NCBI GenBank assembly: GCA_947449695.1
Contig: CANFST010000030.1
Location: forward strand, 1-35,262
Direction of reading: 5' to 3'
DNA: 35,262 nucleotides
Source of the DNA: Chitinophagales bacterium
GTDB lineage: Bacteria > Bacteroidota > Bacteroidia > Chitinophagales > CAIODY01
Shown: positions 1 to 35,262 of the stretch, piece by piece
How the letters are laid out: every line of letters begins with the position of its first letter
Position numbering within the stretch: position 1 is the stretch's first letter
Position numbers and translations under genes: made by a program
The notes under the pieces: generated by a model
The model's database searches: none
Told to the model about the DNA's origin: nothing
What the model saw: only the letters and a program-made list of their open reading frames with translations

Positions 1-143
1 GCACTCAAACACTCTCTGCTACCTGCATACGCCGGATTCACTGCCAACTGATTAAACATGTACATCGTATACTGCGGATCCTGCTGCGCATACAATACTA
101 TTGACGACAATACTAATACTATGAATGTGATTGTTTTTTTCAT
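1..143 (-). CDS. PorP/SprF family type IX secretion membrane protein, N-terminal fragment
   Basis: The gene runs off the left edge; only the first 47 codons are present, read leftward from ATG at 143-141. It opens with a signal peptide (MKKTITFIVLVLSSIVLYA) and then reads QQDPQYTMYMFNQLAVNPAY followed by AGSRE. That DPQYTxYMFN...NPAYAGSR stretch is the hallmark start of the PorP/SprF outer-membrane family. These proteins help the type IX secretion system deliver or anchor CHU_C-tailed adhesins such as SprB. It lies 30 bp downstream of such an adhesin on the same strand, so the two probably form a secretion pair. Codon use differs from the neighbours: all four glutamines are CAG and both prolines CCG. 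Family call strong; which member it is cannot be told. Confidence 0.88.
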   Translation of the reverse strand, partial: MKKTITFIVLVLSSIVLYAQQDPQYTMYMFNQLAVNPAYAGSRECLS

Positions 144-173
144 TTAATACTTTTTGTAGTTGTTTGCTGAAAA

Positions 174-3047
174 TTATTTTCTAATTTCGATAAATCCAGA
201 TTTAGGTTTTTGTTTTCCGTCATTTATTTCAAAAACATAATAGTAAGTTCCATCAGCTACTTTATTATTTTTATAAGTACCATCCCACTCGTTGTTATAG
301 CCAGTTTTGCTATACACTTCATTACCCCATCTGTTAAATACTATTAGCTTATTATGTTCATAAAGTGAAGCACAATTAATAACAAAGTAATCGTTGATAC
401 CATCTCCATTTGGTGAAAACCCATTTGGAATTTGACATGGTGAGTTATCGTACACTTTTAATATTATCCAAGCCGTATCGCAACCTACAGCATTGCAAAT
501 AACATATTCAATGGAATCAACCCCCACATAACCATTGGTAGATATATATGAAATATCATTATTGGCTATAGAAGCATTGCCATGCTTGGGATTTGAAATA
601 ATATAAATGCTAATGGGTGAACTGGCATCATAAATATCATTAGCCAATTGATTAGTTGATGATGTTTCATTATTAGGAACATCCAAATGGTCATCAACTG
701 CAATTGGTGGATTTACACAACTTACCGTAAAATGCACCCAAGCTGTATCACATTGACCATTTGCACACACTGCATAAGCAAAAGAATCTTGACCAACAAA
801 GCTGCTGTTGGGAACATATGAAAAGAAATTATTATTCCATAAAATTGTACCATTGTGTGGTAAAATTGCCGCTGTTACACTAATAGCATACATTCCATTT
901 GCCAAACTATCATTAATTAATGGATTTTTCAAAATCGAATCGGCACAATGAACGAAATAATCATCATCATTAGCCATTGGCGTAACAAAAACAATCACAT
1001 GAGCAGTATCAAAAACTGGATGATTGTGGAATGCACCAACTGTTGTATCCAACAATAAATACACAAAAGTATCAATCCCAATAAAATTTTGATTGGGCGT
1101 ATAATGTATAGGATTATTGCCAATTACTAAAGCAGTACCATGTTTTGCAAAAGCAAATATGCTTGCTGAAAACGACATACTTCCATTCAGTAAGTCATCA
1201 TTGGCAACATAATTAATTAAAGAGGTTTTGCCAGTTGGAACTCTGACAAAATCAGGGTTAGCAATTAAAACAGAGTCAACCCCACAGGTACTTGACACTG
1301 TTATAGTAACACTATCTCGTGCGACGCAACCATTCAAGGTAACATCAACATAATATTTAGTAGTATGTATAGGTGATGCAATAGGATTGAAAACTGTTGC
1401 ATTAGAAAGTGTTGAACTTGGTGACCATAAATATGTTGTTCCGCCAGTTGCATTTAAAACAACTGAATGCTGATTCATATTAATACAAATTAACTGATCG
1501 GTTCCAGCATCGGCAATTGGTCTAGGATATACAACTACAGAAATAGCGGTATCGAAAATGCAACCATTATAGTTGTATGTATAAGTTATTGGAAACGGCA
1601 CTCCTAATGTAATACTTGGATCGTTAGGATTAAAGCTATTGTTACTTCCAACACCTAAGCCAGAGAAAGTGCCACCAGAAGGTGTACCAGTTAAATTAAC
1701 AATAGACGAATAAGTGCAAAATTCAGTCGGCATGCTGATAGATGGGTGAGGCAATGGAACAATATTTAAAACAACTGAATCGGTTGCGCTGCCACAACCT
1801 GCATATAATTGGTCAGTTACTGTCAAATGATAAGTAGTAGTAATAATTGGCGTTGCAGTTGGATGATTACTATTAAAATTATTTAATGAAGTAGTTGGTT
1901 GCCAGTTATAATTATAATTACCACTACCACCGGAAGCCACAATTGGAGAACCACCCAAAATGATACTATTACCAAAACATACTGATTGATCTAATCCAGC
2001 AAATGCCTGAAGAGGTGCAAAAACACTTACCAAAGTTTTTCTTACAGCCGAACAAGAAAATGAATTGGTAATTGTTTCAGTATAAAGTAAGCTACTTGTC
2101 GCATTGCAATTAGGATTAGATGAAGTGGCTGATGATAGATTTACATTAGGAAGCCAAGCATAAGAATATCCAGCAACTGCTGCACCACCAATTGTTACAG
2201 AAGAGGTAGCACATTTATAAATTGTGTCGTTAGGAGAAACTACTGGTATTGGATTTACATTAATAACAACAGTATCTTTTGCAATACAACCACCAGCTTG
2301 AACTGTTAATTCATAGGTAGAATTGGTAGTTGGATTTGCGGTAGTGTGAGCCAGATTTGGTGTTGATAAAAAAGAAGCCGGACTCCAAAAATAAGAATAA
2401 TAAGGTTGGGTAACACCTCCAATGCTAGTAGAAGAGCCATTGCAAATAGTTTTATCAATGCCTGCATTTGCAACGACAACACCAATATTTGTTACAACTA
2501 CTTGACTTGTGGCTGCACATCCATTGGAAGCAACTGTTGTTAAGGTATAAGTGGTGGTTGCAGTAGGGTTAGCTAAAGGTTGAGCAACAGATGAAGAAGA
2601 CAATCCATTTGCTGGTGTCCAATTATATGAATAACCAACAATTGCAGCAGTACCTATCTGAACTGAACTTGAAGCGCATATAACCTGATTGTTTCCAGCA
2701 TTTGCAAGGGCAGCTTGAACATTAAATATCTGAGTAGAAGTAGCAATACCGCCTAAACTATCAGTAACTGACAACGAAACTGATTTATTTCCACTTGTAA
2801 AATATTGAATAGAAGGTGGGGTTTTACCATTAAAAGTTGCCAAAGAGGCTCCGCTTCCAAATGTCCAATTCCAAGTTACGATTTTAATACTGCTAGTTGA
2901 TAAATCAGTAAAATGAATAGGAACACTTGTACATACAGGAACAGGTGAATAACTAAAATTAGCATTGGGAGGTGTTCCAGCAAATGAACAAACAGCATTA
3001 AAAACAGACACGAAAGCAATAAAAATAATTCTTAAGTAGGATTTCAT
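174..3047 (-). CDS. Giant PKD/Ig-like repeat adhesin with CHU_C (T9SS) C-terminal domain
   Basis: A 957-residue secreted surface protein. Residues 1-23 form a signal peptide ending near CSFA. A PKD domain follows (about 25-112, with WNWTFGSG and SLSVTDS). Next come about six degenerate Ig/PKD-like repeats (about 113-590) that open with AGxDQxIC-type motifs and carry paired cysteines. Three cadherin-like ANDD/AVDD repeats (about 600-866) follow, and then a CHU_C gliding-motility-associated C-terminal domain (about 868-957: PNGFSPNGDGINDYF, VFNRWGNEVY, WDGTY, GTYYYVFEI). In this phylum CHU_C tails route proteins through the type IX system to the cell surface. The adjacent PorP/SprF-type gene fits that role. 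Ligand unknown; adhesion, gliding or matrix function is inferred from architecture only. Confidence 0.9.
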   Translation of the reverse strand: MKSYLRIIFIAFVSVFNAVCSFAGTPPNANFSYSPVPVCTSVPIHFTDLSTSSIKIVTWNWTFGSGASLATFNGKTPPSIQYFTSGNKSVSLSVTDSLGGIATSTQIFNVQAALANAGNNQVICASSSVQIGTAAIVGYSYNWTPANGLSSSSVAQPLANPTATTTYTLTTVASNGCAATSQVVVTNIGVVVANAGIDKTICNGSSTSIGGVTQPYYSYFWSPASFLSTPNLAHTTANPTTNSTYELTVQAGGCIAKDTVVINVNPIPVVSPNDTIYKCATSSVTIGGAAVAGYSYAWLPNVNLSSATSSNPNCNATSSLLYTETITNSFSCSAVRKTLVSVFAPLQAFAGLDQSVCFGNSIILGGSPIVASGGSGNYNYNWQPTTSLNNFNSNHPTATPIITTTYHLTVTDQLYAGCGSATDSVVLNIVPLPHPSISMPTEFCTYSSIVNLTGTPSGGTFSGLGVGSNNSFNPNDPSITLGVPFPITYTYNYNGCIFDTAISVVVYPRPIADAGTDQLICINMNQHSVVLNATGGTTYLWSPSSTLSNATVFNPIASPIHTTKYYVDVTLNGCVARDSVTITVSSTCGVDSVLIANPDFVRVPTGKTSLINYVANDDLLNGSMSFSASIFAFAKHGTALVIGNNPIHYTPNQNFIGIDTFVYLLLDTTVGAFHNHPVFDTAHVIVFVTPMANDDDYFVHCADSILKNPLINDSLANGMYAISVTAAILPHNGTILWNNNFFSYVPNSSFVGQDSFAYAVCANGQCDTAWVHFTVSCVNPPIAVDDHLDVPNNETSSTNQLANDIYDASSPISIYIISNPKHGNASIANNDISYISTNGYVGVDSIEYVICNAVGCDTAWIILKVYDNSPCQIPNGFSPNGDGINDYFVINCASLYEHNKLIVFNRWGNEVYSKTGYNNEWDGTYKNNKVADGTYYYVFEINDGKQKPKSGFIEIRK

Positions 3048-3089
3048 TTTATTTTTTTTGAAAATTATTTCTTTAAATTAGAAACTTGG

Positions 3090-3120
3090 CAAATGTAGTA
3101 AAATGAATTTCAAAAATCAA
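3090..3120 (-). promoter_or_regulatory. Putative Bacteroidota promoter for the CHU_C adhesin
   Basis: On the minus strand a TACATTTG box (3097-3090) matches the TAnnTTTG -7 consensus, and a TTG lies 20 nt upstream (3120-3118), the usual -33 spacing. Initiation would fall near 3084, giving a leader of about 37 nt. The rest of the 217-bp gap (3048-3264) is AT-rich and shows nothing else. Confidence 0.5.
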
Positions 3121-3264
3121 TATTCTTAATAAACCTATTAGTATTATTTTTAATTTATTAATAGTGAAAATAATTAACCAGAAATTTTAATGACAATACT
3201 ATTTTAATAGAATTAACTGTTAGAAAAGTATATTTCATATAGGAAAACTGAAAAGATTTTCCCT

Positions 3265-3603
3265 TTAAGATTTTTTTTTCTTTTGGTTGGCAACTAAATC
3301 ATAAGATGAATCAATGAAACCATACATTAATTTATTGGCTATTGAACCATCTACCATTATCGTGTTCCAATATTTTTTATTCATATGATAACCTGGTAAA
3401 ACAGCATCAAATTCAGTCCTTAATTCCTCTGCTTTTTCAGGATCACACTTCACATTAAAGGTCAATGGGTGTTTACTTAACGCTAACAAACAAAACATTT
3501 TTCCATTTACTTTGAACACCAAAACATCACCCCCGAATGGAAATCCTTCAGTTACATTTTCTTTTTGTAAACAATACATTCTAATTGTTTCTGCATCTAA
3601 CAT
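3265..3603 (-). CDS. MmcQ/YjbR family protein
   Basis: This 112-residue protein matches the small MmcQ/YjbR fold (CyaY-like, proposed DNA-binding). It has an N-terminal helix (LDAETIRMYCLQKENVTEGFPFG), a strand pair (VLVFKVNGKMFCLLAL), a NVKCDPEKAEELR segment, and the typical PGYHMNKKYWNTIMVDG near residue 70-85. Length is normal for the family. No enzyme activity is established for these proteins. The gene starts 8 nt after the stop of the NTF2-like gene upstream on the same strand, so the two are probably cotranscribed. Confidence 0.85.
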   Translation of the reverse strand: MLDAETIRMYCLQKENVTEGFPFGGDVLVFKVNGKMFCLLALSKHPLTFNVKCDPEKAEELRTEFDAVLPGYHMNKKYWNTIMVDGSIANKLMYGFIDSSYDLVANQKKKKS

Positions 3604-3611
3604 AATTTTTT

Positions 3612-4097
3612 TTAAGAGGTATGGTCTTTAACAATCAACCATTTTTGATTTATTTTTTTAAAAAGCAAACTAAAATAACCACTTGGGGCATCTTTTTCTC
3701 GTTGTAATTTCCAGTTTCCAATAACTAAATAATAATGACGATTTAATTTTTCGATTTTTACAATTTTCATTTCCAATTTTCCCATTGTAGCTTTATCAGG
3801 ATAATTAATTTGATAGCGATTAAGCATTTTTTCCCAACCGTTTATTATCCCTTTAAAAGTTATAAATTGCAAGCTATCATGATGCCAATACCCCTGCATA
3901 AAACCAATCAAATCGCCATTGTTCCAGGCAGTTTGCTGTTGTTGAATCACTTGAATTATCTTTTGTTCATCTTTATTTTTTTTTGCAAAAATCGAAGTCG
4001 GAAACAACATCAAAAAAATAAAACAAAATACACCGATATTAAAAAAATTATTTAATTTGCTAAAGGCAAATGATTTTTCTAAATTCAAATTATCCAT
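3612..4097 (-). CDS. Exported NTF2-like / DUF4440-type protein
   Basis: A 161-residue protein with a hydrophobic export segment at about residues 18-38 (ending in SIFA) preceded by an unusually long polar start. Translation could therefore begin at a later codon. The mature part resembles the NTF2/SnoaL-like cone fold: IIQVIQQQQTAWNNGDLIGFMQGYW, a central GWEKMLNRY helix, and C-terminal strands SGYFSLLFKKINQKWLIVKDHTS. Homologues are small periplasmic ligand-binding or enzyme-like domains of mostly unknown substrate. It heads a two-gene unit with the MmcQ/YjbR gene. It is transcribed divergently from the ArsC-like gene, with 63 bp between the starts. Confidence 0.75.
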   Translation of the reverse strand: MDNLNLEKSFAFSKLNNFFNIGVFCFIFLMLFPTSIFAKKNKDEQKIIQVIQQQQTAWNNGDLIGFMQGYWHHDSLQFITFKGIINGWEKMLNRYQINYPDKATMGKLEMKIVKIEKLNRHYYLVIGNWKLQREKDAPSGYFSLLFKKINQKWLIVKDHTS

Positions 4098-4160
4098 TTT
4101 TAAAATTATTATTTTTCAAAAATAAAATAATATTCAATAAACAAAATTATTAATTTAACT

Positions 4161-4508
4161 ATGCTCATTATCTACGGCATAAAAAACTGTGACACTATGC
4201 GAAAAGCTTTTAAATGGATTGATGCAAAAGGTGTGAAATATCAATTTCATAATTACAAAGAATCGGGAATTGATAAACCAACCATTGAAAAATGGTTAAA
4301 GCATCTGCCATTGGAAAAACTGGTAAATAGCAAAAGCACAACATTCAGAAACTTAACTGAGCAAGAAAAAGCGGATTCAAAAAATCCTGCGAAAGCAATG
4401 GAACTAATGATTAAAAATCCATCATTAATCAAACGACCAGTATTTGATTTTGGTAATAAAAAATTCTTATTAGGTTTTGATGAAAAAAAACTAGAGCAAT
4501 CAGTTTAG
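4161..4508 (+). CDS. ArsC/Spx family (YffB-like) thioredoxin-fold protein
   Basis: A 115-residue ArsC-family protein. The N-terminus (LIIYGIKNCDTMRKAFKWI) carries the family's single active-site cysteine, Cys10, with no second cysteine two or three residues on. The C-terminal half has the conserved IKRPVFDFGNKKFLLGF stretch, where the Arg-Pro motif is characteristic. This is the YffB-like branch rather than a classical arsenate reductase, and there are no ars genes nearby. Substrate unknown; glutathione or thioredoxin-linked reduction is possible. It stands alone, with 191 bp before lepA. Confidence 0.85.
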   Translation: MLIIYGIKNCDTMRKAFKWIDAKGVKYQFHNYKESGIDKPTIEKWLKHLPLEKLVNSKSTTFRNLTEQEKADSKNPAKAMELMIKNPSLIKRPVFDFGNKKFLLGFDEKKLEQSV

Positions 4509-4683
4509 AACTTTAATTCTTATAAAACTGAACTTTAAAACCTTGTAAGATTCCTAATAAATGATTTCTTGTGTTGATTAACGAATTCATTTTAGCCATT
4601 AAATTTTAGTGAATTTCATTCTTGAAGTTTAAATACTTGCAAATAACAAAACATTGATTCAATTAATTTTCACTAATAAAATC

Positions 4684-4691
4684 TATCTTTG
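4684..4691 (+). promoter_or_regulatory. Putative -7 promoter box for lepA
   Basis: TATCTTTG fits TAnnTTTG exactly. The nearest upstream TTG (4654-4656) is 27 nt away, longer than the usual 19-21, so the -33 element is uncertain. The ATG is only 8 nt after the box, so initiation would yield an almost leaderless message. The remaining gap upstream (4509-4683) shows no gene. Confidence 0.45.
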
Positions 4692-4699
4692 CCGCCCGA

Positions 4700-6487
4700 A
4701 TGAAAAACATAAGAAATTTCTGCATCATAGCACATATTGACCACGGCAAAAGCACCTTGGCTGACAGATTGTTGGAAACTACAAAAACCGTTACCCAACG
4801 TGAAATGCAAGCCCAAGTTTTAGATGATATGGACTTAGAAAAGGAACGTGGCATCACCATTAAAAGTCATGCTATCCAAATGGATTTAGTATTGAAAGGT
4901 GAAAAATATGTACTCAATTTAATTGATACACCAGGTCACGTTGACTTTAGCTATGAAGTGAGTAGAGCCATCGCTGCTTGCGAAGGCGCATTGTTATTGG
5001 TGGATGCTACTCAAGGCATTCAGGCACAAACCATCAGCAACTTGTATCTGGCTATGGATAGCGGTTTGGAAATTATTCCTGTCATCAATAAAATTGACAT
5101 GGATGGTGCAATGATTGAAGAAGTAAAAGACCAGATTGTTGATTTGATTGGTTGCGACAGAGATTTAATTATGACAGCCAGCGGTAAAACTGGTTTGGGG
5201 GTTCCAGAAATATTAGAAGCGATTGTTACTCGTATTCCTTGCCCAAAAGGAGATGTGGATGCGCCTTTGCAAGCATTAATATTCGATTCAGTTTATAATT
5301 CTTTCCGTGGCATTATTGCGTATTTCAAAATCATGAATGGCACTTTGAAAAAAGGTGACCGTGTGAAATTTGTAAATACCGACATGGAATATTTCTGCGA
5401 TGAAGTAGGTGTTTTAAGAATGAAATTATCACCGCAACCGCAATTAAGCGCAGGTGATGTAGGCTATATTATTACTGGAATAAAAGATAGCCACGAAGTA
5501 AAAGTGGGTGATACCATCACTGTGGTAAATAATCCTTGCGAAAAAGGAATTGATGGTTTTGAAAACGTGAAACCAATGGTATTCGCAGGTGTTTACCCAA
5601 TTGATACCGACGATTATCAGGAGCTCCGTGAAAGCATTGATAAATTAAGATTGAATGATGCGTCATTAACTTATGAACCAGAAAGCAGTGCTGCGTTGGG
5701 TTTTGGATTCCGTTGCGGATTTTTAGGCTTATTGCACATGGAAATTGTGCAGGAAAGATTGGAACGTGAATTCAACATGACAGTCATCACAACTATTCCA
5801 AACGTAAGCTACATCGCTTATACAAGTGATGGCAAAAAGCATATTGTCAATAATCCATCTGAATTTCCTGACCCAAGCAAATTGGATTATTGCGAAGAGC
5901 CCTTCATCAAAGCTTCAATAATTTCAAAGCCTGAATACATCGGCTCAATTATGAAATTATGTATGGATAAACGTGGTATTTTGATGAATCAGACTTATTT
6001 AACCACGACAAGAATTGAAATGATTTTTGAATTGCCATTGGCTGAAATCGTTTTCGATTTTTATGATAAATTAAAATCTATAAGTCGCGGCTACGCTTCA
6101 TTTGATTATCATCCATTAGATTACCGAACAGCCGATATTGTAAGAATGGATTTAAAATTAAATGGCGAACCAGTTGACCCATTATCTGCATTAATTCACT
6201 TTTCAAGAGCGCATGCTTTTGGCAAACAAATTTGTGAAAAGCTGAAAGAATTGTTGCCTCGTCAGCAATTCCAAATTGCCATTCAAGCTGCAATTGGCGC
6301 AAAAGTAATTGCCCGTGAAACCATTTCAGCAATGCGAAAAGATGTTACCGCAAAATGTTATGGCGGTGATATTTCCCGTAAACGTAAGTTGTTGGAAAAA
6401 CAAAAAGAGGGGAAAAAGAAAATGAAACAAATTGGTTCGGTAGAAGTACCACAGTCTGCTTTCATGGCAGTTTTGAAACTGGATTAA
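4700..6487 (+). CDS. lepA: Elongation factor 4 (LepA)
   Basis: A 595-residue translational GTPase, full length for LepA/EF4, which acts on stalled or mis-set ribosomes and helps initiation or subunit assembly. The G1 loop is AHIDHGKST (11-19), the switch region RGITIKS (50-56), G3 DTPGH (76-80) and G4 NKID (130-133). Domain II follows, then the EF-G-like domains, and the LepA-specific C-terminus containing [20 protein letters not shown], which contacts the ribosomal A site. No LepB neighbours it. It converges on ribD with a 10-bp gap and no visible terminator hairpin. Confidence 0.98.
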
Positions 6488-6497
6488 TTTTTATTAT

Positions 6498-7544
6498 TTA
6501 TTGTTTTTTATTTTCAATTACCTCAATAACATTGTTACCTACTTCAATATTTCGAGAATTAGAATAAATTAATTTAGGAGAAGAAATTCCGTTTTTTTGA
6601 TTTATCTCTTTATTGGTTATTATTATTGCTTCATCCCAAAGATTTGATTCGATAAAGCTTTGCAATAATTTTCTGCCCCCTTCAATTATTACAGAAATTA
6701 TTTTCTTGTCAAACAAAATTTGCATTAGACCATTCAACCAATTTGTCTTAAAATCTAATTTAACAAATTCTTTTTCTCCTTCTTTTTTGTTCAATAATTC
6801 ATTTAAAATTAGAGTCGGAAAATTATCAGCTAACAGAAAATGTGTGCTTGGTAATTTACATTGCTTATCAATTACAATTCTTAATGGCTGCTTTAGATTT
6901 TCAAAATTTCTAGTGGTTAATTTCGGGTTATCATAAAAGGCCGTATTAAAACCAACCATAATAGCAGCTTCAGCAGCTCGACGTTGATGCATTAAATAAT
7001 CTACCTGATTATTTGAAATTTTAATTTGCTCGAAATTTTCTCCTGCAATAAATTTATCATTGGTTTGAGCCCATTTAAAAATAACATAAGGCCGGTTCAA
7101 CTTATGAAAAGTAAAAAAACTTTGATTGAGTTTTTTACAATTTTCCTCTAAAACATTTTCAATTACTTCAATCCCTGCATCTATTAATCGCTTCACTCCT
7201 ATTCCATTAACTAATTTATTTTCATCGCGGCATCCAATCACAACTTTTTTAATTCCACTCTGAATAATTAATTCAGTGCAAGCTGGAGTTTTACCAAAAT
7301 GATTACAAGGCTCTAAACTAACATACAAAGTACTGTATTGAATATGTTTTTTATTCTCATTCAATACAGAGCTAATGCAATTTACTTCTGCATGAGCTTT
7401 ACCAAATTGCTCATGCCAACCCTCTCCAATAATTTTATCATCATGCACTAAAACTGCTCCCACCAATGGATTGGGGGCAACATTCCCCATGCCTCGTTTT
7501 GCTAATTCAATACATCGAGTAATATATTTTTGATGTTGATTCAA
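6498..7544 (-). CDS. ribD: Bifunctional riboflavin deaminase-reductase RibD
   Basis: A 348-residue fusion of two riboflavin-pathway enzymes: a zinc deaminase acting on diaminohydroxyphosphoribosylaminopyrimidine and an NADPH reductase that reduces the ribosyl side chain. The deaminase motifs are HAEVN (His51, Glu53) and PCNHFGKTPAC (Cys79, Cys88). The reductase half starts near RPYVIFKWAQTNDKFIAG (about 147-165) and includes VIIEGGRKLLQSFI. Length is near the family norm. No other rib genes are in view. The start lies 37 nt below the tRNA-Gln terminator hairpin; no clear promoter box was seen in that short space. Confidence 0.96.
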   Translation of the reverse strand: MNQHQKYITRCIELAKRGMGNVAPNPLVGAVLVHDDKIIGEGWHEQFGKAHAEVNCISSVLNENKKHIQYSTLYVSLEPCNHFGKTPACTELIIQSGIKKVVIGCRDENKLVNGIGVKRLIDAGIEVIENVLEENCKKLNQSFFTFHKLNRPYVIFKWAQTNDKFIAGENFEQIKISNNQVDYLMHQRRAAEAAIMVGFNTAFYDNPKLTTRNFENLKQPLRIVIDKQCKLPSTHFLLADNFPTLILNELLNKKEGEKEFVKLDFKTNWLNGLMQILFDKKIISVIIEGGRKLLQSFIESNLWDEAIIITNKEINQKNGISSPKLIYSNSRNIEVGNNVIEVIENKKQ

Positions 7545-7580
7545 GCAATGAAGTTAAAATTTGTAAACTTATTATAAATG

Positions 7581-7616
7581 AAAAAAACCTTCTTACAGTA
7601 GTAAAAAGGTTTTTTT
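7581..7616 (-). terminator. Intrinsic terminator of tRNA-Gln
   Basis: Read leftward, an 11-bp stem (AAAAAAACCTT / AAGGTTTTTTT) with a small internal GTAA/TTAC pairing ends in a run of seven T. It sits 4 nt past the 3' end of the tRNA and before ribD. Confidence 0.8.
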
Positions 7617-7620
7617 AAAG

Positions 7621-7693
7621 TTGTCCGACTAGGTCTCGAACCTAGACTCTTCTGGACCAAAACCAGACGTGTTGCCAATTACACCATCGGACA
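7621..7693 (-). tRNA. tRNA-Gln (anticodon TTG)
   Basis: The minus strand folds into a full cloverleaf: acceptor TGTCCGA/TCGGACA with discriminator A, D-arm around GGTGTAATTGGCAACAC, anticodon stem TCTGG/CCAGA closing loop TTTTGGT with anticodon TTG, and T-arm CTAGG-TTCGAGA-CCTAG. No CCA is encoded, as is usual in this phylum. It has its own promoter and terminator and so is a single-gene unit. Confidence 0.95.
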
Positions 7694-7710
7694 ATTGTAT
7701 TAAGGCGGCG

Positions 7711-7742
7711 CAAAGGTAGAATTTTTATTTTCAATTTTCAAA
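7711..7742 (-). promoter_or_regulatory. Promoter of tRNA-Gln
   Basis: On the minus strand TTTG (7742-7739) and TACCTTTG (7718-7711) are separated by exactly 20 nt, a full match to the Bacteroidota -33/-7 pattern. The tRNA 5' end is 17 nt downstream of the box, leaving a short trimmed leader. Confidence 0.7.
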
Positions 7743-7763
7743 ATCAAGTCAGTAATTTTTTTC

Positions 7764-7771
7764 TATTTTTG
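7764..7771 (+). promoter_or_regulatory. Putative -7 box for the GT117 gene
   Basis: TATTTTTG matches TAnnTTTG about 90 nt before the GT117 start, back to back with the tRNA promoter. No convincing TTG is at -33, so this is tentative. Confidence 0.35.
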
Positions 7772-7861
7772 ACGCTCTTAAAAAAAAGAACACAATAATT
7801 TTGAATCTTAGTCGTAATTAATCACACTTTAAATTTTAGCATCACTCTTTAAAACATCAAA

Positions 7862-10800
7862 ATGAATTATCAAAAGTTAAACAACATTGTTGGTTGGTTA
7901 GTAGGCATTGCAGCCACCACAGTTTATGCACTAACCATGGAACCCACAGTAAGTTTTTGGGATTGTGGTGAATTTATTCCTGGCGCATTGAAATTAGAGG
8001 TTGTGCATCCACCAGGGGCTCCTTTGTTTTTATTTATTGCACATGTATTCACTTTATTGGCAGGAGGCAATTTACAAAAAGTAGCACTTATGGTGAATTT
8101 TTCATCAGCCTTAGCTACTGGCATGGCAATGATGTTTTTATTCTGGAGCATCACTGCTTTGGCAAAAAAAATAGTAAAGAAAAATGAAACTGGTGAATTA
8201 AACGATGGTGCTATTTGGGCAGTAATGGGAAGTGGTATTGTTGGAGCAATGGCAGCTTGCTTTGCTGATTCTATATGGTTTTCAGCGGTAGAAGGTGAGG
8301 TTTATGCGATGTCATTATTTTTTACATCCATAGTTTTCTGGGCAATTTTAAAATGGGAAAATCATGCAGATGAAAAATATGCTGATAAATGGATTATCCT
8401 AATTGCTTTCTTGATGGGGCTTTCAACTGGCGTCCATTTATTGAATTTGTTAACTATTCCTGCAATTGCATTTGTTTATTATTTCAAACGCTATGAAACA
8501 ACAACCAGAGGATTAATCATTACTTTTTTTGTCGGGGTTGCTATTTTAGCTTTTGTGCAATATGGCATCATTCAAGAAATCCCAGCTATCGCAGCTTTCT
8601 TTGATAGAATGTTTGTGAATGGCTTTGGACTTGGTTTTAATAGCGGTGTTGCATTTTTCTTCTTGTTGTTAGCATTGGGTCTAGGTGCTGGTATTTTTTA
8701 TACACAAAGAAAAAATCACACCATAGCAAACACTTTTTTGATTTCTGTTGTGTTCATCATTGTTGGTTATTCGTCAGTATTAATGGTGCCAATTCGTAGT
8801 GCGGCCAATCCGCCAATTGACATGAATGATCCAGAAGATGCTTATAGTTTATTGTCTTATTTAAATCGTGAACAATATGGGGATAGCCCATTGTTCAAAG
8901 GTCCTGATTTCACTGCTAAACCAACTTCAACTGAAGATAAAGGCGTAAAATATGGTATGAATATTAGCAAACATCATTATGATTCTATTGGTAAACGAAT
9001 GAGTTATATCTATAATGATGATGACCAAATGTTGTTTCCTCGTATTTGGGATGGTAACGACCAACAGCATGTTCGCTTCTATAAACAATGGTTAAACTTA
9101 GGCGACCAAGACAAGCCAACCATGGGCGATAACATGAATTTCTTTTTTAGCTACCAGGTTAATTTCATGTACTTCCGTTATTTACTTTGGAACTTTAGCG
9201 GTCGTCAAAATGATATTCAAGGTCATGGAAATCATCGCGATGGAAATTGGATTACAGGTATTAAATTTTTAGATGATGCCAGATTAGGTTTCGATTCAAC
9301 ACAATTAAGTGGTGTTTATGAAAACAATAAAGGAACTAACAAATTTTATTTAATTCCGCTTATACTTTGCTTTGTTGGATTGATATATCATTTCCAAAGA
9401 AACAGAAAGGATAGCTTTATTGTTTTTCTTTTATTTTTCTTCACTGGTTTAGCAATCGTGATGTACTTAAATCAAACACCTTTGCAGCCTCGTGAACGTG
9501 ATTATTCTTATGCTGGTTCAGTTTACGCCCTTTGTATTTGGATTGGTTTAGCAGTTTTAGCATTATATGAATTTTTGGAAAGCAAAAATATTAAAGGCAT
9601 TGCTGGTGCTGGTTTAGCAACAGTTTTATGTTTTAGTGGTCCATTCTTAATGGGTAAAAATGGTTGGGATGACCACAACAGAAGCACACGATATACCGCT
9701 TTAGATTTTGCTAAAAATTATTTAAATAGTTGCCCAGAAAATGCAATCTTGTTTACCCAAGGTGATAACGATACTTATCCATTGTGGTATGCGCAAGAAG
9801 TAGAAGGCATTAGAACTGATGTAAGAATAATCAATTTAAGTTTATTGGGAGTTTATTGGTATGTTGACCAATTACGTCATAAGAACAATAAAGCTGATGC
9901 TGTTGATTTAACTGTTGGGCCCGAAAAAATTCGTGGTGACTTAAGAGATTACATGCAATATTATGATGCACATCTATTCGATCAAAAACAGGCATATAAT
10001 TTAACTGATGTTTTGAAATTTGTTTTCAGCGATGATTCAAAAGCACAATTACAAATGCAAAATGGTGAAAGCATGAATTATTGGCCTGTTCAAAATCTTA
10101 CATTGCCAGTAAATGAAAGCACCTGCAAAGCACAAGGAATAACTGCTGGTAATGACACAGCAAATTTCCCTAAAGAAATAACTTGGAAAATGAAAACCAA
10201 CAGCATGATTTTGAAAAATGATATCATGACTTTAGATATCATTGCTGCCAATGATTGGAAACGCCCTATCTGCTGGACTGTTTCATCAAGCCCTGATGCT
10301 TACCAAGGTTTAGATGACTATTTGGAAATAACAGGCATGGTTGCACGTTTGACGCCATTTAAAAATGGTCAGAGAAATAGTATGTATCCAATGACAGGAA
10401 AAGCAAATACAAAATTAATGTTGGAAAGTGCTGACAAATATTGCTGGGGAGGTATTCAAAATAACAACGTTTATTTAGATGAAACAGCTATGCGTATGGC
10501 TGTAAATCTTGAAAGCAACATGGGCAGATTAGCCGAACAATTAGCTGAAGAAGGCAAGAAAAAAGAAGCCATTGAAGTGTTGGATAAATGTTTGAAAATG
10601 ATGCCTAAATCCGAAGTCCCTTATACTGTTTATACCATTCCTTTCATCAATACCTATTACAAAGCAGGTGCTCCAGAAAAAGCACATGCAGTTGCAGATG
10701 TATTGTGGCAAGATGCTGAAAAAGATGCAAAAGTTTATTTTGCTTTACCTACTGATGAAATAAAAGGAATATACAGCAGAGATATGCAAGAGTTTTTATA

Positions 10801-10918
10801 CGCTATGCAATCAATTACAAGTTTTGCGCAGCAAAATGGCGATTCAACTTATTTCAAAAAATGTGAGCCTGTTTTTACAAAATATGAAATGCAGTTTAGG
10901 CAAATCATGAATCAATAA
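7862..10918 (+). CDS. GT117 / DUF2723 multi-pass membrane glycosyltransferase
   Basis: A 1018-residue integral membrane protein typical of Bacteroidota. The N-terminus carries the DUF2723 signature (about 26-56: MEPTVSFWDCGEFIPGALKL, then VVHPPGAPLF), with acidic residues Asp34 and Glu37 where PMT-like glycosyltransferases keep a catalytic Asp/Glu loop. About ten or more hydrophobic segments are spread over residues 8-600. The remainder is a large, probably extracytoplasmic region with a helical, TPR-like portion near 880-960. The family is classed as GT117 and likened to protein O-mannosyltransferases, so a role in surface protein or lipid glycosylation is inferred; the substrate cannot be read from sequence. 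It is monocistronic, ending in a strong terminator. Confidence 0.88.
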   Translation: MNYQKLNNIVGWLVGIAATTVYALTMEPTVSFWDCGEFIPGALKLEVVHPPGAPLFLFIAHVFTLLAGGNLQKVALMVNFSSALATGMAMMFLFWSITALAKKIVKKNETGELNDGAIWAVMGSGIVGAMAACFADSIWFSAVEGEVYAMSLFFTSIVFWAILKWENHADEKYADKWIILIAFLMGLSTGVHLLNLLTIPAIAFVYYFKRYETTTRGLIITFFVGVAILAFVQYGIIQEIPAIAAFFDRMFVNGFGLGFNSGVAFFFLLLALGLGAGIFYTQRKNHTIANTFLISVVFIIVGYSSVLMVPIRSAANPPIDMNDPEDAYSLLSYLNREQYGDSPLFKGPDFTAKPTSTEDKGVKYGMNISKHHYDSIGKRMSYIYNDDDQMLFPRIWDGNDQQHVRFYKQWLNLGDQDKPTMGDNMNFFFSYQVNFMYFRYLLWNFSGRQNDIQGHGNHRDGNWITGIKFLDDARLGFDSTQLSGVYENNKGTNKFYLIPLILCFVGLIYHFQRNRKDSFIVFLLFFFTGLAIVMYLNQTPLQPRERDYSYAGSVYALCIWIGLAVLALYEFLESKNIKGIAGAGLATVLCFSGPFLMGKNGWDDHNRSTRYTALDFAKNYLNSCPENAILFTQGDNDTYPLWYAQEVEGIRTDVRIINLSLLGVYWYVDQLRHKNNKADAVDLTVGPEKIRGDLRDYMQYYDAHLFDQKQAYNLTDVLKFVFSDDSKAQLQMQNGESMNYWPVQNLTLPVNESTCKAQGITAGNDTANFPKEITWKMKTNSMILKNDIMTLDIIAANDWKRPICWTVSSSPDAYQGLDDYLEITGMVARLTPFKNGQRNSMYPMTGKANTKLMLESADKYCWGGIQNNNVYLDETAMRMAVNLESNMGRLAEQLAEEGKKKEAIEVLDKCLKMMPKSEVPYTVYTIPFINTYYKAGAPEKAHAVADVLWQDAEKDAKVYFALPTDEIKGIYSRDMQEFLYAMQSITSFAQQNGDSTYFKKCEPVFTKYEMQFRQIMNQ

Positions 10919-10926
10919 ACAAAAAC

Positions 10927-10962
10927 AAAAAAGGTTTGATGCAATTTGATCAAACCTTTTTT
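10927..10962 (+). terminator. Intrinsic terminator after the GT117 gene
   Basis: A perfect 14-bp stem (AAAAAAGGTTTGAT / ATCAAACCTTTTTT) with an 8-nt loop and a closing T run begins 8 nt after the GT117 stop codon. Confidence 0.9.
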
Positions 10963-11057
10963 GTTTAATCTAAAAGTCATTCAACAATTACACTTGGATA
11001 AGTATTAAAAGTCTTATTAAAAAAAACTTATACTTTCAAACATTAATTTTTTAAAAA

Positions 11058-11174
11058 ATGAAATCAAAAATTTTGTTATTACTGTGTATTATTATCGTTG
11101 GAGCATCATGCCAAAATAAAATGTATTGCCGAAAAGCAAAAAGAGAAAAGAGAAGCATGTTACACATTAATTAA
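11058..11174 (+). CDS. Very small lipoprotein (38 aa) preceding lolD
   Basis: An ORF of 38 codons: a lysine-containing start, a leucine/isoleucine-rich core (ILLLLCIIIVGAS) and a lipobox ending in Cys18 (GASC). The mature tail is only about 21 residues and strongly basic (CRKAKREKRS). No family is recognised. Its stop is 21 nt before the lolD start on the same strand, so cotranscription is likely. The basic tail and lipid anchor suggest an envelope peptide. A leader-like or chance ORF is the alternative, although the intact signal and lipobox argue for a real gene. Confidence 0.6.
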   Translation: MKSKILLLLCIIIVGASCQNKMYCRKAKREKRSMLHIN

Positions 11175-11195
11175 GGTTCAAACAAAGGATAAACT

Positions 11196-11852
11196 ATGCT
11201 TTTATCAGCACAAAATATTTATAAAAAATATGGTGATTTGGAAGTGCTAAGAGGCATAGATTTACTTATTGAATCAGCTGAAATAGTTGCTATTACCGGC
11301 AGTTCAGGTGCAGGAAAAAGTACGCTGCTCCATATTATTGGCACTTTAGATAAGGCTGATAGTGGTACTATTACCATTAACAATAAAAACATTTCTTCCT
11401 TTAGCGAAAAACAATTAGCCACCTTTAGAAACACCGAAATGGGTTTTGTTTTTCAATTTCATCATTTGTTAACTGAATTTACGGCTTTAGAAAATGTAAT
11501 GCTTCCTGCTTTAATTGCTGGCAAAAAAGAAAGTGAAGCAAAAAAATACGCTTCTGAATTATTAGAAAGATTAGGATTGATTGATAGAAAAGATAGTCGC
11601 CCCAATACTTTAAGTGGCGGTGAAGCCCAACGTGTTGCCGTTTGCAGAGCTTTAATCAATCAACCATCAATTATTTTAGCTGATGAGCCATCAGGAAATT
11701 TAGATTCAGTAAATGCATTAGAATTACATCAATTATTTTTTCAACTCCGCAAAGATTTGAAACAAACTTTTATCATTGTAACCCATAACGAAGAATTAGC
11801 CACAATGGCTGACAGAAAAATAATATTGAAAGACGGTAAAGTAATAGATTGA
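11196..11852 (+). CDS. lolD: LolD-type lipoprotein-release ABC transporter ATPase
   Basis: A 218-residue ABC ATPase of the MacB/LolD class. Walker A is GSSGAGKST (35-43), the Q-loop VFQFHHLL (85-92), the signature LSGGE (139-143) followed by AQR, Walker B ILADEP (160-165), and the H-loop VTHNEE. The Q-loop FQFHHLLTEFTALENVMLP is especially LolD-like. LolD powers release of mature lipoproteins from the inner membrane to LolA together with LolC/E, which are not in this window. A tiny lipoprotein gene precedes it. It converges on valS with a 13-bp gap. Confidence 0.9.
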   Translation: MLLSAQNIYKKYGDLEVLRGIDLLIESAEIVAITGSSGAGKSTLLHIIGTLDKADSGTITINNKNISSFSEKQLATFRNTEMGFVFQFHHLLTEFTALENVMLPALIAGKKESEAKKYASELLERLGLIDRKDSRPNTLSGGEAQRVAVCRALINQPSIILADEPSGNLDSVNALELHQLFFQLRKDLKQTFIIVTHNEELATMADRKIILKDGKVID

Positions 11853-11865
11853 AATAATACTAACC

Positions 11866-14511
11866 TCAACCTAACTCCAAACTCTCTTTTATCGCATTCA
11901 TGCGGCTTTCAGCATCCGATTTCTTTTTTTGTTCAATAGCAATTACTTCGGGTTTGGCATTGGCAACAAATTTTTCATTACCCAATTTTGCATTTACCGA
12001 TTTCAAGAAACCTTCTAAATAAACCAACTCTTTTTGCAAATCATCTTTCTGCGATGCAGTATTAATAAGGTTCCCAGCATCTAAACTGAATTTATTATTT
12101 CCCAACACGAAGTTGATTCCGTTGGCTGGTTTTTCTGTTGTGAAATTTATGGCGGATAAATTTCCCAACTTCATCGCCATTTTTTCAATGGTAGCAAATG
12201 CAGATTTATCAAGCGTTTCAATATTTAATTTCAACGCATCTTTTGGCTTCAGTTTATTTTTGTTTCTCAAATCTCTGATGGTTGAAACTAACTCTTTCAA
12301 CAATTCTCCACTATTTAAAATTGTTACATCAGCCAATGAATGATTAATTGCAAACTGCTTCACCACCAATACATCGTTTTCATTTCTTTCTTTTACTGTT
12401 GCATAAAATTCCTCAGTGCAGAAAGGCATAAACGGATGCAATAATTGCATCAATGATTCAAAGAAATTTACCGTAGCATCAAAAGTTTTTTTGTCAATTG
12501 GTTTTGAAACTCCATCCACAAATTCAGGCTTAATCATTTCCAAATACCAAGCACAGAAATCGTCCCAAATTAAGCTGTATAAGGCTCTTAAAGCATCACT
12601 TAATTTGTATTCTGCAATTAATTTGTGATAATCAGAAGAAACGGCATTGATTCTTTGTTGCATCCAATCAATCGCAAATTGATTGTTGTTATTTGCTGAA
12701 ATGGTTTCATCAATTTTCCAACCTTTTATCAATCTTAAAGCATTCCAGATTTTATTGGCGAAATTTCTGCCTTGTTCGCAACTTGTTTCATCAAATAATA
12801 AATCATTGCCAGCAGGCGATGAAACCATAATGCCAAAGCGCACTGCATCAGCTCCGTATTTTTCAATCAATTCTAAAAGATCAGGCGAATTGCCCAAACT
12901 CTTACTCATCTTTCTGCCTTGTTTATCACGAACAATTCCTGTAAAATAAACTTGATGAAACGGCTTCACACCTTCGTATTCAAAGCCTGCCATCATCATT
13001 CTGGCTACCCAGAAGAAAATGATATCTTGCCCAGTTACCAATACATTAGTTGGATAATAATATTTTATCTCTTCATTTTTCGGATTGGTAATTCCATTGA
13101 AAACTTCAATCGGCCACAACCATGATGAGAACCAGGTATCCAATACATCTTCATCTTGTTTGAGGTCTTCAATTTTTAAATCAGGTTGCAGGATTTTTAA
13201 TTTTTCAAATGCCATTTCTTTCGATTCGGCAATGGAGAAAGTGCCATCTGGTGAATAGTATGCAGGAATTTGTTGTCCCCACCACAACTGACGGCTAATA
13301 CACCAATCGGTGATACTTTCCATCCAATATTTAAAGGTGTTGTCAAATTTATCAGGATGAAATTTCACATCACCACTTTGCTGTGCATGCAAAGTTGGTT
13401 TGCTCATTTCGCTCATTTTCAAAAACCATTGTGTGCTGATACGTGGCTCTACCACTGCATTTGTACGTTCGCTGAAACCATTTTTATTAACAATGTCTTC
13501 TTCCTTCGCCAGCAAACCTGCTTCAGCAATGGCTTTCGCAATTTTCTTACGAGCAATGAATCTGTCTTCACCTACAAACAATTGAGCAGCTTCGCTCAAA
13601 GTTCCGTTTGGATTTAATGTATCAATGACGGGCAAATTATGTTTCAAGCCAATGTTGTAATCCGCCAAATCGTGTGCTGGTGTGATTTTTAAGCAACCCG
13701 TTCCAAATTCTTTATCTACATACTCATCAAAAATGATTGGAATTTTTCTGTTGATTAAAGGCACATAAGCCGATGCGCCTTTCAGATGGACATAACGTTC
13801 GTCAGTTGGATTTACGCAAATTGCCACATCACCCAAAATCGTTTCTGGTCGCGTTGTTGCAACTGTGATGAATTCTTCTTTGGTTGAATTCGGAATTTCC
13901 AATTTGTATTTTACATAATAAAGTTTTGAGTTTACTTCTTTGTAAATTACCTCTTCATCGCTCAAAGCCGTTAGTGCAGAAGGATCCCAGTTAATCATTC
14001 GAGCACCACGATAAATCAATCCTTTTTTATACAAATCAACAAACACTTTGATGACCGCTTTGTAATAATGGTTGTCCATTGTGAAACTGGTGCGTTCATA
14101 ATCACAACTACAACCTAATTTTTGTAACTGATGAATAATAATGCCACCATATTTTTCTTTCCATTCAAATGCGTATTTCAAAAATTCTTCTCTGGATAAA
14201 TTCTTTTTATCAATGCCTTTTTCTTTCAACATATTCACTACTTTGGCTTCGGTGGCAATGCTGGCATGGTCTGTACCCGGCACCCAACAAGCGTTTTTGC
14301 CAGTCATACGTGCATGACGAATCAAAATATCTTGCACCGTTTCATTCAATGTATGCCCCATGTGCAATACACCTGTAACATTTGGCGGCGGAATGACAAT
14401 AGTGAATGGTTCACGATTATCTGGTGTAGAATGAAAATAATTTTTCTGCATCCAATGTGCAAACCATTTGTCTTCAAATGCTGATGGGCTGTATGTTTTA
14501 GCTAATTCCAT
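11866..14511 (-). CDS. valS: Valine--tRNA ligase
   Basis: An 881-residue class I synthetase that charges tRNA-Val and hydrolyses mischarged threonyl-tRNA. The HIGH motif is HMGH (50-53, within PPPNVTGVLHMGHTLNETVQ). The editing domain carries TTRPETILGDVAI, and the KMSKS motif is in GRKMSKSLGNSPD. The anticodon-binding domain follows, then a C-terminal coiled coil (from about 815: QKDDLQKELVYLEGFLKSV onward), which in ValRS grips the tRNA elbow. Length is normal. It stands alone and is divergent from xerD. No confident promoter was seen in the 113-bp gap, only a TATCTTCG one base off the consensus at 14566-14559. Confidence 0.98.
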   Translation of the reverse strand: MELAKTYSPSAFEDKWFAHWMQKNYFHSTPDNREPFTIVIPPPNVTGVLHMGHTLNETVQDILIRHARMTGKNACWVPGTDHASIATEAKVVNMLKEKGIDKKNLSREEFLKYAFEWKEKYGGIIIHQLQKLGCSCDYERTSFTMDNHYYKAVIKVFVDLYKKGLIYRGARMINWDPSALTALSDEEVIYKEVNSKLYYVKYKLEIPNSTKEEFITVATTRPETILGDVAICVNPTDERYVHLKGASAYVPLINRKIPIIFDEYVDKEFGTGCLKITPAHDLADYNIGLKHNLPVIDTLNPNGTLSEAAQLFVGEDRFIARKKIAKAIAEAGLLAKEEDIVNKNGFSERTNAVVEPRISTQWFLKMSEMSKPTLHAQQSGDVKFHPDKFDNTFKYWMESITDWCISRQLWWGQQIPAYYSPDGTFSIAESKEMAFEKLKILQPDLKIEDLKQDEDVLDTWFSSWLWPIEVFNGITNPKNEEIKYYYPTNVLVTGQDIIFFWVARMMMAGFEYEGVKPFHQVYFTGIVRDKQGRKMSKSLGNSPDLLELIEKYGADAVRFGIMVSSPAGNDLLFDETSCEQGRNFANKIWNALRLIKGWKIDETISANNNNQFAIDWMQQRINAVSSDYHKLIAEYKLSDALRALYSLIWDDFCAWYLEMIKPEFVDGVSKPIDKKTFDATVNFFESLMQLLHPFMPFCTEEFYATVKERNENDVLVVKQFAINHSLADVTILNSGELLKELVSTIRDLRNKNKLKPKDALKLNIETLDKSAFATIEKMAMKLGNLSAINFTTEKPANGINFVLGNNKFSLDAGNLINTASQKDDLQKELVYLEGFLKSVNAKLGNEKFVANAKPEVIAIEQKKKSDAESRMNAIKESLELG

Positions 14512-14624
14512 TGAAAATGATTCAGGTAATTTATTTTTCTAATTGATATAAACATTGGCGAAGATAATAAAGTGAATAGAAAGAAATTTAAACCTTAAAA
14601 AATAAAATTTACTTTTACTGCATC

Positions 14625-15527
14625 ATGTGGGATTCGTATTTAAAAGGATTTAAAGCTTACTTACAATTGGAAAAATCGCTTTCCGTAAATTCGGTTGAAG
14701 CCTACACAAATGATGTAAAAAAATTAATTCAATTCTTACTGATCATTAATGAGAATAAATTGCCTAATGAATTAGAATTAAAAACATTGCAAAAATTTAT
14801 TCACTGGATAAATGAATTAGGTTTAAGTGAATTCAGTCAAGCACGAATTGTAAGTGGTATTAAAGCATTCTACAAATACCTGCTGATGGAAGATTTAACA
14901 ACAAGCAATCCAAGTGAATTATTAGAAGCGCCAAAACTAAAGAGAAAACTACCAGACACTTTAAGTATTAATGAAATCGAAAAAATTATTGATTCAATTG
15001 ATTTAAGCAAGCCATCGGGTGAAAGAGATAAAGCAATTATTGAAACACTTTATAGTTGTGGATTACGAGTAAGTGAATTGACTAATTTAAAAATCTCGAA
15101 TATTTATTTTGATGCATCATTCATTAGAGTAATAGGTAAGGGCGATAAAGAAAGGCTAGTTCCGTTAGGTTCAAAAGCGATTAAACAAATTGAAATTTAT
15201 ATGCATCAGGTCAGAAATCATATTGCCATCAAAAAAGGAAATGAAGATTTTGTTTTTTTGAATAACAAAGGAACCAAACTCAGCCGTATAATGATATTTA
15301 TGCTTATCAAAAAATTAGTTGCTCAAGTGGGTATTCAAAAAAATATTTCACCTCATACTTTTCGACATTCATTTGCAACCCATTTAGTGGAAGGTGGGGC
15401 AGATTTAAGAGCAGTACAAGAAATGCTCGGGCACGAAAGCATCACAACTACAGAAATTTATACCCATTTAGACAGAAGTTATTTACGACAAACTTTAATG
15501 GCTTATCATCCTCGATTTAAACAATAG
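14625..15527 (+). CDS. xerD: Tyrosine recombinase XerD
   Basis: A 300-residue site-specific recombinase of XerC/D type, which resolves chromosome dimers at dif with FtsK. The N-terminal SAM-like core-binding domain covers about 1-95. All catalytic residues are present: Arg148 (CGLRVSELT), Lys172 (GKGDKER), His244 and Arg247 (HTFRH), His270 (LGHESI) and nucleophile Tyr279 (EIYTHL). The LGHESITTTEIYTHLD block favours XerD over phage integrases, and no phage or integron genes adjoin it. A shared bidirectional terminator separates it from the convergent foldase gene. Confidence 0.93.
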   Translation: MWDSYLKGFKAYLQLEKSLSVNSVEAYTNDVKKLIQFLLIINENKLPNELELKTLQKFIHWINELGLSEFSQARIVSGIKAFYKYLLMEDLTTSNPSELLEAPKLKRKLPDTLSINEIEKIIDSIDLSKPSGERDKAIIETLYSCGLRVSELTNLKISNIYFDASFIRVIGKGDKERLVPLGSKAIKQIEIYMHQVRNHIAIKKGNEDFVFLNNKGTKLSRIMIFMLIKKLVAQVGIQKNISPHTFRHSFATHLVEGGADLRAVQEMLGHESITTTEIYTHLDRSYLRQTLMAYHPRFKQ

Positions 15528-15536
15528 CCATTAATT

Positions 15537-15570
15537 AAAAAAGCTCATCAAAATAAATGATGAGCCTTTT
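15537..15570. terminator. Bidirectional terminator between xerD and the parvulin gene
   Basis: An 8-bp stem GCTCATCA / TGATGAGC with a 7-nt loop is flanked by six A on one side and CTTTT on the other. It can end transcription of both convergent genes. Confidence 0.75.
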
Positions 15571-15588
15571 AATTGACGAAATAAATAA

Positions 15589-17610
15589 TTATTTTACTAA
15601 AGATTTAAATACTTTTTCATCTTCAACAATAGGATATTTTGCCCTTAAACCATTCATCCAAGAAGTTTCTAATTGTTCTTGATAGTCAGCAATAACATAG
15701 CCACGAGCTTCATCTAACATTTTTGGAGAAGGATTGATCATATTTTTCACTTGCACCACACATGGAATTCCTTTTTCAGTTGTTACAGTTTGAATACCAG
15801 TTACCCAATTACACATATCAATTATTTTGTTATTCCCTTTCTCATACTTACCTGTTTCGAAACTAACACCACCTTTGGTTTCAGCTCTATTCATTGCCTT
15901 TTGAATTGAATCAGGAGCAATGTTATTGTTCAACATTTGTTTTACTTTTTCAGCACTTTCGACATTTGCACAACGGAAAATAACAGCATCCATTCTTGTA
16001 GCCCATTGATACTTTTCTTTGTGAGCATTATAATAATTTTTTAATCCGGTAGTATCACTAACTGCTTTGCTCCAAACATTTTTATCAGTAATATCAAATA
16101 AAATAATCCCATCTGCATATTCGCTCATCAAAGTTTTAAACTCAGGATATTTTTGTTCTAATTTGTTTTCCGCTAAATCATTACAGATTTTATCAATCCA
16201 GTTTGGATAAGCTTTTTCAGCTATATCAGCAGAAGTATTTACATTTTTTCTATATACTCTTTGATAGCTTTCTAAATATTTTGCAAAATCCTGAACCGTA
16301 TAATTTTTATTATCAATACTTACTAAAACAGATTTATTTTGAACTGTATTTGCTTTAAAAATTGACTTAAGCAAAGTTGAATCCAAAGTAGCTTTATAAG
16401 CTTCGTAATTTATTTTGTTAGTAGTAAATTTATATTCTTTTTTAATGCTATTGATAAATGCTTCTTTTGCATTGTCAGCACGAGCATCTTTGTCAACATT
16501 CTTTCTTACATCATCTTTATCTTTTTCATAAGAATCAGGCAATCTTTTATCTAACAATTTTATGATATGAAACCCATAATCTGTGCGGAATGGTTCACTG
16601 ATATCGCCTTTGGTTTTCATTTTGAAAGCTTGGTCTTCAAATTCCTGAACCATTTTTCCAGAACCAAACCAAGGCAATTTGCCGTTGTTTTGAGCACTTA
16701 CTCTATCATCGCTACTATCTTTTGCTAAAACATCAAAATCAGCTTTGCCACCTTTTAACATTGCATATAAATTATCAATTCTTTTTTTGCCTTCTGCCAC
16801 AGCTTCTTCTTTTGCTGCTTTTGCAACAGATACTAAAATATGTTGCACTTGTACTTGCCCACGAGTAGAACGTTTTTCAATTAGTTTAATAATATGGTAC
16901 CCAACTTTAGTGCGAAAAGGTTTGCTGATTTCGTTTGGTTTTGTCAAGCTGTAAGCTGCATTTTCAAAAGGATAAAATGCTTGTAAAGCAGTTATAAACC
17001 CTATATCACCACCATTTGTTTTAGCACTTGGATCATCACTAAATTCTTTTGCAGTTGCCGAAAAATCTTCTTTTCCTGTGGTAACCTTTGTATATAAATC
17101 TTTGATTCTTTTATAAGCTTCAGCAGTATCTTTTGGTGCAGCATCGGAAGCTATTTTCACCATAATATGCTGCACATGAACCTCATATAATGAGCGATTA
17201 TAAGCTTCTTTATACATTTTTTCTAACACCACTTTATCCATTAAATAGTTTTTCGCTAATTGCTTTCTATAATTAACTAATTCATTTTTTAATGCTGGAA
17301 GTGTATCTAATTTTTCAGCTTTACCTTCAGCTACTTTCAGTTTGAAGTTTTCGTACAATTTCAAATAATCGCCTAATGATTTTTCTGAAAAATCAATCTG
17401 TTTTCCAACGTTATTCTTTTTATAAACAGACAAAAATTCGCCAACAGTTACTTTTATTCCACCGTAAGAAAATAAAACAGATTGATCTGAATTAGCTGGC
17501 AAGGCAGCGGCTTGTTTTACAACAGGTTTTGGTGCAACAACAACTTTTGAAGTTTGGCCAAATGCAATTGAACCAGAAATAAGAAAACTGATAAATGCTA
17601 ATGATTTCAT
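15589..17610 (-). CDS. Periplasmic parvulin-type peptidyl-prolyl isomerase (SurA/PpiD-like)
   Basis: A 673-residue exported foldase. Residues 1-18 are a signal peptide (MKSLAFISFLISGSIAFG). A SurA-like N-terminal segment (about 45-140) leads into two PpiC parvulin domains in tandem, about 143-247 (VHVQHIMVKI ... GGDIGFI ... VGYHIIKLIEKR) and about 253-362 (VQVQHILVSV ... KLPWFGSGKM ... YGFHIIKLLDKR). A long helical C-terminus follows without a recognised domain. Such proteins escort outer-membrane proteins across the periplasm. It carries no C-terminal membrane anchor, which favours SurA-like over PpiD. It is monocistronic, with a terminator shared with xerD. Confidence 0.92.
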   Translation of the reverse strand: MKSLAFISFLISGSIAFGQTSKVVVAPKPVVKQAAALPANSDQSVLFSYGGIKVTVGEFLSVYKKNNVGKQIDFSEKSLGDYLKLYENFKLKVAEGKAEKLDTLPALKNELVNYRKQLAKNYLMDKVVLEKMYKEAYNRSLYEVHVQHIMVKIASDAAPKDTAEAYKRIKDLYTKVTTGKEDFSATAKEFSDDPSAKTNGGDIGFITALQAFYPFENAAYSLTKPNEISKPFRTKVGYHIIKLIEKRSTRGQVQVQHILVSVAKAAKEEAVAEGKKRIDNLYAMLKGGKADFDVLAKDSSDDRVSAQNNGKLPWFGSGKMVQEFEDQAFKMKTKGDISEPFRTDYGFHIIKLLDKRLPDSYEKDKDDVRKNVDKDARADNAKEAFINSIKKEYKFTTNKINYEAYKATLDSTLLKSIFKANTVQNKSVLVSIDNKNYTVQDFAKYLESYQRVYRKNVNTSADIAEKAYPNWIDKICNDLAENKLEQKYPEFKTLMSEYADGIILFDITDKNVWSKAVSDTTGLKNYYNAHKEKYQWATRMDAVIFRCANVESAEKVKQMLNNNIAPDSIQKAMNRAETKGGVSFETGKYEKGNNKIIDMCNWVTGIQTVTTEKGIPCVVQVKNMINPSPKMLDEARGYVIADYQEQLETSWMNGLRAKYPIVEDEKVFKSLVK

Positions 17611-17738
17611 TTTAATTAATATTTTAAAATATTTTGGAGGGCGAAAATAATCAAAATTGGTATTGCTTGGCTATGCAATTGTTTTTTGATTTTTTTAAAT
17701 CGATGTTAATTAAATAAAATATACACCGAAAGTGAAAC

Positions 17739-18776
17739 TTATTTCACCATCCAATACACATTGGTAAGGTATTCAGCAGGACTTTTCACTGTTGTAGGGT
17801 CGTTGGCATATTCTTCCCAAGGTTGGTCGATCAACTCTTTTTTATTTTCTTTTGCCCAATTTTTTATGGCTTCGTAAGCGATACCACTGCCTTCATAAGC
17901 ACCCATGTATTCTGCTTTTACACATTTGCTGGCTTTGCAAACTTTGCATGTCATACCAGCGTCACATTTTGCTTTGCACAATTTGTCAGTAACCACACAA
18001 GCTACAATTTTGGTGTGAGTGGCTTTGCCATCAAACCCAGGATACGTGGCGCATGGCGCACCAGCCATCTTCAATTTATTTTCAGCCATTTTTTGCCCAA
18101 TTTTTCCATACATCATTCCTAATGTTTTGGCAATGTCTTTTATATCACAATCGCCTTCTAATGTGATACAATTTTTTTCAGGCACATTCACTTCTTCAAC
18201 CGAAACTACTTTACCAGCAACGGTTTTAGGCATAGCGGAAGAAACCGAATCTAAATTTTTCAACCCTTTTTCATAATCGGGACCAATGAATTTATCCATC
18301 ATCAAACTCATATATTTGCACATTGGTCTCATGTAAAATGGCACTTCATCCGAGTTGCCATCAAAGGTCCAAGTAACCTTTGTGCCATCGCCATTTTTTT
18401 CAAACTCAAATGTTGCATTTGGATTGCCCATATCGCCAAAATGCATTTGAGTTAAAATTTCTTCATTGGTTTTTGAATCAATAATTGTCATCGAGCCATT
18501 GCCCACATTTTTGTTTTCACTTTGCCATTTATACCAAGCACCTTTGCCCTCGGTGGCGGCAGAATATTCCAATTTCATTTTTGGGTCGAGCTTGTGCCAA
18601 GGCGACCACAGTTCCCATTTCTTTAAATCGTTTACTAAGTTATAAACGGTGGAAACATCAGCTTTCATCGTAGTTGTACGCTCCACATGCGATTTGTTGG
18701 GCAAGAAAAATGAAACGATAATTAGTGCTACGATTACGATTCCAATTACTTTTAAAATGTTTTTTAAAACTTTCAT
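17739..18776 (-). CDS. Membrane-anchored SRPBCC plus GyrI-like protein with cysteine cluster
   Basis: A 345-residue two-domain protein. One N-terminal membrane segment (about 5-26) precedes an SRPBCC/polyketide-cyclase-like hydrophobic-pocket domain (about 30-178: VYNLVNDLKKWELWSPW, ATFEFEKNGDGTKVTWTFDG). A C-terminal GyrI/AraC-effector-like domain (about 190-345) follows, with YMGAYEGSGIAYEAIKNW and a terminal EYLTNVYWMV. This SRPBCC-GyrI fusion is common in Bacteroidota, with ligand unknown. The odd part is residues 260-285, where a loop normally free of cysteines holds Cys260, 267, 271, 277, 280 and 285 among lysines, suggesting metal or thiol chemistry. No operon partners. Confidence 0.82.
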   Translation of the reverse strand: MKVLKNILKVIGIVIVALIIVSFFLPNKSHVERTTTMKADVSTVYNLVNDLKKWELWSPWHKLDPKMKLEYSAATEGKGAWYKWQSENKNVGNGSMTIIDSKTNEEILTQMHFGDMGNPNATFEFEKNGDGTKVTWTFDGNSDEVPFYMRPMCKYMSLMMDKFIGPDYEKGLKNLDSVSSAMPKTVAGKVVSVEEVNVPEKNCITLEGDCDIKDIAKTLGMMYGKIGQKMAENKLKMAGAPCATYPGFDGKATHTKIVACVVTDKLCKAKCDAGMTCKVCKASKCVKAEYMGAYEGSGIAYEAIKNWAKENKKELIDQPWEEYANDPTTVKSPAEYLTNVYWMVK

Positions 18777-18839
18777 AAAAAATGATTTTTGGTTTCTAGA
18801 TGTATCAAAAATAAGAAAGGGAAATTGTTTTGTACTTTA

Positions 18840-18931
18840 AATTTTTGAAAAGAAAATTCAATAAAGACATTATTCAAAGGTTCTGCTGCATCTTCGCAAC
18901 AACAAACACAGTTTAACTTTTATGGAAGGTT
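18840..18931 (+). repeat. 92-bp direct repeat, copy 1
   Basis: It starts at AATTTTTGAAAAGAAAATTC and includes TTCTGCTGCATCTTCGCAAC. It matches 19041-19132 at an offset of 201 bp with about six differences, nearly all transitions. It lies in the 354-bp gene-free gap between the SRPBCC gene and the PD-(D/E)XK-like gene. Confidence 0.9.
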
Positions 18932-19040
18932 TAGAAGCGGATGCACAAATTATTTTTTGAAATCTTTTATTACACGGAGTTACACAAAGAGAAAAAACTT
19001 CGTGAACCTTCGTGAAAATCTTTGTGGTTCTTTGTGAAAG
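18932..19040. repeat. Degenerate CTTCGTGAA/CTTTGTG intergenic element between the 92-bp repeats
   Basis: This spacer holds short iterations CTTCGTGAA, CTTCGTGAA, CTTTGTGG and CTTTGTGAA, with an inverted CACAAAGA upstream that can pair with TCTTTGTG. No ORF of note is present. It resembles the degenerate intergenic repeats scattered through many Bacteroidota genomes (recollection, not a search). Confidence 0.55.
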
Positions 19041-19132
19041 AATTTTTGAAAAGAAAATTCAATGAAGACATTATTCAAAGGCTCTGCTGCATCTTCGCAA
19101 CAACAAACACAGCTTAACTTTTACGGAGAGTT
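19041..19132 (+). repeat. 92-bp direct repeat, copy 2
   Basis: The second copy of the block at 18840-18931. Its right end touches the stop codon of the PD-(D/E)XK-like gene (19133-19131). In this copy an ATG at 19062 opens a frame, MKTLFKGSAASSQQQTQLNF; in copy 1 that codon is ATA. Confidence 0.9.
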
Positions 19133-19712
19133 ATTTTACTTTAACCAAACACACTTTTATTTTTTCGCCAAAATTATTCCAAACAAGATTGTATTCACTT
19201 TTCAACTTCAATGGAATTTCAATATTTTTTCCATAACGAATTTCCGTTTTTATTTTCTTGTCATCCCTAAACATCTTGTAAAATTCTTTATGCTTTTCGC
19301 TAACAAGAACCTTTTTAGGTGAGAAATAAACTTTATCAACTATTGAAAATGCCAAACAGTACAATTCATCAAATTCAGGTCTTTCACTTAACTGTTCTAG
19401 GAATTTTATATCCTCACAAAATTTAAATATACTTATATCGTAGCCAGATTCATCTTTTATAAATTTAAGTTCAATGACTGATTTGTTAACCGAGTTTTTT
19501 TCTTTAATCAGAATATCCGCTTCTTTTTTTATTGCATTGTATAACTTTAAATTCACTTCAAAGTCTATAAGATATTTTTCAGAAAAATGATGATTTAGGT
19601 ACCATCCTAATCGAAATTGAAATGTAAATTCTGATGAACTTTTATCAAACTCCCATCCATGATTTTTACAGTAAGAATAAAATTCAGCAATAAAATTTTC
19701 TGTTAAAAACAT
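19131..19712 (-). CDS. Hypothetical protein with PD-(D/E)XK nuclease-like motif
   Basis: A 193-residue soluble protein with no family I can name. It contains a plausible PD-(D/E)XK core: a helix with EFTFQFRLGWYL (28-39), then EADIL (Asp66) and, 14 residues later, IELKF (Glu81, Lys83), the D-xn-ExK pattern of restriction-endonuclease-like folds. The C-terminal third is basic and strand-rich. It starts 2 nt after the stop of an upstream lipoprotein gene, so the pair looks translationally coupled. The unit lies between accC and the 92-bp repeat block, and the gene is AT-rich. Nuclease activity is inference from one motif; a non-catalytic relative is possible. Confidence 0.5.
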   Translation of the reverse strand: MFLTENFIAEFYSYCKNHGWEFDKSSSEFTFQFRLGWYLNHHFSEKYLIDFEVNLKLYNAIKKEADILIKEKNSVNKSVIELKFIKDESGYDISIFKFCEDIKFLEQLSERPEFDELYCLAFSIVDKVYFSPKKVLVSEKHKEFYKMFRDDKKIKTEIRYGKNIEIPLKLKSEYNLVWNNFGEKIKVCLVKVK

Positions 19713-19714
19713 AT

Positions 19715-20131
19715 CTATTTGACTCTTTTTAAAATTTCATCTGGTCGTCCTTCAGAATTAAATACAGTGAGTGTTTTTTTATCCGAGTCAAAAGTCAAAG
19801 TATATGCTGCATTTTGCCCAATAAGATTATTTTCATCTTTAATAGTAAGCATAAGTTCATGACCATCGAAAAAATGAAAAACATAAACACTCTTTTCATT
19901 TTTATATTTCTCAAGTTCGCAAATAACACCTTGATTAGATACATCATATTTTCCACCGCTGTTATTTAGTTCGATAATCTTCCATAAACCAACAAAATTT
20001 TCATCAACCTTCTCAACATCAGGTTTTGTTTCTGCAACTTCAATTGGCTCTTTTGACTCTTGATTATTATTTGAATAATTTTTACAACCGTAAAGCACTA
20101 AAAGAGCTGAATAAAGGATTATTGATTTCAT
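19715..20131 (-). CDS. Small lipoprotein, function unknown
   Basis: A 138-residue protein with a lipoprotein signal (MKSIILYSALLVLYGC, lipid site Cys16). A polar Asn/Glu/Lys linker follows, then a strand-rich domain from about residue 45 (FVGLWKIIELNNSGGKYDVS ... YTLTFDSDKKTLTVF). FVGLWKI and the closing repeated strands recall lipocalin-like small beta-barrel lipoproteins of the phylum, but the match is weak. It begins 22 nt after the accC stop and is followed within 2 nt by the PD-(D/E)XK-like gene, so all three could be cotranscribed. Envelope location is secure; the role is unknown. Confidence 0.7.
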   Translation of the reverse strand: MKSIILYSALLVLYGCKNYSNNNQESKEPIEVAETKPDVEKVDENFVGLWKIIELNNSGGKYDVSNQGVICELEKYKNEKSVYVFHFFDGHELMLTIKDENNLIGQNAAYTLTFDSDKKTLTVFNSEGRPDEILKRVK

Positions 20132-20153
20132 TTTAAAATATTATTTGGAATTT

Positions 20154-21662
20154 TCAACATCTCATCTCCCTTCTCTTTCTCCACTCATTTTTCGCTACAC
20201 TTTCTACAACATTTGCTGGACTGTTTTTAGAGGAAGCAGTTTTGTTTTCAAAAAATTGTGCCGCTACCAAAGCTGCTATATTAGCTTCTTCGGCAGTTTC
20301 AGTTCTTAAATATTCAGGCTTGAAATTTTTATCTATAAAGTGTGTTGTCAAATTTCCTGTTCTGAAATCTTCATGTTGTACAACCCATTTTCCAAACTGC
20401 AAAGTGGTTTGAATGCCTGTGATTCTATATTCATCAATAGCTCTGCACAATCTTTCAATTGCTTCATTACGGGTAGGAGCATGCACAATTAATTTAGCAA
20501 TCATTGGGTCGTAATAAATCGGAATATCCATTCCTTCTTCATAAGCATCATCCACACGAACACCAGTTCCATTAGGTTTTTCATAACGAACTAATCTGCC
20601 AATATCAGGTAAGAAATTATTCATCGGGTCTTCAGCACATACACGAAGTTCTATGCTATGCCCATTAATTTTTAAATCTTCTTGTTTAAATGAAAGCGGT
20701 AAATCCATTGCCACTTTTATTTGCTCTGCCACTAAATCTTTATCGCAAATAATTTCTGAAACGGGATGCTCCACTTGCAAACGGGTATTCATTTCTAAGA
20801 AATAAAAATTCAGTTTGTCATCCACTAAAAACTCAACTGTACCTGCCCCACTATAGTTACTTGACAAAGCTAATCTTACAGCACAATCACCCATTTCTTT
20901 TCTGATGGCTGGCGTTAAACAAGCTGATGGAGCTTCTTCTACCAACTTCTGATGTCGGCGCTGAATACTACATTCTCTTTCAAATAAATAAACACCATTA
21001 CCATGATTATCACACAATACCTGAATTTCAATATGTCGTGGAGCAGTTACATATTTTTCAATCATCACCGCATCATCACCAAATGAATTTTTTGCTTCAC
21101 TCTTCGCCATTTCATATTGCTCTACCAATTCTTCTTCTTTGTAAACAGCTCTCATGCCTTTACCGCCGCCGCCTGCACTTGCTTTAATCAAAATTGGGAA
21201 TCCAATTTCTTTTGCGATTTTCAATGCTTCAGCGCTTGTCAATACTGCATTTTCAGTACCAGGCACTAATGGTACATTATATTTTTTTGCAGTTTCTTTT
21301 GCAGCAATTTTACTCCCCATTGAATTAATTGATTCAGCCGAAGGGCCAATAAAAATCATTCCTGCATCTTTCACAGCCTTCGAAAATCCGGCATTTTCAC
21401 TTAAAAAACCGTAACCTGGATGAATTGCATCAACATTCAAACTTTTGGCAACCGCAATAATTTTATCTCCTAATAAATAAGATTGATTGCTTGGAGGTGC
21501 ACCAATGCAAACCGCTTCATCAGCATATCTAACATGCAATGCATTTCTATCGGCTTCGGAAAAAACGGCTACTGTTTTAATTCCCATTTCTTTTGCAGTT
21601 CGCATTACACGAATTGCAATTTCACCACGATTAGCTACTAATATTTTTTTGATGGTTTTCAT
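20154..21662 (-). CDS. accC: Biotin carboxylase subunit of an acyl-CoA carboxylase
   Basis: A 502-residue biotin carboxylase that uses ATP and bicarbonate to carboxylate biotin on a carrier protein. The N-terminal domain begins KKILVANRGEIAIRVMRTAK. The ATP-grasp glycine loop is GGGGKGM (164-170). Catalytic-site blocks KYVTAPRHIEIQVL and LEMNTRLQVEHPVSE are intact, and a C-terminal GTGVRVDDAYEEG / YYDPMIAKLIVH region follows. It is about 50 residues longer than E. coli AccC because of a C-terminal tail, a length seen in propionyl- or acetyl-CoA carboxylases of this phylum. No carrier or carboxyltransferase gene is adjacent, so the acyl-CoA specificity is open. Confidence 0.93.
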   Translation of the reverse strand: MKTIKKILVANRGEIAIRVMRTAKEMGIKTVAVFSEADRNALHVRYADEAVCIGAPPSNQSYLLGDKIIAVAKSLNVDAIHPGYGFLSENAGFSKAVKDAGMIFIGPSAESINSMGSKIAAKETAKKYNVPLVPGTENAVLTSAEALKIAKEIGFPILIKASAGGGGKGMRAVYKEEELVEQYEMAKSEAKNSFGDDAVMIEKYVTAPRHIEIQVLCDNHGNGVYLFERECSIQRRHQKLVEEAPSACLTPAIRKEMGDCAVRLALSSNYSGAGTVEFLVDDKLNFYFLEMNTRLQVEHPVSEIICDKDLVAEQIKVAMDLPLSFKQEDLKINGHSIELRVCAEDPMNNFLPDIGRLVRYEKPNGTGVRVDDAYEEGMDIPIYYDPMIAKLIVHAPTRNEAIERLCRAIDEYRITGIQTTLQFGKWVVQHEDFRTGNLTTHFIDKNFKPEYLRTETAEEANIAALVAAQFFENKTASSKNSPANVVESVAKNEWRKRREMRC

Positions 21663-21708
21663 TTTTTGATTTTTATTTTATCGCCACTAATGCACGAATA
21701 TTTTTTCT

Positions 21709-21798
21709 TTGGGCGGCTTCGGGCTTTCCGTTTCAATCTTTTGCTCAACGCTCAAAACCTATGCTACAAAAGGATTTCCACTTCAATCCCTGCCGCAA
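21709..21798. repeat. GC-richer structured intergenic element downstream of the ORF6N gene
   Basis: Within the 143-bp gap between accC and the ORF6N gene lies a conspicuously non-coding, GC-richer block from TTGGGCGGCTTCGGGC to CCCTGCCGCAA. It includes two related 17-mers, GGCTTTCCGTTTCAATC (21722-21738) and GGATTTCCACTTCAATC (21772-21788), 14 of 17 identical. Between them TTTTG and CAAAA (21739-21757) are inverted. From memory it resembles recurrent intergenic elements in Bacteroidota genomes. I see no promoter or ORF in it. Confidence 0.5.
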
Positions 21799-21805
21799 CC
21801 AACTT

Positions 21806-22354
21806 CTACTTTTTTGTTTTCAATTTCGCTTTCGGCTCATATTTATATCCTATCGGTTTTCTTTTTTCCGCAGGTTCAATCGGGTTCATTAATTGCCTGA
21901 TAGCATCAAACACCACCCGGAATTGTTTGTCGTATTTGCCTTCCATTTCTTCCAATTTTTTTGCTAAATCTTTATGCGTATTTATTATTTCACGAAGTTG
22001 CACAAATGCTTTCACCACTTGTATGCTGGCTTTCACAGCCGTTGGCGATTTTAAAATGCTCGATAACATCACTGCGCCATGCTCGGTAAAAGCGTAAGGC
22101 AAATAAGGTGAGAATTTTAAAAATTGTAAATGCTCACAAGTTTCAACAATTAAATTTTTCTCTTTTTGATTAATCTGAAACATAAATTCTTTTGGGAATC
22201 GTTCCAAATTTCTTTTCACAGCTTGATTCAAAATTTTTGTATCAATGCCATAAAGTATTGCTAAATCAGTATCCAACATCACCTTTTCACCTCTCAACAA
22301 AATGATAGCTCGGTTAGCTTTTTCAATTGGAATTATGTTTAGGTTTTTGCTCAT
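21806..22354 (-). CDS. ORF6N domain-containing DNA-binding protein
   Basis: A 182-residue protein. The N-terminal two-thirds is an ORF6N domain, a phage-derived DNA-binding module: IILLRGEKVMLDTDLAILYG, VKRNLERFPKEFMFQI, then CEHLQFLKFSPYLPYAFTEH followed by GAVMLSSIL. A coiled-coil segment (LAKKLEEMEGKYDKQFRVVF) and a Lys/Pro-rich tail follow. An in-frame ATG exists at 22402, but it lies inside a perfect palindrome. I therefore take MSKNLN at 22354, which leaves both palindromes upstream. Such proteins are common on Bacteroidota chromosomes without a prophage, with unknown targets. The two palindromes make autoregulation the simplest idea. Confidence 0.85.
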   Translation of the reverse strand: MSKNLNIIPIEKANRAIILLRGEKVMLDTDLAILYGIDTKILNQAVKRNLERFPKEFMFQINQKEKNLIVETCEHLQFLKFSPYLPYAFTEHGAVMLSSILKSPTAVKASIQVVKAFVQLREIINTHKDLAKKLEEMEGKYDKQFRVVFDAIRQLMNPIEPAEKRKPIGYKYEPKAKLKTKK

Positions 22355-22379
22355 AATTTTACTTTCATTTTTTTTGTGG

Positions 22380-22404
22380 AGGTGGTCACAAATTGTGACC
22401 ACCT
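22380..22404. promoter_or_regulatory. 25-bp palindromic operator-like site, proximal
   Basis: Perfect palindrome: arm AGGTGGTCACAA, central A, arm TTGTGACCACCT. It sits 25-50 bp upstream of the ORF6N start codon, where a bound repressor would block transcription. An identical copy lies 65 bp further upstream. Confidence 0.8.
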
Positions 22405-22443
22405 GTTTTGAAGTAGTTGATTTTATTGCTGTTTCAAGATTTT

Positions 22444-22470
22444 GAGGTGGTCACAAATTGTGACCACCTC
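22444..22470. promoter_or_regulatory. 27-bp palindromic operator-like site, distal
   Basis: The same 25-bp core as at 22380-22404, extended by one more base pair (G...C) on each end. The centres are 65 bp apart (22392 and 22457), close to six helical turns. It lies between the glyA stop (22487) and the ORF6N start. Confidence 0.8.
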
Positions 22471-22486
22471 TATTTTTTCTAAATTT

Positions 22487-23758
22487 TTATTCGTACAATT
22501 TAAACGCCTTCATGTAATTATTCACTTCATTTTTTACAGCTGCTAACACGGTTTCATTTTCTGAATTCATGATTACTTTATCAATGCAATCGGCAATAAA
22601 TTGCATGTCGTTTTCTTTCAAACCTCGGGTGGTAATAGCTGGAACACCAATGCGGACGCCACTTGTAACGAAAGCAGTTTTATCATCAAACGGCACCATG
22701 TTTTTGTTGGTCGTGATGTCGGCTTTTTGCAAAGCCACTTCCGCTTTTTTGCCACTGATGTTTTTATTGCGCAAATCAATCAGCATTAAATGATTGTCGG
22801 TGCCACCGCTAATGATGTTGTAATCTTTAGCCATAAAGCATTTTGAAAGTGCTTGTGCATTGGCAATAATTTGTTTGCAATATTCAGTGAATTCATCAGT
22901 CAGACATTCGCCAAATGCAATTGCTTTTCCTGCGATTACATGTTCTAACGGACCACCTTGCGTACCAGGAAATACAGCGCTATCAATCAAACTGCTCATC
23001 ATTCTGATTTCACCTTTAGGAGTAGTTAACCCGAATGGATTTTCAAAATCTTTGCCCATCATAATCACACCGCCTCTTGGCCCACGTAAAGTTTTATGAG
23101 TTGTTGAGGTAACAAAATGACAATGATTTATTGGCGATGTTAAAAATCCTTTTGCAATCAATGCCGCAGGATGAGCAACATCAGCCATGAGCAATGCACC
23201 AACTTTATCAGCAATTTCACGGAAACGTTTGAAATCCCAATCGCGGCTGTATGCCGAAGCACCAGTGATGATTAATTTTGGTCGTTCTCTCATCGCTGTT
23301 TCTTCAACTTTATTCAAATCAATTCTGCCAGTTTCTTTTTCAACACCATAAAAACTGGTTTGATATAATTTGCCCGAAAAGTTCACAGGTGAGCCATGAG
23401 TTAAGTGTCCGCCATGATTCAAATCCAATCCTAAAATTTTATCGCCCGGTTTTATGATGCAACTCATCAAAGCTGCATTGGCTTGTGCGCCGCTATGGGG
23501 CTGCACATTAGCATATTCAGCACCGAATAATTCTTTCAATCGGTCAATGGCTAATTGTTCTACTTGGTCAACCACTTCACAACCACCATAATATCTTTTG
23601 CCAGGATAACCTTCAGCGTATTTATTTGTAAGGCAGCTTCCCATGGCATCCATCACTTGTTGTGATGTGAAATTTTCGGAAGCAATCAATTCTAATCCTT
23701 CGCGTTGGCGATGTAATTCTTTTTCGATTAAATTAAAAATGGCGGTATCGCGTTTCAT
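22487..23758 (-). CDS. glyA: Serine hydroxymethyltransferase
   Basis: A 423-residue PLP enzyme interconverting serine and glycine while charging tetrahydrofolate, thus feeding the folate pool used by FolD (also in this window). It has [10 protein letters not shown] near the N-terminus, [14 protein letters not shown], the [12 protein letters not shown] aspartate (Asp193), and the PLP-lysine block [14 protein letters not shown] (Lys222). An in-frame ATG at 23785 would add nine residues, but a promoter-like TATATTTG box lies at 23790-23783, on top of that start. MKRDTAIF at 23758 is therefore preferred and also gives a normal length. It is followed by the ORF6N gene without an obvious terminator. 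Confidence 0.97.
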
Positions 23759-23782
23759 TTTGAAATATTTTTTTGTGAGTGG

Positions 23783-23790
23783 CAAATATA
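23783..23790 (-). promoter_or_regulatory. Putative -7 box for glyA
   Basis: TATATTTG on the minus strand matches TAnnTTTG 24 nt before the preferred start. No clear TTG is at -33. It overlaps the longer alternative start codon and so decides against it. Confidence 0.4.
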
Positions 23791-23830
23791 ATTAGGTGAA
23801 TGTTTGTAAAACATATTTTCATTAAAATAA

Positions 23831-23859
23831 AAAAGCCACCTCAACATGAGATGGCTTTT
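23831..23859 (-). terminator. Intrinsic terminator of the cysteine-rich protein gene
   Basis: AAAAGCCACCTCA pairs with TGAGATGGCTTTT (13 positions, one C-A mismatch) around a 3-nt loop. On the minus strand it is followed by a T-rich tract. It separates this gene from glyA. Confidence 0.75.
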
Positions 23860-23876
23860 CAAAACCTGAAATTCGA

Positions 23877-24224
23877 TTATTTTTTTTCTTCCTTAGTTTC
23901 TTCTTTTGCTGCATCAGCTTTTTCTTCAGTTGCTTCTTTAGCTTCGCCAGTTTTGCAATCATGTTCTTTTGCACATTTGTCTTTTGATTTGCAACATTCG
24001 CCCGATTCTTTTTCACCCCACAAAGTAGCATCTTCTACTTTTATCATTTGTGCTTGATTACAATCATTGCAAGCCGAACATTTTGTACAATGGCTGCATT
24101 GTTGTGAACCAACTAGTAAGTGCAAAAAGAATGCTAATGCTAAAGCGTAAACAAATGCTAAAGCCATTCTTAACAAGTAATTAAATTTTTTGTTCGTTGT
24201 TTCTTCGGTTTGATGATGACTCAT
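23877..24224 (-). CDS. Small single-pass membrane protein with CxxC ladder
   Basis: A 115-residue protein not assigned to a family. After a short polar start (MSHHQTEETTNKKFNY) comes one membrane helix (about 17-38), then a ladder of cysteines at every third position (Cys43, 46, 49, 52, 55: CSHCTKCSACNDC). Four more follow (77, 78, 84, 90), and then a repetitive Lys/Glu/Ala tail (about 93-115). The ladder suggests metal binding or redox chemistry; the charged tail is probably disordered. An upstream in-frame start at 24269 would overlap a TATTTTTG box (24251-24244), so MSHHQ is chosen. It is monocistronic with a terminator. Confidence 0.65.
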   Translation of the reverse strand: MSHHQTEETTNKKFNYLLRMALAFVYALALAFFLHLLVGSQQCSHCTKCSACNDCNQAQMIKVEDATLWGEKESGECCKSKDKCAKEHDCKTGEAKEATEEKADAAKEETKEEKK

Positions 24225-24381
24225 GATTATTTTTTTTGTGCAGCAAAAATATTTAAAAAATAATCGCAAACTAATTTTTTTAAAAAAAATAAATCTACCT
24301 CATGCAACCAATTGGTAGAAAAACTCATCAATAATAATGATTAAGAAATAATTTGTTAGTAAAAAAATATTTCATCAACAG

Positions 24382-24411
24382 TTGCGTTTATCAAATGGAA
24401 AACTATTTTTG
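24382..24411 (+). promoter_or_regulatory. Promoter of the exbB-exbD-exbD-tonB operon
   Basis: TTG (24382-24384), 19 nt, then TATTTTTG (24404-24411): a clean Bacteroidota -33/-7 pair. Initiation near 24417 gives a leader of about 75 nt. The rest of the gap from 24225 is AT-rich with no ORF. Confidence 0.65.
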
Positions 24412-24492
24412 TGGCTCTTTAAAAAATCGGTAATTCAAAAAACAATCAAAAAAATAAATTCACAAATTTTTAAAAACTAAAATTAAATTGTC

Positions 24493-25323
24493 ATGGCAGA
24501 AAACAAATCAACAAGTGCAAGTGCACCACAAGCAAAAGAATCAAATGGATTAAGTTCAATCGCAATGATTGTAATTCCAGCAGCATTAGTTATTTCATTT
24601 ATTATCTGGAAATTTGTAATGGGTAATGGTGCTAATTTTGAAGGTGGTACTAATGAAGGCAAACCATTAAATGGCAACATTTTAGGTATAGTTTACAAAG
24701 GCGGTTTTATCGTGCCAATTTTGATTACATTATTAATGACTGTAATCACTTTTACTATTGAAAGAATTTTGACAATTGCTAAAGCAAAAGGAAGTGGCAG
24801 CATTCATTCATTTGTTCGTGGTATCAAAATGCAATTGGAAAGTGGCAATTTAGCTGCTGCAAAAGCTTCTTGCGATAAGCAAAAGGGTTCAGTAGCAAAT
24901 GTGGTAAAAGCCGCTTTGAATGTTTATGGCGAAATGGAAAGCAATACAGTATTGAGCCGTGACCAAAAAGTGTTGGCTATTCAAAAAGAAGTAGAAGAAG
25001 CTACTTCATTAGAATTACCAATGTTGGAAAAGAATTTAACTATCATTGCTACCATCGCTTCTATAGCTACTTTGATGGGGTTGTTAGGAACAGTATTAGG
25101 GATGATTCGTTCATTTGCTGCCATGGCAAACGCTGGTGCACCTGATGCAACTGCGTTATCAACCGGTATCTCTGAAGCCTTGATTAACACAGCTTTGGGT
25201 ATTGGTACTTCAGCTATTTCAATCATTATGTACAACTATTTCACTTCATCAATTGATGATTTGAATTATGAAATTGAAGAAGTTGGTTTCACAATCACTC
25301 AAACATTTGCTTCTAAACACTAA
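24493..25323 (+). CDS. exbB: ExbB/TolQ/MotA-type proton channel protein
   Basis: A 276-residue inner-membrane protein, the channel-forming half of the Ton energy motor. Hydrophobic segments lie at about 22-43 (SIAMIVIPAALVISFIIWKF), 71-92, 181-206 and 228-250. The third carries the MotA/TolQ/ExbB signature (TIASIATLMGLLGTVLGMIR, then SF) and the fourth ALINTALGIGTSAISIIMYN. The extra N-terminal helix is usual in Bacteroidota homologues. It works with the two ExbD proteins and TonB encoded next in the same direction. A 97-bp spacer with simple GAATAG/CAATAG-like iterations separates it from the first exbD. Confidence 0.92.
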   Translation: MAENKSTSASAPQAKESNGLSSIAMIVIPAALVISFIIWKFVMGNGANFEGGTNEGKPLNGNILGIVYKGGFIVPILITLLMTVITFTIERILTIAKAKGSGSIHSFVRGIKMQLESGNLAAAKASCDKQKGSVANVVKAALNVYGEMESNTVLSRDQKVLAIQKEVEEATSLELPMLEKNLTIIATIASIATLMGLLGTVLGMIRSFAAMANAGAPDATALSTGISEALINTALGIGTSAISIIMYNYFTSSIDDLNYEIEEVGFTITQTFASKH

Positions 25324-25420
25324 TTGTGAATAGTCAATAGTGAATGATGAATTTTTATGGAAAATAAAAATCATTGCATCTCTATTAACGATTAACTCAT
25401 AACAATTAACGAATCAACTA

Positions 25421-26062
25421 ATGGGAAAAATAAAAATCAAACGTAAAAGTACAACGCTCGACATGACGGCGATGTGCGACGTGGCGTTTCTGCTGCTTAC
25501 GTTTTTCATGTTGACTACAAAATTTCGTCCTCCAGAGCCTTTGCAGGTAGACATTCCTTCATCCATCGTTTCACAAGCTGTTCCATCGAAAGATTTAGCT
25601 GTAATTGAAATTGGTGGTGATGGTCGTGTGTTCTTAGATATGGACCAACAATCTATCAATGGCGAAGCTGTTCGTGCAGCCGCATTAGATTTGATGGGGA
25701 AAAAGTACAAAGTTACTTTTACACCTGAAGAAAAATCTCTATTCAATGGCATAGGACCTTTTGGAGCACCAATGAGTAATTTGAAAGAATTATTGAGTAC
25801 ACCAAGTGACCAACGCGATGCTTATGCAGCCAAGCTACCAGGTGTTGTAACCGACACTACAGAAGAATGGCGCAAATGCGAATTGTTCGATTGGATAATT
25901 ACTTTACGCCGCATTAATCCGAACTTGAAAGTAGCGATTAAAGGCGATGTAAATTCAAAGTATCCAATAGTAAAAAATGTGATTGATATTTTACAAAAAC
26001 AAAATGTTAATCAATTCAGTATTGTAACTAATTTAGAAGCGAACCCTTTAGCAAAAAAATAA
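25421..26062 (+). CDS. exbD: ExbD/TolR family protein, first copy
   Basis: A 213-residue ExbD. Its single membrane helix (about 17-34, MTAMCDVAFLLLTFFMLTTK) holds the proton-carrying Asp20. The periplasmic part is longer than in classical ExbD (about 140 residues) owing to an insertion around residues 95-150 (PFGAPMSNLKELLSTPSDQR). It ends in the usual ExbD fold with NLKVAIKGDVNSKYPIVKNV. Paired with a second, shorter ExbD 3 nt downstream; two different ExbDs per operon is the normal Bacteroidota layout, and they probably form a heterodimer in the ExbB ring. Confidence 0.92.
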   Translation: MGKIKIKRKSTTLDMTAMCDVAFLLLTFFMLTTKFRPPEPLQVDIPSSIVSQAVPSKDLAVIEIGGDGRVFLDMDQQSINGEAVRAAALDLMGKKYKVTFTPEEKSLFNGIGPFGAPMSNLKELLSTPSDQRDAYAAKLPGVVTDTTEEWRKCELFDWIITLRRINPNLKVAIKGDVNSKYPIVKNVIDILQKQNVNQFSIVTNLEANPLAKK

Positions 26063-26065
26063 ATT

Positions 26066-26599
26066 ATGGCAGAAATACAAACGGGTGGGAAGAAAAGTAG
26101 CCCACGAGTAGATATGACTCCAATGGTTGATTTGGGTTTTTTGTTAGTAACTTTTTTTATGGTTACTACCACCTTTAGCAAACCCAATGTAATGCCATTG
26201 GCAATGCCTGATAAAACACAAAAGAAAGAAGACAATCAGGCAGTAAAAGAATCGCAGGCTATGACGGTGATTTTAGCAGAAAATAATCGCGTTATTTATT
26301 ACACAGGTTTAGGTACTGATCCTTCAAAGACTGAAGTGAAAGTGGCTTATTACAATGATGGTGCAAAAGGCATTCGTAAGGCTTTATTAGCAAGGAAAGA
26401 CGAAGTAGCAGTGGCTCCAACACTTACTGCTGACCAACGCAAAAATATGATTGTGTTGATTAAGCCCGATGCAAAATGTCGTTATAAAAATGTAGTAGAT
26501 ATTTTAGATGAAATGAAAATCTGCGACATTAAAACTTATGCCATTGTGAATTTGACAGATGCTGAAAAAGAAATGGTAGCGAATACAAAAGCAGAATAA
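26066..26599 (+). CDS. exbD: ExbD/TolR family protein, second copy
   Basis: A 177-residue ExbD with one membrane helix (about 18-36, MTPMVDLGFLLVTFFMVTTT) carrying Asp22 as the proton relay. The periplasmic domain includes MTVILAENNRVIYYTG and a C-terminal IVLIKPDAKCRYKNVVDILD. It begins 3 nt after the first exbD stop, implying translational coupling, and is followed by tonB after 44 nt. It is more compact than the first copy and keeps all the ExbD landmarks. Confidence 0.92.
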   Translation: MAEIQTGGKKSSPRVDMTPMVDLGFLLVTFFMVTTTFSKPNVMPLAMPDKTQKKEDNQAVKESQAMTVILAENNRVIYYTGLGTDPSKTEVKVAYYNDGAKGIRKALLARKDEVAVAPTLTADQRKNMIVLIKPDAKCRYKNVVDILDEMKICDIKTYAIVNLTDAEKEMVANTKAE

Positions 26600-26643
26600 A
26601 GAATTTTTGAATTGATTTTTCAAACAAAAAATTTGTAAAAAAA

Positions 26644-27447
26644 ATGGAATTAAACAAAATACAAACAGCAACTTGGGATGAGTTGGTCTTTGAAGGACGC
26701 AACAAATCCTATGGTGCTTTTTTCCTCAGGCAGATTTACAACAAGCACGTTATTCGTGGTGGAATTATTTCACTATTAATATTTGTTGTAGGTATGGGTG
26801 GGCCAGTATTGTGGAAAATTATCAGCCCATCATTAGAAACCCCTAAACCAAAAATGGTGGTAATGGAAATGAAAGATTTAAAACCACCACCACCACCTGA
26901 TAAAACACCACCACCACCACCACCACCACCACCGCCACCAGTGAAATCGACTATTCGATTTGTACCACCAGTGATTAAAAAAGACGAAGAGGTGCATGAA
27001 GACCCACCCAAACAAGAAGAAATGGTGAAAGTGCAAGTGAGCGACAAAACGGAAAAAGGAACCGATAATGGCGTAGATAAAATTGAAGTTGATCCAAATG
27101 CAGGAAAAGAAACTGGTCCTGAAGAACCAAGAGTATTTACTTTCGTTCAGCAAATGCCAGCCTTTCCTGGAGGAGATGAAGCTTTTCGTAGCTTCGTAGC
27201 CGATAACTATGTTTATCCGCCCAGAGCAAAAGAAAATCAAACAGAAGGCAGAGTTATTATTCAATTTGTGGTAGATGAAACAGGAGATGTTGGAGAATTT
27301 AAAATACTTCGTGATATCGGCGATGGATGTGCAGATGCTGCTATAGCCGCGATAAAAAAATCTTCTAAAAAGTGGGCGCCCGGTAAACAAAATGGAAAAT
27401 CAGTTAAGGTTTATTATACATTTCCATTTGAGTTATCATTACAATAA
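26644..27447 (+). CDS. tonB: TonB family energy transducer
   Basis: A 267-residue TonB. It has the Bacteroidota-type cytoplasmic start (WDELVFEGRNKSYGAFFLRQ), a membrane helix at about 38-60, a proline spacer (five Pro at 81-85, eleven at 89-99) that spans the periplasm, an acidic/lysine linker, and the TonB_C domain (about 180-267: YPPRAKENQTEGRVIIQFVV, then DGCADAAIAAIKKSSKKWAP). It transmits the ExbBD motor force to outer-membrane TonB-dependent receptors. The proline tract is encoded by an almost pure CCA repeat. The last gene of the operon, ending in a strong terminator. Confidence 0.95.
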   Translation: MELNKIQTATWDELVFEGRNKSYGAFFLRQIYNKHVIRGGIISLLIFVVGMGGPVLWKIISPSLETPKPKMVVMEMKDLKPPPPPDKTPPPPPPPPPPPVKSTIRFVPPVIKKDEEVHEDPPKQEEMVKVQVSDKTEKGTDNGVDKIEVDPNAGKETGPEEPRVFTFVQQMPAFPGGDEAFRSFVADNYVYPPRAKENQTEGRVIIQFVVDETGDVGEFKILRDIGDGCADAAIAAIKKSSKKWAPGKQNGKSVKVYYTFPFELSLQ

Positions 27448-27464
27448 TATTATCTAAAAACTTT

Positions 27465-27497
27465 AAAAAAGCTGCAACAATACATTGCAGCTTTTTT
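27465..27497 (+). terminator. Intrinsic terminator of the Ton operon
   Basis: A perfect 13-bp stem (AAAAAAGCTGCAA / TTGCAGCTTTTTT) with a 7-nt loop, starting 17 nt after the tonB stop. The A-rich left arm also allows function in the opposite direction. Confidence 0.92.
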
Positions 27498-27531
27498 ATT
27501 TTTACAACATTTCCTTATCTCAATTGATTGC

Positions 27532-29049
27532 ATGTTTTGCTTTTTCAAATTTTTAGGTTTTATTTTATTATTCCAATTACCCTTCGTTGTTTTTTCACAA
27601 GACAAAACTGTTGAGATTTTAAACTCTAACGAAATGCAGTTTGTTCGCCACCCAGAAGGCGATATGAAAAAATTAACGGGTAATGTTATTTTAAAACAAG
27701 GCGATGTGGTGATGTGGTGCGACAGTGCTTTTTTTAAAGATTGGAGCAATGGAGTTGATGCTTATGGTAATGTGAAAGTTAAACAAGGTGACAGCATTAC
27801 TTTATACTGCCGTGAGTTGAATTACTTTGGCAATGAAAAAAAACTAATCGCCAAACAAAAAGTGCGGTTAGAAAAAGCAAAAAGCACTTTGCTTTCTGAA
27901 AGAATTGATTACGATTTAAAAACGAAAACAGGTTGGTATTTAGATGGAGGTAAATTATTAAATGACAGCACTTTGCTAATTAGTAAAATTGGTTATTACC
28001 ATGCAGGTAATGGTGATGCGTATTTTAAAGAAAAAGTAAAACTCACCAATCCTCATTATTCATTAATGGCTGATTCATTTATGTATAATGTAAACACCCG
28101 AACAAATTTTTTTACTGGTGCAACACACATTACTACTGACTCAACAAAAGTGTATTGCGAAGGAGGTTATTATGCTTTATCAACTGGCGAAAGTAGATTT
28201 ATAAATCATGCTCACATCATTTCAAAAACACAAGATGTAAAAGCTGATAGAATTGATTTTAACTCAAAAACCAGTTTGGGAGCAGCATTTGGCGATGTCA
28301 ATTTTTTCGATTCGCTGCAACGAATCAGAATTTTAGCTGGTGAAGCACATTTTAATCAATACACAAATTTTTTAAAAACTTTTCAAAATCCAATTCTTCA
28401 AACACTATTAGATAAAGATACTTTGTACATCAATGCCGATACTTTAACTTCATTTGTACAAATAGATTCCATCAAAAAAATGGACACAGTAAAGCATCGT
28501 TTGTTATTGGCTTATTATCATGTACGTATGTATAGTCGGAAGTTTCAGGCGGTTTGCGATTCCACTACTTATAATTTTTCTGATTCTGCTTTTCACCTTT
28601 TTTATCAACCCATTTTATGGGTTGATAGTAATCAATTAAGCGGTGATACTATTTTTATTTATACCAAACGAAATAAAATTGAGCATTTAACCATGATGCA
28701 AAAAGCAATGATTGTTGAACGTTTGCATCCAAAATTGTTTAATCAGGTAGCTGGAAGAAATATCATTGGTTATTTTAAAGAAAATGAATTGCACGAAATG
28801 TTGGTGGAAGGAAACGCTGAATCAGTTTACTTTTCAACTGATTCTAAAAAAGCATTTACTGGTGTAAATAAAAGTAATGCTGGGCGTATGCGCTTTGAAT
28901 TTAAAGAAGGAAAAATGGATAAAATTTATTTCTACGAACAACCTGATGCAACATTTTATCCGATGCGACATCTTAATTTCAAACAATTAAATTTAAAGAA
29001 TTTTAAATGGTGCGGTGGCTTACGACCGATGTTTTCAATGTTTAAATAG
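27532..29049 (+). CDS. OstA/LptA-like exported protein
   Basis: A 505-residue exported protein: signal peptide about 1-22 (LGFILLFQLPFVVFS), then repeated OstA/LptA-type beta-jellyroll segments such as LTGNVILKQGDVVMWCDSAF, VDAYGNVKVKQGDSITLYCR, and later GWYLDGGKLLNDSTLLISKI. OstA_N domains occur in LptA and LptD, which ferry lipopolysaccharide to the outer membrane. This longer soluble form is widespread in Bacteroidota and is thought to serve envelope transport, but its exact role is not established. It overlaps the convergent kinase gene by 8 bp, so no terminator fits between them. Confidence 0.85.
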   Translation: MFCFFKFLGFILLFQLPFVVFSQDKTVEILNSNEMQFVRHPEGDMKKLTGNVILKQGDVVMWCDSAFFKDWSNGVDAYGNVKVKQGDSITLYCRELNYFGNEKKLIAKQKVRLEKAKSTLLSERIDYDLKTKTGWYLDGGKLLNDSTLLISKIGYYHAGNGDAYFKEKVKLTNPHYSLMADSFMYNVNTRTNFFTGATHITTDSTKVYCEGGYYALSTGESRFINHAHIISKTQDVKADRIDFNSKTSLGAAFGDVNFFDSLQRIRILAGEAHFNQYTNFLKTFQNPILQTLLDKDTLYINADTLTSFVQIDSIKKMDTVKHRLLLAYYHVRMYSRKFQAVCDSTTYNFSDSAFHLFYQPILWVDSNQLSGDTIFIYTKRNKIEHLTMMQKAMIVERLHPKLFNQVAGRNIIGYFKENELHEMLVEGNAESVYFSTDSKKAFTGVNKSNAGRMRFEFKEGKMDKIYFYEQPDATFYPMRHLNFKQLNLKNFKWCGGLRPMFSMFK

Positions 29050-31279
29050 TCTGTGATTTAATCACACCCACATCAAACAACATTTGAAATAGTTCTTCTT
29101 TGCTGAATGGTTTTGGCAAGAAATATTTCATACCAGCTTCTTTGCATCTTTTTCGTTCATCATCTGTAACACCTGCTGTAAAGGCTACTATAGGCATTTC
29201 CTTATGTTCACCACCTTCTCTGACTTTTTCAGCTACTTCAGTTCCCTCCATATCAGGCATTTTCACATCGCACAAAAACACATCATACTTAAATCTGGAA
29301 AGCATACTCAATGCAGCTTTGCCATTATCAACTGCTTCCACAATAGCGTTGAAATAATGTTTCTGCATCAATTTTTTTACAATCAATTGATTGAATGGAT
29401 TATCATCTGCTACTAACATGCGAAATGTTTCGTAAAAAACTTCTTGTTTTGGTGCAACTAATTTTTGTTGCTCTGCCAATTGTTGTTCGTCAATTATTAA
29501 ATAAGGAATAACGAAGGTGAAAATACTGCCGCCAGCTGGATTTGCAGTTACTACCATCGTTCCATCCTGTAACTCGACCAATTGTTTACTGATTGCTAAG
29601 CCCAAACCAGTGCCACCAAAAAACTTAGAAGTTTCTGCACTAGCTTGTTTAAATCTTTCAAAAATTCTGTCCAATCTATCATTGTCAATTCCAATTCCAG
29701 TGTCCACCACCTGAAATTGAATATTCACTTTTCCATCTAAAGTATCCAATGGTTTTACATTGATAGTTACGCCACCTTTTGCGGTAAACTTCATGGCATT
29801 ACCTGTGAGGTTGATAAGTATTTGTCCTAATCGGAATGAATCTCCTAATAGGTTTCTTGGCGTATCTTCAGCAATGTTTAAATTGATTTCAAGATTTTTT
29901 TGTTTGGCTTGTAACACAAACATTTGATGAACTTTCTTCGCTTCACGTTCAACATTAAATGGTTCACTTTTAAATTCAATTTTACCAGCTTCAATTTTGC
30001 TGAAATCTAAAATCTCATTTAAAATGTGAATTAAATTTTCAGCAGATTGTTTTATTGCTGAAACACTTGCTCGGTCTTCTTCATTTAAACTTGGTGAATC
30101 AATCAGCAAATTTGAAAAGCCTAATACAGCATTCATTGGCGTACGAATTTCATGGCTCATATTGCTCAAGAAATTCGATTTAGAAACTGATGCTTGTTCA
30201 GCTAATTCCTTCTCACGTGTGATTTGGTGAATTTGATTAGAGATTTGTAATTGTTGAATCTTACGAACGTTTTCATCATTCAACCATTTTTCCTTCATCT
30301 CCTTGTGTTCGATTGACTTTTTATAAGCCATTTCGAAATTGCCCATTTGGCTGTATATCTCCGAATACAAATGCAATATTTCAATTTCTTCTTCGTGCAA
30401 TTCGAGCTTAGCACTAATATCCATTGCATATTTTAACTGATCTAATGCTCTATCAAATTGTTTCAACTCAGCATACAATTGAGCAAACCCTTTGTAATTA
30501 AACACTCGGGCCACTTTCATGTCGTTTTCAACTGAAATGGTCATGCTTTTATGAAAACTTTCTTCAGCAGTTTTCAAATCTTTTTCTTTCAAAGAAATTA
30601 AGCCCAAATAAAGTGAAGAGCGGCAGGCATTGATTTTATCGTTGATTTCTTCTGATACTTCAGCAGCTTCAGTAAAGTATTTTTTTGCTTCTTGCAAATT
30701 ATCCATGGTGAAAAAGCCCATCCCCAGATTGTTTGCCACCAAACAAACATTCACTTTGTTTTTTACCCGACGATAATATTCTTGAGCTTTTTTTAAATAA
30801 TCAATTCCTAAACTGTAATTTTTCGTACGCAAATAAATAATACCGATATTCATGATGATAGTGTACAAAGCCCTTTCATCATCGCCTTTTTCGTAGATTT
30901 GATAGGCATCAGTATAAAAAATTAACGACTTTTCTAAATCGCCAATTTGATTAAACAGCAAGCCCAAATTATTGAGGATATTGCCTTTGAGCTTATTATT
31001 GAGCGATTTATTAGCTGATGTTAAAGCACTTGAAAAACATCGGATGGCTACTTCATGATTCCCTAAAACTGTATTACATAAGGCTTTCAGGTTAAATCCT
31101 AATGCTTCGCCCTCTGCATAACCATATTGTTTTGATTCATTTAAGATGTATTCTGATAGCTCAATTCCTACCAAAGGTTCCTTATTCATTAAAGCATGAC
31201 CTTTTTCAAATAGGGAATTGATGCGTTCTTTCACGTCAATAATTTCACTCACAGAATGCACTATTTCCTTACTATTCAT
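29042..31279 (-). CDS. Soluble TPR hybrid histidine kinase/response regulator
   Basis: A 745-residue hybrid kinase with no membrane segment or signal peptide. Residues about 20-330 form a helical TPR array of roughly seven repeats (NILNNLGLLFNQIGDLEKSL, IIMNIGIIYLRTKNYSLGID, CLVANNLGMGFFTMDNLQEA). A short coiled coil (335-365) leads to HisKA with phospho-acceptor His376 (SNMSHEIRTPMNAVLGFSN). The HATPase domain follows (Asn490/Asn494, DTGIGI, GGTGLGL), then a receiver domain with Asp671 (CDVKMPD), Asp625/626, Thr701 and Lys723. No output domain, so phosphate must pass to another protein or act through protein contacts. It is divergent from three small peptide genes, with 167 bp between starts; TPRs can bind peptides, so a sensor role for them is possible but unproven. 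Confidence 0.93.
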   Translation of the reverse strand: MNSKEIVHSVSEIIDVKERINSLFEKGHALMNKEPLVGIELSEYILNESKQYGYAEGEALGFNLKALCNTVLGNHEVAIRCFSSALTSANKSLNNKLKGNILNNLGLLFNQIGDLEKSLIFYTDAYQIYEKGDDERALYTIIMNIGIIYLRTKNYSLGIDYLKKAQEYYRRVKNKVNVCLVANNLGMGFFTMDNLQEAKKYFTEAAEVSEEINDKINACRSSLYLGLISLKEKDLKTAEESFHKSMTISVENDMKVARVFNYKGFAQLYAELKQFDRALDQLKYAMDISAKLELHEEEIEILHLYSEIYSQMGNFEMAYKKSIEHKEMKEKWLNDENVRKIQQLQISNQIHQITREKELAEQASVSKSNFLSNMSHEIRTPMNAVLGFSNLLIDSPSLNEEDRASVSAIKQSAENLIHILNEILDFSKIEAGKIEFKSEPFNVEREAKKVHQMFVLQAKQKNLEINLNIAEDTPRNLLGDSFRLGQILINLTGNAMKFTAKGGVTINVKPLDTLDGKVNIQFQVVDTGIGIDNDRLDRIFERFKQASAETSKFFGGTGLGLAISKQLVELQDGTMVVTANPAGGSIFTFVIPYLIIDEQQLAEQQKLVAPKQEVFYETFRMLVADDNPFNQLIVKKLMQKHYFNAIVEAVDNGKAALSMLSRFKYDVFLCDVKMPDMEGTEVAEKVREGGEHKEMPIVAFTAGVTDDERKRCKEAGMKYFLPKPFSKEELFQMLFDVGVIKSQTI

Positions 31280-31367
31280 CAGCTTTTCTAAGCGTTTTTA
31301 CTTAATTTTTTACGAGATACTCCGTAGAAAATGTGGATAAAATGTTAATAAAATAAACTAAAAAAGC

Positions 31368-31399
31368 TTGCAGTCACACTTTTTCCACACATATCTTTG
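31368..31399 (+). promoter_or_regulatory. Promoter of the small-peptide gene array
   Basis: TTG (31368-31370), 21 nt, then TATCTTTG (31392-31399), a full match to the Bacteroidota -33/-7 pattern. Initiation near 31405 gives a leader of about 42 nt before the first peptide. No comparable box precedes peptides 2 or 3, so they probably share this promoter. Confidence 0.7.
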
Positions 31400-31439
31400 A
31401 CCTGTTCAAAAAAATATTCAATAACTCCCAAAACAAAAA

Positions 31440-31625
31440 AACTCCCATGAAAAATTCATCAATCCAATTATTGGAGTTGATTAACATCAACGCCATGTCA
31501 ACAGTAAAAGGTGGAACTGCTACATTAGTTTCTACTAGATCTGTTGCAGGAGAATGGTGGGGCGCTGGTTCTTTATAAGAACTTTCGCTTCAGTAAAACT
31601 CCCAACACCTTCTTTACTATTCACC
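31440..31625 (+). repeat. Tandem duplication, unit 1 (peptide 1 and its 3' flank)
   Basis: It runs from AACTCCCATGAAAAA through peptide 1 into its 3' flank. It is matched by 31669-31861 at offsets of 229-236 bp. The last 39 nt of the unit (31587-31625, starting GCTTCAGTAAAACTCCC) are identical in both copies although non-coding. Confidence 0.85.
31447..31578 (+). CDS. Double-glycine leader peptide with GEWWGAGSL tail, copy 1
   Basis: A 43-codon gene. The leader MKNSSIQLLELININAMSTV-KGG (Gly22-Gly23) has the short amphipathic helix and terminal GG typical of peptides cut by C39-peptidase exporters. The 20-residue remainder ends TRSVAGEWWGAGSL. No cysteine is present, so thioether rings are impossible. 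The start codon is chosen because MKN plus the leader is shared with copies 2 and 3. A GTTCTT-TAT-AAGAAC palindrome overlaps the stop codon. No exporter or modifying enzyme lies in the window. Family unrecognised; candidate bacteriocin, signalling peptide or unmodified secreted peptide. Confidence 0.8.
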   Translation: MKNSSIQLLELININAMSTVKGGTATLVSTRSVAGEWWGAGSL

Positions 31626-31668
31626 TATTTTTTTAATCAGAACATTTTTTTTAAACAAACAAAATTCA

Positions 31669-31861
31669 AACTCCCATGAAAAATTTAACATCCATCCAAT
31701 TGTTAGAGTTGATTAACATCAACGCTATGTCAACTGTAAAAGGCGGTGCAGCAGTAGTTGCTTCATCTACTCGTTCAGTTGCAGGAGAATGGTGGGGCGC
31801 TGGTTCTTTATAAGAATCTTTTGCTTCAGTAAAACTCCCAACACCTTCTTTACTATTCACC
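31669..31861 (+). repeat. Tandem duplication, unit 2 (peptide 2 and its 3' flank)
   Basis: The counterpart of 31440-31625. It differs by a handful of substitutions, a two-codon length change in the variable part of the peptide, and a few changes just after the stop. The 39-nt flank at 31823-31861 is identical to 31587-31625. Confidence 0.85.
31676..31813 (+). CDS. Double-glycine leader peptide with GEWWGAGSL tail, copy 2
   Basis: A 45-codon gene, the near-duplicate of the preceding one. The leader is MKNLTSIQLLELININAMST followed by VKGG (Gly23-Gly24). The 21-residue remainder starts AAVVASS and ends TRSVAGEWWGAGSL, identical in its last 14 residues to copy 1. Differences from copy 1 cluster at the leader start and just after GG, while SIQLLELININAMSTVKGG is unchanged. 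It is in the same transcription unit, 97 bp below copy 1, with AACTCCC immediately before the ATG in both. Function unknown, as for copy 1. Confidence 0.8.
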   Translation: MKNLTSIQLLELININAMSTVKGGAAVVASSTRSVAGEWWGAGSL

Positions 31862-31890
31862 CTATTTTAAAAAATCAAAATTATCACATC

Positions 31891-32106
31891 ATGAAAAATT
31901 CAAACACTTTTCCTACACTCGAATTCATTAGTTCACAAGCAATGGCATCTGTAAAAGGCGGTGCAACTATTCAAGAAATTAATGATGCTTTTCAAAAAGG
32001 CTACATTACCGAAGATCAACGTTCAGCCATCTTTAATGACATCACAATGGGAACCTTAGACCCTCGTTCACTTACTGGTGAATGGTGGGGTGCTGGCTCT
32101 TTGTAA
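31891..32106 (+). CDS. Double-glycine leader peptide with GEWWGAGSL tail, longer divergent copy 3
   Basis: A 71-codon gene. The leader MKNSNTFPTLEFISSQAMAS followed by VKGG keeps the pattern but few residues of copies 1 and 2. After GG comes a 33-residue charged helical insert (TIQEINDAFQKGYITEDQRS, then AIFNDITMGTL) absent from the others. It ends PRSLTGEWWGAGSL. The tail is kept through synonymous changes (GGT/GGA, GGT/GGC, GGC/GGT, TTG/TTA), which indicates selection on the protein. The frame is open upstream to 31789, but the ATG at 31891 aligns with the MKN starts of the others. The last gene before the terminator. Function unknown. Confidence 0.8.
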   Translation: MKNSNTFPTLEFISSQAMASVKGGATIQEINDAFQKGYITEDQRSAIFNDITMGTLDPRSLTGEWWGAGSL

Positions 32107-32140
32107 TTTCATCCAAAAAAAATCAAGAACATTATTTATT

Positions 32141-32173
32141 ATGCCTCTTATTGATATTATCAATAAGAGGCAT
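32141..32173 (+). terminator. Intrinsic terminator closing the peptide array
   Basis: A perfect 16-bp stem (ATGCCTCTTATTGATA / TATCAATAAGAGGCAT) around one central base, followed by TTTTTA, starting 34 nt after the stop of peptide 3. The stretch from here to the clpP stop at 32286 holds nothing else recognisable. Confidence 0.93.
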
Positions 32174-32285
32174 TTTTATGTTGTAAAGCTATTTCAAGTT
32201 TATACACAAGGCAACTTTTAACATAAGTTCAGAACATCAGTTTTGAACAACCAATAGTTCTTAATTCACAAAAAGCTACACTGAA

Positions 32286-32960
32286 TTATTTTTTCTTCAA
32301 CAACACTTCATCAATCATTCCGTAATTTTTTGCTTCATCGGCAGTCATCCAATAATCACGGTCACTGTTTTTTTCTACCTCTTCATAAGTTTTACCCGAA
32401 TGTTGTGCAATAATGTCGTACAACTCTTTTTTCAATTTTAAAATTTCACGAGCTGTAATTTCAATATCACTAGCTTGCCCTTCAGCTCCGCCTAATGGTT
32501 GATGAATCATAATTCTGCTGTGTTTCAAAGCTGTACGTTTTTTATCAGCACCAGCACATAATAGTACTGCTGCCATTGAAGCGGCTAACCCTGTGCAAAT
32601 AGTTGCTACATCTGGGTTGATGTATTGCATCGTATCATAAATCCCCAAACCTGCGTACACTGAGCCACCTGGGCTGTTTACATAAATTTGAATATCGCGT
32701 TTTGCATCGGTTGATTCTAAAAACAACAATTGTGCTTGAATAATATTTGCCACATAATCGTTGATGCCTTCGCCCATAAAAATAATTCTGTCCATCATCA
32801 ATCGGCTGAAAACGTCCATCGTTGCTACATTTAGCGGACGTTCTTCAATGATGTAGGGTGTTAAATTAGTTACAGATTTTTTCATGTAACTATCAATAGT
32901 GTTGCCGCTCATGCCCTGGTGATGAACTGCATACTTTCTGAATTCTGATTGAATCTTCAT
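32286..32960 (-). CDS. clpP: ATP-dependent Clp protease proteolytic subunit
   Basis: A 224-residue serine peptidase that forms the tetradecameric Clp barrel. The triad is Ser128 (GLAASMA), His153 (MIHQPLGG) and Asp202 (SDRDYWMTADEA). SPGGSVYAGLGIYDTMQYI and the handle-region helices are standard. The first 30 residues are probably a propeptide or flexible extension. Partners ClpX/ClpA are not in the window; in most Bacteroidota clpX adjoins clpP, but here the downstream neighbour is the peptide array in convergent orientation. The gene is divergent from rimM with a 206-bp gap. Confidence 0.97.
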   Translation of the reverse strand: MKIQSEFRKYAVHHQGMSGNTIDSYMKKSVTNLTPYIIEERPLNVATMDVFSRLMMDRIIFMGEGINDYVANIIQAQLLFLESTDAKRDIQIYVNSPGGSVYAGLGIYDTMQYINPDVATICTGLAASMAAVLLCAGADKKRTALKHSRIMIHQPLGGAEGQASDIEITAREILKLKKELYDIIAQHSGKTYEEVEKNSDRDYWMTADEAKNYGMIDEVLLKKK

Positions 32961-33139
32961 ATTTTATTTGATTTATTGTTTCTGAAAAATATTTTCGTAA
33001 ATTAAAATCATATTGTTGAAGAATTGTTCATTTCATGTTTCAAGTCATCAACAACTGCTATGTGCATTTTACAATTTAAGTTCCACAATTTTATTCAGTC
33101 ATAGTGGCGCAAATTTTATCAAATCAGTAAAAAACGAAT

Positions 33140-33147
33140 TACTTTTG
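33140..33147 (+). promoter_or_regulatory. Putative -7 box for rimM-folD
   Basis: TACTTTTG fits TAnnTTTG 19 nt before the rimM start. No TTG is at the proper -33 distance, so this is tentative. AGAAGGA just before the ATG is one of the few purine-rich leaders in the window. Confidence 0.4.
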
Positions 33148-33166
33148 GCGAAAGAAATTAGAAGGA

Positions 33167-33694
33167 ATGGCAGCAATCAAGCAACAAGATTGGGTTTCGA
33201 TAGGCAGATTAGGTGCAGCACATAAATTGAGTGGTGCAATAAAATTGCATGTGGATGAAAGTATTGGTTTAAAAAAACTCAATACAGTTTTATGTGGCAA
33301 AACACAATCGCAGGCTTTGCCTTATGCCATTAAAAACATTAAGCCATTTACGAATCATGCATTAATAATTGAACTGGATGGCGTTTCGAGCAGGGAACAA
33401 GCACAACAATTAAGTGGCAACACCATTTGGTGCAATAAAAAATATGTGGAACAAAGCGAACAAATTGTGAGTGAAAAAATAATTGGCTACACGATTATTG
33501 ATGTGCAGAAAGGTGAATTGAGCACAGTGGATGATATTTATTCATTGCCTGCTCAAACACTAATGCTGTTTCAATATCAGAATAATGAAATCATGCTGCC
33601 ATGTCATGCTGAAACGATTGTAAAAATAATTCACAGTAAAAAAGAAGTGTTGGTAAATATCCCCGAAGGCTTACTGGAAGTGTATTTGAAGTAA
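33167..33694 (+). CDS. rimM: Ribosome maturation factor RimM
   Basis: A 175-residue RimM, which assists assembly of the 30S head around S19 and 16S rRNA. The N-terminal domain begins [20 protein letters not shown] (family motif GxxGxxHGxxGxxxV, here with GAAHKLSGA). [19 protein letters not shown] and the C-terminal PRC-barrel part ([20 protein letters not shown] ... [13 protein letters not shown]-like, ending [13 protein letters not shown]) follow. Length is normal. Unlike many genomes, rpsP is not directly upstream. It probably forms a two-gene operon with folD, which starts 17 nt after its stop. Confidence 0.92.
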
Positions 33695-33711
33695 ATCATA
33701 AAAACAACGAA

Positions 33712-34575
33712 ATGTATCAATTGTTAGATGGAAAACTTTTATCAGCTACAATAAAAGAAGAAATAAAACTGGAAGTAGAAAGTTTGATTGCACAAGGAAA
33801 ACGTGCGCCAAACTTAGTGGCAATCATAGTTGGTAACGACCCTGCCAGTGAAACTTATGTGGCAAGCAAAGCCAGAAATTGCGAAGCAGTGGGTATGCAA
33901 TCATCCGTGATTCGATTGAATGAAAATATTTCAGAAGAAAAATTACTGGAACAAATTAATTTGTTGAACAACGACCTAAACGTGGATGGATTTATTGTGC
34001 AAATGCCTTTACCCAAACACATCAACGAACAAAAAATCATTGAAACCATTTCGCCCGAAAAAGATGTAGATGGTTTTCATCCTATCAATTTAGGAAAAAT
34101 GATGCTGGGGCAAGAAGCCTTTGTTTCTGCTACGCCAATGGGAATAATGGAAATGTTGAAACGCTACAACATTGATACAAAAGGCAAACATGCAGTCGTA
34201 ATTGGCAGAAGCAATATCGTTGGAACACCAATATCATTGCTACTTTCAAGAAATACCAATCCAGGCAATTGTACTGTTACCTTATGTCATTCGCAAACAA
34301 AAAACCTGAAAGAAATTTGTTTGCAAGCAGATATTATTGTGGCTGCCATTGGTAAAAAACATTTCGTTACGGCTGATATGGTGAAAGATGGTGCAGTGAT
34401 AATTGATGTAGGTATTAATAGAATAGCTGGCGAAAAGAAAATTTATGGTGATGTTGATTTTGACAACGTAGCACCCAAAAGCAGCTACATTACGCCTGTT
34501 CCGGGTGGTGTGGGTTTAATGACTATTGTGAGCCTGATGATGAATACTTTGAAAAGCGCAAAAGCAAAAAGATAA
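33712..34575 (+). CDS. folD: Bifunctional methylenetetrahydrofolate dehydrogenase/cyclohydrolase
   Basis: A 287-residue enzyme that oxidises 5,10-methylene-THF and hydrolyses methenyl-THF to 10-formyl-THF, the next step after GlyA. Tyr49 and catalytic Lys53 lie in [16 protein letters not shown]. The folate-binding motif [13 protein letters not shown] begins at residue 92, [16 protein letters not shown] follows, and the NAD(P) site is [12 protein letters not shown] (162-173). The C-terminus has the [11 protein letters not shown] motif. Complete and normal in length. It follows rimM closely on the same strand. Confidence 0.97.
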
Positions 34576-34605
34576 ATGTTCGTTGATTTTGTACAATAAA
34601 TTATG

Positions 34606-34648
34606 GTTCGACAAGCTCACCATGACGGTCATAGTGAGCTTGTCGAAC
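34606..34648. repeat. REP-like palindromic element
   Basis: The 15-nt arms GTTCGACAAGCTCAC / GTGAGCTTGTCGAAC are perfect. Inside them ATGAC/GTCAT pairs again around a central G, leaving a single C-A mismatch in a 21-bp stem. No T run follows, so a plain intrinsic terminator is unlikely. The GTTCGACAAGCTCA arm is a familiar motif of dispersed intergenic palindromes (recollection). It lies between folD and the SUI1-like gene. Confidence 0.75.
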
Positions 34649-34673
34649 TACTAACCAGAAATAGTTTAGAGGA

Positions 34674-35033
34674 ATGAAAAAAAATAAAAATAACGAAGGC
34701 GGATTGGTGTATTCCACCAATAAAGAACTGATGAATAATCATTTTGCAGCATTGGCAAATCTGGCTTCTGCTGAGAATGAAAACGCAACACCTGCCAAAC
34801 AAAATTTAATTGTACGCTTAGAAACCAAACACCGGGCAGGCAAGGCTGTTACTGTTATTTTAGGATTCATAGGCACTGAAAATGAAATGGAAGATTTGTG
34901 CAAACATTTAAAAACAAAATGCGGCACTGGTGGCTCGGTGAAAGAAGGTGAAATTTTAGTTCAGGGCGATTTCAGAGATAAAGTTTGTAAGCTTTTGCAA
35001 GAAAAAAATTACAAAGCAAAAAGAGGGAATTAA
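34674..35033 (+). CDS. SUI1/YciH family translation initiation factor-like protein
   Basis: A 119-residue protein with the SUI1/eIF1 fold in its C-terminal two-thirds: LIVRLETKHRAGKAVTVILG, GTENEMEDLCKHLKTKCGTG followed by GSVKEGEILVQGD, and a closing FRDKVCKLLQEKNYKAKRG. The GTGGSVKEGEILVQGD block is the family signature. YciH-type bacterial homologues bind the 30S subunit and are thought to influence initiation fidelity, particularly under stress. The first 40 residues are polar and probably disordered. GAGGAATG gives it a purine-rich ribosome-binding site. It stands alone between palindromic elements. Confidence 0.93.
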   Translation: MKKNKNNEGGLVYSTNKELMNNHFAALANLASAENENATPAKQNLIVRLETKHRAGKAVTVILGFIGTENEMEDLCKHLKTKCGTGGSVKEGEILVQGDFRDKVCKLLQEKNYKAKRGN

Positions 35034-35121
35034 ATAATTCGTCACTGATGTTTGCTCGATATTGATTCAAATAAAAAAACGAAATCACAACCCCGTTATG
35101 TTTTTTTATCTACAAACATTT

Positions 35122-35136
35122 GATGCCGATGGCATC
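35122..35136. repeat. Short palindrome in degenerate intergenic element
   Basis: GATGCC-GAT-GGCATC (6-bp arms) lies in the gene-free right end, preceded by CAACCCCGTTATG and CTACAAACATTT. This layout recalls recurrent Bacteroidota intergenic elements (recollection). The last 229 bp of the window contain no supported gene. Confidence 0.4.
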
Positions 35137-35163
35137 TTTTCTTTTACCTACAATTTGAAACAA

Positions 35164-35201
35164 AAAAAATCCACCGCTTCTTGCAAAACGATGGATTTTT
35201 T
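35164..35201. terminator. Probable bidirectional terminator downstream of the SUI1-like gene
   Basis: AAAAAATCCACCG pairs with CGATGGATTTTTT (one C-A mismatch) around a 12-nt loop, with T-rich sequence after it on both strands. It lies 130 bp below the SUI1-like stop and may equally serve a leftward gene beyond the window edge. Confidence 0.65.
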
Positions 35202-35207
35202 CTCCTT

Positions 35208-35228
35208 TAAAAGTTCGTCGAACTTTTA
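35208..35228. repeat. 21-bp perfect palindrome
   Basis: Arms TAAAAGTTCG and CGAACTTTTA around a central T, just right of the terminator-like hairpin. It could be a protein-binding site for a gene off the edge, or a second hairpin of the same terminator region. Nothing else decides between these. Confidence 0.5.
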
Positions 35229-35262
35229 GTAATTAGAAGTAACCAACTTCGAAAAATCAAGA

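What the first reader, a model, noticed from the sequence alone, without database searches (positions are those of the whole stretch)
31447..32106. Array of three double-glycine peptides sharing a GEWWGAGSL C-terminus
Seen: three consecutive small genes of 43, 45 and 71 codons, all MKN...VKGG leaders followed by different spacers and the same end RS(V/L)(A/T)GEWWGAGSL. Known: GG-ending leaders are removed by C39-peptidase ABC exporters, as for bacteriocins, pheromones and RiPPs. Inference: a family of secreted peptides whose active part is the tryptophan-glycine tail. No Cys is present, so it is not a lanthipeptide or sactipeptide. I do not recognise this tail from any described family.
Basis: partly seen in the sequence, partly recalled or inferred. 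Interest (0 to 1): 0.92.

Follow-up and report, generated by a model that had tools for sequence, protein, structure and literature searches.

The report
Double-glycine peptides beside a TPR kinase
Three small genes in a freshwater Bacteroidota genome encode export-tagged peptides that all end in the same tryptophan-rich tail and sit next to a sensor kinase whose relatives also sit next to such peptides, so this is probably an undescribed peptide signalling system rather than a toxin.

Summary
Three tandem genes (43, 45, 71 aa) have double-glycine (GG) leaders, different spacers and an identical GEWWGAGSL end. No Pfam, NCBIfam or PHROG family covers them. Close relatives are confined to one genus, beside clpP, with tails GEWWGAGSL or GEWWGGGALKG. 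Leader and tail look conserved by selection; the spacer does not. The genome has one C39-peptidase ABC exporter, on another contig; a leader-profile search found no other convincing GG leader.

Its orthologue in the sister genus, at the same clpP locus, also has a divergent GG-leader gene. The tail there is wholly different and repetitive, and a second TPR kinase and a LytTR regulator follow. Between two sister species both kinases keep near-identical catalytic halves while long TPR stretches drop to 12-60% identity, as expected of polymorphic ligand receptors.

Best explanation (0.5): the peptides are secreted signals whose C-terminal tail is read by the cytosolic TPR kinase. This works like Gram-positive XIP/ComR or Phr/Rap pairs but is built from other parts. 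Binding, export, import and expression are untested. Bacteriocin and modified-peptide readings are less supported.

The parts
31447..31578 (+). GG-peptide gene 1 (43 aa): leader MKNSSIQLLELININAMSTVKGG, predicted mature TATLVSTRSVAGEWWGAGSL (20 aa)
   Evidence: conserved in G001
31549..31575 (+). GEWWGAGSL tail of gene 1
   Evidence: identical in the three genes, 1 synonymous change to the congener
31676..31813 (+). GG-peptide gene 2 (45 aa), predicted mature AAVVASSTRSVAGEWWGAGSL (21 aa)
   Evidence: tandem copy of gene 1, 7 synonymous and 0 non-synonymous differences in the compared leader codons
31784..31810 (+). GEWWGAGSL tail of gene 2
31891..32106 (+). GG-peptide gene 3 (71 aa), predicted mature 47 aa with an insert resembling the G002 peptide, then the same tail
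32077..32103 (+). GEWWGAGSL tail of gene 3 (4 synonymous, 0 non-synonymous differences from gene 1)
31368..31399 (+). promoter-like element TTG-N21-TATCTTTG (Bacteroidota-type -33/-7; consensus from memory), conserved in the congener
   Evidence: not tested functionally, and not detected by the E. coli-type scan
32141..32173 (+). intrinsic terminator after the array (15-bp stem, U tract)
   Evidence: z = -5.4
29042..31279 (-). soluble TPR-HisKA-HATPase-REC hybrid histidine kinase, divergent from the array; proposed receptor
   Evidence: domains; no transmembrane segment; orthologues; TPR solenoid model
32286..32960 (-). clpP, syntenic marker of the locus in both genera; not proposed as part of the system

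Best explanation
The array encodes secreted signal peptides. The precursor is cut after VKGG and exported by the genome's single C39-peptidase ABC transporter with its HlyD-type adaptor (inferred). The C-terminal GEWWGxGxL part is the information-bearing element. It is recognised, after re-uptake or inside the producing cell, by the TPR solenoid of the divergently encoded cytosolic hybrid histidine kinase, whose phosphorelay then changes gene expression, probably including the peptide genes. Multiple tail copies (three genes here, three repeats inside one precursor in the sister genus) may raise signal dose. Shown: the gene arrangement, conservation pattern, kinase architecture, one exporter per genome in five of six family genomes, and the recurrent peptide/TPR-kinase pairing. 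Inferred: export, cleavage, binding, signalling and targets.
For: (1) The kinase and a GG-leader gene are divergent neighbours at the same clpP locus in G000, G001, G003 and G004, although the kinases of the two genera are only 41-42% identical overall and the peptide tails are unrelated. (2) In the sister genus the peptide is followed by a second soluble TPR kinase (LytS type) and a LytTR regulator, the regulator class used by peptide quorum-sensing systems such as Com and Agr (established knowledge). (3) Between G003 and G004 long TPR stretches of both kinases fall to 12-60% identity while the catalytic halves stay at 82-100%, with similar third-base divergence throughout. (4) In g1 the tail is constant where the TPR is constant (G000/G001 97-98% identity) and only the spacer changes. 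In g2 two peptide repeats change in parallel (DINDTVAAGK to DINETVMAGK). (5) One C39 exporter each in G000-G004, and no other convincing GG leader found by the leader profile. (6) The closest solved folds of the TPR model are peptide-binding TPRs: LGN, KLC including its tryptophan-acidic complex, and, lower, Rap-CSF. (7) A precedent for a short double-Trp C-terminal pheromone read by a cytosolic TPR receptor is XIP GLDWWSL with ComR (PMC5131902). (8) No immunity or modification gene lies in the locus.
Against: No expression, binding or secretion data. The exporter is unlinked. A cytosolic receptor needs re-import across two membranes; only generic SBP_bac_5 and PTR2 transporters were found. 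TPR kinases are abundant in Bacteroidota, and none of the other TPR-kinase loci of the order examined (26) has a GG gene beside it, so the pairing is known from one family only. The G003 and G004 peptides are more alike (about 80%) than their TPR domains. The kinase was not found in G002 (83% complete, contig ends inside the array) or in G005. The TPR model has moderate confidence (mean pLDDT 71). Folds similar to LGN and KLC are expected of many TPR proteins.
Confidence: 0.5

Rival explanations
1. The peptides are unmodified GG-leader bacteriocins (class II-like) whose Trp-rich tail acts on target cells; the TPR kinase only regulates them.
For: GG leaders and C39 exporters are typical of class II bacteriocins, and bacteroidetocins of Bacteroidales use them (PMC10352776). 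Species-variable spacers and a kinase neighbour fit regulated bacteriocins.
Against: No immunity gene between the array and either flank; clpP follows directly. Two mature peptides are only 20-21 aa. The conserved part is a 9-residue C-terminus, and the sister genus has short repeats there instead, unlike a pore-former.
Confidence: 0.2
2. The tail is the core of a modified peptide (RiPP), for example crosslinked at the tryptophans by an enzyme encoded elsewhere.
For: Invariant WW in a short C-terminal core behind a GG leader looks like a RiPP precursor layout, and Bacteroidales RiPP precursors share GG motifs (PMC10352776).
Against: No radical SAM, P450, ATP-grasp, LanM or similar gene was recognised near the array among the window ORFs, and no Pfam or NCBIfam RiPP precursor model matches. 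The sister peptides at the same locus have no Trp or Cys in the tail. Modifying enzymes were not searched genome-wide.
Confidence: 0.13
3. The peptide acts only inside the cell as a direct ligand or inhibitor of the kinase, and the GG motif is a vestige.
For: The kinase is cytosolic and no dedicated importer is linked.
Against: Leaders keep the -12/-7/-4 GG signature with only synonymous changes among the closest copies (7 and 5 synonymous, 0 non-synonymous for gene 1 versus gene 2 and G001), and a C39 exporter is kept in G000-G004.
Confidence: 0.1

Closest known systems
ComRS/XIP and other RRNPP systems (Rap-Phr, PlcR-PapR, Rgg-SHP)
   Same: Short C-terminal peptide, double-Trp motif as in XIP GLDWWSL, divergent or adjacent cytosolic TPR receptor, receptor diversification (PMC5131902, PMC10075063).
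   Different: The receptor is a hybrid histidine kinase, not a DNA-binding or phosphatase RRNPP protein. The precursor has a GG leader rather than a Sec or PptAB-type one. The host is a Gram-negative Bacteroidota.
ComABCDE / BlpABCHR (GG pheromone, C39 exporter, kinase, LytTR regulator)
   Same: GG-leader peptide and C39 exporter; in the sister genus also a kinase plus LytTR regulator in the same locus.
   Different: Kinases are soluble TPR proteins instead of polytopic membrane sensors, and the exporter is unlinked.
Bacteroidetocins and Bacteroidales GG-motif RiPP clusters
   Same: GG leaders and C39 exporters in Bacteroidota; TPR genes noted near two such clusters, with pheromone binding mentioned as a possible role (PMC10352776).
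   Different: No shared sequence family found, no modification enzymes, no linked exporter, and a conserved kinase pairing.
Kinesin light chain TPR with tryptophan-acidic peptide (6f9i)
   Same: TPR solenoid similar to the model; its ligand motif pairs Trp with acidic residues, as in GEWW.
   Different: Eukaryotic cargo adaptor; the resemblance is a lead only.

Membership tests
GG-leader (C39-processed) secreted peptides | 15-30 aa leader ending GG with hydrophobic -4, -7, -12 positions | tested here: met
GG-leader (C39-processed) secreted peptides | C39-peptidase ABC exporter in the genome | tested here: met
   (one copy, unlinked)
GG-leader (C39-processed) secreted peptides | processing after GG and export | not testable with these tools
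   needs mass spectrometry
RRNPP quorum-sensing pair | small propeptide gene adjacent to a cytosolic TPR receptor gene | tested here: met
RRNPP quorum-sensing pair | receptor of 250-500 aa with HTH or Rap-type architecture | tested here: not met
   745-aa TPR hybrid histidine kinase; size criterion from PMC10075063
RRNPP quorum-sensing pair | mature peptide imported and bound by the TPR domain | not testable with these tools
   only generic peptide transporters found
ComABCDE-type two-component pheromone system | membrane-bound (HPK10) sensor kinase | tested here: not met
   no transmembrane segment
ComABCDE-type two-component pheromone system | LytTR response regulator in the locus | tested here: inconclusive
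   present in g2; absent from the window locus
Class II bacteriocin | linked immunity gene | tested here: not met
   none between the kinase and clpP
Lanthipeptide / sactipeptide / other RiPP | linked modification enzyme | tested here: not met
   none recognised near the array among the window ORFs; not searched genome-wide

The most novel reading that the evidence does not exclude
A Gram-negative peptide communication system of new build: GG-leader pheromones exported by a stand-alone C39 transporter and read through their C-terminal tails by soluble, rapidly diversifying TPR histidine kinases, with different pheromone types in sister genera.
Probability: 0.42. Interest if true: 0.82.

Novelty: new variant of a known kind. 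Interest (0 to 1): 0.66.

Why it matters
Peptide quorum sensing through cytosolic TPR receptors has been catalogued in Firmicutes and their phages (PMC10075063). A conserved pairing of GG peptide and TPR kinase in a freshwater Bacteroidota family would extend the principle to Gram-negatives with a kinase as receptor, give a candidate function to some of the many TPR histidine kinases of Bacteroidota, and give short synthetic peptides (GEWWGAGSL) that make it directly testable.

Tried and rejected
Cleavage after Arg: rejected, Arg is not conserved. Wide distribution of the tail: rejected; of 26 stretches in genome contigs only the congener contigs are small GG ORFs, the rest are chance frames or other proteins, and there was no plasmid match. 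Tail hits in G005, G025 and G079: unrelated reading frames or proteins. Other GG leaders in the own genome: the leader profile found none convincing. General link between TPR kinases and GG genes across the order: not found, so the claim is limited to one family. RtgS as a GG-type precedent: dropped after reading, it is an SHP-like pheromone that needs PptAB (PMC7018657). Promoter scan with the E. coli consensus: uninformative.

Full report
Observation. The three genes are present as described. Predicted mature parts after VKGG are 20, 21 and 47 residues. Beyond the leader, the nine C-terminal residues GEWWGAGSL are the only block identical in all three. A strict GG-leader pattern picks exactly these ORFs in the window, against 0.47 per shuffled window. 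A promoter-like element of Bacteroidota type precedes gene 1 and is conserved in the congener, and an intrinsic terminator follows gene 3, so the array looks like one transcription unit.

Relatives. No Pfam, NCBIfam or PHROG family matches above noise. Tail-pattern and profile searches find relatives only in the same genus. G001 carries MKNSSIQLLELININAMSTVKGGTTTTSTKAGEWWGAGSL and a second, contig-broken copy. G002 carries a 73-aa version ending GEWWGGGALKG and a partial copy ending WGGGAL. The scan of about 85,000 species gave no true relative outside that genus. The two congeners are bins named Umea3p1_bin-1165 and Umea1_bin-3847 (record titles; their origin in Umea freshwater metagenomes is from memory). 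Within the genus, leader and tail differences between the closest copies are all synonymous (gene 1 to gene 2: 7/0 in the leader; gene 1 to gene 3: 4/0 in the tail; gene 1 to G001: 5/0 leader and 1/0 tail) while spacers differ freely. The selected product therefore seems to need the leader and the tail, not the spacer.

Exporter. The genome has one C39-peptidase ABC transporter (C16:26369-26722) with an HlyD-type adaptor next to it. Nothing in that operon looks like a GG precursor. G001-G004 also have exactly one. G005 has none in an 89%-complete assembly. Assignment of the array to this exporter is inference by exclusion: a leader-profile search found no other convincing GG leader in the six family genomes.

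The neighbour. A 745-aa TPR-HisKA-HATPase-REC protein starts 167 bp upstream, divergent. Its highest 19-residue hydropathy is 1.27, against 2.97 and 2.85 in the two membrane proteins used as controls, so it is probably soluble. Orthologues at the same clpP locus exist in the sister genus (41-42% identity over the whole protein). In both G003 and G004 a divergent 73-aa GG-leader gene lies about 230 bp upstream of the kinase. Its tail is unrelated to GEWWGAGSL and consists of repeats: DINDTVAAGKI, DINDTVAAGKI, SFIDTVAAF. It is followed by a soluble TPR-LytS kinase and a LytTR regulator. G005 has the same TPR-LytS/LytTR pair with a contig end where the peptide would be.

Diversification. Between G003 and G004 the catalytic halves of the two kinases are 82-100% identical per 40-residue block. 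The TPR half of the LytS-type kinase is 12-38%, and several TPR blocks of the hybrid kinase are 32-62%. Third-base divergence in conserved codons is similar throughout, so the contrast reflects constraint rather than recent import. In their peptides, repeats 1 and 2 carry the same two replacements (D to E, A to M) among many synonymous changes. In the window genus, where the TPR is 97-98% conserved, the tail is identical.

Structure. The model of residues 1-359 is a TPR solenoid running into a long terminal helix (mean pLDDT 71, single sequence, residues 255-329 poorly resolved). Nearest solved folds are LGN/Pins, kinesin light chain including a tryptophan-acidic peptide complex, and, at rank 50, Rap with its pheromone CSF. 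TPR folds are generic, so this is compatible evidence only.

How it most likely works. A GG precursor is cut and exported; the C-terminal tail is the signal; the soluble TPR kinase is the receptor; its phosphorelay alters expression, perhaps of the array itself. The same logic is known from XIP (GLDWWSL) and ComR, where a double-Trp C-terminal peptide is recognised by a cytosolic TPR regulator (PMC5131902), and from RRNPP pairs in Firmicutes (PMC10075063). The weak steps are re-import through two membranes (only generic transporters seen) and the lack of any physical evidence. A bacteriocin, an enzyme-modified peptide or a purely intracellular ligand remain possible, in that order.

Limits. 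The pairing was not seen next to the more distant TPR kinases of the order that were examined, so the claim covers one family. Two of six family genomes are too fragmented to score. A paper on Bacteroidales clusters had noted TPR genes near GG precursors and mentioned pheromone binding as a possibility (PMC10352776), so the idea is not without precedent; the conserved divergent pair with kinase receptors and the GEWWGxGxL family were not found described in the library searched.

Noticed in passing
L080:3381-9415 (G003) and L081:7466-13475 (G004): Sister-genus locus with a repeat-bearing GG peptide between two soluble TPR kinases and a LytTR regulator, with strongly diverged TPR halves; followed by a lipoprotein-like gene and a TonB-dependent-receptor-like gene that could be an outer-membrane importer (named by eye).
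   Followed up: partly
window 21806-22402 (-): 198-aa protein resembling an ORF6N/KilA-N type antirepressor (by eye from sequence), isolated among housekeeping genes; possible mobile-element remnant.
   Followed up: no
L009:8049-11835: The genome's only C39 exporter gene is followed upstream by a T9SS-sorted (Por_Secre_tail) protein and has no linked GG precursor; its substrate is unassigned apart from the present array.
   Followed up: partly
G001 contigs C33 and C54, G002 contig C485: Assemblies of both congeners break inside the peptide array, as expected for near-identical tandem copies, so copy numbers there are lower bounds.
   Followed up: yes
window 31579-31678 and 31814-31893: Gene 1-gene 2 and gene 2-gene 3 spacers share a segment (AAAACTCCCAACACCTTCTTTACTATTCACC), and genes 1, 2 and the G002 copy share AAACTCCCATG at the start codon; possible translation or RNA signal, or simply the duplication unit.
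   Followed up: no
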